NCBI RefSeq assembly: GCF_900108185.1 | Contig: NZ_FNVA01000004.1 | Coordinates: 186,001 to 250,000 of the forward strand | Source: Bryocella elongata | Lineage (GTDB): Bacteria; Acidobacteriota; Terriglobia; Terriglobales; Acidobacteriaceae | Length of the DNA: 64,000 nt | Direction of reading: 5' to 3' | Shown here: piece by piece, positions 1 through 64,000 of the stretch | Position numbering within the stretch: position 1 is the first letter of the stretch | Layout: the number at the start of each line of letters is the position of its first letter | The notes under the pieces: model-generated | What the model saw: the letters and a program-made list of their open reading frames with translations, nothing else | Databases searched by the model: none | What the model was told of the DNA's origin: nothing | Translations under genes and position numbers: made by a program

Positions 1-496
1 CGTTGGAACTGAGCAGCAGCGAGACTCGCGGTTGATCGACTCCGGCGTTGGGCGGCGGGGTCTGGGCAAGAACCATCTCAGGGTCGCCTGGGGCGTCGAG
101 ATGGGCCAGTGTGCCGAGGTCGAGTTGATCACGACGCACAGCCATGGAGGCCTCCCGAACGGGAAGCCCGACGACGTTTGGAATCGTGACCTCCTGCGGC
201 CCGAGACTGACCGTGACGCGGACTTGCCAGCCATGGCGGACGCGCGAACCGGACGCGGGCGCCTGGGACAGGACGCGGCCGGCCGGCACAGTCGTCGAGT
301 AGTACTTGTTCTGGATGTAGAGATCGACGCCGGAGCGGAGCGCGGACGTCGAGGCCTCGGGGATCGTCTCGCCGGCGAGATCCGGCACGGTGACCTCGTG
401 CCCATGCAGGGCCACGCGGAGCGTGAGCGCGGCCGAGACCAGCATGACCACGAGCATGCACAGGACGGTGAAGACGAACTGGATCTTGCGCTTCAT
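1..496 (-). CDS. PASTA domain-containing membrane protein (3' end beyond window)
   Basis: The gene runs leftwards off the window edge, and 165 codons are visible. It starts MKRKIQFVF, followed by one membrane anchor (about residues 5-25), then at least two PASTA repeats. The first begins near HEVTVPDLAGETIPEA and the second near EVTIPNVVGLPVREA. PASTA repeats bind muropeptides or beta-lactams in Ser/Thr kinases and penicillin-binding proteins. Here there is no kinase or transpeptidase domain in the visible part, so this looks like a stand-alone anchored PASTA protein acting at the outer face of the inner membrane. The annotation of the repeats is firm; the biological role is inferred. The C-terminus and any further repeats are outside the window. 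Confidence 0.8.
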   Translation of the reverse strand, partial: MKRKIQFVFTVLCMLVVMLVSAALTLRVALHGHEVTVPDLAGETIPEASTSALRSGVDLYIQNKYYSTTVPAGRVLSQAPASGSRVRHGWQVRVTVSLGPQEVTIPNVVGLPVREASMAVRRDQLDLGTLAHLDAPGDPEMVLAQTPPPNAGVDQPRVSLLLSSN

Positions 497-594
497 GAAC
501 GGGACCGGGTGGAGAGTAGCGTCGAGAAATTCAAGGATACGCGATTGGGTGCACGCGGCCGGAGAAAGGTTGCTGGGACCGGCGCCCGGCGCAG

Positions 595-891
595 CTAGTC
601 CTCATCCGCAAGCTGGGCCGCGACGAGTTCAGCCCATTCCTGTGCGAGCGTCGGGCGGCGAAACCCTGAGCCCGCGCGGCGATACCAGTAGCTGGCGTTA
701 GCCTCGTCGCCTTCCTTGCGATGCAGATAGGCGTGTACGGACATGGCATCCGGTGTTCCGAGGTCGTTGACCAGGGCGTGGGCCCGGTCCCAATCGCCCT
801 TCGCGTCCCACCAGAGGGATTGAAGCGGGAGGGGCAGCCCGACGGGAGGATCATCCTGGCTCAGCGAAGAGTTGAAGTCGGCAAGGGTCAT
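595..891 (-). CDS. Small conserved hypothetical protein
   Basis: A 98-aa protein, MTLADFNSSLSQDD..., ending ...ELVAAQLADED. I chose the internal ATG at 891 because AGGA lies just upstream with good spacing, rather than a start nine codons earlier that lacks one. The protein is rich in Trp and Ala. It has a central segment, WDRAHALVNDLGTPDAMSVHAYL followed by HRKEGDEANASYWYRRAG, that looks like paired helices of a TPR or Sel1-like fold. No signal peptide or membrane segment is present. I recall similar short proteins from other acidobacteria, always uncharacterised. It lies between the PASTA gene and a TetR gene, all on the minus strand. Function unknown. Confidence 0.7.
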   Translation of the reverse strand: MTLADFNSSLSQDDPPVGLPLPLQSLWWDAKGDWDRAHALVNDLGTPDAMSVHAYLHRKEGDEANASYWYRRAGSGFRRPTLAQEWAELVAAQLADED

Positions 892-945
892 TGTGGTTCC
901 TGCGTTCTCTGGCTTCACTCTGCGTGGTGTTCAGAACCTGCGCGT

Positions 946-1587
946 TCACCGCTTGGTGTTTTCGACGCAGGTGGCCAGGTAGGCCTGCACCATCACGTCG
1001 AGCTCGTTGCGCAGCGTCGCGAATTGCTTTTCGGGAGATTTGGATTCGAGCAGCCTTCGCGAGGTGCCGTTGAAGGCGGCGATGACCATGGAGGCGACGA
1101 TCTCCGGATCTTTGTTCAGGCCCTCGCGAGCCGTAGCAAAGAGTTCGGAGACGCGGCGCAGGCTGCGGAGACCGGCGGCCTTCGCGATTGCAGCGCCGTC
1201 GATGTCGGAGCTGACGGCATAGAGCGAAGCGCTGGCCTGCACACTCTTCATCTTGGCCGCGAGATATGCATCCAGCAGCGCGGTGCCCATGGCGAGCAGC
1301 GGCTGGCCGCGATGTTCGGTGCAGGTTCGGTTGATGGATTCGCTGACCTCCGTCATATGGCTCTTGAGGGCGGCCTGCAGCAGGGAAGTCTTGTTGGGGA
1401 AGTACTGGTAGAGCGTGCCCACCGACACTCCCGCGCGCTGGGCCACCAGGGTTGTGGTCAGCCGCTCCTTTCCCACTGCGACGAGAACCTGAATCGTCGC
1501 CTCGAGGATGGCCTCGACCGTGGCTGCGGACCGCGCCTGAAGGGGCTTCTTTCTTGGTTGTAGCGTGGTCTGGGTTGCCGTTGTCAA
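946..1587 (-). CDS. TetR/AcrR family transcriptional regulator
   Basis: A 213-aa repressor-type regulator. The N-terminal helix-turn-helix is clear: AAGVSVGTLYQYFPNKTSLL-like residues (VAQRAGVSVGTLYQYFPNKT) near residues 48-68, with the usual preceding helix (AILEATIQVLVAVG). The C-terminal half is a divergent all-helical ligand pocket that does not reveal the inducer. It uses a TTG start at 1587 with GGAG seven bases upstream; no in-frame ATG competes. It is transcribed divergently from the aldo/keto reductase at 1658 across a 70-bp spacer, the typical arrangement for a regulator controlling itself and the adjacent reductase. That regulatory link is inferred. Confidence 0.88.
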   Translation of the reverse strand: MTTATQTTLQPRKKPLQARSAATVEAILEATIQVLVAVGKERLTTTLVAQRAGVSVGTLYQYFPNKTSLLQAALKSHMTEVSESINRTCTEHRGQPLLAMGTALLDAYLAAKMKSVQASASLYAVSSDIDGAAIAKAAGLRSLRRVSELFATAREGLNKDPEIVASMVIAAFNGTSRRLLESKSPEKQFATLRNELDVMVQAYLATCVENTKR

Positions 1588-1657
1588 ATGCGAACTCCAA
1601 AGCTGAAGATTCCTTCATCTAACCACAGGAAGCTCGGATCGAGCTTGGAGGATTGGG

Positions 1658-2545
1658 ATGAGTCGACAGGAAAAGACATTGGGGGGCACGTTCACGCTGC
1701 CTGGAACAAGCATCATGGTAAAGCGCATGGGCTACGGCGCGATGCAGCTTGCAGGGCCGGGAGTATTCGGTCCGCCGAAGGATCGGGACGCCGCGATCAA
1801 GGTGCTGCGGGAGGCGCTCGCATCGGGTGTCGACCACATCGACACCAGCGACTTCTACGGGCCGCACGTCACCAACGAGGTCATTCGCGAGGCCCTCGCA
1901 CCGTATCCCGCGGCCCTCACGATCGTGACCAAGGTAGGTGGCAGGCGTGGCCCGAAGGGCGAATGGCTGGAGGCCGCGAGTGCTGCGGAGTTGAAGCAGG
2001 GCGTACACGATAACCTCCGCAACCTGGGCCTGGAGGCGATGGACGTGGTGAACCTGCGGTTGTGGGGCGACCACGGTCATGGACCCAGCGAAGAGTCGCT
2101 GGCCGAGCGCCTTGGCGTGATGGTCGAGCTGCAGAAGGAAGGCCTCGTCAAGCACATTGGACTCAGCAACGTCACCGCGAAGCAGGTCGATGAGGCCCTG
2201 GCGATCGCTCCCATCGTCTGCGTGCAGAACCTGTACAACGTGGCGCAGCGTAGCGATGATGCGCTGGTGGATTCGCTGGCGGCGAAGGGAATTGCGTACG
2301 TGCCGTTCTTCCCTCTGGGCGGATTTACGCCGCTGCAGGCCAGTGAGCTGAACGAGGTGGCAGCGAGCCTCGACGCGACGCCGATGCAGGTCGCCCTCGC
2401 CTGGCTGCTGCACCGGTCGCCGAATATGCTGCTGATCCCGGGAACCTCGTCCGTGGGGCACCTGCAGGAGAACCTTGCCGCAGCGGAACTCGTGCTTCCT
2501 GCCGAGGCGCTCGCGAAGCTCGATGGCATAGGGAAGTCTGTGTAA
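1658..2545 (+). CDS. pdxI: Aldo/keto reductase, PdxI (YdbC)-like pyridoxal reductase
   Basis: A 295-aa NADPH-dependent oxidoreductase with a (beta/alpha)8 aldo/keto reductase fold. It closely resembles E. coli YdbC, renamed PdxI, which reduces pyridoxal to pyridoxine in vitamin B6 salvage. Shared landmarks are RMGYGAMQLAGPGVFGPP, HIDTSDFYGPHVTNE (catalytic Asp and Tyr), IVTKVG (catalytic Lys), VVNLRLWG, GLVKHIGLSNVT and the cofactor-binding LIPGTSSVGHLQENLAA near the C-terminus. Length matches the family. GGAGG lies seven bases before the ATG. The TetR gene upstream is divergent and may control it. Family assignment is strong; the exact substrate rests on similarity from memory. Confidence 0.85.
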   Translation: MSRQEKTLGGTFTLPGTSIMVKRMGYGAMQLAGPGVFGPPKDRDAAIKVLREALASGVDHIDTSDFYGPHVTNEVIREALAPYPAALTIVTKVGGRRGPKGEWLEAASAAELKQGVHDNLRNLGLEAMDVVNLRLWGDHGHGPSEESLAERLGVMVELQKEGLVKHIGLSNVTAKQVDEALAIAPIVCVQNLYNVAQRSDDALVDSLAAKGIAYVPFFPLGGFTPLQASELNEVAASLDATPMQVALAWLLHRSPNMLLIPGTSSVGHLQENLAAAELVLPAEALAKLDGIGKSV

Positions 2546-2732
2546 GCCTCGGTATATTCGAGGTGCTCGACACCCACGCCTGCGGCGAAGACCTTCGCCG
2601 CAGGCAAGACTATTTACATACTCGTCAGAATTCATTTCAAACGAATCGCCGCCGGGCGCGTCTCTTGGAACAACGGAACGTGTTCGGACAGGATGATCGG
2701 TGAAGGGGTTGTTCCTGTCCTCGTTAAAATGT

Positions 2733-2750
2733 ATACCTACTAGTACGTAT
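2733..2750. promoter_or_regulatory. 18-bp palindromic operator candidate
   Basis: ATACCTACTAGTACGTAT is an inverted repeat matching itself at 16 of 18 positions, centred on ACTAGT. It lies 19 bp before the ATG of the exported-protein gene, in an AT-rich stretch suited to a promoter. TetR-type repressors usually bind such palindromes, and a TetR gene is the second gene of the transcript. Binding by that TetR is inferred. Confidence 0.6.
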
Positions 2751-2769
2751 TAATTGGAGATCGAAGATC

Positions 2770-3801
2770 ATGCTTACCCTCCCCCGCCGTTTTGTCTATC
2801 TGACTGCTCTCTTTTGCAAAGCTTTTGTCCTCGTCGTCTGCGCCCAGGTACCTGAGACCGCGACCCTCACTCCACCGCGTCCGCCCGTCTGGTCTGGATC
2901 GAACGTCGAGCACGTCTACGGCCTGATGGAGGCCAAGGCCCACGCCAAAGGCACGCTCGCGTTGAACACGGACACACTCACCTTCAACTCCAGGAGCGCG
3001 CATGTTGTGCTTCCGCGCACGCGGATCCTGGCGATGAGCACAGGGCACGAGCGCGTCGAGTTGTTTGGAACGACCGGTCAGATCCTGAGGATGGTGATCC
3101 CCGATGGTGGTGGCATCGCCGCAGCGGCTGTGATGCACCACCGCGTGGACATGTTGACGGTGCAATATGTGGATGCGAAGGGCGGCGAGCACGCAGCGGT
3201 CTTCTATCTGCCGGAGATCCAGGCCGAAGCAGCTCTGGCCGCGTTCGGTACCGAGCCGCACTCTACTCACGTTGTAGCGAGCAAGGGCTGCGAGGGAGCC
3301 GTGGTCGAGCCGGGAAGTGTCCTGGTGAATACGGCAGGATGGGCTGACTCTTCCGTGCCGCCGGCGTATCGCGCGCTGGTGTACGAGCATGTGATCGACC
3401 GGCTGCGCAAGACCAAGGGCGTCCGTTATGTGTATCGAAGCGGAGAGTCCGGCCCGGGCGGAGTGTGTGCGCAGCACGTCATTACACTGACGCTCGAGGG
3501 CTTCCGGCCCGGCAACCAGGTGAAGCGCTCGGCGCTGGGCCCCATCGGATTGTTCGTCGGTACTACGCAGATGACGTTGTCCGCGAGGATTACTGGCGAA
3601 GGGGGGCTGAACAGCACGGAGGAGATCAAGTCTTCGGTGCGGGATCAGTCAGAAAGCATCACGGTGGCAGACAAGATCGCCAAGCGGGTAGCGAAGCGAT
3701 ACGCCGTAGCAGTGATGCCGCCGACGGGGACTGCTCCGCGCCCGGAGGCGTTGCCGCCGGCAACGGATTCTGCCTCCCGCCTGTACTCGGAGGTCGAATA
3801 G
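2770..3801 (+). CDS. Exported hypothetical protein
   Basis: A 343-aa protein with an N-terminal secretion signal (MLTLPRRFVYLTALFCKAFVLVVCA, cleavage probably near residue 25). The mature part is soluble, with a beta-rich first half (residues about 45-160) and a second half (about 190-310) containing YRALVYEHVIDRLRKTKGVRYVYRSG, a segment resembling periplasmic proteins that score oxidative or envelope damage. I do not recognise a named domain. GGAG lies ten bases before the ATG. It is followed after 12 bp by a TetR gene, with the palindrome at 2733-2750 just upstream, so the two genes probably form a self-repressed operon. Confidence 0.65.
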   Translation: MLTLPRRFVYLTALFCKAFVLVVCAQVPETATLTPPRPPVWSGSNVEHVYGLMEAKAHAKGTLALNTDTLTFNSRSAHVVLPRTRILAMSTGHERVELFGTTGQILRMVIPDGGGIAAAAVMHHRVDMLTVQYVDAKGGEHAAVFYLPEIQAEAALAAFGTEPHSTHVVASKGCEGAVVEPGSVLVNTAGWADSSVPPAYRALVYEHVIDRLRKTKGVRYVYRSGESGPGGVCAQHVITLTLEGFRPGNQVKRSALGPIGLFVGTTQMTLSARITGEGGLNSTEEIKSSVRDQSESITVADKIAKRVAKRYAVAVMPPTGTAPRPEALPPATDSASRLYSEVE

Positions 3802-3813
3802 GATAGGAACGTC

Positions 3814-4434
3814 ATGGCCCCCGAGAAGTTGAACAAGCACGAACAGAAGACGAGAGAGACTCGCGCCAGCCTGCTGAAAGCAGCGGAGGAGATCTTTCTT
3901 CGTGATGGGTACGAGCGGGCGGAGCTTGGCGAGATCGCCAAGCTCGCCGGCCGTACCAAGGGCGCGATCTATGCGCACTTTGCGGGCAAGGAGGAGGTCT
4001 TTCTCGCGCTGGTGGAGTTGCATGCGCTTCGTCGGCGCGCGCTCATGCAGGAATATCTTGCCGCAGCGAAGACGAAGGAGGACAACCTGCGGGCCTTCCG
4101 TCAGCTGTACCTGGCCTACGCCGAAGACGGCACCTGGGGACGGTTGCTGATGGAGTTCAACTTCTATGCGCTCAGACATCCGGAGTCCAAGAAGAACCTG
4201 GATCGCGTGTACGCAACGATTGTGGCCGAGGACGAAGAGGCGCGCTACACGGAGCTGCTGGGAGTGCCACGGAAAGGGAAGCTGGCAGTTCGCCGCACGG
4301 CCTCGGTGTACGGAGCTTTCGCGATGCTGACCGGTCTGATGCTGCAGTCGATGTTCAACCCCAGAACCGTCAGCGAAGACGAAGTGAAAAAGCTCGCGGC
4401 GAAGGTCTTCGACGCTGTCTTTGACATGAACTAG
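3814..4434 (+). CDS. TetR/AcrR family transcriptional regulator
   Basis: A 206-aa regulator with a canonical TetR N-terminus: RASLLKAAEEIFLRDGYERAE then IAKLAGRTKGAIYAHFAGKEEVF (residues about 18-65), the DNA-recognition helix being TKGAIYAHF. The C-terminal domain (YLAYAEDGTWGRLLMEFNFYALRHPE) resembles the TetR_C ligand domains of efflux or stress repressors, but no ligand can be read from it. It sits 12 bp downstream of an exported-protein gene and is very likely cotranscribed. The 18-bp palindrome ahead of that gene is the best operator candidate in the vicinity. Confidence 0.88.
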   Translation: MAPEKLNKHEQKTRETRASLLKAAEEIFLRDGYERAELGEIAKLAGRTKGAIYAHFAGKEEVFLALVELHALRRRALMQEYLAAAKTKEDNLRAFRQLYLAYAEDGTWGRLLMEFNFYALRHPESKKNLDRVYATIVAEDEEARYTELLGVPRKGKLAVRRTASVYGAFAMLTGLMLQSMFNPRTVSEDEVKKLAAKVFDAVFDMN

Positions 4435-4511
4435 GGTCCCGACGAACGATTGCCGGCTAACGGTCGCTGGCTGTCGATAGCTGGTTTCTGCGCGCCGGGA
4501 CTCGTTCCCGG

Positions 4512-5258
4512 CTAGATCTGGTAGTCGAGGAAGTCTTCCGGGAATAGTTCGTCTGCGTCGATGCAGGGCTGCTCGGGCTCGATCCTGAGGTGCAGCTCCG
4601 GCTGTGCCGCGCTCACCTGCTCGACGTGCCGATGCAGCCGCCCGCGCAGCTCCTGCACCTCGCGGGCGATGGCGATGACGGCATCGGAGAGCGGGTCGCG
4701 AATCTCTTTGGGATCGCTGATGACAACGCGCTTGCCGTCGCGCAGCACGATGTGGCCGGGCACGCCGACGATCGTCGAGTTCTCCGGCACGCTGCGCAGC
4801 ACCACAGAGCCTGCACCCACGCGACAGTTGTCGCCCACGGTGATGTTGCCCAGGACATGAGCCCCGGCACCCACGGTGACGCGGTTGCCAATGGTGGGGT
4901 GGCGCTTGCCCTTCTCCTTGCCGGTGCCGCCCAGCGTCACGCCCTGGTAGAGCGTCACGTCGTCGCCAAGGACTGCGGTCTCGCCAATCACAACGCCCAT
5001 GCCGTGATCGATGAACAGCCGTTTACCGACGACCGCGCCGGGATGAATCTCGGTCCCGGTGAGCAGGCGTGCGGCCTGCGAACCGAGCCGCGCGAAGAGG
5101 CGGAAGTTCCGCCGCCACAGCCAGTGCGTGATGCGGTAAGCCCACAGGGCATGAAGCCCGGGATAGCAGGTGAGGACCTCGACGTACGAGCGCGCCGCCG
5201 GGTCGTTTTCGACGACCGCGGCGACGTCCTCACGCATGCAGCGTAGAAAGGCGAGCAT
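4512..5258 (-). CDS. cysE: Serine O-acetyltransferase (EpsC/CysE type)
   Basis: A 248-aa left-handed beta-helix acyltransferase that acetylates serine with acetyl-CoA, the committed step of cysteine synthesis. N-terminal [41 protein letters not shown]-type region (residues 5-50) is the short helical domain of EpsC-like enzymes. The hexapeptide repeats run from about [11 protein letters not shown] to [17 protein letters not shown], including [18 protein letters not shown] with the catalytic His-Asp pair. It starts two bases after the cysK stop, so the two are translationally coupled; M1 and M8 are both possible starts and neither has a clear ribosome site. The C-terminal 60 residues extend beyond the minimal family. 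Confidence 0.93.
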
Positions 5259-5260
5259 GG

Positions 5261-6223
5261 CTATTCGGTGGCGGTGAGCGCCAGAGCCCGCTGCCGTGTC
5301 TCCTCGAAGAGCGCGCTGCTGAGGTAGCGCTCGCCGAAGGAGGGAAGAACAGCGACGATGAGCTTGCCCGCGTTCTCCGGGCGACCTGCAACCTTGAGTG
5401 CCGCAACCACCGCAGCACCGGACGAAATACCGACCAGCAGACCTTCTTCGCGGGGCAGACGGCGCGCCATCTCGATGGACTCTTCGTTCGTCACCTGGAT
5501 GATCTCGTCGATCAGCTCGGTCTTGAGGATCGAAGGAATAAAGCCTGCGCCGATGCCCTGGATCTTGTGTGGGCCGGGCTTCCCTCCGGAGAGCACGGGG
5601 CTGTCCGTGGGCTCAACCGCGATGACCTTGACTTCCGGCTTCTTGCCCTTGAGGTACTGGCCGACGCCGGTGATGGTGCCTCCGGTGCCCACGCCAGCGA
5701 CAAAGATGTCGACCTTGCCGTCGGTATCGTTCCAGATCTCCGGACCGGTGGTTTCGATGTGGATCTTGGGGTTGGCAGGGTTATCGAACTGCTGCAGGAT
5801 GTAGCTGTCGGGGGTTGCCGTGGCCAGCTCTTCGGCCTTGGCAATGGCGCCCTTCATGCCTTTCGGCCCGGGCGTGAGGACGAGATCCGCGCCGAGGGCG
5901 AGCAGCAGGGTTCGGCGCTCAAGGCTCATGGTCTCCGGCATCGTGAGGATGAGCTTGTAGCCCTTCACGGCTGCGACAAACGCCAGCGCAATGCCCGTGT
6001 TGCCGCTGGTGGGCTCGATGAGCACGGTCTTGCCGGGCGTGATCTTGCCGGCCTTTTCGGCCTCCTGGATCATGCTGACGCCGATGCGATCCTTCACGCT
6101 GGCGAGCGGATTCTGACTCTCGAGCTTGACCACAACCGTGGCTCCGAGGCCCTCGGCTACCTTGTTGAGACGGACGAGCGGCGTGTTGCCAATGACTTCG
6201 GTGAGGTTATTCGCGATCTTCAC
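5261..6223 (-). CDS. cysK: Cysteine synthase A (O-acetylserine sulfhydrylase)
   Basis: A 320-aa PLP enzyme converting O-acetylserine and sulfide to cysteine. Motifs: [10 protein letters not shown] near the start, [10 protein letters not shown] with the PLP lysine (about residue 44), PTSGNTG phosphate/substrate loop, GVGTGGT PLP-phosphate loop and VGISSGAA near the C-terminus. I start it at the GTG at 6223 ([12 protein letters not shown]) because GGAG lies nine bases upstream and this matches the family N-terminus; an in-frame GTG 16 codons earlier lacks support. It directly precedes cysE, giving a two-gene cysteine module whose products normally form the cysteine synthase complex. Confidence 0.93.
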
Positions 6224-6282
6224 GGTCTTGATCTCCGGGCCTGAATAAGGCCCCACGAGCGATTTTCCCACATTCGCGGGGA

Positions 6283-7740
6283 CTAGCGCCGGTTGTCGGT
6301 GGCTGGTTCGGGGTGGATGAAGACGCGGGCGACCTGTGGATGCCGCAGCCGGACCTCGCCTTCAAAGGCTGTAATCACCTCATGCACGCGACCCATGGGG
6401 AGGTCGTCCGCGAGGGTGCAGTGAAGATTGAGCTGGACGCTGTTCGCCGTTCCGCCATGGCCCCGGGTCATGGTGATCTCGTGGATGTCGAGGATCTCGG
6501 GGAACTCGAGCGCGATCTCGCGGAGCTGGCGATCGAGGTTGCGGCTGGCTTCGATCTGCGCGGAGTGGGAGATGGTCGCAGGCTCGCTTTCGATGTGGGT
6601 GAGCACGCTGGCGAGGGCCGGTACCTCGCTGCGCATCTCGTCTTCGAGCTGCGTGGCGATGTTGTGGGCATCGCGAAGGCTGGTGGTCTCGGGCACCTCG
6701 AGGTGCTGCTCGACGTGGAGCTGGCCGTCGATCTGGTGGATGGAGACGTCGTGCACTGCCAGGCCGGAGCGTGCGGCGACGGCTCGAACGCGGTCGAAGA
6801 CGCTTTCTCCAAGTGTGGCGGTGGGGACGGTGGAGATGACGACGTCCGCGCCGGGGAGACGTTCCTTTACGGCTTCTGTCGCGGCGAAGGTGACCTGCTC
6901 GGCGCGCTGGAAGGTGAGATTGCGCGGAAGTCCCAGCGTGAGGTCGACGAAGTAGTTCGAGCCGGACCGGCGCATGCGCAGGCGCTCGACAGAGACGATA
7001 TCGGGGACAGCCTTGAGAGCTCCCACGAGCTCGCGCCGCATCTGCACGCGGACTTCCGGAGGCGTGGCATCGAGCAGCGAGTCGAGCGTCTTGCTGGAGA
7101 GCTGCACGGTCACGCGGAGGATGACTCCTGCGACGAGGAGCGCGGCGATAGGGTCCGCATACTCCAGCGCGGGAAGATGAAGCCGCTCGCCCAGCATGGA
7201 AGCGCCAAGACCGAGCAGCACCGCGGAGGCGGACCAGATGTCCATGCCGAAGTGCACGGCGTCGGCTTCCAGGGCATCGGAATGGTGTTGCGTGGCTACA
7301 CGATGCAGGGCTCGCGAGCGGGAGTAATCGACTGCGATCGAGAGCAGAAGCACGATGAAAGGCCACGGCGAATAGCGCAGGCTGAGGTGCGTGTGGTGCA
7401 GGATGCGCCCCAGGGCCTCGGCGGCGATCCAGACGCAGGAGCCGAGCATCAGCACGATCTCGAAGCCGGCGGAGAGATTCTCCAGCTTGCCGTGGCCGTA
7501 GTTGTGCTCTTCATCGGCAGGGCGATCGGCTGCACGGACGGCGAAGAGCGTTACGGTGGAGGCGATGAGATCAATGCTGGAGTGGGCCGCTTCGCTGAGC
7601 ATGCCAAGCGATCCGGTTAGCAGGCCGGTGAGCAGCTTGAGCAGCGTAATGCCCAGTGCGGCCAGCGCGGACGAGAGCGCTGCCGAGCGCTTGGCGGCGC
7701 TGCGCTGGGCTATGTCTGTCGTGCTGAAGCTGCCGGGCAT
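6283..7740 (-). CDS. Cation diffusion facilitator (CDF) metal efflux transporter
   Basis: A 485-aa inner-membrane metal/proton antiporter. About six membrane helices span residues 25-225; metal-site motifs are HSSID (helix II, with [13 protein letters not shown]), NYGHGKLEN on the loop, and [10 protein letters not shown] (helix V). The C-terminal half is unusually long: after the usual CDF dimerisation domain ([10 protein letters not shown]...) there are apparently repeated cytoplasmic CDF-C-like units (two or three by eye, each with a [20 protein letters not shown]-type strand). Zn, Fe, Mn or Co export cannot be told apart from sequence. It lies 59 bp upstream of cysK and 37 bp downstream of ubiE on the same strand. 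Confidence 0.9.
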
Positions 7741-7777
7741 CAGCGCAAGGATACAGGAGGGTGCAGCTCCATAGGGC

Positions 7778-8530
7778 CTACGCCTTCACCGCACGATAAA
7801 GCCCGGCGGCGTGAAGGAAGTAGCCCGTCCACGAGGCGTCCGTATATCCGTTCTCGCGCAGCATCGCAAGCATCTGCGGCGAGCGCGGGAAGCGGGCGAT
7901 GGAAGCAGGAAGATAGCGGTAGGCCTCACGCTGTCCGGACACGATGCCGCCGACGAGCGGCAGCATGTGGTGCAGGTAGAAGTTGTAACCCAGCCCACGC
8001 AGTCCGGAGGGCTGGTTGCACTCGAGAATGCCGAGCTGCCCGCCGGGCTTGAGCACACGATGCAGCTCGCGCAGTCCTTCTGCGTAGTTGGTGAGATTGC
8101 GGAAGCCGAAGGCTGCCGTGATGAGATCGAAGCTCGCGTCGGGATAGGGCAGATGCATGGCATCGCCTTCGACCCAACGGATGTTGGCCGCGGGATACTT
8201 GGCGTGGGCCCGGGCGAGCATCTGGGAGGAGAAGTCGAGCCCGGTCAGCGGCTCTCCGTTCGCGGGGCGAAGAGCCAACAGAGCGTGGGTCATGTCGCCG
8301 GTGCCGCAGCAGAGGTCGAGCACCTGAGCCTCGGGGCGTGTAAGGACGTCGCGGAAGACGCTTGCAGTTCGGCCCCACCAGCGACGATCAAGCCCGAGGC
8401 TCAACAGGTGATTGAGCCGGTCGTACGTAGGAGCAATGGAGTTGAAGAGCGACTGAACGTTGGCCGCCGCGGCAGCTTCGCTGGCTTCGTTGGTGGGGCG
8501 GGCTCCAGGATTGATCGTTGGTGAAGACAT
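7778..8530 (-). CDS. ubiE: Demethylmenaquinone methyltransferase (UbiE/MenG)
   Basis: A 250-aa SAM-dependent C-methyltransferase finishing menaquinone synthesis. Class I Rossmann fold with motif I VLDLCCGTGDMT (residues about 70-81), then LTGLDFSSQML, EGDAMHLPYPDASFD, and the family signatures ITAAFGFRNLTN and LHRVLKPGGQLGILE. N-terminal FNSIAPTYDRLNHLLSLGLDRRWW is typical of UbiE. It starts two bases after aroB ends, so the quinone and shikimate steps are coupled; chorismate from the shikimate route is the menaquinone precursor. No second (COQ-type) quinone gene is present, so menaquinone is the likelier substrate. Confidence 0.94.
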   Translation of the reverse strand: MSSPTINPGARPTNEASEAAAAANVQSLFNSIAPTYDRLNHLLSLGLDRRWWGRTASVFRDVLTRPEAQVLDLCCGTGDMTHALLALRPANGEPLTGLDFSSQMLARAHAKYPAANIRWVEGDAMHLPYPDASFDLITAAFGFRNLTNYAEGLRELHRVLKPGGQLGILECNQPSGLRGLGYNFYLHHMLPLVGGIVSGQREAYRYLPASIARFPRSPQMLAMLRENGYTDASWTGYFLHAAGLYRAVKA

Positions 8531-8532
8531 GC

Positions 8533-9654
8533 TCAGGCCACGCCGTCCCTGGCGACCATCGCCATCATGCGCTCAGCCGTGTACGTCAGCTCGTCGAGCG
8601 TCACATCCTTGAAGACGGCGGAGGTACCGATGCTGGTGGGTAGAACGAAGCTGCGATTGCCTCCACGGTTCTTCTTGTCCTTCGCGGTGAGGGCGACCAG
8701 GTGAGCCGGGTCTGCCTCGAAGCGCTTCAGGGGGCCGTAGGCGACGATGACGCGCTCCATACGATCATGTTCGTCCACAGTGATCAGGTTGCGGCGCTTG
8801 GCAATGGCGATGGCCGCGAGCATGCCCCAGGCGACGGCCTCGCCGTGCAGCAGCTGCTTGTAGTGCGTGGCCGCTTCGATGGCATGACCCAGCGTGTGGC
8901 CGAGGTTCAGCAGCATGCGTAGGCCGCTCTCTTTCTCATCGGCGGCGACGACGTCGGCCTTTACCTGCACGCTGGCGGCGACGACATGCGTCAGCGCCGC
9001 GGGATCGCTGGCGAGCACCTTGTCGCTGTGGGTGTCGAGGTACTCGAAGAGTGCACGGTCGCGAATGATGCCAGCCTTCACCGACTCCTGCAACCCGGCG
9101 CGAAGCTCCGCTGCGGGAAGCGTTGCCAGCACATCGATGTCGGAGTAGACCGCGAGCGGATGATGAAACGCGCCGACGAGGTTCTTGCCTGCAGCGAGGT
9201 TCGCCCCGGTCTTGCCGCCGAGCGAGCTGTCCACCTGGGCTAGCAGCGTCGTGGGCACACCGATGTAGCGGATGCCGCGCATGTAGATGGCAGCGAGGAA
9301 GCCGGTCATGTCGCCGATAACGCCGCCGCCCAGCGCGATGAGTACCGTGTCGCGGTCGGCTCCGCCTTCGGCGAGCTGCTCGAGCAGCGTCTCCAGCGTG
9401 GCGAAGCGCTTGTATTGTTCGCCCGCAGGGATGCTCAGCACCGTCGGAGGTGTGGGGAAGCCTGCAAGCAGCGCCGCCGCCCACAGTCGTGCGATCTCAG
9501 GCGAGGTCACAACGAAGACTTTAGCCTTGCCCGCGGAGAGTGCACCGTCGAGCAGCGCATCGACGCGCCCGCCGACGAAGGGTAACAGGCCGGAGCCAAT
9601 CTCCACGTTGTAGGTAAGGGCAGGCGTGCGGACGGGAATGCTGATCGTGCTCAC
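8533..9654 (-). CDS. aroB: 3-dehydroquinate synthase
   Basis: A 373-aa enzyme of the shikimate pathway, converting DAHP to 3-dehydroquinate with NAD and a divalent metal. Family blocks seen in order: FVVTSPEIARLW, IPAGEQYKRFATLETLLEQL, ALGGGVIGDMTGFLAAIYMRG, PTTLLAQVDSSLGGKTG followed by GKNLVGAFHHP, AGLQESVKAGIIRD, LNLGHTLGHAIE (zinc histidines) and LHGEAVAWGM (further metal His). The C-terminal KDKKNRGG block is also conserved. Normal length. It heads the ubiE-CDF-cysK-cysE string and follows terC with an 87-bp gap. Confidence 0.95.
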   Translation of the reverse strand: MSTISIPVRTPALTYNVEIGSGLLPFVGGRVDALLDGALSAGKAKVFVVTSPEIARLWAAALLAGFPTPPTVLSIPAGEQYKRFATLETLLEQLAEGGADRDTVLIALGGGVIGDMTGFLAAIYMRGIRYIGVPTTLLAQVDSSLGGKTGANLAAGKNLVGAFHHPLAVYSDIDVLATLPAAELRAGLQESVKAGIIRDRALFEYLDTHSDKVLASDPAALTHVVAASVQVKADVVAADEKESGLRMLLNLGHTLGHAIEAATHYKQLLHGEAVAWGMLAAIAIAKRRNLITVDEHDRMERVIVAYGPLKRFEADPAHLVALTAKDKKNRGGNRSFVLPTSIGTSAVFKDVTLDELTYTAERMMAMVARDGVA

Positions 9655-9741
9655 TCGGTTAAGGATAGCAATGTTGCGGCGACGGGGTATGGAAGAAGCA
9701 GATTCCCTGCGGGAATGACAACAAGTGGGGCAAGGAGCCCA

Positions 9742-10668
9742 TCAGGCAGATGCCTTCGGCTTCGCCAGCAGGGAAGCCACGATCGTGACGACCAGCACGC
9801 CACCGATGATCGCCAGCGACAGCACAGGGCCGATGTTTACCCAGTCGGCGATGAGCATCTTGATCGCGGCAAAGGCGAGCAGGATGGCCAGCCCGAAGTG
9901 CAGGTAGCGCAGTTTGGAGAGCATCGCTGCGAGCAGCACGTACACCGAACGCAGGCTCATCACCGCGAGGATGTTCGAGGTGTAGGCGAGGAAGGGCTCG
10001 CGCGTGATCGAAAGCACGGCTGGAATGGAATCCAGTGCGAAGACGACGTCGGTGAGTTCGACGGCGAGCAGTGCCAGCAGCAGCATGGTTGGCATCCAGC
10101 GCGGCGGGCCGCCGGGCGTAACGGCTTCGTGCTTTGCGAAGTAGTCCGTGTTGTTGCTGATGGGCCGTATGCGCTCGAGCCATTGGATCCAGCCCGGCTT
10201 CTGACGAGGGCTGCCGTCGTTCTCACTGGGCCGCAGCATCTTGATCGACGCATACAACAGGAATGCCGCAAAGAGATAACTGACGAAGTGGAAGTGCTCC
10301 AGCAGGCCAACGCCCGCGGCGATGAAGAGGCCGCGCAGAACGATCGCTCCGAGTATGCCCCAGAAGAGCACGCGCGGCTGGCGATTGGCAGGAATGCCGA
10401 AGACCTGGAACAGCAGCAGGAAGACCAGCAGATTGTCGACCGAGAGCGCCTGCTCGATGGCATAGCCCGCGAGGAACTGGGTGGAGGCCTCCGCCGACCA
10501 CGTGTGCGCGAAGTAGGCGGCGAGGGCCAGTGTCGCCACGATCCACATGCCCAGTGCGATGGCTGCTTTACGCCGCGGCTCCGGCAGCACCATGTGAACC
10601 AGGTACTCGGCGGCCATCAGGACAACAATGGCGACGTGGAACCAGATCCAGTGGTTGTGCGTGATCAC
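9742..10668 (-). CDS. TerC family integral membrane protein
   Basis: A 308-aa protein with about nine membrane helices. TerC hallmarks are AIEQALSVDNLLVFLLLFQVFGIP and VELTDVVFALDSIPAVLSIT, whose acidic residues within helices are thought to bind metal ions (Mn or Ca); relatives supply Mn to exported enzymes or export Mn. I start at the GTG at 10668 (MITHNHWIWFHVAIVV), since the reading frame to its left passes into the lactamase gene with no start signal. It lies 41 bp after bla and 87 bp before aroB, all minus strand. No yybP-ykoY-like leader fits in the short upstream gap. Confidence 0.87.
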   Translation of the reverse strand: MITHNHWIWFHVAIVVLMAAEYLVHMVLPEPRRKAAIALGMWIVATLALAAYFAHTWSAEASTQFLAGYAIEQALSVDNLLVFLLLFQVFGIPANRQPRVLFWGILGAIVLRGLFIAAGVGLLEHFHFVSYLFAAFLLYASIKMLRPSENDGSPRQKPGWIQWLERIRPISNNTDYFAKHEAVTPGGPPRWMPTMLLLALLAVELTDVVFALDSIPAVLSITREPFLAYTSNILAVMSLRSVYVLLAAMLSKLRYLHFGLAILLAFAAIKMLIADWVNIGPVLSLAIIGGVLVVTIVASLLAKPKASA

Positions 10669-10709
10669 AGGTTCAAGGGTAACGGATTGTGTAGCGGAGA
10701 GGTGGTGGC

Positions 10710-11579
10710 CTAGAGCAGCGCCACGCATACGCGGGCGACGTTCGCCGACACCGCCGACTGCTGTGCATCGCTGACCTTGGCATCGTTCAGGTAGACGGTG
10801 AGTAGCCACGGCTGCTGGCCCGTTGGCCAGATGATGGCGATGTCGTTGGAGGTACCCTGGCCGCTGTTGCCGGTCTTGTCGCCGACGCGCCAGGCAGCCG
10901 GTATTCCGGCGCGGATCTTCTGGTCGCCGGTCTTGCAGTCGATCATCCATCCGGTGAGCAGATCGCGCGAATGGGCGGAGAGTGCGCCGCCGAGGATGAG
11001 CTTCTGCGTGTCCGCAAGCATGGCCTCGGGCGTGGTGGTGTCGCGCGGATCGCCGGGCCGGCACTCGTTCAGCGTGGGCTCGTTTCGATCGAGGCGCGAG
11101 ACTGTGTCGCCGAGGGTGCGCGCGTAGGCCGTCCAGGCGTTAGGGCCGCCGAGTTCCTCCAGCAGGAGGTTCATTGCGGTGTTGTCGCTCAGGGTGATGG
11201 CCGCTTCGCAAAGCTCGCGGAGCGTCATGCCCGGCGGCCCAAGCTTCGAGCTTGTGGCGGGAGAGTAGCCGGCAATGTCGCGCTTGCTGAAGATGATGGG
11301 GCGGTCGAGGTGGTCCTGCTCACGGTCGATGACGTGAAGCATCGCGGCCACGGCCAGCAGCTTCGAGGTGCTGCACATGGGGAAGCGCTCGGCGGCGCGG
11401 TAACCGTGGCGAGCGCCGGTGCTGGGCTGGTACATGGCGACGCCGAGGCGTCCGCCGCTGGCGCCCTCCAGGGTCTTCATCTCGCTCTCAAAGTCCACGG
11501 CGGCGAAGATTCGTGAGGGCAACGCGGCGGAGCAGGTGGCGAGAGCGGTGGAGGCGAGCAGTCGGCGGCGCGTAAGCAT
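10710..11579 (-). CDS. bla: Class A beta-lactamase, Tat-exported
   Basis: A 289-aa serine hydrolase for beta-lactams. Twin-arginine signal TRRRLLASTALATCSAALPSRIFA suggests folded export by Tat, whose genes lie at 13.1-14.5 kb. Active-site set is complete: CSTSK (Ser70, Lys73), SDN loop (LSDNTAMN, Ser130), omega loop EPTLNECRPGDPRDTTTP (Glu166, Asn170) and DKTGNSG (Lys234). Cys69 precedes the catalytic Ser as in some carbapenemases, but the partner position after KTG is not Cys, so their disulfide is not expected. High divergence from clinical enzymes suggests a resident environmental lactamase. Spectrum cannot be predicted. Confidence 0.93.
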   Translation of the reverse strand: MLTRRRLLASTALATCSAALPSRIFAAVDFESEMKTLEGASGGRLGVAMYQPSTGARHGYRAAERFPMCSTSKLLAVAAMLHVIDREQDHLDRPIIFSKRDIAGYSPATSSKLGPPGMTLRELCEAAITLSDNTAMNLLLEELGGPNAWTAYARTLGDTVSRLDRNEPTLNECRPGDPRDTTTPEAMLADTQKLILGGALSAHSRDLLTGWMIDCKTGDQKIRAGIPAAWRVGDKTGNSGQGTSNDIAIIWPTGQQPWLLTVYLNDAKVSDAQQSAVSANVARVCVALL

Positions 11580-11683
11580 AGCGCCGATGGTAGCCGAGCA
11601 GGTCGGTGCTGCTGTCGCAGATTCGGTGCAGAGGCTGAATTTCGTCGCGGGCGAAGCTGCTGAGGCAACAGCCAGATGATGAA

Positions 11684-12124
11684 ATGAATGTACCGATGGA
11701 ATTTACAAGCGAAGAGCAGATGGAGCGGATCGCGTGGGGATTTGTCGCGCGCATGCTGCCGGGCAAGGAGTTCACGCATGCGGCACACTTCGCCACGGCA
11801 ATGTGGCTGATGGTCAGGCGGCCGGAGATCGACCTGCCCACGCAGATGCCAGCGATGATCCGCGCCTTCAACGAGAGCGCGGGCGGCCAGAACATCGACA
11901 CCTCGGGCTATCACGAGACGATCACGCGGGCGTCGCTGCGGGCGACGAAGATCTTCCTGCGCGAGCACCCGGACGAGCCGCTGGTGGACGTGCTCAACGC
12001 GCTGCTCAGTTCGCGCCTGGGACGCAGCGACTGGATGCTGACCTACTGGACGCGGGAGCGCCTGTTTTCGGTCGACGCGCGAAAGGGCTGGGTCGAGCCG
12101 GACCTGCTACCGCTGCCGGAGTGA
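11684..12124 (+). CDS. Conserved hypothetical protein
   Basis: A 146-aa soluble protein. It carries a pattern I recall from a widespread uncharacterised family: EFTHAAHFATAMWLM (HxxH-like pair) near residues 30-44, IRAFNESAGG, then YHETITRASLRA, ending with a Trp/Glu-rich tail. The paired His and the YHET motif could make a metal or catalytic site, but no activity is established. It is divergent from the beta-lactamase across a 104-bp gap and convergent with the M28 peptidase, ten bases away. M1 or M5 could start it; neither has a strong ribosome-binding site. Confidence 0.72.
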   Translation: MNVPMEFTSEEQMERIAWGFVARMLPGKEFTHAAHFATAMWLMVRRPEIDLPTQMPAMIRAFNESAGGQNIDTSGYHETITRASLRATKIFLREHPDEPLVDVLNALLSSRLGRSDWMLTYWTRERLFSVDARKGWVEPDLLPLPE

Positions 12125-12134
12125 AGCGCAGTCT

Positions 12135-13061
12135 CTAGTGCTCGTTGATGAGCTTGATTACGCCGAGGAAGAGGTCGGCGGACACTTGCAGGCTCTGCAC
12201 GCTGAGCTTGTCGATCGTGTCCTGGGCCGTGTGGTGGAAGGCCTCGGGATCGGAGCTGGTGCCGTACTTGTAGTCGATGATGTCGAGCACTGGCACGCCG
12301 CGCTGCTTGAACGGAATGTGGTCATCATCGACCGCCATCGACTCGCGGAAGACGTAGTTGGAGTGCCCCGTCTCCTTCGCGGCCTTCGCAAGCAGGTCTT
12401 CGAGCCACGGTGTGGAGTTAGTCTCGCGGGTGACGTTCATGTCCTTCCAGCCGATCATGTCGGCGAGGACGAAGGCCTTGATGTGCGGCAGGGTACCGTC
12501 GCCGGACCACTTGGCCGCGATGTGGCGCGTGCCGTAGAGCGAGTCGGAGTCGCTCCACTGTGAGGTGATGGATTCTTCGCCGTCGGTGAAGAGCAGCCAG
12601 ACGGAGTCGCCCGTCGGAGGGTGATCGCGGAAGTACTCGCCCAGCGCGATGAGCAGCGCTGAGGTGCAGGCGCCATCGTTTGCACCCACGAAGTTGATGT
12701 CTTTCAGCCAGTAGTTCGTCTCGTAGTGGCTTGCCAGCACGATGACGTTGTCGCGCTTCGCTGGATTGGTCGAAGGGAACTTCACCAGCAGGTTGTGCAT
12801 GGTCATGAAGCCCTGCGGCGTGCGCGCGGTGAAGGTGTCATCGATGTAGTTGCCCTTCGCGGCTTCGGGCTTGAAGTGGTCGTGGATGAAGTGCTCGGCC
12901 GCGAGGTGTCCGGGCGAACCGATGTAGCGCTTCGGCGCAACGGCGAGATACTCCTTCGTCAGCTCCATCACGTGGGCACCGGTGACGGGCTTCTGCGCGT
13001 TCACGCCGGACGTAAGACTGAGGGCGAGGGTGGCGGCGATGCAGAGCGCGGTATGTTTCAT
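12135..13061 (-). CDS. M28 family zinc peptidase / glutaminyl cyclase-like
   Basis: A 308-aa secreted enzyme with signal peptide MKHTALCIAATLALSLTSGVNA. The M28 metal ligands are visible in order: ASHYET (His), VGANDGACTSA (bridging Asp), LLFTDGEE (Glu pair), LADMIGW (Asp) and EAFHHTAQD (His). The stretch WSDSDSLYGTRHIA, then DDDHIPFKQRGVPVLDIIDYK, resembles glutaminyl-peptide cyclotransferases of animal type rather than aminopeptidases, so N-terminal pyroglutamate formation is a real alternative to proteolysis. AAGGA six bases before the ATG at 13061 fixes the start; an upstream ATG is unsupported. Confidence 0.85.
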   Translation of the reverse strand: MKHTALCIAATLALSLTSGVNAQKPVTGAHVMELTKEYLAVAPKRYIGSPGHLAAEHFIHDHFKPEAAKGNYIDDTFTARTPQGFMTMHNLLVKFPSTNPAKRDNVIVLASHYETNYWLKDINFVGANDGACTSALLIALGEYFRDHPPTGDSVWLLFTDGEESITSQWSDSDSLYGTRHIAAKWSGDGTLPHIKAFVLADMIGWKDMNVTRETNSTPWLEDLLAKAAKETGHSNYVFRESMAVDDDHIPFKQRGVPVLDIIDYKYGTSSDPEAFHHTAQDTIDKLSVQSLQVSADLFLGVIKLINEH

Positions 13062-13100
13062 CGAAGTCCTTGCTGGGGCGAGCATCGCGAAATACGGGGG

Positions 13101-13123
13101 TTCTTCGCTTCGCTCAGAATGAC
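13101..13123. repeat. Dispersed intergenic repeat, CTTCGCT...CAGAATGAC type (short copy)
   Basis: The stretch TTCTTCGCTTCGCTCAGAAT, followed by GAC, is a compact copy of a family whose longer versions lie at 30301-30360, 30421-30467 and 47089-47143. All share a CTTCG left part and CGCTCAGRATGAC right part. It lies between the M28 gene and tatC. Confidence 0.6.
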
Positions 13124-13132
13124 GAACGGAAA

Positions 13133-13149
13133 GCGCACGATTCGTGCGC
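13133..13149 (-). terminator. Hairpin downstream of tatC
   Basis: GCGCAC, five-base loop, GTGCGC; read on the minus strand it is followed by TTTCC. It lies 14 bp past the tatC stop. The stem is short and the U-run weak, so termination is plausible but unproven. Confidence 0.4.
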
Positions 13150-13162
13150 CTCGTTTCTTGGC

Positions 13163-13951
13163 TTAGACTCCTGCTGCCTTCTTCTTGTTGCGGTGGTCCG
13201 GGTGCACTAGGTACGCGACCAGTACGCCGACGAAGTACAGAAACAGCATGGGCAGCGCGAAGACGGTCATCCCGATGGGGCTGGGGTCGGGGCAGAGGAT
13301 GGCGGCGAGCAGGAAGATCGCCAGCACAGCGTAGCGAAAGTGGCGCAGCAGGAACTTCGCGTCCACGATGCCGAAGAGCGCAAGGAAGAAGATCACCACA
13401 GGCATCTCGAAGGTAAAGCCGAGGCCAAGGATCACCGACATGAAGAAGTCGGTGTAGTCCTCGATGGTGATCATGTGGGTGAAGTTCTTACCGATGTCTT
13501 CGACGAGGAAGTGCATCGCGCCCGGCAGCACATACCGATAGCCGAACCACGCTCCGGCCAGGAAGAGCAGCACGGTGACGCCCATGAAGGGGACCACGTA
13601 GCGCTTCTCGTTGGAGTACATTCCTGGCGAGATGAAGAGCCAGATCTGGTACAGGATCAGGGGCGACGAGAAGATGGCACCGAAGACGAGAGACGTCTTG
13701 ATGTAGTAGTTCATCGCGTCGATCGGGTGGGTCATCGTCATCTTCAGGCCGATGGAGAGCAGCGGCTTCTGGATGATGTTGGCCAGCCCGGAGTGGAAGA
13801 ACCACGCAACCGCGCAGCCCAGCAGCAGATAGATGACAGCCCAGAGGATGCGCTTGCGGAGCTCGTCGAGGTGCTCCATCAGGCTCATGCCGGGGAGCTC
13901 GACGCGGTCGTGGGCGGCGGATCGCGCGCGGTCGATCAGATCAGTCGGCAT
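13163..13951 (-). CDS. tatC: Sec-independent protein translocase TatC
   Basis: A 262-aa polytopic inner-membrane protein, the receptor for twin-arginine signal peptides. Six helices are apparent. Family landmarks are MSLMEHLDELRKRILWA at the N-terminal cytoplasmic face (the Glu contacts the RR signal), PLILYQIWLFISPGMYSNEKR between helices II and III, and FGLGFTFEMPVV-like GLGFTFEMPVVIFF with the conserved membrane Glu. Its first codons overlap the end of the TatA/B-type gene by 11 bp, so the two are cotranslated. Likely clients encoded here include the beta-lactamase and the phosphoesterase at 27.6 kb. Confidence 0.95.
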   Translation of the reverse strand: MPTDLIDRARSAAHDRVELPGMSLMEHLDELRKRILWAVIYLLLGCAVAWFFHSGLANIIQKPLLSIGLKMTMTHPIDAMNYYIKTSLVFGAIFSSPLILYQIWLFISPGMYSNEKRYVVPFMGVTVLLFLAGAWFGYRYVLPGAMHFLVEDIGKNFTHMITIEDYTDFFMSVILGLGFTFEMPVVIFFLALFGIVDAKFLLRHFRYAVLAIFLLAAILCPDPSPIGMTVFALPMLFLYFVGVLVAYLVHPDHRNKKKAAGV

Positions 13952-14468
13952 GCGCGGCCTCTTTTCTGGTGTCCGGAGTCGACTCAGGGATCGATTCGAT
14001 GACCGGGCCCAGGGCGCTCGAGCCTCCGCGGCTGACCGGCAGGCCGGTGTCCGGGGGCATCATGTTCAGCGAACCGGCGGTCGCGATGGGCAGTGGGGAA
14101 GAAGACGCTTCCGCCTCGACGTTTCGGATCGAGTGCTCGGGAATCTCGCCGCCTGACTCCGCCTCATTATTCCGGGCCGCGTCGCGGACGGACGGAACGA
14201 GAGGCGTTTCGGACTCCGTGGCGGAAGATTCACTGGCCAGGGCAGGAGCAACCGGAGCGGCGGCTTCCATGGCAGCGATCTGCTTCTGGCGGTCGGCCTG
14301 TTCGGACTGCCGCAGCTCTTCTTCCATCTGGTACTTGAACTCGTTGGAGGCGCGGCGGAACTCGGCGACCCACTTGCCCAGCTCACGCGCCAGGACGGGC
14401 AGCTTTTTCGGCCCGAAGAGGAGAAGCGCGAGGATTGCCAGAACAATGTCGTCGGCGAAGCTGGGCAT
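13941..14468 (-). CDS. TatA/TatB family translocase subunit
   Basis: A 175-aa protein with the TatA/B architecture: a short N-terminal membrane helix (ADDIVLAILALLLF), the hinge FGPKKLPVLARELGKW, an amphipathic helix to about residue 60, then a long Ser/Ala/Glu/Pro-rich disordered tail. FGPKKLP and the position directly ahead of tatC favour a TatB-like partner, but the motif does not separate TatA from TatB with certainty, and in some bacteria one protein does both jobs. The tail is longer than in typical TatA (about 90 aa). Confidence 0.87.
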   Translation of the reverse strand: MPSFADDIVLAILALLLFGPKKLPVLARELGKWVAEFRRASNEFKYQMEEELRQSEQADRQKQIAAMEAAAPVAPALASESSATESETPLVPSVRDAARNNEAESGGEIPEHSIRNVEAEASSSPLPIATAGSLNMMPPDTGLPVSRGGSSALGPVIESIPESTPDTRKEAAHAD

Positions 14469-14656
14469 ACTGGAAATGATGATACTTGAGGAGCAGCAGG
14501 AAGTTGGAGATCGACGTCACAGACCGTTCCTGCAAAGAAAGCGCGAAACGATCCGCGAGGCGGCATCTCATGCACAGAGTACGAGTGGATCTCTGAAACG
14601 GATGGGCCTTCTGCACGTCTAGGACTTCAGGACCACAGCTCAGCTGGATTTGAAGG

Positions 14657-15868
14657 ATGTACGAGGGAATGATGGTGAGGATGCAGAAGAGGGGCGTGTT
14701 TCGGGCGTTGGCGCTGGCGGCGGTGGGTGTCTGCGTGAGCCTGGGAACAGCAACGCTGACCGGGTGCAGCAACTTCTTTGTCTGCCAGAAGAGCAGCTGC
14801 ACGTCCTCGTCGACGACCACGGGAACCGGAGACTACGTCTACGTTTCCAACAGTTCCAGCGGAAGCACCTATGTCAGCGCCTACGAGATCGGCACGGGGA
14901 CGTTGACGGCGATTTCGGGCTCGCCCTACAACCTCAGCTATGTTCCGGTTGCGATGGCGGTCTCTCCGAACGACGCTTCGCTTTACGTGGTTGCCGCGGC
15001 GGGCAGCACCTATTCGGGGCTGTACCGCTACCCGATTACGACCTCAACCGGGGCCATTTCGACGGGGTCGGAGCTGGAATCGGGCAATTTCTCGGCCATG
15101 GCCATTTCGGCGGACGGGAACTTTCTGTTCACGCTGGACTCCTCGACCGGCACCATCCTGACGCAGTACACACTGAATACGAGCACCGGCGCTGTGACCG
15201 CGGTCGCGACCTTCACGACTCCCGGCGGACCTTCGGGTGTGGGCTGTCCCGTAAGCTCGGCGACACCGTCCAGCGCAACCTGCGCCGTGGCCACCTCTCC
15301 GTCCGAGAACTATGTCGCGGTGTCGCTCGGGACGAACGGCACGGTGATCTTCCCGTACACATCGAGCGCAGGCATTACGGCCAACTACACGGGCTACATT
15401 GCGTCTCCGTCGACCGCCTCGGGCGACTACTCGGCCGCGTTCGATGCCAGTGGGTACATGTACATCGCCCGCACGATCGAGCTGACGCCGTATACCTCCC
15501 TGGCGGCTACGACGCCCACGGCGGGGACCAGCATTACCTTCTCCTCTGGCATGGTGCCGCGCTCCGTCACGCTGTCCACCGCCTACGGATACCTGTATAC
15601 AGCGGATGAGGGCGCAAGCGAGATCTCTGCCTTCAGCTTGAGCAGCGGAGCGTTGTCGCAGCTTACAGGCTCACCGATCACTGCACCGACCTACGTCTCC
15701 GCGCTGGCTGCGGACCGCAGCGGGACCTACCTGCTGGCGGCAGGCTACAACGCGTCGACCGGCCTGGAGATGTTCCCGATCTCAACGACGGGGCTCTCGA
15801 CGGCCGTCGCCAGCGAAGCTACCGGGACCACCACCACGATTCCGGTCGTGATGGCGGTCTCGCATTAG
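14657..15868 (+). CDS. Lipoprotein with beta-propeller (YncE/lactonase-like) fold
   Basis: A 403-aa lipoprotein. The signal ends in the lipobox TATLTGC, so the mature protein is anchored by Cys near residue 37. After a Ser/Thr-rich linker come repeated four-stranded blades of the YncE/6-phosphogluconolactonase kind: YVSAYEIGTGTLTAISGSPY, LYRYPITTSTGAIS, ISADGNFLFTLDSSTG, VATSPSENYVAVSL, LYTADEGASEISAFSLSSG, and LAADRSGTYLLAAGYN. No catalytic residues can be assigned. Such propellers often act as extracytoplasmic binding proteins. The start is uncertain: M1, M5, M6 and M9 are in frame, and M9 (14681) gives the neatest signal peptide. Confidence 0.75.
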   Translation: MYEGMMVRMQKRGVFRALALAAVGVCVSLGTATLTGCSNFFVCQKSSCTSSSTTTGTGDYVYVSNSSSGSTYVSAYEIGTGTLTAISGSPYNLSYVPVAMAVSPNDASLYVVAAAGSTYSGLYRYPITTSTGAISTGSELESGNFSAMAISADGNFLFTLDSSTGTILTQYTLNTSTGAVTAVATFTTPGGPSGVGCPVSSATPSSATCAVATSPSENYVAVSLGTNGTVIFPYTSSAGITANYTGYIASPSTASGDYSAAFDASGYMYIARTIELTPYTSLAATTPTAGTSITFSSGMVPRSVTLSTAYGYLYTADEGASEISAFSLSSGALSQLTGSPITAPTYVSALAADRSGTYLLAAGYNASTGLEMFPISTTGLSTAVASEATGTTTTIPVVMAVSH

Positions 15869-15976
15869 TCGGGGCGGGAGCCTGGCTCGAAGTTGGAACC
15901 ATGTCGCTGCACCGAATGTGAAACGTGCGACCAACCTGTTCTGTTCGCGGAAGCATCCTCTCAAGGGTATGGAAGA

Positions 15977-17224
15977 ATGGACAACGGGTTTCACGCCGGG
16001 GCCGGAGCGCTCACGGTGAAGGCGCACGGGACGATGGCAGGCACGATCGCGGCGAAGACCCGCAGGCAGGGAAGCATCAGGGCAGCCCGGTGGGCCGCAG
16101 CGGGATTTGCGCTGCTGTTCCTCTCCGGCTGTGCGCAGTTCCGCAAACAGCAGGAAGAAAAGTACGTCTACGTGACCTCCAAGGAGGCGACGCTGAGCGA
16201 TCGCTTTGCGGCGGTGTCGAACCACGTCGGTACGGTGGCGAACGGAGACAAGCTGACGGTCGTGGAGCGCGGACGCCATGCGCTGAAGGTCAAGACGGCG
16301 CAAGGGGTGATCGGCTGGATCAAGGAGATGGATGTCGCCGATCAGGAGACCGCTGACAAGTTCGATCAGCTGAAGAAGGACCACGCCAAGGATCCCGTGG
16401 TGGCGACCGCGACGGCGCTGAATGACGTCTACCTGCACGACTCTCCGGGCCGCAAGACGGACCATTTCTATCGCCTGAGCGAAGGCGACTCGATGAGCCT
16501 GCTGGAACGGGCCTCGGTGGAGAAGCCGCAACCTCCGGGAACTCCGGTTGCGGCCGCTGCTGCCCCTGCGGCTGGTGCAGATCCCGCCGCCGCCCCCGCT
16601 GGGCCTCCGATGGAGGACTGGTGGCTGGTGCGCGACACCAAAGGGAACACCGGCTGGATCTACTCGCGCCTGATCGATGTGAGCGCGCCCGACACGGTCT
16701 CCCGCTATGCCGAAGGCCAGCGGATCGTCGGAGCCTACCTCCTGACGAAGGTCGACGATCCCGACTCCGGCATGATCGACAATGGGCAGCCGGTGACGCA
16801 GATTCCGGAGTATGTGACGGTGCTGGGGCCCTATAAGGCGGGCCTTCCCTACGACTTCGACCAGATTCGCGTCTTCACCTGGAACCTGAAGAAGCATCGC
16901 TACGAGACGGCATTCCGCGAGAAGAACGTCGAGGGTTACCTTCCGGTGATCATCGACCAGCGCAAGAACCCGTATCTGAAGGACGCGATCGGGGCGGTGT
17001 CATTGCCGTCGTTCACCTACAAGGTGCTGGCAGCGGACTCTCCTGCTCCCGTGCGTTGTGAAGACGGCGTGATGAAGCCGGGACGGCTGATCACGAAGAC
17101 CTACCGGCTCGAGGGCAATATCTGCAGGCGCGTCATCGCTCCCAACGTCCCTCCGCAGGATGTGGCGCATCCCGTGGCCGAGGTGAAGAAGGACAAGAAG
17201 GACGCGAAGAAGAGGAAGCGGTAG
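15977..17224 (+). CDS. SH3-domain lipoprotein
   Basis: A 415-aa lipoprotein with lipobox LFLSGC (Cys about 53 from this start). Two bacterial SH3 (SH3b) units follow, one starting KYVYVTSKEATLSDRFAAVSNHVG and ending VIGWIKEMDV, the other starting ATALNDVYLHDSPGRKTDHFY and, after an Ala/Pro-rich insert, ending NTGWIYSRLIDV. SH3b domains usually bind peptidoglycan or protein partners. The C-terminal 200 residues (EGQRIVGAYLLTKVDDPDSG onward) are unassigned, ending in a Lys-rich tail KKDKKDAKKRKR. I start at the ATG at 15977 because AAGGG lies nine bases upstream; a start 28 codons earlier would give a Cys-rich, unlikely leader. Confidence 0.75.
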   Translation: MDNGFHAGAGALTVKAHGTMAGTIAAKTRRQGSIRAARWAAAGFALLFLSGCAQFRKQQEEKYVYVTSKEATLSDRFAAVSNHVGTVANGDKLTVVERGRHALKVKTAQGVIGWIKEMDVADQETADKFDQLKKDHAKDPVVATATALNDVYLHDSPGRKTDHFYRLSEGDSMSLLERASVEKPQPPGTPVAAAAAPAAGADPAAAPAGPPMEDWWLVRDTKGNTGWIYSRLIDVSAPDTVSRYAEGQRIVGAYLLTKVDDPDSGMIDNGQPVTQIPEYVTVLGPYKAGLPYDFDQIRVFTWNLKKHRYETAFREKNVEGYLPVIIDQRKNPYLKDAIGAVSLPSFTYKVLAADSPAPVRCEDGVMKPGRLITKTYRLEGNICRRVIAPNVPPQDVAHPVAEVKKDKKDAKKRKR

Positions 17225-17231
17225 GTGCGAC

Positions 17232-17317
17232 GTTCTCCGTTGTCCAGTCGTCCGTTGTCCGTAAAAGCCTGAGATCCGGATCGCTGGCGCTCACACTGGG
17301 AACGGACAACGGAGAAC
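17232..17317. repeat. Intergenic inverted repeat
   Basis: GTTCTCCGTTGTCC (17232-17245) and its exact complement GGACAACGGAGAAC (17304-17317) flank a 58-base loop; a second TCCGTTGTCC copy lies at 17251-17260. It sits between two convergent genes but has no U-tract, so it is more likely a repetitive element than a terminator. Confidence 0.6.
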
Positions 17318-17337
17318 CCAAGTAGTTCCCGCTTGTC

Positions 17338-18582
17338 TCAGCGATAGAACCTTCGAATCGCCTCGACCACCGTGGCCGCCTCGGCGTCGCGCAGCTCCGG
17401 ATAGATTGGTAGCGCGAGCACTTCCTTGGCAGCCTGTTCCGCGACAGGGAACTGGCCCTCGCGATAGCCCAGGTGGGCGAGGCTCGACTGCAGGTGCAGC
17501 GGCAGCGGGTAGAAGATCTCGCTGCCGATCTTCAGTTGGCTGAGGTGCTCGCGCAGCTGCTCGCGGTCACTCACCCGAACCACATACTGGTGGAAGACGT
17601 GCCTGGCGCGCGGATCTGTGTGCGGCAGGACGATTCCGTCGGCGATGTCCCACGACCCCGCGGGCGCGGCGAGGCCCGCTTCGCGGAACAGGCGGCCATA
17701 GAGGGCCGCAATTTCGCGGCGACGCTCGTTGCCAGCCTCCACGCGGCGCAGCTTGATCGACAGCACTGCCGCCTGCACGGAGTCCAGGCGGCAGTTCCAG
17801 CCCACCTCATCGTGGTAGTAGCGCTTGCGCATGCCGTGGGCGCGGAGCATATGCAGCCGCTCGGCGGTCACGTCGTCGTTGGTGGTTGCCATGCCGGCGT
17901 CGCCCATAGCGCTCAGGTTTTTCGTGGGATAAAAGCTGAAGGCTGCGGCGTCGCCGAGTCCGCCGGCAAGCTTTGTCGTGCCGTTCGCGTAGGTCCAGGA
18001 GGCGCCCCAGGCCTGCGCCGCGTCCTCGACCAGCTTGACGCCAAACTCATCGGCAAGGGCCTGGAAGCCGTCCATGTCGGCGCACTGTCCGTAGAGGTGG
18101 ACAGGCTGTATTCCCTTGACCTTCGTGGCTGCGCCGGAGGCCGCATGCGCGGCGATGGCTTCGCGCGTGGCTTCGGGGCAGAGGTTGTAGGTCAGCGGAT
18201 CGATGTCCGCCAGCAACGGCTGCGCTCCCGCGCGCAGCACCGAACTGACCGTCGCGAAAAAGCTAAACGGAGTTGAGACTACAGCGTGTCCCGGGCCGAT
18301 CTCGAGCGCTGCCAGTGCCAGCCACAGTGCGTCCGTGCCGCTGGCACATCCCAGAGCGTGCTTCACTCCAAGCGCGGCTTCGGCCTCCCGCTCAAACGCG
18401 TCCACCGCAGGGCCAAGAATGTACTTCTGCGTGGAGAGGACGGCCTCGATGGCCTCCATCACCTCAACGTGGATCGCGGAGAACTCGCGGCCGAGGTCGA
18501 GGAGGGGAACCGGAGCGAGCTCCCGCGTGGAAGGGCTGGTCAGGACGGCGGAGCTGCGGGTCTCGGGGGCTTCGGGCGACAT
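17338..18582 (-). CDS. DegT/DnrJ/EryC1/StrS family sugar aminotransferase
   Basis: A 414-aa PLP enzyme of the fold-type I family that aminates nucleotide-linked ketosugars for surface polysaccharides or secondary metabolites. Visible marks: PLLDLGREFSAI, FEREAEAALGVKHALGCASGTDAL, STPFSFFATVSSVLRAGAQP, QPVHLYGQCADMD, LVEDAAQAWGA (PLP-contacting Asp), and FSFYPTKNLSAMGDAG with the PLP-binding Lys. The C-terminal FHQYVVRVSDREQLREHL region is also standard. No sugar-pathway genes are adjacent, so the donor sugar is unknown. The first 25 residues are extra to the family, and a later start is possible. Confidence 0.9.
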   Translation of the reverse strand: MSPEAPETRSSAVLTSPSTRELAPVPLLDLGREFSAIHVEVMEAIEAVLSTQKYILGPAVDAFEREAEAALGVKHALGCASGTDALWLALAALEIGPGHAVVSTPFSFFATVSSVLRAGAQPLLADIDPLTYNLCPEATREAIAAHAASGAATKVKGIQPVHLYGQCADMDGFQALADEFGVKLVEDAAQAWGASWTYANGTTKLAGGLGDAAAFSFYPTKNLSAMGDAGMATTNDDVTAERLHMLRAHGMRKRYYHDEVGWNCRLDSVQAAVLSIKLRRVEAGNERRREIAALYGRLFREAGLAAPAGSWDIADGIVLPHTDPRARHVFHQYVVRVSDREQLREHLSQLKIGSEIFYPLPLHLQSSLAHLGYREGQFPVAEQAAKEVLALPIYPELRDAEAATVVEAIRRFYR

Positions 18583-18835
18583 CGCTTCTATCGTAAATTG
18601 GCGCGAGCTGGAGAGTTGGTGCTGACGCGCACCGACAGCGCTTCAGTGGCTGGAAACCAGCGGTTATCGAAAGTGCCGGGTGCGCTTGCCCTTCGTGCCG
18701 GAACTCTGTAGGGTTGTCACTGCACCGATGCGCTTGTTCTTCATCTGATACAGCGAGCACCTGCAGTACCTGGCTTGCTGGCAGCATCGGGCAGGCAGCC
18801 ATGGCAAGACACAAGTTACGGGGAGATCGGCCCAT

Positions 18836-19132
18836 ATGGAATCAAAGCCGGCGCAGAACATCCAGGACACGTTTCTCAACACTGTCCGCAAGGACAAGTC
18901 GCCCATCACTATCTACCTGGTGAGTGGCGTCAAGCTGACGGGCAAGATCCGTTCCTTCGACAAGTACTCCGTTTTGCTGGAGAACAATGCGCAGGAGCAG
19001 CTGATCTTCAAGCACGCGATTTCGACCGTCGTAAGCGGCCGCGCACCGAGCCACGGTGAGCGTTCGGGCGGGCCGATGGATCGCGCGGCGGCTCCGGCTT
19101 CCGCGGAAGGAAGCGGCCCGATCACTCGGTAG
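18836..19132 (+). CDS. hfq: RNA chaperone Hfq
   Basis: A 98-aa Sm-like protein that forms a hexamer and pairs small RNAs with mRNAs. Sm1: [41 protein letters not shown] (residues about 8-48, seen as consecutive conserved blocks); Sm2: [10 protein letters not shown], the variant of the usual YKHAIST signature. The C-terminal 30 residues are Gly/Ala/Pro-rich and disordered. GGGAG lies 11 bases before the ATG. hflX follows at once, an arrangement shared with proteobacteria (hfq-hflX), so cotranscription is probable. Confidence 0.95.
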
Positions 19133-19149
19133 CCGCACCAGCACCCAGG

Positions 19150-20652
19150 TTGCAACAACTGAACCCAAGAGATCGCCAACGCGAACAGCGACTGCTGGAA
19201 GCTCGCCAACGTGCCTCCGGCGAAAAGGCCGTGCTCGTCGTCGTGGAATTCACCAGCGCGCGCTACAAGCTGTCGCCCATTGCGCGACAGGCCCGCTCGG
19301 TTGCTGCGATGGACGAGCGTGCGCGTGCGCATGCGTCCGAAGAAGATGAGGACTGGACACCGTCCGCCGGCGATGTCGCACAGACTGCGGCTAGCGCGGC
19401 CTCGCCGCTCGTCTCGGACATGGACTTCGAGGCTTCGCTGGCGGAGTTTCAGGAGCTGGCCCGGTCGGCCGGCGCGCAGATCGCAGCGGTCCTCGTTCAG
19501 CGTCGCGCCAAGCCCGATGCCGCGACGCTCGTCGGCGGCGGCAAGCTCGACGAGATTGTAGCGACGGTAGCCTCCACAGGCGCGTCCCTGGTGCTCTTCG
19601 ATCATGACCTGACGCCTTCCCAGGCCCGTAACGTGGAAGCTCGCCTGCCGGTCACGGTCATCGATCGCACGCAGCTCATTCTGGACATCTTTGCCCGCCA
19701 CGCGCGTACCCGGGAGGGCATGCTGCAGGTGGAGCTGGCGCAGCTCGACTACTCGCTTCCAAGGCTGGGAGGCAAGGGCAAGACGATGTCGCAGACCGGA
19801 GGCGGCATCGGCACGCGAGGTCCGGGCGAGACGCAGCTCGAGGTCGACAAGCGAAAGATCAACGTGCGGATCGACCGCATCAAGCAGCAGCTGGAGGCCG
19901 TGCGCCGGATTCGCCGCCAGCAGCGCGGACGCCGCGAGGCAGTGCCGGTGCCTACGGTTGCGCTGGTGGGCTATACGAACGCCGGCAAGTCGACGCTGTT
20001 CAACTCGCTGACAGGGGCTGAGGTGCTCGCTTCGGAGCGGATGTTTGCGACGCTCGACCCCAAGCTGCGGCAACTCACTTTGCCGTCCCGCCGCCGGATT
20101 CTGGTCAGCGACACGGTGGGCTTCATTCGCAATCTTCCGCATGGGCTGGTCACCAGCTTCCGGGCCACACTGGAAGAGGTGGAACGTGCGGAACTCCTTC
20201 TGCATGTGCGAGATGCCGCGAGCCCGACGCTGGAGGAGCAACGGGTGCAGGTGGAGGCGGTCCTCGAGGAGCTGGGCGTCAGCAGAAAGCCTGTGCTCCA
20301 GGTCCTCAACAAGATCGACCTGCTGCCCCCGGACGAGATCTTCCCTCCCGATGCCATCCCGGTCTCCGGCATGACAGGGCAGGGGCTGGACGCGCTGCTC
20401 AAGGCGATCGACGCGGCACTGACGCGGGATCCGCTCATGGAGGCCGAATTCCGTATTCCCCAGAGCGAGGGACGGGTGATCGCGTCGCTGGAGCGGGGAG
20501 CGACGATGCTGCAGCAGCGCTATGAAGGGAACCTGGTGTACCTGAAGGCCGTCGGGCCGACATCGCTCCTGGAGCGCTATCGCCGCTACCAGTGGAAGGG
20601 CGCGGAATCCGCCCATGCGACGGAGAGCGACGGTTCAGCAGGGGAGATTTGA
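19150..20652 (+). CDS. hflX: GTPase HflX
   Basis: A 500-aa ribosome-associated GTPase that splits stalled 70S ribosomes under stress. N-terminal HflX domain ([45 protein letters not shown]) precedes the helical linker ([21 protein letters not shown]). The G domain has G1 GYTNAGKS, G2 region with the conserved Thr in [10 protein letters not shown]3 DTVGF, G4 NKID and a C-terminal extension. A TTG at 19150 is the longest start, only weakly supported by an AGG just before it; the conserved region begins later, so the true N-terminus could be up to 25 residues shorter. Confidence 0.92.
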
Positions 20653-20977
20653 GGCATTAAAGTAGGCCGCCTGAGGGGGAGCGGAGGTAATTCCCCAGTC
20701 ACGCGGCCTACATGACCCGGAACCGGGTCTCGGGTGGTGAACCTAGTGTACGCTTCGTGGTTGGAAGCGGAGCAGAAAAAAGTATGACGGTCACGTGACT
20801 TTTGCAGGATGGAACGCGTCGATTACCGAATTTCATCAACGGTTAGCGCCCCAGCCTTTGACCGTCCAGAGCCTTCTTTGTTACAACGGAAAGGAATCGC
20901 GTACAAGGATTTGTGCGTCTGTACGGAGCCTGTGAAACCGGCTCCAGCGCCCTCCCTGAACGATCAAGCAAATATCA
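20653..20977 (+). promoter_or_regulatory. Structured spacer and promoter ahead of the atp operon
   Basis: A 325-bp gap. Its left part is strongly folded: GTAGGCCGC (20662-20670) pairs exactly with GCGGCCTAC (20703-20711), with an inner CTGAGGGGGA/TTCCCCAG pairing, followed by GACCCGG-AA-CCGGGTC (20714-20729). Right part: TTGACC at 20858-20863, a 17-bp spacer, then TTACAA at 20881-20886, a plausible sigma-70 promoter for atpF'. No coding potential is apparent. The hairpins may end hflX transcription or be a small RNA; no U-tract follows. Confidence 0.5.
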
Positions 20978-21442
20978 ATGGACATCCTGACGCAACTTGG
21001 CGGTCTTGTGCTCGGCTCTGTGCCGACGATCGTGCTCTTCGTACTGCTTATCGTGGCCTACAACGTTCTGGTTCGTAAACCGCTGGCGAAGACGCTGGCG
21101 GAGCGCAATGCCAGAACGGGTGGTGCGGTAGAGCAGGCCCGCGAGGCGATCGCCGCGGCTGAACAGAAGACGGCACTTTACGAAGAAAAGCTGCGCACCG
21201 TGCGCATGGAACTGCAGACCGAGCGCGAGAAGCGCGTGGCTGAGTGGAACTCCGACCGGGAACATGCCCTGGGCGTGGCGCGTGATGCTGCCCGCCTGAA
21301 GGTGGATGTGGCTCGCAAGGAGATCGAAGATTCGACGGCTTCAGCGCGTCAGCAGATTGAGGACGCAACAGCCATGCTGAGCGAACAGATCCTGCGCGCC
21401 GTGATGCCGTCCGGTGCACCTCGTTCGGAGGTGCAGCAGTGA
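20978..21442 (+). CDS. ATP synthase F0 subunit b' (AtpF')
   Basis: A 154-aa peripheral-stalk subunit. One N-terminal membrane helix (VPTIVLFVLLIVAYNVLVRKPL, about residues 15-36) is followed by a long charged coiled coil (residues 40-140). It lies first in the operon, directly before another b-type gene whose GTG overlaps its stop by 4 bp (GTGA), so the pair should form a b/b' heterodimer as in cyanobacteria and alphaproteobacteria. The subunits a and c that normally sit upstream are absent here. The gene symbol is left blank because naming of b' differs between genomes. Confidence 0.85.
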   Translation: MDILTQLGGLVLGSVPTIVLFVLLIVAYNVLVRKPLAKTLAERNARTGGAVEQAREAIAAAEQKTALYEEKLRTVRMELQTEREKRVAEWNSDREHALGVARDAARLKVDVARKEIEDSTASARQQIEDATAMLSEQILRAVMPSGAPRSEVQQ

Positions 21443-22164
21443 GGTTTGGATTGAAGCGGATTTCATTTGGCCGTCTGGCCGCGATGGCGCTGGTTGCGGG
21501 CGTGCTGTTTGTCCCTGCGCAGCGCAGCCACGCACTCCTGCAGGAGACTGCAGCGCATGCGGGCGATCACTCCACGCCCGAGGCGCAGGATCCTGCGAAG
21601 AAGGAAGAGGAGCAGGAGAGCAGCTACCAGTACACCCATTCGCCGGCGGTGCAGACCTTCGGCAGGATGGTGGGGCTGAACCCCGATCAGGCTGCCACGG
21701 TCTTTACCCTGATCAATTTTGTGCTGCTCGCCAGCGCTGTGCTGTACGGCCTCGCGAAGATGCTGCCGAAGACCTTCCGCAATCGCAACACCGCGATCCA
21801 GAAGGGTCTGGTCGATGCCCGTACCGCGACGGAAGAGGCTCGCGCCCGCCTGAGTGCGGTGGAAGCTCGTCTCTCCAGGCTCGATGAGCAGATCGGCGGC
21901 ATGCGTCAGCAGGCCGAGGCCGATGCGGAGCGCGAAGCGGAGAAGCTGCGCGCCGGCGTTGAAGCGCAGAAGGCTAAGATTGTTGCCGATGCCGAGACCG
22001 AGATCCAGGCTGCTTCGGCAGCCGCACGCCGCGAGCTGCAGAAGTACGCAGCCGAGCTGGCGATCTCGCAGGCGGCCCGCAAGCTCGAAGTGACTGCGGC
22101 GACCGACAAGCTGCTGGTGGAAAGCTTTGCCAGCAAGCTCGGCGGTAAGGGAGGGCAGAACTAA
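21439..22164 (+). CDS. atpF: ATP synthase F0 subunit b with N-terminal extension
   Basis: A 241-aa protein, GTG start. The standard b-subunit part starts near residue 75 (GLNPDQAATVFTLINFVLLASAVLY, the membrane helix) and continues as a coiled coil (EEARARLSAVEARLSRLDEQIGG...) to a C-terminal delta-binding segment. Ahead of it are about 75 extra residues that begin like a signal peptide (FGRLAAMALVAGVLFVPAQRSHA) and continue with an acidic, hydrophilic linker (KKEEEQESSYQYTH). A cleaved or second-helix topology would put the linker in the periplasm. Overlaps its neighbours at both ends (GTGA and TAATG). Confidence 0.88.
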   Translation: MRFGLKRISFGRLAAMALVAGVLFVPAQRSHALLQETAAHAGDHSTPEAQDPAKKEEEQESSYQYTHSPAVQTFGRMVGLNPDQAATVFTLINFVLLASAVLYGLAKMLPKTFRNRNTAIQKGLVDARTATEEARARLSAVEARLSRLDEQIGGMRQQAEADAEREAEKLRAGVEAQKAKIVADAETEIQAASAAARRELQKYAAELAISQAARKLEVTAATDKLLVESFASKLGGKGGQN

Positions 22165-22715
22165 TGGCGGCAGTGGATCTACGCTACGCACGCGCTCTCG
22201 CCCAGGTCGTGGAAGAGCAGAAGCTCGATACCGCTGCTGTTCAGCAGCAGGTGGCTGATTTCGCCGACCTCCTGGACGAGAGCTTCGAGCTCCGCGAGGT
22301 GCTCTCCGACCCGTCGATTCCCGAGTCGCAGAAGGTTGGCGTTCTCGATGGACTTTCCGCGAAGCTGGGCCTGAACAAGACGGTTCGCAACTTCCTCGCT
22401 GTTGTTGTCGGCCACGAGCGTCTTCACGAGCTGCGCGGCATCCTGGAAGGCTTTGCCGGGATCATCGACGAGGAGAAGAAGATCGCCGAGGCGGAAATTG
22501 TTACCGCGCGTCCGCTGGATGCGGCGAGCAAGCAGCTGCTGGAGGCCAAAGTGGCCGAACTGGCTGGCGGAGAGACGGTGCGCGCCACCTATCGTGAGGA
22601 TCCCTCACTGCTGGGCGGCGCTGTGGTCAAGCTGGGCTCGACGGTGTATGACGGTTCGGTGAAGGCACAGCTGGAGCAGTTGAAGGCAAAGTTGGTCGCA
22701 GCCGTCGCAGCGTAA
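22164..22715 (+). CDS. atpH: ATP synthase F1 subunit delta
   Basis: A 183-aa subunit joining the peripheral stalk to the top of the F1 head. N-terminal six-helix domain (LRYARALAQVVEEQKLDTAAVQ, then FADLLDESFELREVLSDPSIP, NFLAVVVGHERLHELRGILEGF) and the C-terminal KLGSTVYDGSVKAQLEQLKAKL are typical of AtpH (OSCP). Its ATG overlaps the atpF stop (TAATG), ensuring coupled translation. It is followed by a 74-bp gap before atpA, the first break in the coupled set. Confidence 0.94.
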   Translation: MAAVDLRYARALAQVVEEQKLDTAAVQQQVADFADLLDESFELREVLSDPSIPESQKVGVLDGLSAKLGLNKTVRNFLAVVVGHERLHELRGILEGFAGIIDEEKKIAEAEIVTARPLDAASKQLLEAKVAELAGGETVRATYREDPSLLGGAVVKLGSTVYDGSVKAQLEQLKAKLVAAVAA

Positions 22716-22747
22716 GCGCGAAGAGATTGCGTGAAGTTAGAGATTGA

Positions 22748-24340
<1,593 letters not shown>

Positions 24341-24347
24341 GGGAACG

Positions 24348-25436
24348 ATGGCGAACGTACTCGATCTAAGGCGGCGTATCCGCAGCGTGAAGAACACGCG
24401 GCAGATCACGCGCGCCATGAAGATGGTCTCGGCGGCGAAGCTTCGCCGCGCGCAGGACCGTGCCATGAAGGCGCGGCCCTACGCCCTGATGCTGACCAAC
24501 GTGCTCGAGTCGCTGGTGCGTCGCACGGATCTGATCGACGAATCCGGTGAGACGCTGCATCCGCTGCTGGTGGAGCGCGAGGAGAAGAACGTCCTCGTGC
24601 TCGTCATCGCGGGCGACAAGGGCTTTGCAGGCGGCTTCAACTCCAACATCTCGAAGGCAGCGCAGAAGTTCATCGATGAACGTCGCGCGAAGGGGCAAAA
24701 TCTTGACATGGAGCCGATCGGCAAGAAGGCCATCGGTTTCTACAAGAAGAAGTACCCTGCAGCCTTCTACGAGCACACTGACAAGGCCTACGATAACGAC
24801 CTCGCACACCACATCGAGGACATTCGTCAGCGCAAGGCTCCGGTCGAGGTTGCTGCCGAGCACGCGGACATCCTGCTGAAGGGTGACTTCGAGCGCATCA
24901 GCGAGCTGGCGAACTCGATCATCGCGCGGTACGAGCGCGCGGAGATCGACTCGGTCTACATCGTGTTCAACGAGTTCAAGAGCGTCATCTCGCAGCGCGT
25001 GGTGGTTGAGAAGCTGCTGCCGATCCGCAAGCTCGGCGAGCATGAGATCACCGCGTCCGAAGAGATGAGCGAAGAGCAGAGGGAAGCGGCAGCCAGGGCT
25101 GCGCAGACCGCAGGCGTCTCGCTTTATGAGCCCGAGGAGACGGAGGTAGAGCGCGAGGCCAAGAAGTTTGGCACCGCAGAAGTGGATTACCTCTTCGATG
25201 CTCCGCCGTCCAAGCTGTTCCGTCACCTGATGCCGCGCTACGTGGCGACGCAGATCTTCCACGCGGTGCTGGAGTCGACCGCAGCGGAACATGCGGCACG
25301 TATGACGGCAACGGACGCGGCGACGAAGAACGCGGGCGAGCTGATCGACAAGCTTTCGCTCACGATGAATCGGCTTCGTCAGGCGGCGATTACCAAGGAG
25401 ATTATCGAGATCGTGTCGGGCGCCGCAGCGCTGTAA
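24348..25436 (+). CDS. atpG: ATP synthase F1 subunit gamma, with insertion
   Basis: A 362-aa rotor subunit, started at the ATG at 24348 with AAGGGA upstream. Both conserved coiled-coil ends are present: MANVLDLRRRIRSVKNTRQIT / RAMKMVSAAKLRRAQD at the start and TDAATKNAGELIDKLSLTMNRLRQAAITKEI at the end. It is about 70 residues longer than typical gamma (near 290 aa). The extra material is a charged segment (about residues 230-285: EEMSEEQREAAARAAQTAGV then EPEETEVEREAKKFGT) in the Rossmann-like globular part, positioned roughly where chloroplast and cyanobacterial gammas also carry a regulatory insert, though of unrelated sequence. Confidence 0.95.
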   Translation: MANVLDLRRRIRSVKNTRQITRAMKMVSAAKLRRAQDRAMKARPYALMLTNVLESLVRRTDLIDESGETLHPLLVEREEKNVLVLVIAGDKGFAGGFNSNISKAAQKFIDERRAKGQNLDMEPIGKKAIGFYKKKYPAAFYEHTDKAYDNDLAHHIEDIRQRKAPVEVAAEHADILLKGDFERISELANSIIARYERAEIDSVYIVFNEFKSVISQRVVVEKLLPIRKLGEHEITASEEMSEEQREAAARAAQTAGVSLYEPEETEVEREAKKFGTAEVDYLFDAPPSKLFRHLMPRYVATQIFHAVLESTAAEHAARMTATDAATKNAGELIDKLSLTMNRLRQAAITKEIIEIVSGAAAL

Positions 25437-26921
<1,485 letters not shown>

Positions 26922-26937
26922 AGTCAGCCTCTAGCCA

Positions 26938-27024
26938 CTAGTTCCTAGCTTCTAGCGTGTATTGAGATTGGGAAACCAGCCTCGACTCACGCGGATCAGC
27001 TAGGAGCTAGAAGCTAGTAGCTAG
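26938..27024 (+). repeat. Inverted CTAG-rich repeat between atpD and atpC
   Basis: The 19-base arms 26938-26956 and 27006-27024 pair with two mismatches; the perfect core is CTAGCTTCTAGC against GCTAGAAGCTAG. The loop is 49 bases. The right arm ends just before the GGAG ribosome site of atpC (about 27024-27027). It could lower atpC translation relative to atpD, which would fit subunit stoichiometry (inference). Confidence 0.6.
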
Positions 27025-27036
27025 GAGCTACAGAAC

Positions 27037-27465
27037 ATGGCAGACACAACCAACTCGGAACTCCTGCAGGTACGGCTGGTAACGCCGGACAGCATCTTGG
27101 TCGACGCCACGGCGTCGGCGGTGGAGCTGCCCGCGCGCGAGGGTTATCTGGAGGCGCTGTACGGTGCGGCACCGCTGCTGGCCGAGCTCGGCGCAGGCGA
27201 GGTTCGCCTGCACGGCGGGACGGCTGGCGAACAGACCTTCTTCGTGGCATGGGGATTCGTCGAGGTGCTCCCGGAGCGCGTGACGATCCTCGCAGAGACG
27301 GCGCTGCACCCCAACGAAATCGACGTCAACGCAGCTCAGGCTGAGCTGAAGCATGGCCAGGAGATGTGGGATAAGGCCGGCGATGACGCCGAGAAGTATG
27401 ATTCAGCCGACGCGGTGATCCGCGTGGCGGAAGAGAAGATCTCGAGCGCGCAGGGCAAGCACTAA
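27037..27465 (+). CDS. atpC: ATP synthase F1 subunit epsilon
   Basis: A 142-aa central-stalk subunit. N-terminal beta-sandwich (LLQVRLVTPDSILVDATASAVELPAREGYLEALYGAAPLLAELGAGEVRL, as successive conserved strands with the family's early Glu-Gly pair) and a C-terminal helical hairpin (QAELKHGQEMWDKAGDDAEKYDSADAVIRVAEEKISSAQ). The helical part can act as an inhibitory arm on ATP hydrolysis. Normal length. It is the last gene of the operon, closed by the terminator at 27488. Confidence 0.94.
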   Translation: MADTTNSELLQVRLVTPDSILVDATASAVELPAREGYLEALYGAAPLLAELGAGEVRLHGGTAGEQTFFVAWGFVEVLPERVTILAETALHPNEIDVNAAQAELKHGQEMWDKAGDDAEKYDSADAVIRVAEEKISSAQGKH

Positions 27466-27487
27466 CCACGATTGCGGTTTCAACCTT

Positions 27488-27518
27488 GAGCGCGTCCTTC
27501 GGGACGCGCTCTTTGTCT
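27488..27518 (+). terminator. Rho-independent terminator of the atp operon
   Basis: GAGCGCGTCC, a TTCG tetraloop, GGACGCGCTC: a perfect 10-bp stem closed by the very stable C(UUCG)G loop, followed by TTTGTCTT. It lies 22 bp past the atpC stop. Confidence 0.9.
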
Positions 27519-27582
27519 TGGTCAGGTTTTCCGTCGGGGGCGATTTGCATTGCTGGAATGGGATCGCGGTAGACTACCGCGC

Positions 27583-28521
27583 ATGGGAATCTCCTTGGGT
27601 AATCTTGATCGCCGCCGGTTTGTTTCGTTGACCCTTGGCGCCGTCGCCGCGGCAGCGGTGGCTCCAGCAGCGCTGGCCCAGCGGGCCGACGACTTCGACT
27701 TCCTCTTCTTCACCGACACGCATCTGCAGCCGGAGATGGATGCGGCGAAGGGCTGCGATATGGCGTTCAAGAAGATGCGGGGCGACAATGTCGCCTTCGC
27801 CATTCAGGGCGGAGACCACATCTTTGACGCGCTCGGTGTGCCGACAACGCGGTCGCTGAGCCTTTTTGACATGTACGACAAGACCGAGCAGGACCTGGGG
27901 CTGAAGGTGTATCACACGGTCGGCAACCATGATGTCTTCGGGATCTACACCGAGAGCGGGATGAAGCCCACCGACCCGCTTTATGGCAAGAAGTACTTCC
28001 GCGACCACATCGGCAAGCCGTACTACAGCTTCGACGCGAAGGGCGTGCACTTCATCGTGCTGGACTCGATCTTCATCACGGCGGACAGGCACTACGAGGG
28101 CCGCATCGACGACGCGCAGCTGAAGTGGCTCGCTGCAGACCTTGCCGCGCAGGCGGCGACGCAGCCGATCGTCTTGGTGTCGCACATCCCGCTGGTGACG
28201 GCGTATGAGCTCTACAACGATGATGTAGTGGCCTCGAACCCGCGGCCGCACCAGCTGGCCGTGGCAAACACGAACAAGATCTTTCCGCTGTTCCATGGCA
28301 AGAACGTGCTCGGCGTGCTGCAGGGGCACACCCACGTGAATGAGCTGGTGGAGTGGCAGGGCGTGCCCTACATGACCTCCGGCGCGGTGAGCGGAAACTG
28401 GTGGAAGGGCACTCACCTGGGAACGCCGGAGGGCTACACGGTGGTGTCGATCCGTGGGGGCAAGCTGACGACGCGGTACGAGACCTATGGCTTCAAGAGT
28501 GTGGACCCGCACAACACGTAG
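27583..28521 (+). CDS. Tat-exported metallophosphoesterase
   Basis: A 312-aa calcineurin-like phosphoesterase. The signal DRRRFVSLTLGAVAAAAVAPAALA carries a twin-arginine motif. The di-metal ligands appear in the family order: FFTDTHLQ (Asp, His), IQGGDHIFD (Asp), VGNHDVFG (Asn-His), VSHIPLV (His) and QGHTHVNEL (His-x-His). Substrate unknown: phosphodiesters or phosphomonoesters are both possible. I start at the ATG at 27583 so that the signal peptide is of normal length; an upstream TTG is in frame. It stands alone after the atp terminator. Confidence 0.88.
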   Translation: MGISLGNLDRRRFVSLTLGAVAAAAVAPAALAQRADDFDFLFFTDTHLQPEMDAAKGCDMAFKKMRGDNVAFAIQGGDHIFDALGVPTTRSLSLFDMYDKTEQDLGLKVYHTVGNHDVFGIYTESGMKPTDPLYGKKYFRDHIGKPYYSFDAKGVHFIVLDSIFITADRHYEGRIDDAQLKWLAADLAAQAATQPIVLVSHIPLVTAYELYNDDVVASNPRPHQLAVANTNKIFPLFHGKNVLGVLQGHTHVNELVEWQGVPYMTSGAVSGNWWKGTHLGTPEGYTVVSIRGGKLTTRYETYGFKSVDPHNT

Positions 28522-28888
28522 GGTGGCCCCCATCCCCCCGGGTGCCGGTAAGGTCTTCAGGGGATTGGGGTTAGGTTGCAGGATACGGCTATATTCCTGG
28601 AAGCATGGGCGATATTTGTAAAATCTTCATGGGTCGTGAGTTAGCTGGTCCTCCCAGAGCAAGAAAAAGCGCGGCTTTCGCCGCGCTTCTTCGTTTCTGC
28701 TCTCACCTTAATTGTATCTGGGGTGTCAAGGGGTCTGATCTCGTCGAGGCGTTTGCGGGGGAGGGAGACGCGGGGCTGATTGGGCGTTGATGGCAGCTTC
28801 GTGATGAGATGCCGACTTATCAGGACAGACTTTCCCATAGTCTCAGATGAGGAGTTTGAGAAGCGAACCGATAGCACGCGAATGCGCG
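28522..28888. other. Intergenic spacer with a base-composition change
   Basis: A 367-bp gap with no credible gene. It holds a strong hairpin (28667-28688, listed separately) and, from about 28780 rightwards, becomes visibly more AT-rich, marking the left edge of the islet that carries the next two minus-strand genes. A small plus-strand frame at 28605-28790 runs through the hairpin and is not believed. Confidence 0.5.
28667..28697. terminator. Bidirectional terminator hairpin
   Basis: AAGCGCGGC, loop TTTC, GCCGCGCTT, with A-rich sequence on the left and CTTCGTTTC on the right, so it can work on both strands. It lies between the phosphoesterase and the PIN-like gene, whose ends face each other. 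Confidence 0.75.
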
Positions 28889-29341
28889 TCAGCCCTCGTC
28901 CCGAAACTTACAGTATGGGCATCTCGGCAACTTTGTCACCATCGGACGCTTTTCTTTAGAAACCACGACCTTCAGACACAAGTCGCTTACCTCTTTCCAG
29001 CCGATCGGTCGGCCCTCAAAGGTCAGAGTGCCGTTTGCATCCGAAAGCGCTTTTTCCTGCACGAATTTCTCTGGAGGAATCACGATCACTAGCCCGTGAA
29101 CCTGAGCACAACCCTTCGCCTTTTTCGACGTGGTGGCAATGTGCTCCGGCACTTCCTTTTCAAAGTCTCGGGCGTTATTCGTTACGATGATGCAGCCGCG
29201 CTCTGAGGCTGCTTCGACAATTTCCCCATCAGAGCTATGCTGCGACAACCCCACATCCTCTAGCATCAGCACTTGCTTGCCGGGAAAGGATTTGGCGAGA
29301 TGCCGCACGTCGTGATCGAGTAGGAATTTGAAGGATGCCAT
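28889..29341 (-). CDS. DUF5615 family PIN-like protein
   Basis: A 150-aa protein. The N-terminal half matches the PIN-like DUF5615 pattern: FKFLLDHDVRHLA (Asp), VLMLEDVGLSQHSSDGEIVEAA (acidic residues), and IIVTNNARDFEKEV (Asn and Asp) forming a putative Mg-dependent nuclease centre. A C-terminal segment of about 70 residues ends in CPYCKF, a possible zinc knuckle. GGAGGT nine bases before the ATG at 29341 fixes the start. DUF5615 proteins often pair with a DUF433 antitoxin, but none lies upstream. Codon use is less GC-rich than neighbouring genes, suggesting acquisition. Toxin activity is not shown. Confidence 0.7.
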   Translation of the reverse strand: MASFKFLLDHDVRHLAKSFPGKQVLMLEDVGLSQHSSDGEIVEAASERGCIIVTNNARDFEKEVPEHIATTSKKAKGCAQVHGLVIVIPPEKFVQEKALSDANGTLTFEGRPIGWKEVSDLCLKVVVSKEKRPMVTKLPRCPYCKFRDEG

Positions 29342-29446
29342 ATCCGATACCTCCAGTCTATGCTTAGGCTTCGGTAACGCACTGACTATCGCCGCCAAGA
29401 ATCCGACTTATGAGGAGTGATTGTTGCCATGGGTGGATGGCACGGC

Positions 29447-30139
29447 TTACCAGGAAAGATTTGCAGCCCGAGCATCAGCTTCTGAAAAGGAGAGCGTCTT
29501 GTCAGCGTCAGAGAATGCAATGATCTCAGAAGTGATATCTCTGATGTCGCCTATCTCTAAGAGCATTGGCGCAGTTCCTAGACTATCGACTGCAATCCTA
29601 TATTCTCGCTGGTGGGCAAAACGCTTAGGCTTCTTGAACCTGTCTAGCTTGCCCGTGTAGGCTTCGTCATCGTAATACTCAATCAAACGGCCTTTCACCG
29701 ACAGATTCTTAGCTCTACAAGCAGCCAATACCCGACTTAAGAACTCTTGAGTGTTGCGTATGAGAACTACAGAGTCACCAAACCACTCGTGTTCTGCAGG
29801 AAATAGCGATCCGTTTATCGGTTGCGTGATGGCGTGAAGGCAAAAGAGATTGCAGCAGTGCTCAGAATTCATTGACAAGGTCGTTGCTGCTGCCAAATCC
29901 CGGGAATCCACTACGAACTCTCCGAATCCCGGAGCCGAGAACTTCATAATCACGTCTTTGGGCTGGAAGATATGCGTGACACCTTCAAAATGATCCGCTC
30001 GGGCTGGGTCACCATCTAATTCACGAAAATAGCTTAGGGTGTTCATGTACAGCAGCCCACGGCGAAACTGTTCCATGTGTTCGTTCTGGCCCATCTTGAG
30101 CAGGAACATCGCGGGATTGCCGTTCTGGTCGCGCAGCAT
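29447..30139 (-). CDS. Hypothetical protein of island-associated family
   Basis: A 230-aa soluble protein without signal or membrane segments. Notable runs: LKMGQNEHMEQFRRGLLYMN (residues 14-33), YFRELDGDPARADHFEGVTHIFQP, NLFCLHAITQPINGS, FGDSVVLIRNTQEFLSRVLAA, and AHQREYRIAVDSLG followed by LLEIGDIRDITSEII. I recall similar proteins encoded in genomic islands of varied bacteria but know of no function. The AT-rich composition relative to its surroundings matches its neighbour at 28889, so the two may have arrived together. No clear ribosome-binding site is seen ahead of the ATG. Confidence 0.6.
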   Translation of the reverse strand: MLRDQNGNPAMFLLKMGQNEHMEQFRRGLLYMNTLSYFRELDGDPARADHFEGVTHIFQPKDVIMKFSAPGFGEFVVDSRDLAAATTLSMNSEHCCNLFCLHAITQPINGSLFPAEHEWFGDSVVLIRNTQEFLSRVLAACRAKNLSVKGRLIEYYDDEAYTGKLDRFKKPKRFAHQREYRIAVDSLGTAPMLLEIGDIRDITSEIIAFSDADKTLSFSEADARAANLSW

Positions 30140-30300
30140 ACGATTATTTTAGGACTAGCCGGGAAGTTCAATTGTTTATCACTCCCATAAACGCCCTTGT
30201 GGGAGGCCTGTGGGCTGGAAGTCGCTAGTGTGGTGAGTGGGAAGTTCGTTTAAGAATTCGCGGTTGGAAAGGTTCTGAGGTTTGAGTCGATACGGGCACT

Positions 30301-30360
30301 TTCGGGGTCCTTCGACTGCGTTTGACGCAAGGAGCCGCGCCAAACTTCGCTCAGGATGAC
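30301..30360. repeat. Dispersed repeat, TTCGGGGTCCTTCGACTGCG...CGCTCAGGATGAC
   Basis: A 60-base copy. Its left 20 bases match those at 30421 except for one base, and its right end CGCTCAGGATGAC recurs at 47143 and, with one change, at 13123 and 30467. The middle differs in each copy. Confidence 0.65.
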
Positions 30361-30420
30361 AGGTCTTTTGTTGAGCGAATTTCCGACTCGCCACACTAGC
30401 GGTTGCGTTGGTTTAGCGGT

Positions 30421-30467
30421 TTCGGGGTTCTTCGACTGCGCGCCTGGGGCGCTACGCTCAGAATGAC
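30421..30467. repeat. Dispersed repeat, second copy
   Basis: Starts TTCGGGGTTCTTCGACTGCG and ends CGCTCAGAATGAC; the centre holds an imperfect GCGCCTGGGGCGC hairpin. Same family as 30301, 13101 and 47089. Confidence 0.65.
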
Positions 30468-30791
30468 GGGCGTTTGAGGTGGGTCCTTGCAGGACTCGGT
30501 CAAATATTTGTCCCGATAGGCGCTCTTGCCGGAAGGCACCGATCTCCCCTCCGGCACGGGCGTTGTTTTTTCTATTGCAGATTCATGGACATCTCCAGGT
30601 TCCCTGCCAGTGCGATGGACAGGTAGCCTGGCGTGGCGTTGCGCATCGGGAGGACATCGTCGGGGCAGTGGTGCGCGTCGTCTGCGAGTACGAGCGAGCG
30701 CCTCGTCGTCCATCTTGACGTGGGCGGAGGTGGGCTTGGGCGAGCTCATCGGGCGATGGACTTATGTTGTCGGGTCAAGGGCTGGAAACGA

Positions 30792-30827
30792 AAGGGCGCG
30801 GGCTGAAGCCCGCGCCCTTCTTCTTTT
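30792..30827. terminator. Strong terminator hairpin near the methyltransferase gene
   Basis: AAGGGCGCGGGC, loop TGAA, GCCCGCGCCCTT: a perfect 12-bp stem with a pyrimidine-rich tail CTTCTTTTC on the plus strand and TTTCG on the minus strand. It lies 56 bp beyond the methyltransferase stop, so it probably ends that transcript. Confidence 0.8.
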
Positions 30828-30875
30828 CGAGGGTTGTTATGGCCCGGTTGAAACCGGGCCCTTCCGGCGCTTGCC

Positions 30876-31736
30876 TCACCCGGAGTTCGTTAGAGCGTCC
30901 TTGAGACGTTTGCGCATGAGTTTGATGGCTTCGGGGTTTTCGTCGATGAGGAGATAGTTGCGGTTGTTGCGGGCGGCGGCTACTCCGGTGGTGCCGGAGC
31001 CGGCGAAGAAGTCGAGGACGGTGTCGCCTGGGTTGGAGTGGACGCGGACGATGCGTTCCAAGATGCCTAGCGGTTTCTGGGTGGGGTAGCCAGTCTTCTC
31101 CTTGCCGGTGGGGGAGACGATGGTGTGCCACCAGACGTCGGTGGGTGTTTTGCCGCGGGCGGCCTTCTCTTTGCCTACAAGCGTGGGCGCCATGTAGGGG
31201 ATGCGGTCGGTGGCGCCGAGGTTGAAGGTGTAGTGCTTGGGGTCTCTGGTGTACCAGAGGATGTTGTCGTGCTTGGCGGGCCAGCGTTTGGAGGAGCGGG
31301 CGCCGTAGTCGTAGGCCCAGATGATCTCGTTCTGGAAGCAGTCTCGGCCGGAGTGTTTTTCGGTGGTGAAGAGCTGGTCGAGGAGGACCTTGGCGTAGTG
31401 GACCTCGCGGGGGTCGATGTGCAGGAAGAGCGAGCCCTGGGGTTTGAGGATGCGGATGGCTTCGACGAGGCGTGGGCGGAGGAAGGCGATGTAGTCGTCG
31501 AACTGGTCGAGGAAGGTGGGCGCGGAGGCGAGTTTCTCGGTGCGGTAGCGGAGGCCTCCGAAGCCGGTGCGGTCTCCGGCTTCGTCGCGGATGGTGCGGA
31601 TGCGGGTGCGCTGCTGCGTGACGCCGCTGTTGAACGGCGGGTCGATGTAGATGAGCTCGACGCTGGCGGAGGGCAGCTTGCGGAGGGCGGTGAGGTTCTC
31701 GCTCTTGAGGATGCGGTTCATCTGGATGCGGTTCAT
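30876..31736 (-). CDS. Site-specific DNA (adenine-N6) methyltransferase, orphan
   Basis: A 286-aa beta-class amino-methyltransferase: the catalytic DPPFNSG (residues about 32-38) precedes the SAM-binding block DFFAGSGTTGVAAA near residues 243-256, with YPTQKPLGILERIV between them. The order DPPF before FxGxG places it with HinfI/CcrM-type enzymes, and DPPF suggests N6-adenine modification. No restriction endonuclease gene is adjacent, so it is an orphan, perhaps regulatory. Target site cannot be predicted. The first ten codons contain a duplicated ATGAACCGCATCC, leaving M1 or M6 as the start. Confidence 0.88.
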   Translation of the reverse strand: MNRIQMNRILKSENLTALRKLPSASVELIYIDPPFNSGVTQQRTRIRTIRDEAGDRTGFGGLRYRTEKLASAPTFLDQFDDYIAFLRPRLVEAIRILKPQGSLFLHIDPREVHYAKVLLDQLFTTEKHSGRDCFQNEIIWAYDYGARSSKRWPAKHDNILWYTRDPKHYTFNLGATDRIPYMAPTLVGKEKAARGKTPTDVWWHTIVSPTGKEKTGYPTQKPLGILERIVRVHSNPGDTVLDFFAGSGTTGVAAARNNRNYLLIDENPEAIKLMRKRLKDALTNSG

Positions 31737-31770
31737 CGTGGCGGCTGAGGTTGAGTGTAGCGGAGAGGCT

Positions 31771-31795
31771 AGGGTCCAGGGTCCAGGGTTCAGAG
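31771..31795. repeat. Short tandem repeat GGGTCCA
   Basis: AGGGTCCAGGGTCCAGGGTT followed by CAGAG: a heptamer repeated about two and a half times in the divergent spacer between the methyltransferase and the dehydrogenase. Confidence 0.5.
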
Positions 31796-31848
31796 TGCAG
31801 AGGCTTGCGGAGCGCTGCTAGACTTCTGCGCGTGTGACGAGGTGGATC

Positions 31849-32700
31849 ATGGAGCAGCGGCGGGTCGGGGTTGTGGGTGCGGGAACGATGGGGAACGGCA
31901 TCGCGCATGTGTTTGCGAAGGCGGGCTTTGCGGTTTTGCTGTGCGAGGTAAACGAGGCTGCGATGGAGCGTGGCCTGGCGACGATTCGTACGAACCTGGA
32001 TCGTGAGGCGGCGAAGGGGAAGGTCGATCCGGCGGAGGTGCCTGGGATCATGGCGCGGGTGCAGCCGGTGCGGTCGCTGGTGGGGCTGGCGGGCTGCGAG
32101 CTTGTCGTGGAGGCGGCGACCGAGCGGCTGGCGGTGAAGCAGGAGATTCTGAGTGGCCTCGACGAAGTGCTGCGCCCTGAGGCCGTGATTGCCTCGAACA
32201 CGTCGTCGATCTCGATCACGAAGCTGGCGGCTGGAACGAAGCGGCCGGACAAGGTCATTGGGATGCACTTCTTCAATCCGGTGCCGGTGATGGCGCTGGT
32301 CGAGGTGATTCGGGGGCTCCAGACGTCGGACGAGACGTTTGCGCGGGTGCGGGAGATCGCGCTGGCGCTGGGGAAAACCCCGGTGGAGGTGAACGATGCT
32401 GCCGGGTTCGTCTCCAACCGCGTGCTGATGCCGATGATCAACGAGGCGATCTTTGCGGTGATGGAAGGCGTGGCGACTGCCGAGGCGGTGGACGAGGTCT
32501 TCCGGCTGGGGATGGCGCACCCGATGGGGCCGCTGACGCTGGCGGACTTCATCGGGCTGGATGTGTGCCTGGATATCATGCGGGTGCTGGAGGAGGGGAT
32601 GGGTGATCCAAAGTATCGGCCTTGTCCGTTGCTGGTGCGGATGGTGGATGCGGGCTGGCTGGGGCGGAAGTCGGGGCGAGGGTTTTACCGGCACGGGTAA
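31849..32700 (+). CDS. 3-hydroxybutyryl-CoA dehydrogenase (3-hydroxyacyl-CoA dehydrogenase)
   Basis: A 283-aa NAD-dependent enzyme oxidising 3-hydroxyacyl-CoA to 3-ketoacyl-CoA (or the reverse). Rossmann motif VGVVGAGTMGNGIAHVFAKAG at the N-terminus, SNTSSISITKLA, GMHFFNPVPVMALVEVI with the catalytic His (about residue 140), Glu in EVI, and the helical C-terminal domain DAAGFVSNRVLMPMINEAI and RLGMAHPMGPLTLADFIGLD. Length matches the short stand-alone Hbd/PaaH type, not the fused FadB type. GAGGTGG five bases before the ATG at 31849 sets the start; an in-frame GTG lies five codons earlier. Confidence 0.92.
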   Translation: MEQRRVGVVGAGTMGNGIAHVFAKAGFAVLLCEVNEAAMERGLATIRTNLDREAAKGKVDPAEVPGIMARVQPVRSLVGLAGCELVVEAATERLAVKQEILSGLDEVLRPEAVIASNTSSISITKLAAGTKRPDKVIGMHFFNPVPVMALVEVIRGLQTSDETFARVREIALALGKTPVEVNDAAGFVSNRVLMPMINEAIFAVMEGVATAEAVDEVFRLGMAHPMGPLTLADFIGLDVCLDIMRVLEEGMGDPKYRPCPLLVRMVDAGWLGRKSGRGFYRHG

Positions 32701-32851
32701 GGGGAAAGGCGTTATCACGCGGAGAACGCCCAGTCGTTTACCGAACAGACTGTGCGAGGAGCGGTTGGCCGCCTCTGCTCCTGTCCCGTATCTTGATCTG
32801 ACTCGCATCTCGCAACTTATGTCTCGCATCTGACCTTGAAGGAGAGCTTCA

Positions 32852-33325
32852 TTGGCGCAAGAACAGGAACTGTACTTCGAGGACTTTCACCCGGGAATGA
32901 AGTTTGATTCGCTGCGGTCATACAAGGTGACGGCAGACGAGATCAAGGAGTTTGCGGAACGTTATGATCCGCAGCCGTTTCACCTGGACCAGTCGGCTGG
33001 CGAGAGCTCGTTTTTCAAGGGGCTTGCGGCTTCGGGCTGGCTGACGTCAGCGATCGTGATGCGGTTGCGGGTGGAGTCGATCCACGTGGCGGGCGGCATG
33101 ATTGGCGCGGGCGTGGAGGAGATGCGCTGGACGCACCCGGTGCGGCCGGGGGATTCGCTGCGGACCGAAGCGGAGATCATGGGAGTGCGGCACTCGCAGT
33201 CGCGTCCGCAGTATGGGATCGTGCGGTCGCGCACCACCTGCTACAACCAGAATGACGAGGTTGTCCTGCGGAGCATTGTGAACTTCCTGGCGCCATTGCG
33301 GCCCAAGGGGCAGCAGAACAGCTAA
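32852..33325 (+). CDS. MaoC family (R)-enoyl-CoA hydratase-like protein
   Basis: A 157-aa hot-dog fold protein. The hydratase motif is YDPQPFHLDQSAGESSFF (catalytic Asp and His), then GLAASGWLTSAIVMRL; the rest forms the typical sheet (MRWTHPVRPGDSLRTEAEI). It likely hydrates enoyl-CoA in fatty-acid or polyhydroxyalkanoate metabolism, fitting the dehydrogenase just upstream. It starts with TTG at 32852, preceded by AAGGAG at seven bases. Its last four codons (QQNS plus stop) lie inside a 24-bp tandem repeat. Confidence 0.87.
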   Translation: MAQEQELYFEDFHPGMKFDSLRSYKVTADEIKEFAERYDPQPFHLDQSAGESSFFKGLAASGWLTSAIVMRLRVESIHVAGGMIGAGVEEMRWTHPVRPGDSLRTEAEIMGVRHSQSRPQYGIVRSRTTCYNQNDEVVLRSIVNFLAPLRPKGQQNS

Positions 33326-33373
33326 ATAGCAGAACAGCAGAACAGCTAAATAGCAGAACAGCAGAACAGCTAA
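33311..33373. repeat. 24-bp tandem repeat overlapping a stop codon
   Basis: Two perfect copies of a 24-base unit (33311-33334 and 33335-33358) plus a 15-base partial copy. The unit begins CAGCAGAACAGCTAA and ends ATAGCAGAA. The first TAA is the stop of the MaoC gene, and each unit (8 codons) carries the same in-frame TAA. Confidence 0.9.
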
Positions 33374-33452
33374 CAAACCAGAGGCCAGCTATCGCGATCC
33401 CGAACCTGGGCCGGTTCCTTCATACACAGCCGGTCGGCGTATCGTTAAGCCT

Positions 33453-34472
33453 GTGCGAATGACGGTTCTGGCATCGGGTTCCAAGGGCAATGCGACGATC
33501 GTCGCTGCCGGCCAGACGCGTCTGCTGGTGGATGCGGGGTTGAGTTGTCGCGAGCTGACGCGGCGCATGGCGATGGTGGGGGAAGAACCTGCGTCGCTCT
33601 CCGCCATCCTGATTACGCATGAGCATCTTGACCACGTTAACGGACTTTCCGTACTGGCGCGGCGCTTCAATATCCCGGTGTTCTTCACGGAGGCGACGCA
33701 TCGCGCGTGGATGCGGATGATGCGTCCGCGCAAGACGATGACGTACGCCGCCTGGCTCGACCAGATGGAGGCGGAGCGGAAGACGCGGGCCGAGGAGACG
33801 GCCCGGGCGCAGGCTCCGGCGCACACGGTGGTGGCGGAGATGGCGGCTGCGGCTGAATGTGGCCCTGACGAAAGGTTGGCACCGGACGTTGACCATGTCG
33901 GAAGCGAGGCGAAGGCGGCTGAGGCCGAACCTGAAGAGACGGCGATCAAGGCCGATCCGGCGTTTCTGCCTGCGGTAGAGTACTTTGCGGCGGGGAAGTC
34001 GTTCTCCATCGGCGAGATCGACGTGGATCCTTTCACCATTCCACACGACGCAGCTGACCCTTGCGGATTCGTCTTCCATGCACGGACGGAGTCTATCCGG
34101 ATGGCGGTTGCGACCGACCTGGGGTATGTTCCGCCGAACGTGAAGCAAGCGCTGAAGAACGTGGATGTGCTGCTGCTGGAGTCGAACCACGACCTGGAGA
34201 TGCTAAAGGACGGGCCGTATCCGTGGAGCGTGAAGCAGCGGGTGCTGTCGCGGGTGGGACACCTTTCGAACGCAGCCTGTGCGGAGTTTCTGACCAACGA
34301 CTATGACGGCGGAGCGCACACAATCGTGCTCGGCCACCTGAGTGAGCACAACAATATGCCGGAGCTGGCGCGGATCACCGCCGAGCAGGCGATTGCAGGG
34401 CGGATGAGCCTGCTCGGAAATCGCCTATTACTTGCAACACAAGAGAGTCCGTTGGACCCGATTTGCCTCTAA
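33453..34472 (+). CDS. MBL fold metallo-hydrolase, YycJ/WalJ-like, with insert
   Basis: A 339-aa metallo-beta-lactamase-fold protein. N-terminal TVLASGSKGNATIV and LLVDAGLSCRELTRRM are typical of YycJ-type exonuclease-like proteins; metal ligands are in ITHEHLDHVNGL, IPHDAADPCG, VATDLGYV and LGHLSEHNN. Relative to the usual 260 aa it has an insert of about 75 residues (about 100-175) rich in Ala and Glu, seemingly disordered. YycJ relatives have 5'-3' DNA exonuclease activity linked to mismatch repair. A GTG at 33453 or the ATG two codons later starts it. Confidence 0.87.
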   Translation: MRMTVLASGSKGNATIVAAGQTRLLVDAGLSCRELTRRMAMVGEEPASLSAILITHEHLDHVNGLSVLARRFNIPVFFTEATHRAWMRMMRPRKTMTYAAWLDQMEAERKTRAEETARAQAPAHTVVAEMAAAAECGPDERLAPDVDHVGSEAKAAEAEPEETAIKADPAFLPAVEYFAAGKSFSIGEIDVDPFTIPHDAADPCGFVFHARTESIRMAVATDLGYVPPNVKQALKNVDVLLLESNHDLEMLKDGPYPWSVKQRVLSRVGHLSNAACAEFLTNDYDGGAHTIVLGHLSEHNNMPELARITAEQAIAGRMSLLGNRLLLATQESPLDPICL

Positions 34473-34565
34473 TGCGTAAGGCCCCCCGGAAGAGCTACTT
34501 GAGCCCAGCCGTTTTAGGGTCTTGGGGATAGCAGGGCAGTGGTTTATGATTACTGAAAGGTGAAT

Positions 34566-35072
34566 ATGCGCGGCTACTCGAGAGTTCCAGAAGAGCACCG
34601 TCCGGCCAGTTGCACGGACCCGGTTGTCGGCGCGATCCTGTCGGGTTGGCGTTACGACATCTCGGGTGTGGCCCCGGAGTTGCGTGTCGACTACGAGGCA
34701 CACCTGATCGAGTGTGGCAACTGCCGCAAGCGTCAGCGAATTCACCGTACCGTGGATGTTCTTCTGCTGGCTGCGACGATGATGTGCACCATCGCGTTCC
34801 TGCTGGCTGCGCTGGTGATGCGCCGCGTGGAAGAGATTCGCCACATCAGCAACCTGCGCGTCCTGCACCTTCCCCATGAGAGCCTGGTCGCCCTGACTCG
34901 CGTACCAGAGAGCATCACGATCAGCCTCGAAGCAGTTGCCATCACGGGTCTCGTGATCTCGGCGCTGCTGTGGATTCTGGTGGCGATGGTGACGCCGATC
35001 CCGACGATGGTATCGACGGTGATCCGCGAGCGAATTGTGCCTGAATGGCGCGAGCGCCGCAAGGCGGCCTGA
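34566..35072 (+). CDS. Membrane protein with anti-sigma-like HxxxCxxC zinc motif
   Basis: A 168-aa protein. Residues 46-53 read HLIECGNC, i.e. HxxxCxxC, the signature of zinc-binding anti-sigma (ZAS / zf-HC2-like) domains, preceded by an amphipathic helix. Two membrane helices follow (about 64-85 and 120-145), separated by a loop of about 35 residues. AAAGGTGA precedes the ATG at 34566. No sigma-factor gene is adjacent. The next gene encodes a rhomboid protease, which could process it, but that is inference. Alternatives: a general zinc-knuckle membrane protein of unknown role. Confidence 0.7.
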   Translation: MRGYSRVPEEHRPASCTDPVVGAILSGWRYDISGVAPELRVDYEAHLIECGNCRKRQRIHRTVDVLLLAATMMCTIAFLLAALVMRRVEEIRHISNLRVLHLPHESLVALTRVPESITISLEAVAITGLVISALLWILVAMVTPIPTMVSTVIRERIVPEWRERRKAA

Positions 35073-35092
35073 GTCCCGCGCCGGGCATAGCT

Positions 35093-35968
35093 GTGAACAG
35101 CGACACACCGCTTACGGATGCAGCACTCCCCCTCGAGGAGCCGGTCTCTGGCTCGGGTGAGGCTCCTCCTGCTGAATCACTGCTGGCGTATCCCGCGACC
35201 TACGCTCTGCTGGCCGTCAACGTGGTCGTCTTCCTGCTGATGTTGCGGCTCGGCTCGGGACCGATTCTGGTGGCAATCCGCAATCACGAGTGGGCGCAGC
35301 TTTTCACCGCGCCCTTCGACAATCGAACGCTCATCCGGTTCGGCGCTTCGGATGCTTCGATGGTGCTGGGCGGCGAGTGGTGGCGGCTGGTCACGGCGAT
35401 GTTCGTCCATGTGACGCTGCTTCACATCCTGCTGAACATGTGGTGCCTCTGGAACCTCGGGCTGTTTGGAGAGCCTCTGCTGGGCAAGCAGGGGCTGTTT
35501 GCCGTCTACCTGCTGACCGGGGCAGCCGGCATGATCGCATCGCTGGGCTGGGCGGTGCTGATGACGCTGCTGACCGGCACGCCGCACGATATCGCGACCG
35601 CGGGCGCCTCTGGAGCCATCTTTGGGATCGCGGGCATCCTGATCATCCTCCTGTCCAACCGCAAGCTGTCGCTGCCCTGGGACGAGCTGCGGGACCTCCG
35701 CCGGATGGTGATCTTCTTCGCCGTAGCGAACCTGGTGATCGGCATCGGTCCAGACCTGCTGGCACGCTTTGCGAAGGGGGTACCGCGGATCGACAACACA
35801 GCGCACGTGGGCGGATTTGTGTGCGGGCTGGCGTTGGGGCTGCCGCTGTTTCCTCGGATGACCAGCGCGCGCTCGTCGTACCGGGCGAGGCAGCGATGGA
35901 CGTTTGCGGTGGCTACGCTCGTGCTGTGCCTGATTACCTACGCGATTCAGGCGGGAGCCAAGGGATAA
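35093..35968 (+). CDS. Rhomboid family intramembrane serine protease
   Basis: A 291-aa polytopic membrane protein. Catalytic and structural motifs: GGEWWRLVTAMFVHVTLLHILLNMWCLWNLG (first conserved helix pair with His and Asn), TAGASGAIFGIAG (the GASG serine), and NTAHVGGFVCGLALG (catalytic His). Six or seven helices are visible. The N-terminal 40 residues are hydrophilic. I prefer the GTG at 35093, which leaves a 20-bp gap, over an ATG at 35045 that would overlap the preceding gene by 28 bp; neither has a clear ribosome site. Confidence 0.87.
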   Translation: MNSDTPLTDAALPLEEPVSGSGEAPPAESLLAYPATYALLAVNVVVFLLMLRLGSGPILVAIRNHEWAQLFTAPFDNRTLIRFGASDASMVLGGEWWRLVTAMFVHVTLLHILLNMWCLWNLGLFGEPLLGKQGLFAVYLLTGAAGMIASLGWAVLMTLLTGTPHDIATAGASGAIFGIAGILIILLSNRKLSLPWDELRDLRRMVIFFAVANLVIGIGPDLLARFAKGVPRIDNTAHVGGFVCGLALGLPLFPRMTSARSSYRARQRWTFAVATLVLCLITYAIQAGAKG

Positions 35969-35986
35969 AAGAGCTAGTGGGAAGTA

Positions 35987-36026
35987 AAACGGCAACGGCT
36001 GCGATCTCTCGCAGCCGTTGCCGTTT
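35987..36026. terminator. Bidirectional terminator, 18-bp perfect stem
   Basis: AAACGGCAACGGCTGCGA, loop TCTC, and its exact complement ending CCGTTT. It lies between the convergent rhomboid and XRE genes, with A-run on the left and T-run on the right, so it can stop both transcripts. Confidence 0.9.
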
Positions 36027-36078
36027 GGATTCAGCTCCGTTCCCAGTGAGCCAGATGTCAGTTGCCCGATCGGAATGG

Positions 36079-36492
36079 TCAGCTCATGGCCGGGGCGGCG
36101 GTGGTGGCGAACTTCTTCACCATGGCGAGCAGCAGGCGACGGTCGCTGTCGGTCAGGGACGAGGAGTATCGCTGTACCTGAGTGAGGAAGTGAATCTCCT
36201 CCTGGCTCATGGAGACACCAGGGACGTCACGTACAGTTTCTTCCGCGAAGAAGTGGCTCAGCGGGAGGTCCAGGGCAGAAGCGATCTTCTGCAGGGTTTC
36301 CAGCGAGGGAATGGTGTGGCCGTTCTCGACACGCGAGAGATAGCAGCGGAGGAGCCCCGTGCGCTTTTCGATATCGCCTTGCGACATGCTTCGCTGGAGC
36401 CGGAAGTTGCGGATCGTTTGGCCGATGTTAATCGGGGTCGCCGCGTGATTTGCGATCACCGTCATCGGCACAGATGTTTGCATGTTCGCCAT
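36079..36492 (-). CDS. XRE family helix-turn-helix regulator
   Basis: A 137-aa DNA-binding protein. HTH_3 domain at residues about 24-80: IGQTIRNFRLQRSMSQGDIEKRTGLLRCYLSRVENGHTIPSLETLQKIASALDLPLSHFF in consecutive conserved blocks (the recognition helix is LRCYLSRVENG). The C-terminal 50 residues (SQEEIHFLTQVQRYSSSLTDSDRRLLLAMVKKF) look like a dimerisation helix pair. Several ATG codons precede the domain; I take the one at 36492, but 36465 is also possible. No known partner gene lies next to it. Confidence 0.8.
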   Translation of the reverse strand: MANMQTSVPMTVIANHAATPINIGQTIRNFRLQRSMSQGDIEKRTGLLRCYLSRVENGHTIPSLETLQKIASALDLPLSHFFAEETVRDVPGVSMSQEEIHFLTQVQRYSSSLTDSDRRLLLAMVKKFATTAAPAMS

Positions 36493-36762
36493 TAGCCGTA
36501 AAGTAACGACCACCGCTTGCGATAGCAAGAACCAAATGCAGTGGAAGCGTCACAGTTGAGTATCAATGGAGATTCGTGCAAAGCAAGAGTACCTGCGATT
36601 GCTCTTGATGGTGACTAAGGTCCATGTCACTAGCGACGAAAGATGCGAAAACACTGGCGATGAGGAATGGCGCCAGGTGAATCGAAAGTGGCTCGACGCA
36701 TTTGCTATGGGCCAAAGCTATCGAGCCATTTTGGAACGGCAATTTCTGTGCAGCGCCGCTGC

Positions 36763-37509
<747 letters not shown>

Positions 37510-37581
37510 AGTTTTCCTCAGATCCTGGTGCAATTTCTGCTGGCTACTAGGGTACCGCGAGCCTCCATGGAGGGGATATCC

Positions 37582-39198
37582 TTGATCGTGCCTATCTCGA
37601 GCGTGCCTACCACGCCTTCCGACGCTGCTGCCCCTGCCTCCTCTGCTCCCACCGGCCGGGAGGCGGCTCCGACTGAGGTCTACGCGATCCACGGCGCGGA
37701 GCCGGAGGTGCTGGCCTACGCGATGGCGAAGTACTCGCGTTCGGCCCTGACGATGCGGGAGTCGCTGACGGAGATCAGCACGCAGCGGGCGGAGCAGTTC
37801 CTCAACACCTTCTACTTCCAGTACGGGCACCGCTCGATTGCGGACCTGGCGCACATTCCATTTGCCATCGAGCGCCTGAGCCTGCTGGCGGCGATCTCTC
37901 TGGTCGACGAGACGCGCTGGGACGGCCAGGAGCGGTCTACGCGCTACCAGGACTTTCGGCGCTCCGGCTGGTACACGCCTTCGCTGGAGGAGCCGCAGAG
38001 GGCAGCGTATACGGCGGCAGTGCAGGATCTGTTTGCAGCGTATGACCAGCTGAGCGAAGGCATGCTGGCCGCGCTGGAGAAGGCCATTCCACGTCCGGAG
38101 GAGATGAAGCCTGAGGCTTACCGGCGCACGCTGAAGGCGCGGGCGTTCGACGTGGCGCGTTATCTGCTTCCGCTGGCGACGAATACCTCGCTGGGGCAGA
38201 TCGTGAACGCTCGCACGCTGGAGACTCAGGTCTCGCGGCTGCTTTCGAACGAACACGAGGAGATTCGCGAGCTGGGGCGGAAGCTTCGTGCCGCCGCGAG
38301 CGAGCCGGCATGGAATGTGCAGCGCGATCGCCTGGAAGAGATGGCCGGGGAGGGAATCGTCCCTGCGGCAGCGACGGCGGAGATCCTGACGGAGCTGATG
38401 CCTCCGGTGCGTACCGCGCCGACGCTGGTGAAGTATGCCGAGCCGAACGAATATATGATCGCCACGCGCAAGGAGCTGGTGCAGGCGGCGCAGGAGCTGA
38501 TGGCCGGGGCTCCGCTGTATCCCGCGCCTACAGTCGATCTGCTCGATGACGATGAGGACCTCGAGGTTGAGATCGCGACGTCCCTGCTGTATCCGCACTG
38601 CCAGTACTCCTACCGCCAGATTCGCGGCATGGTGACGGCGATGGGCGAGCGGCGGCGGAACGAGATGATCAAGCTGGGAGCAGCACACCGCGGACGCCAC
38701 GATGAGCTACTGCGCAGCTTCCACTCCGGCCATGGCTTCCGCTTCGACGTACTGATGGATATTGGGGGATTCCGCGACATGCATCGGCATCGGCGCTGCG
38801 TGCAACTGATCCAGCCGTTCTCGTCGGTGCATGGGTATGACGAGCCAGTATGCCCGGGGCAGCCTACGCTGGAAGAGGCCGGGCTGGCAGAGATGTACCA
38901 GGCAGCGATGGACAAGGCTGTGGCTGCGTACCAGGCGCTTTCGGACTCAGGGGTTGCGGAGGCCGAGCAGAGCGCGCAGTATCTGCTGCCGCTGGGTATG
39001 AGGTGCCGGGCGATGTTCAAGATGGACTTTGCGGAGGCGCTGTACATTTCAGAGCTGCGTTCGGGCTCGGCGGGCCACTACAGCTACCGGCGCGTGGCGT
39101 GGGAGATGTATCGGGCCGTCGCAGCCCGGCATCCGGCGCTTGCGGGCCTGTTCCGGATCGAGGATGTGACGGTGCCAGTGGACCTGCTGAAGCGATAG
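37582..39198 (+). CDS. thyX: FAD-dependent thymidylate synthase (ThyX), tandem-domain form
   Basis: A 538-aa protein containing two ThyX-like halves. The first (about residues 30-260) has QYGHRSIADLAHIPFAIERLS, RWDGQERSTRYQDF and YLLPLATNTSLGQIVNARTLE; the second (about 300-530) has GGFRDMHRHRRCVQLI, YLLPLGMRCRAMFKMDFAEAL and SELRSGSAGHYSYRRVAWEMY. ThyX makes dTMP from dUMP using FAD and methylenetetrahydrofolate; normal subunits are near 230 aa and assemble as tetramers, so this is a fused duplicate. The TTG at 37582 has GGAGGGG six bases upstream; an ATG at 37567 overlaps that ribosome site. Confidence 0.82.
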   Translation: MIVPISSVPTTPSDAAAPASSAPTGREAAPTEVYAIHGAEPEVLAYAMAKYSRSALTMRESLTEISTQRAEQFLNTFYFQYGHRSIADLAHIPFAIERLSLLAAISLVDETRWDGQERSTRYQDFRRSGWYTPSLEEPQRAAYTAAVQDLFAAYDQLSEGMLAALEKAIPRPEEMKPEAYRRTLKARAFDVARYLLPLATNTSLGQIVNARTLETQVSRLLSNEHEEIRELGRKLRAAASEPAWNVQRDRLEEMAGEGIVPAAATAEILTELMPPVRTAPTLVKYAEPNEYMIATRKELVQAAQELMAGAPLYPAPTVDLLDDDEDLEVEIATSLLYPHCQYSYRQIRGMVTAMGERRRNEMIKLGAAHRGRHDELLRSFHSGHGFRFDVLMDIGGFRDMHRHRRCVQLIQPFSSVHGYDEPVCPGQPTLEEAGLAEMYQAAMDKAVAAYQALSDSGVAEAEQSAQYLLPLGMRCRAMFKMDFAEALYISELRSGSAGHYSYRRVAWEMYRAVAARHPALAGLFRIEDVTVPVDLLKR

Positions 39199-39595
39199 TT
39201 AGGTGGTCCGCTGGATGAAATATAGCGTTCGATAACTCGCGACATAACTCAAATATCTGTCCCAGATTGATACACCAGAAGGCCGCCCTCTCCGGGCGGC
39301 CTTTGCTGTTTTCGATCCAGGATTCGCCGACGCGATGAGGCGCTACACCAAGATTGCAAAAAGTGTCAGCAAAATCCTTCTAATCATCGCCTTTACGCAA
39401 CATGTCGTATCGCCTGCGTTGGATTAACCCCGGATTCTCTACTCCTTTCTTCTCTTCGCGATAAGCGTCATTTCGCTGCTCGTCTGAACGCGTTGTTTCG
39501 CCAGCGCAACAGATTGCGGAAATCAAAGAGAAAAGTGAACTTAGCTCCCTACTCTCCGACTCGAGCGCGATACGCGCCGACTAGGAGAAAGAGCA
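39199..39595. other. Spacer upstream of the small-peptide operon
   Basis: A 397-bp gap. It begins with the thyX terminator (39279-39303) and continues with about 280 bp of more AT-rich sequence (pyrimidine runs near 39440-39470) leading to the AGGAG ribosome site of the peptide gene at 39583-39587. This is the expected promoter region for the peptide operon; I cannot fix -35/-10 boxes with confidence. Confidence 0.45.
39279..39314 (+). terminator. Rho-independent terminator of thyX
   Basis: AAGGCCGCCC, loop TCTCC, GGGCGGCCTT, then TTGCTGTTTTC: a perfect 10-bp stem with a T-rich tail, 80 bp past the thyX stop. Confidence 0.85.
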
Positions 39596-39769
39596 ATGCA
39601 GAAGAATATTTTTCGTAACCTCGGTCTGGTACTTACGCTGGCAGCTGTACTTGCTGCCCCTCTCAAGTCATTCGCCGATGACCCAATTGTTGGCGGCGGC
39701 AATCCCGATCCGGGACCTGGCGGTAGCAGCGATGCCATCGCGCTGGTGCTCGCACTGGCGACCGCGTAA
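39596..39769 (+). CDS. Small secreted peptide, 57 aa, operon leader gene
   Basis: An intact short gene with AGGAG eight bases before its ATG and a TAA stop. The product starts with a classical signal peptide, MQKNIFRNLGLVLTLAAVLA then APLKSFA, cleaved probably after SFA. The mature part of about 30 residues begins DDPIVGGGNPDPGPGG and ends with the hydrophobic SSDAIALVLALATA. It has a Gly/Pro-rich head and an apolar tail, no Cys. The stop lies three bases before the ATG of a seven-helix membrane protein gene, so the two are cotranslated. Similar tiny Gly/Pro-rich exported peptides may exist in related acidobacteria; no function is known. A pheromone or signal-ligand role is a hypothesis. Confidence 0.72.
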   Translation: MQKNIFRNLGLVLTLAAVLAAPLKSFADDPIVGGGNPDPGPGGSSDAIALVLALATA

Positions 39770-39772
39770 ACT

Positions 39773-40594
39773 ATGCGTCGTAGGCCGCCCGACGCGGGCA
39801 GGCGGAAGGCGAGGCGCCACCGGTTGCATCTTCTCGAGGGGATCGATTACGCTTTCTGGCTCCTTGGTTTTTGTTCCCAACTTATGTTGCTGGGAGTGCT
39901 CTTCGCGCGAGACCGCGCGAAGAGCTTTCCAGTTTTTACGTCGTGGATTCTGGTCGGCGCCGTTCGGGATGTTGTTCTGTATCTCGTCCATCGCTACGCG
40001 CTGCACGCTTACTTCAATACGTTCTGGGCCTTCGGATCCATCGATGTCTGCCTGCAGCTCGGAGTCTTCTTCGAGATGGCATTCAAGGTGTTTTGCCCGC
40101 TTGGCTATTGGGCTTCCGATGTGAAACGCGGGTTCCAGCTCGTGCTTGCGGGTAGCTTCCTGGTTGCTCTGCTTTTGACCTGGACAGCGCATCCTTATTC
40201 GCGTGGAACCATTGCCATCGTGGTCCACAAGATGGACTTTTTCTCGTCGGCACTCCTGAGTGAGTTATTTCTGGGGACGCTGATCCTATCTTCGTGGGCT
40301 GGGTTGCCCTGGAAGACTCACGTGGCGCGTATCTCGCAGGGCCTTGGAACGTTCGCGGCGATCGGTCTTATTACGCAGGGAGCCCACACGCAGCCCTCGA
40401 GCAGCAACCTGACCGTGTACTTTTTCTGGTCGCACGTGGAGATCTTCTTTTATCTCTGCTGCATGTCGTACTGGATCGTGACACTTTGGCGGGAGGCAGA
40501 GGCCCCTCGCGAATTACCTGATAAGATTCGCGAAGAGCTTGCACACCTCAACCGTCTCCTGACGTTTGGGGGTGGAGGGAGCACAAGGCAATGA
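39773..40594 (+). CDS. Seven-transmembrane-helix protein of unknown function
   Basis: A 273-aa integral membrane protein. After a basic N-terminus (MRRRPPDAGRRKARRHR) about seven helices follow: FWLLGFCSQLMLLGVLFA, FTSWILVGAVRDVVLYLVH, a long FNTFWAFGSIDVCLQLGVFF region, FQLVLAGSFLVALLLTW, LLSELFLGTLILSSWAGL, GLGTFAAIGLITQGA and FFWSHVEIFFYLCCMSYWIV, then a charged cytoplasmic tail. I recall this type (FPVFxxY after helix I, a VxxxYEIF-like segment in helix III) as an expanded acidobacterial family without assigned function. Position between the secreted peptide and an anchored partner suggests a receptor or exporter. Confidence 0.78.
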   Translation: MRRRPPDAGRRKARRHRLHLLEGIDYAFWLLGFCSQLMLLGVLFARDRAKSFPVFTSWILVGAVRDVVLYLVHRYALHAYFNTFWAFGSIDVCLQLGVFFEMAFKVFCPLGYWASDVKRGFQLVLAGSFLVALLLTWTAHPYSRGTIAIVVHKMDFFSSALLSELFLGTLILSSWAGLPWKTHVARISQGLGTFAAIGLITQGAHTQPSSSNLTVYFFWSHVEIFFYLCCMSYWIVTLWREAEAPRELPDKIREELAHLNRLLTFGGGGSTRQ

Positions 40595-41145
40595 ACGCTG
40601 AGTTTTTTTTCATTGCGATGATCGTTCTTGTAGCCGCCATGGCTGGGGTGGCCTTCTGGTTCATGCAGAGGGCTCGTCGCCGGGACGCCGCTACATGGGA
40701 GAGCCTGATCGCGAGGCTTGAGCCGGTCAACCGCCGTGCGGTCGCCGCCATCGCGCTCGACCTTTTCGATGAATCCGGCACCCGGAGAAGCGGAACGGAC
40801 AGCGACCTGCTGGATCCGTCCGAGGTCTGGGACATGATTGGTGGGCTCACCGGGCTTGAAGCGATGGAACGTAACTGCGCTGTGCTGATCGACATCGCGG
40901 CGCACGTGCAGCGCTGGTATCCGGAAGCCGTCGTTGTGGCAGAGCAACTTCGCTTGAACGCGCGCGAGGTGCAGTTTCATCTCGGCCGCCTGAAGGGGGC
41001 TGCCCGGACCGGAAATCTGCATAGCGCCTTCGCGGACTATGCCCAGCGTGCTGTCGCAACGTATTACAGGATGACCCGCAGTGTTCTGGCGCTTTGCGAG
41101 CACGCCCATGCTCCTGGGCTGATGGCGCTCGAGAAAGCGATTTAG
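40591..41145 (+). CDS. Membrane-anchored helical protein, partner of the 7-TM protein
   Basis: A 184-aa protein whose ATG overlaps the stop of the 7-TM gene by 4 bp (ATGA). One N-terminal helix (FFFIAMIVLVAAMAGVAFWFM, residues 5-25) is followed by RARRR, a stop-transfer signal that keeps the rest in the cytoplasm. The soluble part is mainly helical, with the conserved-looking VWDMIGGLTGLEAMERNCAVLIDIAAHVQRWYPEA and EQLRLNAREVQFHLGRLKGAARTGN, DYAQRAVATYYRMT. No known domain or catalytic motif. Tight coupling argues that it forms a complex with the 7-TM protein, perhaps as its cytoplasmic output (inference). Confidence 0.75.
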   Translation: MNAEFFFIAMIVLVAAMAGVAFWFMQRARRRDAATWESLIARLEPVNRRAVAAIALDLFDESGTRRSGTDSDLLDPSEVWDMIGGLTGLEAMERNCAVLIDIAAHVQRWYPEAVVVAEQLRLNAREVQFHLGRLKGAARTGNLHSAFADYAQRAVATYYRMTRSVLALCEHAHAPGLMALEKAI

Positions 41146-41185
41146 GGGGCGCCGGTTTGCAGCGTCGCCCCGGGACGGACTGCTG

Positions 41186-41917
41186 CTACGAAACCCGCCG
41201 CAGCGCGACACCCGTTACCGTTCCGATGACCTCGATCTCTTTGCGATACTTCCAGCGCCGGCTGGACTCGTAAGAGAGCGGATGCGGAACGAGTGTGAGC
41301 CAGGTGGACTCCTTGTCCAGCTCACAAAAACCAGTCACATAGCCGTCACGGGTGAGCAGGAAGTAGATGGGGCGATCGAATTCGCTCGTCCACTCCCGCC
41401 GATGGGCGATGGCCCTCTTCTGCGTATCGATGAGGACGATCGAGCCGGGACGGATCATCGGCTCGAGGGTGCGATCGCGCTGGCCGACGACGCCTCGGCG
41501 CAGCGGACTGCTACCGTTCCCGTTCTCGCTGGGTAGAAGCATGGTTTCGGCCGGCGGGGTTTCCGTGACGAGGGTGTCAGGAAGCCATGCGCGCGCGTGG
41601 TCATTCAACGGGCCTTCGGAGAGCAGAAGCGTAGCGTTGGGGCTCGAAACGGGCTCGACGGACTCCGCCGGTGGACTTGGGGGGCAGAGCGCGAGCATCT
41701 GATCGGGATTCAATCCGTAGACCGCAGCAAGCACGATGAGCTTCATCGCGGAGAGATCGCGGTTCTCCCGCTCCACACGGTCCAGCCAGCTTGCGGAGAT
41801 CCGGTATGCCGGATTGTTCCACTGCTGGGCGAGGCGCTGAGTGCGCTCCTCTACCTCTCTCAAGGAGAGCTTCCAGTGATTCCGGATCGTGCGCAGTTTT
41901 CCGCCGAAACCGTCCAT
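41186..41917 (-). CDS. XRE regulator with degenerate S24/LexA-like C-terminal domain
   Basis: A 243-aa protein. The N-terminal HTH covers residues about 5-72: LRTIRNHWKLSLREVEERTQRLAQQW then YRISASWLDRVERENRDLSAMKLIVLAAVYGL. After a Pro/Ser-rich linker, a C-terminal domain resembles peptidase S24 (RTLEPMIRPGSIVLIDTQKRA, then IYFLLTRDGYVTGFCEL). In active S24 proteins the nucleophile is Ser in a GDSMEP-like box and a Lys follows; here the Ser position reads Thr (RTLEP) and no Lys is at the expected place, so self-cleavage is unlikely. It converges on the peptide operon 40 bp away and may control it. I recall this architecture as common in Terriglobia. Confidence 0.8.
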   Translation of the reverse strand: MDGFGGKLRTIRNHWKLSLREVEERTQRLAQQWNNPAYRISASWLDRVERENRDLSAMKLIVLAAVYGLNPDQMLALCPPSPPAESVEPVSSPNATLLLSEGPLNDHARAWLPDTLVTETPPAETMLLPSENGNGSSPLRRGVVGQRDRTLEPMIRPGSIVLIDTQKRAIAHRREWTSEFDRPIYFLLTRDGYVTGFCELDKESTWLTLVPHPLSYESSRRWKYRKEIEVIGTVTGVALRRVS

Positions 41918-42401
41918 AAGGTCCTCGCTCTCAGCGTCGGCCGCACCGCGCAGGAAGGTCTTCAGCGGTACAGAAACGCGAAGACAAGCGGTTGGGCTGG
42001 CTGGAGGAAATGCGGTGATGATACAGGACGGGGACGTTTTTTGTTGCTTTGACGCGACAGGATCGTCGGGGTACGAGCCCCAGGCCCGATTCTGCTCAAT
42101 AGAATCAAAAGGTTACGGACAGCTGTTGCTCATAAGCAACAGAGCTTCAAGGTATGTCGTGCGGAAAGCTACGATCCGGCACTCTGTAGAAGCTTCTCGT
42201 CAGAGAGGGCAAGTCGTCCGGGGTATCGCGCCTCCCCCAGTGGAGGTCGCCGAGCTGCTTACAGATGCTTCGGGCGACAAAATTCTGTGATGTCTCGAGA
42301 TGCTGGTTGAGGGAGATATTTGCTGAGCTCGTCTCCTTCGCTAGCTATTCCGAACCCCAGTCATTCAAGATGGCTCTCTGACGACGATTGGCTTGAGAAT
42401 C
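41918..42401. other. Spacer upstream of the S24-like regulator
   Basis: A 484-bp gap between the regulator start and the YhhQ-type gene end. No convincing gene is seen; a plus-strand frame at 41889-42290 has no ribosome site and antisense-overlaps the regulator start. It contains the perfect inverted repeat at 42123-42142. Confidence 0.4.
42123..42142. promoter_or_regulatory. Inverted repeat CTGTTGCT-CATA-AGCAACAG
   Basis: A perfect 8-bp inverted repeat with a 4-base spacer, 206 bp upstream of the regulator start at 41917 in otherwise featureless sequence. The size and symmetry fit an operator for a dimeric HTH protein; autoregulation is inferred. Confidence 0.45.
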
Positions 42402-43139
42402 CTATGGCTCGCGGTCCTCTGCGCGTCCCCGCGATCGCGCGCCGACATGAAACGGATTGAAGTCCGTGTGGGCGTCATAGGCGTCGGACTGCTCGGCCCG
42501 CTTGAGCCACCCCACAACCAGATACGTCATAGGCGTCGCCGCAGCCTCGTACCCGACCTTGATGAGATAGCCGGTGACGATGATGGCAGCCAGCTTGTGG
42601 GGTGAGTACATGCCGGCGTACGTAATAGCGATGACCAGCGTTGTATCCACGGCCTGGCCGACCATCGTGGAACCGACGGTTCGGGTCCAAAGCCAGCGGC
42701 CTCTAGTCAGCAGCTTGAGCCGGGCCATGGTGTAAGAGTTGGCGAACTCACCGGCCCAGAAGGCGATGAGGCTCGCGATCAGGATCCTCGGCAGGATGCC
42801 AAAGACCGTCACGAAGGCCTGTTGATTTCGGAATTCCGGGTCAGACGGAAGCCAGATGACCAGGGCGGAGACCCCGTACATGAGTGCAGTGCCGAAGAAA
42901 CCGAGCCAGATGGCGCGACGGCTGGCGCCATAACCGTAGACCTCGGTGAAGACGTCGCCAAAGATATAGGTGATGGGGAAGAGGACGACCGCGCCTGAGG
43001 TCGAGAAGGCGGGAATGTGCCAGTTGCCGCCGATCGGGATGGGGCCGAGGCGAATGAGTTTCTGCGCGACGAGGTTCGATACGAGCAGGATGACGACGAA
43101 GGCCGTGGTCAGGGCGTCGAGGTAACGGAAGCGGCGCAT
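42402..43139 (-). CDS. Queuosine precursor transporter (YhhQ/VUT family)
   Basis: A 245-aa membrane protein with about six helices. The family block is [28 protein letters not shown] (residues about 54-81) with its acidic pair, then [44 protein letters not shown], and a closing [20 protein letters not shown]. YhhQ (QPTR) imports preQ0/preQ1 for tRNA queuosine. No other queuosine genes are near. The C-terminal 25 residues are hydrophilic. It is divergent from recA. Confidence 0.88.
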
Positions 43140-43220
43140 GGGTCTCCATCATCGCATTGGGATCGGGGCGTGGAAGGGAGAATTTGTGCTGCTTTTCCCT
43201 CAGCGGTCTTCGCTTTTTAT

Positions 43221-43249
43221 TTGCTGCCGCAAGAATCCGGTGCTAGACT
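43221..43249 (+). promoter_or_regulatory. Promoter of recA
   Basis: TTGCTG (43221-43226), a 17-bp spacer and TAGACT (43244-43249), a good sigma-70 type match, placing the transcript start near 43256, about 68 bp before the recA start codon. Confidence 0.65.
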
Positions 43250-43254
43250 CCGAC

Positions 43255-43302
43255 TTGCGTGAAACCCACGCAATCTTGTCCCCACCCCGAGCATCTTGCG
43301 TG
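43255..43302 (+). promoter_or_regulatory. recA leader with alternative hairpins / repeated TTGCGTG
   Basis: TTGCGTG (43255-43261) pairs perfectly with CACGCAA (43267-43273) over a 5-base loop. The same CACGCAA can instead pair with a second TTGCGTG at 43296-43302, 22 bases on. The two stems exclude each other. The first inverted repeat also overlaps the expected transcript start, so it could equally be a repressor site (LexA-like control). Confidence 0.5.
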
Positions 43303-43323
43303 GCAATAAAAGGAGAGTTCCCA

Positions 43324-44412
43324 GTGGCAGATGACCGCACGCGTGCAATCGAGTCAGCACTTTCTCAGCTAGAGAAGCAGTTTGGAAAGGGCTCGGTCAT
43401 GCGGCTCGGGCAGAAGGATGCCATTGGGCCGATCTCTGTCATTCCAACGGGCTCCATCTCCTTCGACGCTGCCCTTGGAGTGGGCGGTGTGCCTCGTGGT
43501 CGAGTGATTGAGATCTTCGGACCGGAATCCTCGGGCAAGACGACGATTACGCTGCAGATTATTGCCGAGGCCCAGAAGGCTGGCGGCCTGGCAGCGTTTG
43601 TGGATGCCGAGCATGCCCTTGATCCGGCATACGCCCGCAAGCTGGGAGTGGATACGGACAACCTGCTGGTGTCGCAGCCGGACTACGGCGAGCAGGCGCT
43701 CGAGATCACGGAAGCGCTGGTGAAGTCCGGTGCGATTGATGTGCTGGTGGTCGACTCGGTGGCAGCGCTGGTGCCGAAGGCCGAACTCGACGGCGAGATG
43801 GGCGACAGCCACGTTGGTCTGCAGGCCCGACTGATGTCGCAGGCGCTGCGCAAGCTTACGGGCACGGTATCCAAGTCGCGGACCTCGCTGATCTTTATCA
43901 ACCAGATCCGCGAGAAGATCGGCGTGATGTTCGGCAATCCCGAGACGACGACCGGTGGCCGCGCGCTGAAGTTTTACTCGTCGGTGCGTATCGACATTCG
44001 CCGCATTGGCGCGGTGAAGGAAGGCGACGTGGTCGTCGGCTCCCGCACCAAGGTGAAGATCGTGAAGAACAAAGTGGCGGCGCCGTTCCGGGATGCCGAG
44101 TTCGACATCCTCTACGGTGAGGGCATCTCGCGAGAGGGCGATGTGCTGGATCTGGCGGTGCTGCATAACATCGTGGACAAGTCGGGCGCGTGGTACAGCT
44201 TCTCGGGCGAGCGACTGGGGCAGGGGCGCGAAAGCGTGCGCAACTTCCTGAAGGAGAACACCGCAATCTTCGCCCGGATCGATACCGAGTTGCGCAAGAA
44301 GCTCGGTATCAAGGCTTCGACCGAGGTCGACGTTCCGGCTGTCCCGCAGGACGGCGCAGCCGTGGCTGAGGCCGTGGTGAAGCCGCGCCGCGGAGCAGCA
44401 GCTTCAGCGTAG
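43324..44412 (+). CDS. recA: Recombinase RecA
   Basis: A 362-aa ATP-dependent strand-exchange protein and SOS coprotease. Motifs: [30 protein letters not shown] (Walker A), [57 protein letters not shown] (Walker B and linker) and [28 protein letters not shown]. The C-terminus is a short Ala/Val-rich tail rather than the acidic tail of E. coli. GTG start at 43324 with AGGAG upstream; the frame continues to the left without support. It has its own promoter and leader. Confidence 0.97.
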
Positions 44413-44517
44413 GAGCGGTCTTTTCACGCGCCGTATCGGTTCGGCGAGGCGCACATTTGCGTGTGCCTCGCTGCGATTTGGCGATGAAGCTGTTTCAACG
44501 TAAAATGAAGAGCGAGC

Positions 44518-44609
44518 GGAGAGTTGGCAGAGCCCGGTTGAATGCACCTGACTCGAAATCAGACATAGTCGCAAGGCTATCGGGGGTTCGAATCCCTCAC
44601 TCTCCGCCA
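44518..44609 (+). tRNA. tRNA-Ser (anticodon CGA)
   Basis: A 92-base gene. Acceptor GGAGAGT pairs with ACTCTCC; discriminator G and the CCA end are encoded. The anticodon arm is CTGA-CTCGAAA-TCAG, giving anticodon CGA for the Ser codon UCG. A long variable arm (TAGTCGCAAGGCTA) marks the class II tRNA-Ser. T-arm GGGGGTTCGAATCCC is standard apart from one pair. Confidence 0.97.
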
Positions 44610-44649
44610 GATATTGTCCGGATCCTGTCCGGAAGGCGAAACGACGAAG

Positions 44650-44681
44650 ATCCCCACCATCGAGGTGGGGATTTTTCTTTT
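44650..44681 (+). terminator. Terminator after tRNA-Ser
   Basis: ATCCCCACC, loop ATCGA, GGTGGGGAT, then TTTTCTTTTG. Perfect 9-bp stem with a T-rich tail, 41 bp past the tRNA. Confidence 0.9.
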
Positions 44682-44695
44682 GCGTGATGGTGCTT

Positions 44696-45601
44696 TCAGC
44701 TGGGCTTGGGGGACGGGGATGGCCACGGTGCGCCGGTGACTACCTGGTGGAAGGCCTGGCCGGCACGGGTCAACTTGCGGTCTTTGAGGGAGATCAGTGC
44801 TAGGTCTCGAGGCAGAGAGACGCCGGTGATGGGCAGGGCGACGAGGAGCCCGGTGCGGACTTCGTCTGCAACGTTGATGCGAGGGAGAAAGCCCACCCCC
44901 AGCTCGGCGATGATGAGCTTCTTGAGTAGCTCGGTTGAGTCCAACTCCATGACAGAGCGAACGGGCAGTGAGTGTTCGGCGAAGATCTTGTCGAGCGTGT
45001 CGCGGCGGCGGCCCTGCTTGGGCAGCAGTAGCGGCTGCTGAGTGATCTCCTCCAGGGATACGGAGGCGTTTGTTGCGAGCGGGTTTCTGGGCGAGACGAC
45101 GAGCTGCAGCTCGTCCTTGTGGATGACCTCGATGCGCAGGCGCGGGTCTTTGACGGGGAGGGAAACGACGCCGAAGTCGGCCTCGCGCCGGAGGACAGAC
45201 TCAATGGATTGCGTGCGCTCGGCGCGCACGATGCCCAGCGAGACGCGCGGAAAGAGTTTGCGAAAGCGGCTGAAGAAGCTGGGGAGCACGTGCAGGGCGG
45301 TGGACTCGTTTGCGCTGACGGTGAGCGTGCCGCGCGGGGAGAGCTGCAGATCGGTGATGGCGAGGCGGATGTGCTGCAGCTTGCCGAGGCAGTCCTGTGC
45401 AAAGGGCTCGAAGACCTTGCCGGCGGCGGTGAGTGTCACCTTACCGCCGCCGCGATCGAAGAGGCGCTCGCCGAGCTCGGTCTCGAGGGAACGGATCTGC
45501 GCGGAGATGGCGGGCTGCGTCATCTGCAGCTTCTCGGCGGCGCGGGAGAAGCTCCTGCGCTCGGCAACTTCGAGGAACGTGCGTAGGTAGTTGAAGTCCA
45601 T
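44696..45601 (-). CDS. LysR family transcriptional regulator
   Basis: A 301-aa regulator. N-terminal winged helix: MDFNYLRTFLEVAERRSFSRAAEKLQMTQPAISAQIRSLETELGERLFDR in contiguous conserved blocks (residues 1-50). The C-terminal effector domain (two alpha/beta subdomains, from about residue 88: RGTLTVSANEST) is of the type-2 periplasmic binding fold. The ligand cannot be inferred. The ATG at 45601 matches the family N-terminus; the 13 codons upstream are a TTG-initiated, Pro-rich unlikely extension. No divergent target gene is adjacent; the DUF885 gene lies on the same strand 79 bp upstream. Confidence 0.92.
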   Translation of the reverse strand: MDFNYLRTFLEVAERRSFSRAAEKLQMTQPAISAQIRSLETELGERLFDRGGGKVTLTAAGKVFEPFAQDCLGKLQHIRLAITDLQLSPRGTLTVSANESTALHVLPSFFSRFRKLFPRVSLGIVRAERTQSIESVLRREADFGVVSLPVKDPRLRIEVIHKDELQLVVSPRNPLATNASVSLEEITQQPLLLPKQGRRRDTLDKIFAEHSLPVRSVMELDSTELLKKLIIAELGVGFLPRINVADEVRTGLLVALPITGVSLPRDLALISLKDRKLTRAGQAFHQVVTGAPWPSPSPKPS

Positions 45602-45680
45602 CGGGAGCGGGGTGTTGGTCCCGGGGGGGTGGCGAACCAAACCAGTTCAACGTACCACGCGGGGGCAGGCCGCCGACAAT

Positions 45681-47015
45681 TCAGAAGTGGGCGACAGGCC
45701 CCGGCCATTGCTCGGCGAGAGCGCGATAGCGGGCCCAGGCGGCGTCAAGCTGTTGAAGCTCAGCGGGCGTGGAGCGTGGGGCCGGAGCGGCGAGGTACTG
45801 CTCGACGCGGTGTGCGCCCTGGGTGTAGGCGAGGCCGTAGCTGCGGTATTCGTTGAGGTAGAGGAGCGTCTGTTCGGCGTGGGCCATGAGCATCTCGTCG
45901 GCGAAGGCATCTTCGGCGCGGACGAACTCGAGTTCGCCGTCGAGGTAGGCTTTGGCGATGGCTGGCTGCGCCGTGTCGAGACGGCGGACGAGGTTGTTGA
46001 TGTGCACGTGGGCCGCAGCGTTGGCGGAGGGAAGGCCGGCGGCAGGAAAGAGGACGTCGCGTTCGACGGCGATGCGCTGGTCTTCGCTCATCGCGAGCCG
46101 AGGCGCGGCTGCGGCTGCGGCTTCGGACCAGAAGCCCTGCGGAGAGAAGGTGAGCTGGAGCTCGGCTTCGGCGCGATGGTCGTGCTGCACGAGCGCCTGG
46201 TCGCGCAGGAGATTGAAGACATGATGGCCGGGGTAGCCTTCGTGGCAGCCGAGCTCAAGGGCGTCATCGACGGTGAGCGCGAGGTCCATGTTGAGGAAGA
46301 GCGTGCTGTGCCCGTTGCCCAGGTACTGGCTGAAGGCTGCCCAGGGCTTGTCGCGCACGGGCGTGATGGTGATAGTCTCGCCTGCTGGCAGAGAGATGTG
46401 CTGCAACGTTGCGGTGCGGCAGACGTCGAGTGCCTTTTGCAGCACGGCGATGGTGCGGTCGCGTGGGATGAGGAAGCGCTCGTTCCATGCGTCGTAACGC
46501 TGGGCGAGAGTGCCTTTGCGTGGTGCTTCCGGGAGACGTGCGAGCTGGTCTGCGATCTCGTGCCGAAGTGCGACGCGTTCTTCTGCGGAGGTATCTGACT
46601 GGCGGGTCACACCAAAGAGCGCGACGGCCTCCTGGTCGAAGGGAAGGACGTGGCCGCGAAGCATGGCGGTGCGGGCGCGGATGGAGTTAATTTGCTGGCG
46701 AAGGGCTGTTGCGCTATCGGGGTTGAGGTTCTTCGCTCGCGCGAGCCTTTCGAGTGCTGCGGTGGTGCCTTGATCGATGGCGTCGTAGGAGATGTAGTCG
46801 CGATGGCCCCGTTCGATCCATGCGATGGGCGCGGCTGAGAAGTCCAGTGAGTCGGGGTCGCGTTCGCCGAGTGCCAGGGCGAGGTGGACGTAGTTGTCCG
46901 GTACTGATTCATGAGAGAGCTTGCCGCAGCCCAGAAGGCCGAAGGCGATGAGGACTAGCGAGAGACTGCGCGGCATACGGCGAGGTGCGGCTTTGTATCG
47001 AGGGGCTGCGCGCAT
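45681..47015 (-). CDS. DUF885 family lipoprotein, probable metallopeptidase
   Basis: A 444-aa lipoprotein with lipobox AFGLLGC. The DUF885 motif is ELGCHEGYPGHHVFN (about residues 250-264), whose two His flanking HEGYPGHH, with a later Glu, form a presumed zinc site. The rest is helical (e.g. DALELGCHEG, AMSEDQRIAVERDVLFPAAGL). DUF885 relatives are thought to be carboxypeptidase-like. Start candidates are 47030 (GTG), 47015 and 46976; the last gives the shortest signal peptide. It lies downstream of the ABC permease operon on the same strand, 159 bp away with a repeat in the gap. Confidence 0.78.
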   Translation of the reverse strand: MRAAPRYKAAPRRMPRSLSLVLIAFGLLGCGKLSHESVPDNYVHLALALGERDPDSLDFSAAPIAWIERGHRDYISYDAIDQGTTAALERLARAKNLNPDSATALRQQINSIRARTAMLRGHVLPFDQEAVALFGVTRQSDTSAEERVALRHEIADQLARLPEAPRKGTLAQRYDAWNERFLIPRDRTIAVLQKALDVCRTATLQHISLPAGETITITPVRDKPWAAFSQYLGNGHSTLFLNMDLALTVDDALELGCHEGYPGHHVFNLLRDQALVQHDHRAEAELQLTFSPQGFWSEAAAAAAPRLAMSEDQRIAVERDVLFPAAGLPSANAAAHVHINNLVRRLDTAQPAIAKAYLDGELEFVRAEDAFADEMLMAHAEQTLLYLNEYRSYGLAYTQGAHRVEQYLAAPAPRSTPAELQQLDAAWARYRALAEQWPGPVAHF

Positions 47016-47088
47016 GGGTCCATTGTTCACTACGTGGGGTTCGCGGCTGAAATGGTCCAGCTCATTGCCGGGACTGGTAGGGTGCCAG

Positions 47089-47143
47089 GTCCTTCGACTT
47101 CGCAGATCACAGCCTTGCTGTAATCTGCTTCGCTCAGGATGAC
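47089..47143. repeat. Dispersed repeat, CCTTCGACT...CGCTCAGGATGAC copy
   Basis: Same ends as the copies at 30301 and 30421. Its centre is a distinct imperfect hairpin, CAGATCACAGC against GCTGTAATCTG around CTT. It lies between the third ABC permease and the DUF885 gene. Confidence 0.65.
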
Positions 47144-47174
47144 GGATTGTGGGAATGGCTCCTGCTTCGCGTGC

Positions 47175-48656
47175 TTACTCGTAGCGCAGCGAGGTCATGG
47201 GGCTTACGCGGGAGGCCTGTTGTGCGGGGTAGTAGCCGAAGGCGATGCCGATGGCTGCGGAGACCGTGAAGGCGAGGATCACGGAGAGCAGCGAGACGTT
47301 GACGGACCAGCCGCTGTAGCGCGCGGTGGCGAAGGATGCGACGACTCCGACGGCGACACCGAGGATGCCACCGCTGAGGCTGAGGTAGAGGGCTTCGAAG
47401 AGGAACTGGCGCATGACGTCGGAGCTTTCAGCACCCACCGCGCGGCGGATGCCGATTTCTCTTGTGCGCTCGGTGACGGCGAGCAGCATGACGTTCATAA
47501 TGCCGATGCCACCGACGATCAGTGAGACGGTGGCGATGGAGGCGAGCAGCACCGCCATGGTGCGGCTGGCGTGTTCGAGGGTCTTGCTGAGCTGCTCCAG
47601 CGTGACGTGATCGAGGTTGGCGGCGTTGCCCATCATGGCGCGGGAGATGTCCGTGCGCATGCCGCCGTGCGCGATGGCGTGGCGCGCCTGGCTGACGACG
47701 GTGAAGTCGTCGGGCACGCTGGCGGCGAGATGGTGTCGCGTGCGCAGCAACGCGGTGACGTCTTTGGTGACGCGGACGACGTCGCCCGCGGACTCGGTGG
47801 AGAGCGTGATGCTGTCGAGGTTGCTGCGGCCCATGAGCTGCTGCATGGTCTTGACGGGGATGTAGGCTGCGTCGAACTGGCCGTCACCGGACGCTGAAGG
47901 AACCATCCAGCTACCGCTGGCGACGACGCCGATGACCTTGAAGGAAACATCGTGCAGCGTGACCATCTGGCCGACGGGATCCTTCGTGCCGAAGATGTGT
48001 TCCGCTGCCACGCTGCCGAGGACGATGACGCGATCGGCGCGCGAGTTCTCCGCGTCGGTGAAGAAGCGGCCGTGGGTCAGGATCCAGGCACGGCGGATCC
48101 TGATCAGCGAGACCTCTTCGCCACGCAGCAGGGTGAGCCAGCTGCTGTCGCCGAATGCGATGTTGGCGTTGTCATGCATGCCGCCGGAGACGGTCTGCAC
48201 GCCGTGCACGGCGGCGACGGCGGCTGCATCGTCGAGGGTCAGCGTGGTGGCGCCACCGAGGCCGCCCCGGCTGTCAGGACCGGTCTCTAGGGACTGGATG
48301 GGATTGTCCTGCGGCTTGGACTGAATGCGGCGGGACGTGATCGGCGTGCCGGGGTGGAAGACACCGTCGTGGAGTTGTGGATGTTGTGTCTGCGGTGACC
48401 AGGCGGCGGGCTCTTCGGCCTCGCCCTGGCTGGTCCACTGCTGCGGCATCTTGTAGTTGCCACTGTTGACCTGGATGACGTTCATGCCCGCAGCACGGAC
48501 CTGCGCGCGGATGGAGCTCTGTGCGCCGCTGCCGACTGCGATCATCACCACGACCGTGCCGACGCCGATCATCATGCCGACGGTGGTGAGGATGGTCTGC
48601 AGGCGATTGCGCCGCAGCGAGCGGATGGCGATGGCAGAGCTCTTGCGCAGCGACAC
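47175..48656 (-). CDS. MacB-type ABC transporter permease 3
   Basis: A 493-aa FtsX-like permease. First helix after the basic start SLRKSSAIAIRSLRRNRLQ (TILTTVGMMIGVGTVVVMIAVGSG), then a large periplasmic domain of about 300 residues, then three C-terminal helices of the FtsX domain, beginning [43 protein letters not shown]. The conserved loop [15 protein letters not shown] contacts the ATPase. Its periplasmic part, with long insert (residues about 80-180), is more like permease 1 than permease 2. Last of three permeases, ten bases after permease 2. Confidence 0.9.
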   Translation of the reverse strand: MSLRKSSAIAIRSLRRNRLQTILTTVGMMIGVGTVVVMIAVGSGAQSSIRAQVRAAGMNVIQVNSGNYKMPQQWTSQGEAEEPAAWSPQTQHPQLHDGVFHPGTPITSRRIQSKPQDNPIQSLETGPDSRGGLGGATTLTLDDAAAVAAVHGVQTVSGGMHDNANIAFGDSSWLTLLRGEEVSLIRIRRAWILTHGRFFTDAENSRADRVIVLGSVAAEHIFGTKDPVGQMVTLHDVSFKVIGVVASGSWMVPSASGDGQFDAAYIPVKTMQQLMGRSNLDSITLSTESAGDVVRVTKDVTALLRTRHHLAASVPDDFTVVSQARHAIAHGGMRTDISRAMMGNAANLDHVTLEQLSKTLEHASRTMAVLLASIATVSLIVGGIGIMNVMLLAVTERTREIGIRRAVGAESSDVMRQFLFEALYLSLSGGILGVAVGVVASFATARYSGWSVNVSLLSVILAFTVSAAIGIAFGYYPAQQASRVSPMTSLRYE

Positions 48657-48666
48657 GATCGGCTCT

Positions 48667-50022
48667 CTACTCGAAGCGCAGGGCGTCGATGGGGTTGAGC
48701 TTCGAGGCGCGGCGGGCGGGATAGAAGCCGAAGAAGACTCCGGTGGCCGCAGCTACACCGAACGACAGCGCGACCGCGTTCAGCGAGACATCCGCGGGCC
48801 ACTGCATCACCTTGGTGACGAGGAGCGAGACGAGGAAGCCGAGCAGAATCCCGCAGGCTCCGCCCACGATGCCGAGTGTGACGGCTTCGACGAGGAACTG
48901 CATGAGGACGTCGCGCGACCTCGCTCCCACGGCGCGGCGGATGCCGATCTCGCGGGTGCGCTCGGTGACGCTCATCAGCATGATGTTCATAATGCCGATG
49001 CCGCCGACGATGAGCGAGATGGTGGCGATGGCCGCGAGGAGTGCGGTCATGGTCTGGCCGGCGCGGCTGAGGGTGCCGGACATCTCCTGCAGGTTGACCT
49101 GGTCCATCTGGGGCATGTTGGCGAGGATGAAGGCGGCGACGGAGGTATTGAGGCCCTTGGTGAGGGCTTCGGATGCCTGGGTCTTGACGGTGAAGTCGTC
49201 GGGGACGCCGCCGCCTGCTCCGGAGCCTTGCAGACCGCCGAGGCCGAGGCTTCCGGCGGCGGAGGTCTGTTGGTGGGTATGGCTATGGCGCTCGCGCAGC
49301 AACGGCACGATGTCGAGGGCGATCTGCGAGGCGTCGCCGGCCTGGGCGGCAGCGACGGTGACCTGGTTGAGCGATTCGACGTTGAGAAGCTTCTGCAGCG
49401 CGGTGTAAGGGACGACGACCATGGCGGCCTGGTCTTCATCGTTGGAGGAGAAGAAGCCCTTCACGGTGAAGGTGGTTCCGTGGATCTCGATCTGCTTGCC
49501 GACGGGATTCTCGTCGGGGAAGAGCTGATCGCGGAGCGCGGAGCCGATGACCGCTACGTTCTCCGCATTGTCGACGGCGGAGCTCTTGAAGAAGCGGCCC
49601 TTCTCCATGTCCCAGTCGTACATCTTGTAGTAGTCGGCGTCGACGCCGTAGACCTGGGTGAACTGCTTGTCGGAGCTGGTGTTGACCCAGGTGCGGGCGC
49701 GAACCAGCGGCGAAGCGTAGGCGACGCCAGGCATGGCGCGGATGGCGTCGGCGTCGCCGGGTGTGAGTGTGTTGGCCGAGCCAAGGCCACTGGCGATCTT
49801 CAGCTCTTCGCCGCCACGGGTGTAATTGCCGGCGCGCACGAAGAGCAGCGTGGTGCCGGCGGAGCGAACCTCATTGGAGACGTTGCCCTGGGCCCCGGTG
49901 CCCAGCGCGAACATGGTGAGCACGGCGGCGACGCCGATCATCATGCCGAGCATGGCGAGGCCGGTGCGCAGCTTGTTCTTTCGGAGGGAAGCGATTGCGA
50001 TCTTGAGACTCTTGCGCAGCAT
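48667..50022 (-). CDS. MacB-type ABC transporter permease 2
   Basis: A 451-aa FtsX-like permease with the MacB periplasmic core domain. Residues 18-40 form helix I (TGLAMLGMMIGVAAVLTMFALGTG), and the C-terminal FtsX unit starts at [43 protein letters not shown]. It lacks the long insert present in permeases 1 and 3 but has a Gly-rich segment (LGGLQGSGAGGGVPDD). Its ATG directly abuts the stop of permease 1. Confidence 0.9.
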   Translation of the reverse strand: MLRKSLKIAIASLRKNKLRTGLAMLGMMIGVAAVLTMFALGTGAQGNVSNEVRSAGTTLLFVRAGNYTRGGEELKIASGLGSANTLTPGDADAIRAMPGVAYASPLVRARTWVNTSSDKQFTQVYGVDADYYKMYDWDMEKGRFFKSSAVDNAENVAVIGSALRDQLFPDENPVGKQIEIHGTTFTVKGFFSSNDEDQAAMVVVPYTALQKLLNVESLNQVTVAAAQAGDASQIALDIVPLLRERHSHTHQQTSAAGSLGLGGLQGSGAGGGVPDDFTVKTQASEALTKGLNTSVAAFILANMPQMDQVNLQEMSGTLSRAGQTMTALLAAIATISLIVGGIGIMNIMLMSVTERTREIGIRRAVGARSRDVLMQFLVEAVTLGIVGGACGILLGFLVSLLVTKVMQWPADVSLNAVALSFGVAAATGVFFGFYPARRASKLNPIDALRFE

Positions 50023-51555
50023 CTACTCGTACCTCAGCGAAGCCAGGGGCGGCACGCGGGAAGCCTCGCGTGCGGGGTAGTAGCCAAAGAAGATGCCGAC
50101 AGCGGTCGAGATGCCGAAGGCGATGGCGATGGCGGCGAAGGGAACGTCCGCGGACCAGTGTGCGAGATGCGAGATGACGAGCGCGGCCGCGACGCCGATG
50201 AAGACGCCGAGGAGGCCACCGGCGATGGAAAGCACGACCGACTCCATGAGGAACTGGGCCATGACCTCGCGCTCTTCGGCGCCCACGGCGCGGCGGATGC
50301 CGATCTCGCGGGTGCGCTCGGTGACAGAGAGCAGCATGATGTTCATGATGCCGATGCCGCCGACGATGAGCGAGACGGTGGCGATGCAGACGAGGAGCAT
50401 GGTCATGGTGCGGCTGGAGCGATCGAGCGACTTGCCGAGTTGATCAAGCGTGACCTTCTCGAGGCCGGCGATGTTGCCGGTGACGGCGTGTGCGACCTCA
50501 GGCCGCATGCTGCCCTTGGTGAGCGCCTTGCTGGCCTGCGTGGAGACAGTGAAGTCGTCCGGTGAGTTGCCGCCGATGTTGTGCCGCTGGCGCAGCAGTG
50601 TGGTGACGATCTTCGAGACGCGCGTCACGTCGCCGGTGGAGACGGTGGTGACGGTGATGTCGTTCAGCTTGGAGAGGTTGAGCATCGACTGCATCGTCGT
50701 AACGGGGATGTAGACGGCGTCGAACTGATCGTCGCCGGCGTCGGGCGTCTGCAGCCAGCTGGAGCTGCCGATGACGCCGACGACCTTAAAGGGCTGCTTC
50801 CAGATGGTGATGGTCTTCCCGACGGGGTTTGCGTCACCGAAGAGTTGCTGAGCGACGATGACGCCGAGGACGACGACCTGCTCATGCTTGCGCTCTTCGC
50901 TGGCAGAGAAGTAGCGGCCGTGCGGGAAGGTCCAGGCGCGGCGGATCTCGGGGGTGACGGTGTCATCGCCATGAACGCGGGTGAACCAGCGCTTGTTGTC
51001 GGAGTTCATGACATGCACGTTCTCGTGGATGCCTTCGGAGACGTACTGCACGCCGGATATCTTGCGGATCTCGTTTGCGTCAGCGATGGTGAGCGTGGCT
51101 GCGGCGCCGAGGCCGGCTTCGGAGTCACCCAGCCGCTGGCGCGCGGTGGGATGATCGTGCACGGCGAAGGGATCGTCTTCGGGATGGAAGAGGACGGTGT
51201 GCAGGCGCGATGCCGTTGGCATCGCATAGTGGATGCGCGGCAGGCTGAAGTCGTCGCCGAGTGTCGGCTGCGGCGATTGCAATTTGCCCATCTCGATGGC
51301 GTCCGGTGGTGGGGCTTCGCGCTGGGCCTGGTAGTTGCCGGCGGTGATGATGAGCATGTTCATGCCGGCGGCGCGGACCTGGTCCTGGATGGCGCGTTGC
51401 GCGCCGGTGCCGAGGGCCATCATGGCGAGCACCGTCGCCACGCCGATGGCCATGCCGGTCATGGTCAGCGCAGACTGCAGCTTGTTGCGTCGGAGCGAGC
51501 GGCTGGCGATGTGCCAGGTCTTGTTTATTTGGCTCACGCGGGCGAGGCGGCTCAC
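50023..51555 (-). CDS. MacB-type ABC transporter permease 1
   Basis: A 510-aa FtsX-like permease. Helix I is [25 protein letters not shown]. The periplasmic domain (about residues 45-385) contains an unusual His-rich insert ([20 protein letters not shown]), then the FtsX unit ([43 protein letters not shown]). Its start overlaps the ATPase end by 4 bp, so ATPase and permease are cotranslated. With its two paralogues downstream, it shares one ATPase. Confidence 0.9.
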
Positions 51556-52304
51556 GAGAGTTCCTCGACCACGACCGTGACCTCGGTCTCGACCGTGTAG
51601 GTGGCTTTCTGGGTGTTCTGCACATCGGAGACGATGAGGCCGTCCTTGAAGCTGACGATGCGCGAGCCGTACTCGGCGACGTCCATCTCATGCGTGATGA
51701 GGACGATGGTGATGCCGCGCTCGCGCTGGAGCTTCTGGAAGATGTCCATGACCTCGAGGCTGGTCTTGCTGTCGAGGTTGCCGGTGGGTTCGTCGGCGAG
51801 GAGGATGGAGGGGTTATTGAGCAGGGCGCGGGCGATGGCGACGCGCTGCTGCTGGCCACCGGAGAGTTGGTTGGTGTGGTGCTCCCAGCGGCTCTCGAGT
51901 CCGACGGCGGCGAGGGCATCCATGGCGCGCTTGCGGCGCTCGGAGGCGGAGAGATTTTCCTTGCCGTAGAGCAGAGGCAGTTCGACGTTCTCGAGCGCCG
52001 AGGTGCGGGTGAGGAGGTTGAAGCCCTGGAAGACGAAGCCGATCTGCTTGTTGCGCACGGCGGAGAGTTCGTCGTCGCTGAGCTTGGAGACTTCCTTGCC
52101 GTCGAGGAGATACTGGCCGCTGGTGGGTGCGTCGAGGCAGCCGAGGATGTGCATCAGCGTGCTCTTGCCGGAGCCTGAAGGACCGATGACCGAGACGAAC
52201 TCACCCTTGTGCACATCCAGCGAGACGGAACGAAGGGCCTGCACCTGGTGCTCGCCGAGCTGATAGGTCTTGACGAGATTGCGAACTGAGATGACCGGTT
52301 CCAT
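51552..52304 (-). CDS. ABC transporter ATP-binding protein (MacB/LolD-like)
   Basis: A 250-aa ATPase. Walker [12 protein letters not shown] (about residues 41-51), Q-loop [13 protein letters not shown] signature [34 protein letters not shown] (signature plus Walker B), and H-loop [13 protein letters not shown]. The C-terminal 20 residues are extra. It starts the operon that continues with three permeases. No membrane fusion protein or TolC-type gene is nearby, which a complete MacAB-TolC pump would need. Substrate (peptide, macrolide, lipoprotein) is not deducible. Confidence 0.94.
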
Positions 52305-52436
52305 CCAACGTTTCTCCAGAGAACGACGACTAGTGGGTACGACTGCTAGAGGGTTTTGGGGAGACTCGCAGCGGAGCCTTGTAGTGTTCTGACGAGGCAG
52401 CCGCGGCGCGAGGTTTCACGCCGCGGCAGCTTCGGT

Positions 52437-54167
52437 TTACTTCGCGTGCGTCTTGGGCTTGGGAGCCGTGGTGGTGGTCTGCGAGTACTCGTAGATGGCT
52501 GCAGCGACGAGCTTCTCCGCACCGGCCATGCCGTTATCCCAGCGTGAGCCTTCAACGGCGAAGTACTCGTTGGCTGCGTGAGCGCGACCGCCCTGTCCGC
52601 CACGAGCGCCCATGCCCATGGGGATGGACACCGAGCCGACCTTCTGGCCCACTTCGCCATCGGAGAAGAGGTAGCTCGGCCAGTAGCCGCCGGTGGCTTC
52701 CGCCTGTGCGACGCCCAGGGGAGCGAGCTCGCCGCCGAGCTTCTCGAAGTACTCGGAGGAGTTGTCAGCCGCCATGAAGGGGTTGTCGCCGCTGGCCTTG
52801 AGGCCAAGCAGTTCGGCCGCCTTGCGATGAGCGACGGAGATATCCGCTGTGGGCGAGGATCCGCGCGACCAGGGCACGTCGCCGATCAGCTTGATGTCGA
52901 CGTCCTTGTAGCCGTTCTTGTCGAGCTGCGCGCGCAGCTTGCGGATGAGGTCCGGGCCGTCCATCTTGGGCACGTAGCGGAAGTTGTGCTTCGAGGTGAT
53001 CTTGTTGGGGAGGATCGCGCCTGCTCCACCGGCGTACATGTTGCCGCCCCAGATGCCGTCGAGGTTGAAGCTGGTGCCGAAGCGGCCATCCTTGAGGACC
53101 TCGACCGGGTCGTCGGACATGTAGCGTGCGACGCCCTGGTTCTTCGCCATCTTGACGAGGTCGGTCTTGGCGGCGCGATCCTTGAGCTGCTGCATCTGCT
53201 CGGGGGTGGGGTACTCGCGGTTGTCGTTGAAGCCATCGATGAGGGGCGTATTGCCGTCGGGCGAGGTCAACGAGGCGAGCATGTGGATGTGACGCCATGC
53301 CGGGCTGTCGGTGGTGCGCTTCATCACGCCATGGACGTCGGAGACGGTCGGGCCGCGTCCCCACTTGAGGCCGCTGGTGGTGAGCTCGACGTAGACGCAA
53401 CCTTCAGACGGGCCACCGGCGTAGAGCGCGTCGGCTTCGGAAAGGAGGTCGGAGTGGTCCTTGATGAACTTGCGCAGGCCAATGTCCATGCGCTCTTCGT
53501 CGCCTTCGGCGACGAAGATGAGGTTTACGGGGAGCTTGCCGTTGACGGCCTTGTAGGCCATGAGGGCGTTGAGCTGCGCCATCTCCGGTCCCTTGGAGTT
53601 GACGGCGCCGCGACCCACGAGAACGCGTGGGATGTCGGGTACGCCGGCAGCTGCGCCGGGAATGATGTTGCCCTCGAACGGAGGCTGGACCCAGGCGTCG
53701 GGCTGCGTGACGGGCATCGTGTCGTACTGCCAGTAGATGGCGACGGTCTTGGGCGCGCCTTCATCGCACTTGGCGTAGACGACGGGATTGCCGGGGGAAC
53801 CATACTCGGTGATGCCGACGTCGTAGACGCGGGTGGTCTGGCAGCCGAGCTTGTCGAAGAAGCCCTTGACCATCTCGGCGGACTCGGGAATGCCTTCGCC
53901 GCTGTTGGAGATGCTGGGCTGCTGGATCCACTTCTGGAGGTTCTCGACGTGATCGTCGATATGGGCGTCGATGTAGTCGAAGACCTTCTTGAGTTCGGGA
54001 GGAGCGGAGCTCTCGACCGGTGCGACGCCATTGGTGCCGTTCGGATTGATGTGAAGCGCCGGCTTGGTCTTCTTAGCCTGGCTGCTGGCTGCCTTGTCAC
54101 CGCTCTTGCAACCCAGCGGAAGCAGGATAAGCCCTGTCATGAAACATGCTGCCCAACGTGCGTGCAT
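52437..54167 (-). CDS. M20 family metallohydrolase-like lipoprotein, divergent metal site
   Basis: A 576-aa lipoprotein. GAAGG before the ATG at 54167 fixes the start; lipobox LPLGC places the lipid on Cys near residue 20. M20 fold blocks are present (WIQQPSISNSGEGIPESAEM, IYWQYDTMPVTQPDAWVQPPFEG, VGRGAVNSKGPEMAQL, FVAEGDEERMD, HAANEYFAVEGSRWDNG). Compared with typical M20 enzymes the first ligand His is Gln (WQYD instead of HYD) and the bridging Asp is Asn (RGAVNSKG instead of DDKG). I recall a subfamily with similar RGxxNxKGP and xMYDVMPV, so this may be a distinct but real hydrolase class. Peptide hydrolysis is unproven. Confidence 0.8.
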   Translation of the reverse strand: MHARWAACFMTGLILLPLGCKSGDKAASSQAKKTKPALHINPNGTNGVAPVESSAPPELKKVFDYIDAHIDDHVENLQKWIQQPSISNSGEGIPESAEMVKGFFDKLGCQTTRVYDVGITEYGSPGNPVVYAKCDEGAPKTVAIYWQYDTMPVTQPDAWVQPPFEGNIIPGAAAGVPDIPRVLVGRGAVNSKGPEMAQLNALMAYKAVNGKLPVNLIFVAEGDEERMDIGLRKFIKDHSDLLSEADALYAGGPSEGCVYVELTTSGLKWGRGPTVSDVHGVMKRTTDSPAWRHIHMLASLTSPDGNTPLIDGFNDNREYPTPEQMQQLKDRAAKTDLVKMAKNQGVARYMSDDPVEVLKDGRFGTSFNLDGIWGGNMYAGGAGAILPNKITSKHNFRYVPKMDGPDLIRKLRAQLDKNGYKDVDIKLIGDVPWSRGSSPTADISVAHRKAAELLGLKASGDNPFMAADNSSEYFEKLGGELAPLGVAQAEATGGYWPSYLFSDGEVGQKVGSVSIPMGMGARGGQGGRAHAANEYFAVEGSRWDNGMAGAEKLVAAAIYEYSQTTTTAPKPKTHAK

Positions 54168-54514
54168 CGTAACCTTCCGTCGCTTGATGTTGTGGCAAGA
54201 CAGCACGCCCCGACGGCGGGGACCCTGCGGTGGAGGGCTTCCTCTGGCGTTGGCGTCGCTGCGATTGCGCAGCACGCGACGGCGTCAGGACCGCATGGAA
54301 GGTCAGGGGCGTTGTCTTACGGTGTGAGAAAACGTATATCACTCCTGATACATCAGGTGCCGAAAAATCAATTCTCTTTATGGGCCGGATCACCAGTTTC
54401 TATCGGCTGGACCTCATAAATAATTTTTATGGGCTCGATTCGCCGCTGCGTCCCAAGCTGGCGAATAGGCGACGTGGACTCTATGCTGGTGATATCCCAA
54501 AGCTGTGGAGTGCT
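54168..54514. other. Spacer between M20 and copper genes
   Basis: A 347-bp divergent gap. The right part (about 54310-54440) is AT-rich, containing GTGAGAAAACGTATATCACTCC-like sequence and TAAATAATTTTTATGG, and must hold the promoter for the plus-strand copper genes. No gene is supported; the frame of the downstream gene stays open through it but without a start signal. Confidence 0.4.
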
Positions 54515-55348
54515 ATGCGTCTGGCTGGACTTGTCGTGCTGCTGTTGCTTGCCGTCCCCGCAATTCTTGCTCAGGGTCAGGAGATTCACGGTGTCTTTGC
54601 CCTGCAGGGGCAGAAGCCGATGACGGACGCTCACCTGCGGGCGACGCCCGTCGCCGGGCAGCCGTTGGGGCGCAGGCTGGATTTCTGGATGACGGAGCCG
54701 GGTAAGAGCGACGCGATCCGGACGTATCAGACCGAGATGACGAAGAAGCTGCACGTCGTCATGGTGAGCTCGGACTTCAAGACCTTTCTGCATGAGCATC
54801 CGACGCTTGGGCCGGACGGGCATCTTCGGATGACCGAGGCGTTTCCCCATCCCGGCACCTGGTATGTGTATGCGGATGGCCTGCCGAAGGACCTCAATCA
54901 CCAGGTGTTTCGCTTCGATCTTGAGGTAGGCAGCCCGGGATCGATGCAGCGGGTGCTGCCGAAGACCGGCATGGGCGTTCAGGTGGGGCCGTACGAGGTC
55001 GACCTGAGTTCGGTGCGATTGCACTCCGGCATGATGAGCATGCTGGACGTCTCAATCCTGAAGGACGGCAAGCCGGCGACGGATCTGCATCCGTACCTGG
55101 GATCGCCGGCGCATGCGGTGTTTCTCAACGCGAGCGATCTTTCCTACGTGCACGTTCATCCGATGTCGATGGATCAGATGTCGATGGACATGAGCAAGGA
55201 CCCGCCACCGATGCCGGAGAACGGGCCATCGCCTTCGGACATGATGCTGCACATCGCTCTTCGCGAGGCGGGTACCTACAAGCTCTGGTTGCAGTTCCGC
55301 GGGGGCACGCAGCTGTACGTTGCGGAGTTCACCATCACCGCGATCTAG
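54515..55348 (+). CDS. Secreted Met/His-rich metal-binding protein
   Basis: A 277-aa protein with signal peptide MRLAGLVVLLLLAVPAILA. Two beta-rich units are visible, one around KKLHVVMVSSDFKTFLHEHPTLGPDGHLRMTEAFPHPGTWYVYADG and the other near MMSMLDVSILKDGKPATDLHPYLGSPAHAVFLNASDLSYVHVHP. The C-terminal part is rich in Met and His (MSMDQMSMDMSKDPPPMP), as in periplasmic copper chaperones. GGAG lies four bases before the ATG at 54515. Followed by CopC and CopD genes, so copper handling is likely. Family name not recognised. Confidence 0.75.
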   Translation: MRLAGLVVLLLLAVPAILAQGQEIHGVFALQGQKPMTDAHLRATPVAGQPLGRRLDFWMTEPGKSDAIRTYQTEMTKKLHVVMVSSDFKTFLHEHPTLGPDGHLRMTEAFPHPGTWYVYADGLPKDLNHQVFRFDLEVGSPGSMQRVLPKTGMGVQVGPYEVDLSSVRLHSGMMSMLDVSILKDGKPATDLHPYLGSPAHAVFLNASDLSYVHVHPMSMDQMSMDMSKDPPPMPENGPSPSDMMLHIALREAGTYKLWLQFRGGTQLYVAEFTITAI

Positions 55349-55394
55349 TCCTGGATGTTCACGTCTGACCTACGAATTTCACGAAGGAAATCGC

Positions 55395-55769
55395 ATGCAA
55401 CTGAAAGCTCTTCGATTCTCCGCGATACGTTTTTCTGCCGCGCTGCTGCTCGCGCTTAGCTCGACCGCTGCGCTTGCACACTCCAAGCCCAAGATCATGC
55501 TGCCTGCACCGGACTCCACCGGGCCTGCGCCTGCGGAGCTGTCGGTGATCTTCTCCGAGCCTCTGATGGCGAAGTTCAGCAAGCTGGAGCTGACGGACGA
55601 AAAGGGCAAGGTCCTCAGCAAGGAGTCCTCGGTGCTCGATCCGAAGGACAGCAAGCACCTGACGCTGAAGCTGCCGAAGCTAGCGCCGGGGACGTACTAC
55701 GTGCATTGGGTTTCGGCGGCGGCGGACGGCCACCACATGGATGGCGACTACTCGTTCAACGTGAAGTAG
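55395..55769 (+). CDS. copC: Copper resistance protein CopC
   Basis: A 124-aa periplasmic copper carrier. Signal peptide MQLKALRFSAIRFSAALLLALSSTAALA; the mature protein begins HSKPKIMLPAPDS, whose N-terminal His is a Cu(II) ligand in CopC proteins. The beta-sandwich blocks ELSVIFSEPLMAKFSKLELTDEKG and GTYYVHWVSAAADGHHMDGDYSFNVK match the family, the latter carrying the second His-rich site (DGHHMDG). AAGGAAA precedes the ATG. It lies 46 bp after the Met/His-rich gene and 13 bp before copD. Confidence 0.92.
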   Translation: MQLKALRFSAIRFSAALLLALSSTAALAHSKPKIMLPAPDSTGPAPAELSVIFSEPLMAKFSKLELTDEKGKVLSKESSVLDPKDSKHLTLKLPKLAPGTYYVHWVSAAADGHHMDGDYSFNVK

Positions 55770-55782
55770 TTCTTCGAGCAGC

Positions 55783-56667
55783 GTGGACAACGTTCTTCTC
55801 CTCCGGGTGACAACCGTCGCCGCGACCGACGTCGCGATGGCGGTCGGAGTGGGTTGCGTGCTGACGGGCCGTTGGGTCGAGCTCTCGTCCTCGAGCCATT
55901 CCGAGCGGCTGCGGCAGCGGCTTGCCGTGCTCCGCATCTTTGCCGCGGTGCTGCTGGTGGTTGGAACGGCTGGGGCCCTGCTGGCGTTGGTGGCGGCATT
56001 CAGCGGGGCTGCGTCACTACGCGAGTTGCGGGTAGCGCTCCCGGACGTGCTGGCTACGGCTCCGGGCAGGGATGCTGCGGCGGTTCTGGCGGTGTCTTGC
56101 TTGGTGATGCTTTGTGCCGTAGCGGTCCGTGGCGGCGCGGGTTCGCGGTGGCTCTTGGCGGCGCTGTGGCTCGGGGTGATCGGGCTGCGCGCGGCGTCGG
56201 GACACGCGGTCGAGGAAGGCCCGATGACCGCGGCCGTGGCCTGGCAGGGAATCCACCTGTTGGGGATCACCGCGTGGAGCGGTGCGGTGCTGGTGTCAGG
56301 GTGTGTCCTATCGCTCGTGACGGCCCCTCAGGAGGCACGTGGGCTCGTGGCACGCCTCTCACGGGACGCCACGGCTGGGTTGCTGCTGGTGGTCGTCTCC
56401 GGGACGGTAAAGACGTACACCACCCTCGCCCCGACCCACCATGTTTTGCCGCTGGATCCGTGGACGCGCGTGCTTGCCTTCAAGCTGGTGGCCGTCGCGG
56501 TTGCACTCGTTTGCGGGGCCAGCAGCAGAGCGCAGCTGCGGGCGCCGGTATGGGGGGACGCCGAGAGTGGACGGATCAGGATCTATCTCGTGCTGGAAAG
56601 CTTTGCGATGCTGCTGATCCTGGTGCTGTCGGCGTGGCTCGGGAGTACGGAGCTGCCGGGCGGTTGA
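55783..56667 (+). CDS. copD: CopD family copper transport membrane protein
   Basis: A 294-aa membrane protein with about eight helices. The CopD-typical region is VAWQGIHLLGITAWSGAVLVSG (His and Trp in a helix), followed by SRDATAGLLLVVVSGTVKTYTTLAP and WTRVLAFKLVAVAVALVCGASSR. It normally receives copper from CopC and moves it into the cytoplasm. GTG start at 55783, 13 bp after the copC stop. The N-terminal third is less conserved. Confidence 0.87.
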   Translation: MDNVLLLRVTTVAATDVAMAVGVGCVLTGRWVELSSSSHSERLRQRLAVLRIFAAVLLVVGTAGALLALVAAFSGAASLRELRVALPDVLATAPGRDAAAVLAVSCLVMLCAVAVRGGAGSRWLLAALWLGVIGLRAASGHAVEEGPMTAAVAWQGIHLLGITAWSGAVLVSGCVLSLVTAPQEARGLVARLSRDATAGLLLVVVSGTVKTYTTLAPTHHVLPLDPWTRVLAFKLVAVAVALVCGASSRAQLRAPVWGDAESGRIRIYLVLESFAMLLILVLSAWLGSTELPGG

Positions 56668-56861
56668 GCTGGATTTGAAAGCTGACCGGCTTGCCTAACG
56701 TGCTGCATGGAGGGCGGTTCTATCGTGCGGCGCTCGGACCATCGCTTGATACGCGAGCATTATCTTTCGGTTGAGGGGTATCGTCAGGCCACGGGATGTG
56801 GCAGCCTGTCATCCAAGTAAGAGATGCCGGTTCGGTGACGGCGCGGAAGGTGGTGGATTGG

Positions 56862-57098
56862 ATGGCCGAGCGTACCCGGAGCGAAGTGAAGCGGACCCAG
56901 GTATTGCGCCCAATGGTGGACCCCGGTCCTGCCCGTCCGATCACGTACGTGTTTGTGGCTCTGTTGACGGCGAGTTTCCTCGCGGTCGGACTGAGCATGG
57001 TGCGTCATCACTTTCTTACGTGCGAGGGGACCAACTATTACAGCGAGTATGTGTCGACGCCATGGCACTTTGAAGCGTCCATCTCGCCATTCCACTAG
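56862..57098 (+). CDS. Possible small membrane protein
   Basis: A 78-aa frame with one membrane helix (PITYVFVALLTASFLAVGLSMV, residues about 27-48) preceded by a charged N-terminus (MAERTRSEVKRTQVLRPM). A GGTGG lies about six bases before the ATG at 56862. The tail is Ser/His/Phe-rich. Located in a 500-bp gap between copD and the pyrimidine operon, with no recognisable family. Real or not cannot be settled from sequence alone; the helix and ribosome site are in its favour. Confidence 0.4.
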   Translation: MAERTRSEVKRTQVLRPMVDPGPARPITYVFVALLTASFLAVGLSMVRHHFLTCEGTNYYSEYVSTPWHFEASISPFH

Positions 57099-57164
57099 GA
57101 CGAAGCGAAGGTTGAGGAGCCTACCGGTTTGCAGGCTGGCGGCCGGTCTGCAAGGATGGTGCGC

Positions 57165-58421
57165 ATGATCGATTCGCATCGCGCCTTGCAGCACCTTGAT
57201 GAGCTGAGAGCTCTGACCGCAGACGACATGGGAGCCCAGCGCGTGGCGTGGACGCCGACGTGGCTGAAGGCCCGCGACTGGTTTCAGACAAAGATTGACG
57301 GTCTGCGGGCCGATTGGGCCCCCGCTCTCGAAGACCATTACGACGCTGCCGGGAATCACTGGGTCACGTTGCCGGGTGAGTCGTCCAGAGCGCTTGTCCT
57401 GGGATCACACCTGGACTCCGTGCCCAATGGTGGCTGGCTGGATGGCTGCCTGGGCGTGATTGCTGGCTTCGAGGCGCTGACGGCCATCGCAAAGCAGTAC
57501 AACGGTAGACCGCCCGTTACGGTGAAGCTGGTGGACTGGGCTGATGAAGAGGGGGCGCGCTTCGGGCGTAGTCTCTTTGGTTCGTCGGCGTTTGCCGGGA
57601 CTCATAGCATTGCAGCCGACCGTGTGCGAACGGATCGCGATGGCGTGACCTACGAGGCGGCGCTGAAATCGTGCGGCGTAGACGTTGAGAAGATCGGCGA
57701 CGCGGCGAGCGAGCAGAAGGAGCTCGCGGCGTATTTTGAACTGCACATCGAGCAGGGGCCGATCCTGGAGCGTTTGGGAAAGCCGCTGGGCGTGGTACAG
57801 GGCACCAAGGGCGTGGAGCGCTGGGCGATTACGTTCCACGGGCAGGAGGCGCACTCGGGCTCGACGCCGATGGAGGCGCGGCGAGATGCGCTGGCCGCCG
57901 CTGCGAAGCTCGCGCTGGAGATCCGGCCCATCGCGCGCAAACATCCCCAGAGCGTAGCGACGATGGGCAGCGTGAAGACCTTTCCCGGCATCGTGACGGC
58001 GGTGGTTGGCCGATGCGAGTGCACGCTGGACATGCGTGACCTTGATGCGACGGTGCTGGCATCGATGCTGGGCGATGCGCGGGAGGCCAGCGAGCGCTTC
58101 GCGGTGGAAGAGGGGTGCACGGTGGAGTGGGCGAAGATATGGTCGATCGAGCCGATTCCGTTCGATCCGCACCTGATCGCGCTGTGCGATGAGGCGATCG
58201 TCGAGGTTGCCGGCACGAGTGAGCATCTGCCTTCCGGTCCTCTGCACGATGCAGCGGAGGTGGCGCGCGTGGGTATACCGACGGTGATGATGTTCGTTCA
58301 ATCGCTGAATGGGCTGAGCCACAATCGAGCGGAGGACACGAAGCGGGAGCATCTCGAGCAGGCGATCGAGGCCTTCCATGGCCTCGCTGAGAAGGTGATT
58401 GCCTGGATGGCGGCGAGTTGA
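57165..58421 (+). CDS. Zn-dependent hydantoinase/carbamoylase (beta-ureidopropionase-like, M20)
   Basis: A 418-aa M20-family amidase. Metal ligands are visible: VLGSHLDSVPNGGWLDGCLGV (His, Asp), WADEEGARFG (Glu pair), FELHIEQGPILE (His) and NGLSHNRAED (His). The dimer domain GVERWAITFHGQEAHSGSTPMEARRDAL is standard. Relatives hydrolyse N-carbamoyl amino acids, beta-ureidopropionate or allantoate. Because preT, preA and dihydropyrimidinase follow, N-carbamoyl-beta-alanine is the likeliest substrate, completing uracil breakdown. AGGA eight bases before the ATG at 57165 sets the start. 235 bp separate it from preT, which may have its own promoter. Confidence 0.88.
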   Translation: MIDSHRALQHLDELRALTADDMGAQRVAWTPTWLKARDWFQTKIDGLRADWAPALEDHYDAAGNHWVTLPGESSRALVLGSHLDSVPNGGWLDGCLGVIAGFEALTAIAKQYNGRPPVTVKLVDWADEEGARFGRSLFGSSAFAGTHSIAADRVRTDRDGVTYEAALKSCGVDVEKIGDAASEQKELAAYFELHIEQGPILERLGKPLGVVQGTKGVERWAITFHGQEAHSGSTPMEARRDALAAAAKLALEIRPIARKHPQSVATMGSVKTFPGIVTAVVGRCECTLDMRDLDATVLASMLGDAREASERFAVEEGCTVEWAKIWSIEPIPFDPHLIALCDEAIVEVAGTSEHLPSGPLHDAAEVARVGIPTVMMFVQSLNGLSHNRAEDTKREHLEQAIEAFHGLAEKVIAWMAAS

Positions 58422-58656
58422 TATCGCAGCGGGTGGAGGGTGACGTTGCAGGTTCGTCACACCGCTCGCTGCAAAAATGTTGCATAATCGATCCTTCCGC
58501 AAACGACGGCGGAGCTCCACGGCAACGCGGCGCATAGAGCGCACGCGGGGCCTTCTGTTTTTGGACACCCGAATTTGTCCTTGAACGCTTGAGTTACGGT
58601 GCGGCGGTTCTCAGTTGGAGAGCCCATCGCACGACGGCAGGAGACGTGAGAACACG

Positions 58657-60009
58657 ATGAGTGGAATGACGAACAGTCACGGGCGCTTTCAAGCGCAGTC
58701 GCCGGGATCGCCTGAGATCGCGGCACGGTTTCCGGATCTGCATCCGGCCTTCGATCCAACCGCCGCCGTGGTGGAAGCGAACCGTTGCCTCTACTGCTTC
58801 GACGCCCCTTGCGCGCAGGCCTGTCCGACGCACATCGATGTGCCGAAGTTCATCAAGAAGATTGCCAGCGACAATCTCGAGGGCTCGGCGCGGACGATTC
58901 TGGAGGCCAACATCCTCGGCGCGAGTTGCTCGCGTGCGTGCCCGGTGGAGGTGCTTTGCGAAGGCGCCTGCGTGCTGCACCGGTACAACAAGCAGCCGAT
59001 TGAGATCGCAAAGCTGCAGCGCTTCGCGATGGACACTCTTTATGCGAGCGGCACGCCGCATCCATTTACGCCGGGCGCTGATGCGGGCAAGAGTGTTGCG
59101 CTCATTGGCGGTGGTCCTGCATCGCTGGCTTGCGCTGCGGAGCTTCGTCGCCACGGTATTCGCGCGCAGATTTACGATGCGCGACCGCTGCCGGGTGGCC
59201 TGAATACCTATGGCATTGCGGAGTACAAGCTGCCGCTGGCGGAGAGCCTGCGGGAGATCGATATGCTGACGCAGCTGGGCGTGGAGTTCCACTTCAACTC
59301 GTGGATCGATGCTGAGGGGCTGGCGAAGCTTGAAGCTGAGAACGATGCTGTCTTCCTCGGTATGGGGCTCGGCGCGATCCACAAGCTGGGCATCGCGGGG
59401 GAGGAGAAGAGCGGCGTAACGAACGCGCTCGACTTCATCGCCGGCTATAAGAGCGGGAGCATCGACAGTGTGCCTCCGAAGGTTGCCGTGATTGGTGCGG
59501 GCAACACAGCGATCGATGCGGCTAACGCCGCTGTGCGGCTCGGCGCGACCGAGGTGCACATGATCTATCGCCGCGGGCCGGAGCAGATGTCGGCGTTCGC
59601 ATTTGAGTATGAACATGCGAAACAGGAGGGCGTTCGCTTCCTGTGGCACGTTGCACCGAAGGGGCTTGTTGGAGAGGACCTCGTTGAAGCGATGGAGTTG
59701 ATGCGGTTGGTCCCCAGCGAGGATGGTTCGCTGGTGCCGAGGCCGGAGGAAGACTTCACCCTGGATCTCGACCTGGTGATCCTTGCAATCGGTCAATCGA
59801 CACACACGGAGTTTCTCAAGGGTGGAAGCGTGAAGCTGGAACGCGGGCGCGTGGTGATCGATCGCGCAACGGGACAGACGACGAACGCGAAATACTTTGC
59901 CGGCGGCGACTGTGCGAATGGTGGCCGCGAGGTGGTGGACGCGGTTGCGGATGGCAAACGCGCGGGCGTGGGAATCGCAGCATGGCTCGCAGAAAAGAAG
60001 GAGGCTTAA
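58657..60009 (+). CDS. preT: Dihydropyrimidine dehydrogenase subunit PreT
   Basis: A 450-aa flavoprotein that passes electrons from NAD(P)H to PreA. N-terminal Cys-rich FeS segment: NRCLYCFDAPCAQACPTHIDVP and CSRACPVEVLCEGACVL (residues about 40-105). FAD-binding GGGPASLACAAELRRHG and NAD(P)H-binding VIGAGNTAIDAANAAVRLG follow, ending with YFAGGDCANGGREVVDAV. It is homologous to the glutamate synthase small subunit. Start at the ATG at 58657. Its TAA overlaps the ATG of preA (TAATG). Confidence 0.93.
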   Translation: MSGMTNSHGRFQAQSPGSPEIAARFPDLHPAFDPTAAVVEANRCLYCFDAPCAQACPTHIDVPKFIKKIASDNLEGSARTILEANILGASCSRACPVEVLCEGACVLHRYNKQPIEIAKLQRFAMDTLYASGTPHPFTPGADAGKSVALIGGGPASLACAAELRRHGIRAQIYDARPLPGGLNTYGIAEYKLPLAESLREIDMLTQLGVEFHFNSWIDAEGLAKLEAENDAVFLGMGLGAIHKLGIAGEEKSGVTNALDFIAGYKSGSIDSVPPKVAVIGAGNTAIDAANAAVRLGATEVHMIYRRGPEQMSAFAFEYEHAKQEGVRFLWHVAPKGLVGEDLVEAMELMRLVPSEDGSLVPRPEEDFTLDLDLVILAIGQSTHTEFLKGGSVKLERGRVVIDRATGQTTNAKYFAGGDCANGGREVVDAVADGKRAGVGIAAWLAEKKEA

Positions 60010-61421
60010 TGCCGACACTTGAGACGACATTCGCGGGCATCAAGTGCCTGAACCCCTTCTGGCTGGCGAGTGCGCCGCCTACGAACTGCGGTGAGCAGAT
60101 TATGCGGGCGTTCGATGCGGGCTGGGGTGGCGCGGTGTGGAAGACGATCGGTGCACCGGTACGCAACGTGAGCTCGCGCTACAGCGCGATGGATCTGAAC
60201 GGGCAGAAGATGGTGGGCTTTAACAACATCGAGCTCATCAGCGACCGGCCGACGGAGTTGAACCTGCGTGAGATCGCGGAGGTGAAGCGGCGTTATCCGA
60301 AGCACGTGGTGATCGCGTCGCTCATGGTGGAGTCGAACCGCGAGGCGTGGCATGACATCGTGAAGCGCGCCGAAGATGCAGGAGCGGATGGGCTGGAGCT
60401 GAACTTCGGTTGTCCGCATGGCATGAGCGAGCGCGGTATGGGCTCGGCTGTGGGGCAGGTGCCGGAGTATTGTGCGCAGATCACGAGTTGGGTAAAGGAA
60501 GCCGCGCGCACGCCGGTGATTGTGAAGCTGACGCCCAACATCTCGGATATCCGCATGCCTGCTCGCGCGGCGAAAAAGGGCGGCGCGGATGCGGTGAGTG
60601 CGATCAACACGATCAACTCGATTACGGGTATTGATCTCGACACGCTGGAGCCGAGGCCCAAGGTCGATGGCAAGAGCTCGCATGGTGGCTACTGTGGGCC
60701 TGCGGTGAAGCCCATCGCGCTGAACATGGTGCAGCAGGTGATGAGCGATCCTGAAGTCGGGTTACCGCTCTCGGGTATCGGTGGCATCGGTACATGGCAG
60801 GACGCGGCAGAGTTCATCCTGCTGGGTGCGGGTAATGTGCAGGTGTGCACTGCGGCGATGCATTACGGCTATCGCATCGTGGAAGACATGAAGGATGGGC
60901 TGCTCTCGTGGATGAAGCGCAAGGGCTACGAGACCATTGATGACTTCCGCGGACTCAGCCTGCCGCGTGTGACGGAGTGGAAGCACCTGAACCTGAACTA
61001 CAACGTCGTCGCGCGCATCCATGAGAGCAAGTGCATTGGGTGCCAGCTCTGTTACACCGCGTGTTGGGACGGAGCGCACCAGTGCATCCATCTTGATCGC
61101 GCGGAGGCGACGCAGGATGTAAACACCTCGCCTCAGCAGATTGCAGCGGCGGCACCGAAGAGCATTACTGTCACTCCGATTCCGAAGCTCGACATGAGCG
61201 GCCTGGGAGAGACAGGACCGTACGCTACCCCGCTGGCGCGTATCCCTCGCGTGGATGAACATCATTGCGTGGGCTGCAACCTGTGCTCGCTGGTGTGCCC
61301 GGTGCCGGGATGCATCACGATGGAGCAGGTGCCGAACGATCTGCCTATGGAGACGTGGGCGGGGAAGACTGCGGCAGGGTATGTGCCGGAGGGCATTACG
61401 GGGCCGAAGGATTTGTTTTGA
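60009..61421 (+). CDS. preA: NAD-dependent dihydropyrimidine dehydrogenase subunit PreA
   Basis: A 470-aa FMN/FeS enzyme reducing uracil and thymine to dihydropyrimidines. FMN barrel (FWLASAPPTNCGEQI, ...) with the active-site loop ELNFGCPHGMSERGMGSAVGQ; the Cys of GCPHGM is the catalytic acid. KLTPNISDI and SGIGGIGTWQDAAEFILLGA complete the barrel. The C-terminus carries two [4Fe-4S] motifs, CIGCQLCYTACWDGAHQC and CVGCNLCSLVCPVPGC. The ORF overlaps preT by 1 bp and the small membrane-protein gene by 4 bp. Confidence 0.95.
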   Translation: MPTLETTFAGIKCLNPFWLASAPPTNCGEQIMRAFDAGWGGAVWKTIGAPVRNVSSRYSAMDLNGQKMVGFNNIELISDRPTELNLREIAEVKRRYPKHVVIASLMVESNREAWHDIVKRAEDAGADGLELNFGCPHGMSERGMGSAVGQVPEYCAQITSWVKEAARTPVIVKLTPNISDIRMPARAAKKGGADAVSAINTINSITGIDLDTLEPRPKVDGKSSHGGYCGPAVKPIALNMVQQVMSDPEVGLPLSGIGGIGTWQDAAEFILLGAGNVQVCTAAMHYGYRIVEDMKDGLLSWMKRKGYETIDDFRGLSLPRVTEWKHLNLNYNVVARIHESKCIGCQLCYTACWDGAHQCIHLDRAEATQDVNTSPQQIAAAAPKSITVTPIPKLDMSGLGETGPYATPLARIPRVDEHHCVGCNLCSLVCPVPGCITMEQVPNDLPMETWAGKTAAGYVPEGITGPKDLF

Positions 61422-61741
61422 GCGAATTCGCAGAGGTCAATTTGAGCTCAGGATCAGTTTGGACGAGAATTGGGCGTTGGGTTCCGCGTCCGGTGTGGGC
61501 TGCTGTTCTGGCCATATCCTTCACGGCCTTGTGCGGATGGGGCTATCTTCACTTTAGCCCTGCGTTCACAATTCTGGGAGCTCCTGGAGTTCTGGCGTAT
61601 CTCGCGATCAGTCAGACGGATTCAGAGGACGGAGTAGCTAAGCTGATGCTGGAGGCGCTGTATGTCCTCGTGAATAGCCTCTTCTACTATTTTGTCATCC
61701 GCTTTATTCAAAGGCGGCTACTTCGAAAAGCGCTGCGATAG
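61418..61741 (+). CDS. Small integral membrane protein in pyrimidine operon
   Basis: A 107-aa frame starting with TTG at 61418, overlapping the preA stop by 4 bp (TTGA). Three helices are likely: RPVWAAVLAISFTALCGWGY, FTILGAPGVLAYLAIS and LMLEALYVLVNSLFYYFVIRF, followed by a basic tail (RRLLRKALR). It fits exactly between preA and the dihydropyrimidinase, with the same coupling style as the permease gene downstream, which supports expression. No family recognised. A weaker TTG at 61442 is an alternative start. Confidence 0.6.
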   Translation: MSEFAEVNLSSGSVWTRIGRWVPRPVWAAVLAISFTALCGWGYLHFSPAFTILGAPGVLAYLAISQTDSEDGVAKLMLEALYVLVNSLFYYFVIRFIQRRLLRKALR

Positions 61742-61748
61742 GACGGAC

Positions 61749-63161
61749 ATGGGAACTCTGATCAAGAACGGAACGGTTGTTAATGCAGATGGCTCGGCGA
61801 AGCTGGATGTGCTCATCGACGGCGAGAAGATCGCTGCAGTCGGCCTGGGGCTGAGCGAAGACGGGCATGAGGTCGTTGATGCGACCGGACTGCTGGTGAT
61901 GCCGGGTGGCATCGATGTGCATACGCATCTCGATATGCCGTTTGGTGGTACGACCTCGGCCGATGACTACACGAGCGGCACGCAGGCTGCGGCCATTGGC
62001 GGGACGACGACCGTCATTGATTTTGCACTGCAGAACCAAGCGAGCACGCTGAAGGATGCGCTTGCGACGTGGCTGAAGAAGTCCGATGGCAAGGCGTGCG
62101 TGGACTTCTCGCTGCACATGGCGGTGACGAATCTGCATGGCAAAGATGGTGAAGAGACGTTGGCAGAGATGGAGGAGATGGTGCGGTTCGGCATCACCAG
62201 CTTCAAGCTCTTCATGGCGTATCCGAACGTGCTGATGATCAATGACGAGCTGATGTTTCGCGTGATGCAGAAGGCCGCGGCGCTGAACTCGCTGTGCCTG
62301 ATTCACGCCGAGAATGGGAGTGCGATCGATGTGGTGGTCTCCCAGATGATCGCGGAGGGCAAGACGGAGCCGCACTATCACGCGCTCTCGCGCTCACCGA
62401 AGGCGGAGGCCGAGGCGACGCACCGCTCGATTGCACTGGCTGATATGGCCGGTGCTGCGGTGTATATCGTGCATCTCTCGAACGAAGATGCGTTGGCCGC
62501 CTTCAAGTTCATGCAGGGCCGTGGCGCAAAGTGTCTGGCAGAGACGTGCATTCAGTACCTCGTGCTTTCGATCGAGGACCAGATGCCGGGTAGGAGCTGG
62601 GACGAAGCGAAGTTTGTCTTCACTCCGCCACTGCGGGAGAAGCGCAACCAGGCTCCGCTGTGGGAAGCACTTGCCGATAACACGCTTGCGGTCGTCTCCA
62701 CCGATCATTGCCCGTTCACGATGGAGCAGAAGGCGCTGGGCAAGGGGGACTTTCGCAAGATACCGAATGGTGGCCCAGGGATCGAGAACCGCTTGCAGAT
62801 CCTGTGGCACTTCGGCGTGAACACCGGTCGCATCACTCCGGAGAAGTTTGTCGAGTTGGCTGCGACGGCTCCTGCGAAGATCTTTGGCATGGAGGCGCAC
62901 AAGGGAGTGATTCGTGTTGGTGTGGACGGCGACATTCTGTTGTGGGACCCGAAGGCGGAGTACACGATCAGTGCGAAGACGCAGCGCATGGCGACCGATT
63001 ACTCGATGTTTGAAGGCTGGACGGTGAAGGGGAATGCGGCGAAGGTCTTCTCGCGCGGGGAGCTTGTGGTGGATAACACGACGCGGCCCGGTGAGTTTCT
63101 TGGAGCAACAGGCCGAGGCCGGTTTGTGAGGCGCGAAGCGAATGCCGGAGGATTTGCTTGA
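61749..63161 (+). CDS. hydA: Dihydropyrimidinase
   Basis: A 470-aa amidohydrolase opening dihydrouracil to N-carbamoyl-beta-alanine. Zinc site: GGIDVHTHLDMPFGG (HxH), SFKLFMAYPN (the carboxylated Lys), CLIHAENGSA (His), VYIVHLSNEDAL (His) and VVSTDHCPFTMEQK (Asp). Start at the ATG at 61749, where AGGACGGAC lies upstream. Length and order match bacterial HydA/PydB. It follows preA and the small membrane protein and ends in a TTGA overlap with the permease gene. Confidence 0.93.
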   Translation: MGTLIKNGTVVNADGSAKLDVLIDGEKIAAVGLGLSEDGHEVVDATGLLVMPGGIDVHTHLDMPFGGTTSADDYTSGTQAAAIGGTTTVIDFALQNQASTLKDALATWLKKSDGKACVDFSLHMAVTNLHGKDGEETLAEMEEMVRFGITSFKLFMAYPNVLMINDELMFRVMQKAAALNSLCLIHAENGSAIDVVVSQMIAEGKTEPHYHALSRSPKAEAEATHRSIALADMAGAAVYIVHLSNEDALAAFKFMQGRGAKCLAETCIQYLVLSIEDQMPGRSWDEAKFVFTPPLREKRNQAPLWEALADNTLAVVSTDHCPFTMEQKALGKGDFRKIPNGGPGIENRLQILWHFGVNTGRITPEKFVELAATAPAKIFGMEAHKGVIRVGVDGDILLWDPKAEYTISAKTQRMATDYSMFEGWTVKGNAAKVFSRGELVVDNTTRPGEFLGATGRGRFVRREANAGGFA

Positions 63162-64000
63162 TCTCTTACGACTCGGTACTTACTTCCGATCCCGGCGCAC
63201 CGCACCGAAGTGAAGGCGCGGCGGTGGCGCCGGACGCGCGCTTGTACAACGCGGACCTTGCGCCGACCGAGAAGTCGCAGCGAACGTGGACGACGTATAA
63301 CTACATCGCGCTGTGGTTTTCGATGTCGATGGAGGTGACGACGTACATGCTGGCGGCGAGTTTGATCGCTGGCGGCATGAACTGGAAGCAGGCAGTGTTT
63401 ACGATCCTGCTTGGCAACCTGATCGTGCTGGTCCCGATGTTGCTGAACGCGCATGCGGGCGCGAAGTACGGCATACCGTTTCCCGTGTTTGTGCGCGCGA
63501 GCTTTGGTCCACTGGGCGCGAATGTGCCGGCGCTGCTGCGTGCGGTTGTGGCGTGCGGTTGGTTCGGGATTCAGTCGTGGATCGGCGGCACCGCGATCGC
63601 GCAGATGGTGAATGTGCTTGCACCGTCTACCGTTGGGCAGCCTTGGGTGGTGTGGCTGTGCTTCCTGGGCTTCTGGCTGTTGAACATGCTGGTGGTGTGG
63701 AACGGCGTCGAGTCGATCCGATTCCTACAGAGTTACTCCGTGCCAGTGATGTTTGTGCTCTCGGCGTTGCTGCTGTTCTTCATGCTGCGGAAGGCTGGAG
63801 GGTTCGGACCGATGCTGGCGGCACCGGATCACTTTGCCACGAGCGGCGCGTTCTGGAAGTTCTTCTTTCCTTCGCTGACGGCGATGGTGGGGTACTGGGC
63901 GACGTTGTCGCTGAATATCCCTGACTTCACGCGCTACGCGAAGAACCAGGAGGCGCAGATCGTCGGACAGGCATTCGGGCTGCCTGTTGCGATGGTGACG
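63158..64000 (+). CDS. NCS1 family nucleobase permease (cut by window edge)
   Basis: Starts TTG at 63158 with GGAGG six bases upstream and overlaps the dihydropyrimidinase stop by 4 bp; 281 codons are visible before the window ends. NCS1 hallmarks: RLYNADLAPTEKSQRTWTTYNYIALWFSMSMEV (residues 27-59, in blocks), NAHAGAKYGIPFPVFVRASFG, GWFGIQSWIGGTAI, and SLNIPDFTRYAKNQEAQIVGQ. These are shared with uracil/allantoin/hydantoin importers of the Mhp1/PucI group. In this operon it should import uracil, thymine or the dihydro/hydantoin form. C-terminal helices lie outside the window. Confidence 0.9.
   Translation, partial: MISYDSVLTSDPGAPHRSEGAAVAPDARLYNADLAPTEKSQRTWTTYNYIALWFSMSMEVTTYMLAASLIAGGMNWKQAVFTILLGNLIVLVPMLLNAHAGAKYGIPFPVFVRASFGPLGANVPALLRAVVACGWFGIQSWIGGTAIAQMVNVLAPSTVGQPWVVWLCFLGFWLLNMLVVWNGVESIRFLQSYSVPVMFVLSALLLFFMLRKAGGFGPMLAAPDHFATSGAFWKFFFPSLTAMVGYWATLSLNIPDFTRYAKNQEAQIVGQAFGLPVAMVT

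Follow-up and report, generated by a model that had tools for sequence, protein, structure and literature searches.

Agr, ComQXPA and Rgg/PlcR are types of bacterial peptide quorum sensing, and the mating factors of fungi have receptors with seven transmembrane helices (7-TM). Two other described arrangements share individual traits with the locus presented here: the PEP-CTERM/exosortase systems, in which P-E-P followed by a hydrophobic C-terminal stretch constitutes the sorting signal, and the S24 domains, with their motif S-M-x-P. Acidobacteria, the group concerned here, are among the commonest bacteria of soils. Passages of one review treat acidobacterial quorum sensing via acyl-homoserine lactone genes (PMC7661733), and fungal mating-factor and Kex2-processed repeat precursors are secreted proteins in which one short peptide recurs in nearly identical tandem copies (PMC7329392). 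We found no described system combining a secreted peptide, a 7-TM protein and an anchored protein in the open-access library searched.

Here, we present a comparative analysis of such a gene set, located in a window of 64,000 nucleotides from the genome of Bryocella elongata, and of its relatives in other acidobacterial genomes. This gene set looks like an undescribed chemical-signalling system of soil acidobacteria, the signalling itself being what we infer from the arrangement and evolution of the genes. The helix-turn-helix (HTH) domain of its regulator is the only component that the tools used assigned to a known family.

Organization of the locus

The initial annotation had described a peptide gene, a 7-TM gene, an anchored-protein gene and a convergent HTH regulator, and all four open reading frames (ORFs) were found where it had placed them (Table 1), together with the 4-bp overlap between the 7-TM and anchored genes (ATGA, 40591-40594) and the 40-bp gap between the anchored gene and the regulator (41145 to 41186). 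The 7-TM gene, which had been thought to start at ATG 39773, 3 bases past the peptide stop, probably starts 51 nt later at TTG 39824, since its homologues begin with M-H-L or M-Q-L in alignment with this codon, a GAGG lies 9 nt upstream of it, and the resulting peptide-to-7-TM spacer of ~54 nt is like that of the relatives (median of 50 nt in the close clade defined below).

Table 1. Features of the locus, with positions in the window
Feature	Position	Strand	Description
Dyad GTTTC-N6-GCAAC	39495..39510	+	Candidate regulator operator; lies ~100 nt ahead of the peptide gene
TACTCT, -10-like hexamer (consensus TANNCT)	39550..39555	+	Upstream of the peptide gene; putative role, from position
GCGCG-ATA-CGCGC hairpin	39565..39577	+	Directly precedes the Shine-Dalgarno; transcript 5' end probably close by
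Peptide precursor	39596..39769	+	57 aa; signal peptide, core IVGGGNPDP, hydrophobic C-terminal tail; kept upstream of 7-TM genes
7-TM protein	39824..40594	+	256 aa from the probable TTG; ORF can begin at ATG 39773
Anchored partner	40591..41145	+	184 aa; one N-terminal TM helix and a cytoplasmic helical bundle
XRE/HTH_31 regulator	41186..41917	-	243 aa; C-terminal domain outside Pfam families; convergent

Distribution and gene linkage

A single-sequence scan of genome contigs returned no relative; an alignment-based scan returned 15. The named relatives belong to Granulicella, Edaphobacter, Silvibacterium and Acidicapsa, as well as to metagenome-assembled genomes. As a query on its own the 7-TM protein matched 16 of 61 genomes, and a six-sequence profile matched 302 of the 398 genomes of the family, a count of 7-TM matches, the peptides being checked in the fetched loci only. 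A 39-sequence profile gave matches in 155/250 genomes of the class and, across the phylum, in 32/247 genomes, 25 of which are of the same genus or family and 7 of which are weak (best E 3e-9). The peptide/7-TM system is acidobacterial and spread through one class, with little elsewhere in the phylum.

Gene neighbourhoods were read in 100 stretches picked from the listed matches, a mostly top-ranked and non-random set. A total of 128 unique 7-TM genes were kept, as distinguished by their first 300 nt, and peptide and control counts were compared on the 122 for which the upstream sequence reached 420 nt or more. Within the close clade (n = 26, counting the window; profile E<1e-80), all 26 loci have a signal-peptide ORF directly upstream of the 7-TM gene, and in 25 the next gene downstream is the anchored one. 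The HTH regulator, which had been proposed as a member of the module, holds this place in the close clade, where it lies convergent on the opposite strand in 25/26 loci, but it is found in only 3/64 intermediate and 4/38 distant loci. The single close locus that lacks it has only 756 nt of sequence after the 7-TM gene; in the others, the median distance between the regulator end and the gene before it is 42 nt (22/25 loci fall between 3 and 91 nt, the remainder at 182, 393 and 644 nt). The intermediate clade keeps the peptide with a ribosome-binding site (RBS) in 49/64 loci and the anchored gene in 62/64, and the weaker, distant 7-TM matches have them in 19/38 and 5/38, respectively.

Over the 122 genes, a signal-peptide-like ORF with an RBS precedes 93, and in 90 of these P-x-P follows the signal peptide; in the same loci, such an ORF precedes 17/360 other long-ORF starts (3 with P-x-P) and 27/1249 random positions (8 with P-x-P). 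Signal peptides were called here by a heuristic of our own rather than by SignalP, and loci that are related are non-independent. Distributed over 26/26 close, 48/59 intermediate and 19/37 distant 7-TM genes, the peptide ORF is conserved upstream of homologous 7-TM genes, as had been anticipated. Six more precursors, long and multi-copy, were missed by the length limit (L104, L110, L111, L125, L156 and L161), and the intermediate count rises to 53/59 once five long multi-copy precursors are added. Four distant 7-TM genes (L030, L164, L171 and L176) are without a peptide, each standing behind another gene.

The arrangement extends to other families of the class, where 16 loci were read (L214-L229): a signal-peptide precursor lies upstream of the 7-TM gene in 12, an XRE gene of the same family (by HMM) is present in 12, and a downstream gene of ~180 aa with one N-terminal hydrophobic helix in 15, the latter being judged by eye because the close-clade anchored HMM gave no match in these loci. 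The XRE gene lies upstream on the same strand in 9 of its 12 loci and convergent downstream in 3 (L219, L224 and L228), so that its association with the system outlasts rearrangement. In the window genome itself, three 7-TM genes each have their own, different upstream peptide, and the two additional ones (L212 and L213) have no XRE match beside them.

Among the ORF clusters recurring in at least 6 of 124 loci, those of the 7-TM (124), anchored (98) and XRE (31) genes stand out. No candidate maturation protease accompanies the whole system among neighbours recurring at this level; an M13 peptidase gene occurs ~2.5 kb upstream in 7/124 loci.

The remaining recurrent clusters were antisense shadows, as judged by eye, or neighbours present in 6-13 loci. 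A Pfam check of ten recurrent neighbours identified a LuxR-type response regulator (8 loci, ~2.3 kb away), the M13 peptidase and ordinary housekeeping enzymes.

The peptide precursor

The database searches run with the peptide sequence assigned it to no family. The first six aligned peptides have V-x-G-x-x-P-x-P in common, and the cores are short and rich in glycine and proline: VVGGTDPEP, VTGTDPEP, MGGSNPRP and ADGGDPVPP, further FGGNPHPQ, SGSDPRP, PGGNDPPP and similar, with mostly an ADG-x-x-P-x-PP type in the loci of other families. This core is repeated in 38/114 precursors, at least 3.5 times in 13 of them, reaching ~24 copies in L156, whose unit is 15 residues long, ~12 copies each in L110 and L111, and ~9 in L161; a same-genus relative, L021, has two. 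Cores vary between systems and copies inside one precursor agree, as expected for a defined ligand.

Between repeat copies, pS is 0.334 and pN 0.021 (ratio 0.06), in segments found by amino-acid similarity, which lowers pN; seven loci were left out of this analysis by hand (L027, L030, L034, L133, L164, L171 and L176) and six long precursors were taken by hand. The copies differ by 25 synonymous and 0 amino-acid changes in L160, 15 and 0 in L158, and 30 and 0 in L104, which argues for more than recent duplication alone. Given this excess of pS (0.33) over pN (0.02), codon comparison indicates that the repeated peptide unit itself is under selection. Between species, pN/pS is 0.39 for the mature peptide (close pairs), 0.24 for the 7-TM protein and 0.29 for the signal peptide, values summed over only those of the 63 non-independent pairs in which the 7-TM pS is <0.72. 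By these ratios, the mature peptide evolves faster than the 7-TM protein and the signal peptide, yet is clearly constrained. Codon-level purifying selection on the peptide, on which the initial annotation depended, is thus seen both in the mature part and in the internal repeats.

A-x-A sites resembling signal-peptidase sites between all repeats were considered and dropped as a general feature; by eye, only some precursors fit (e.g. L160 and L174).

A hydrophobic C-terminal tail is common in single-copy precursors, which may be retained in the membrane, and it is kept in the short repeat precursors L149 and L152; the long multi-copy precursors L156, L110 and L111 end in the repeat itself, without a terminal tail. 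These contrasted endings bear on the alternative that the peptide is a non-diffusible subunit, structural or regulatory, of a 7-TM/anchored complex such as a transporter or a stress sensor, its tail lying in the membrane and its G/P core acting in place. Such a subunit would account for the constant coupling of the three genes, for the tail on many single-copy precursors and for the purifying selection on the mature part, but precursors that end in the repeat fit the release of several equal peptides better, and we hold this alternative to be unlikely. The peptide could also be a bacteriocin-like antimicrobial for which the 7-TM protein, alone or jointly with its anchored neighbour, provides immunity, in agreement with a variable secreted peptide encoded beside a membrane protein and with the different peptides of the three 7-TM genes of one genome. 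We regard this as improbable: the 7-TM gene is not patchy, with its 302/398 family genomes, the peptides keep a short core, and PADLOC returned no match except one at chance level. Short P/G-rich cores are not known to be typical of pore formers.

The 7-TM and anchored proteins

For the 7-TM protein, proposed here as the sensor of the peptide, the AlphaFold2 model (pLDDT 86.4, pTM 0.82) shows a further, C-terminal helix after the seven TM helices, and the loop charges fit an N-out/C-in orientation, giving a predicted topology of seven TM helices with the N-terminus out and the C-terminus in. It matched no family in Pfam, NCBIfam, PADLOC or PDB sequence searches, and the Foldseek search of its model against the PDB gave 0 matches at E<=0.001. 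GPCRs or rhodopsins make up 49 of the 50 PDB matches in the Foldseek list (E 0.06-0.9, TM-score (query) <=0.54), and the model resembles their bundles weakly; as these folds are numerous in the PDB, this listing says little beyond a seven-helix bundle.

In the alignment of 39 diverse members, only P36, F38, E84 and G173 are invariant. Conservation reaches 2.24 bits in the inner loops and, within the TM helices, 1.76 in the inner, 1.48 in the middle and 1.32 in the outer thirds; the outer loops and ends stand at 1.60 bits over 13 columns, one of them the start Met, and so are better conserved than the outer TM thirds. Peptide residues showed no preferential covariation with outer-face 7-TM columns in four tests (p 0.56, 0.05, 0.18 and 0.38) performed on 66 peptides, in some of which the core-finding pattern misplaced the core. 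A further alternative, that the 7-TM protein processes or anchors the peptide enzymatically, exosortase-like as for PEP-CTERM or as an intramembrane protease, we judge quite improbable, for although the peptide next door would be its one dedicated target and the V-T-G-T-D-P-E-P and hydrophobic end of the close clade recall a short sorting signal, the invariant residues include no Cys, His or Arg and no protease-type set, no Pfam exosortase or protease appears among the matches, and the long multi-copy precursors have no terminal tail.

The anchored protein was modelled as a TM helix followed by a helical bundle (pLDDT 86.2), with no Foldseek match at E<=0.001 and no family above cut-off in Pfam, NCBIfam, PADLOC or PDB sequence searches. 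Its profile gave 16 matches in 12/60 genomes, 14 of them directly after a 7-TM match; the match in G035 lies ~400 nt after the 7-TM gene, and one further match (G091) fell outside the check. Anchored-family genes are rarely found apart from a 7-TM gene.

The regulator and the upstream region

The window regulator matches HTH_31 with an E of 7e-06, its 26.7 bits falling slightly short of the cut-off at 27, and at E<=1 HTH_31 is found in 26/28 and HTH_3 in 17/28 of the regulator relatives. Its description as a degenerate S24-type protein finds no support in Pfam, whose peptidase S24 model is absent from all 28 relatives at E<=1; many of them have a T-[ML]-x-P stretch at the position of S-M-x-P, and L047 has the S. 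The regulator profile gives a single match in the window genome.

Upstream of the peptide gene, the dyad GTTTCN6GNAAC has its one exact match in the window (39495-39510; 0.27 expected). A dyad score of at least 9/10 is reached in 21/32 XRE-adjacent loci (17 of the 21 at -94 to -103) against 5/61 without XRE, a contrast that is not independent since these sequences also supplied the motif, drawn up by eye; at a score of at least 8 it is weaker, with 29/32 against 35/61. In an alignment of 50 upstream regions selected from 94 (A8), from which near-duplicates were dropped and whose remainder was partly picked by eye for the hairpin, a -10-like TANNCT box is followed by a GCGC hairpin just before the Shine-Dalgarno. 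This hairpin occurs in 62/94 upstream regions, against 0.6 expected from shuffles. Its covariation on the selected 50 is modest (80.8% of cells paired against 75.7% when shuffled; 18 double changes against 9.6), and the hairpin upstream region has no Rfam match.

Discussion

Linkage, repeats and selection show that the 7-TM/anchored pair goes together with an exported peptide that is short and defined. Of the earlier idea of a ligand, a 7-TM protein and an output, the tight linkage of the peptide, 7-TM and anchored genes stands (25/26 and 62/64 loci for the latter two), but the roles are ones that we infer and that covariation did not support.

We propose, giving it about even chances, that the 7-TM protein senses an exported acidobacterial peptide, that the anchored protein is its partner on the cytoplasmic side and that a regulator acts on the peptide operon in some clades. 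Precursors exported via Sec, with one copy or as many as ~24 in tandem, would give rise to short G/P-rich peptides, either periplasmic or extracellular. These would bind the product of the neighbouring gene, the 7-TM protein in its N-out/C-in orientation, and binding would alter its conserved cytoplasmic face, a change that would be relayed to the helical protein co-translated with it and anchored in the membrane. The neighbouring XRE protein would, in some clades, control the peptide operon through the dyad upstream.

More tentatively, and as a reading that may well not hold in full, these genes could constitute a class-wide acidobacterial peptide-pheromone system with multi-copy precursors, 7-TM receptors unrelated to known bacterial sensors, a dedicated anchored transducer, an XRE regulator in some clades and parallel channels within a genome, convergent with the mating factors of fungi. 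If true, a class-wide peptide/7-TM system would represent a testable chemical language for hard-to-grow soil bacteria and, in bacteria, a counterpart of the way in which fungi and animals pair peptides with 7-TM proteins. As the likely mature unit can be read from the repeats, synthetic peptides are testable at once.

Compared with XRE regulators bearing a C-terminal S24 domain (LexA/CI-like), the regulator has the N-terminal HTH_31/HTH_3 domain and a T-[ML]-x-P where S-M-x-P is expected, but no Pfam S24 match in 28 members. The P-E-P and hydrophobic C-terminal stretch of the close-clade peptides are reminiscent of PEP-CTERM proteins, whereas the 7-TM protein has neither an exosortase match nor a catalytic set, and the long multi-copy forms are tailless. 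With Agr, ComQXPA and Rgg/PlcR, the system shares a short exported peptide encoded beside a membrane protein and an HTH regulator; it differs from them in its Sec signal peptide, its tandem multi-copy precursors and a 7-TM protein outside Pfam families, and the neighbours recurring in at least 6 of 124 loci included no recognisable kinase, Agr/ComQ-like gene or ABC exporter (by eye, and by Pfam for ten representatives). Finally, in contrast to the Kex2-processed precursors and 7-TM receptors of fungi, the system is bacterial, the repeat units listed are without dibasic Kex2-type sites, and the 7-TM protein has no PDB sequence match or significant fold match; what it has in common with the fungal systems is a 7-TM membrane protein and, as in the fungal repeat precursors (PMC7329392), the presence of tandem copies in a secreted precursor.

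Hairpin upstream of the peptide gene and genomic context of the 7-TM loci

A GCGC hairpin located directly 5' of the Shine-Dalgarno sequence of the peptide gene was found in the window and in 62 of the 94 upstream regions of peptide genes, including in clades devoid of the XRE regulator. No Rfam family matched this hairpin in the window, and it perhaps represents an mRNA-stabilising or translation-control element.

By gene content, no peptide precursor was found upstream of the 7-TM genes of a distant subfamily (loci L030, L164, L171 and L176), where the ORF immediately 5' of the 7-TM gene encodes a secreted protein (QENRSFDNLFNGFPGAD or similar) that we take to be phosphoesterase-like. Among the 124 loci used for neighbour-gene clusters, 8 carried a LuxR-type response regulator gene ~2.3 kb away from the 7-TM gene, and 7 a gene for a secreted M13 (neprilysin-type) peptidase ~2.5 kb upstream of it; the latter arrangement may be synteny by chance, or the peptidase may be a partner that processes or degrades the peptide in that clade. 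The complete four-gene set was also present on a contig recorded as "MAG: Rhodanobacteraceae" (L047); the label is gammaproteobacterial, and misbinning of an acidobacterial contig is a likelier explanation than transfer.

Coordinates of the upstream hairpin and of representative neighbouring genes
Feature	Sequence	Position	Remark
GCGC hairpin	window	39565-39577	
LuxR-type response regulator gene	L026	2593-3336	one of 8 loci
M13 peptidase gene	L144	976-3072	one of 7 loci

Repeat architecture of the precursors

The L024 precursor contains VVTGGDPQPSGD twice, an imperfect internal duplication, and appears to stand midway between precursors with one copy and those with several. In two other precursors (L098 and L102), repeat units such as GPGDPSPIGH resemble plant CEP/CLE-type signalling peptides, a likeness probably due to chance among short P/G/H peptides.
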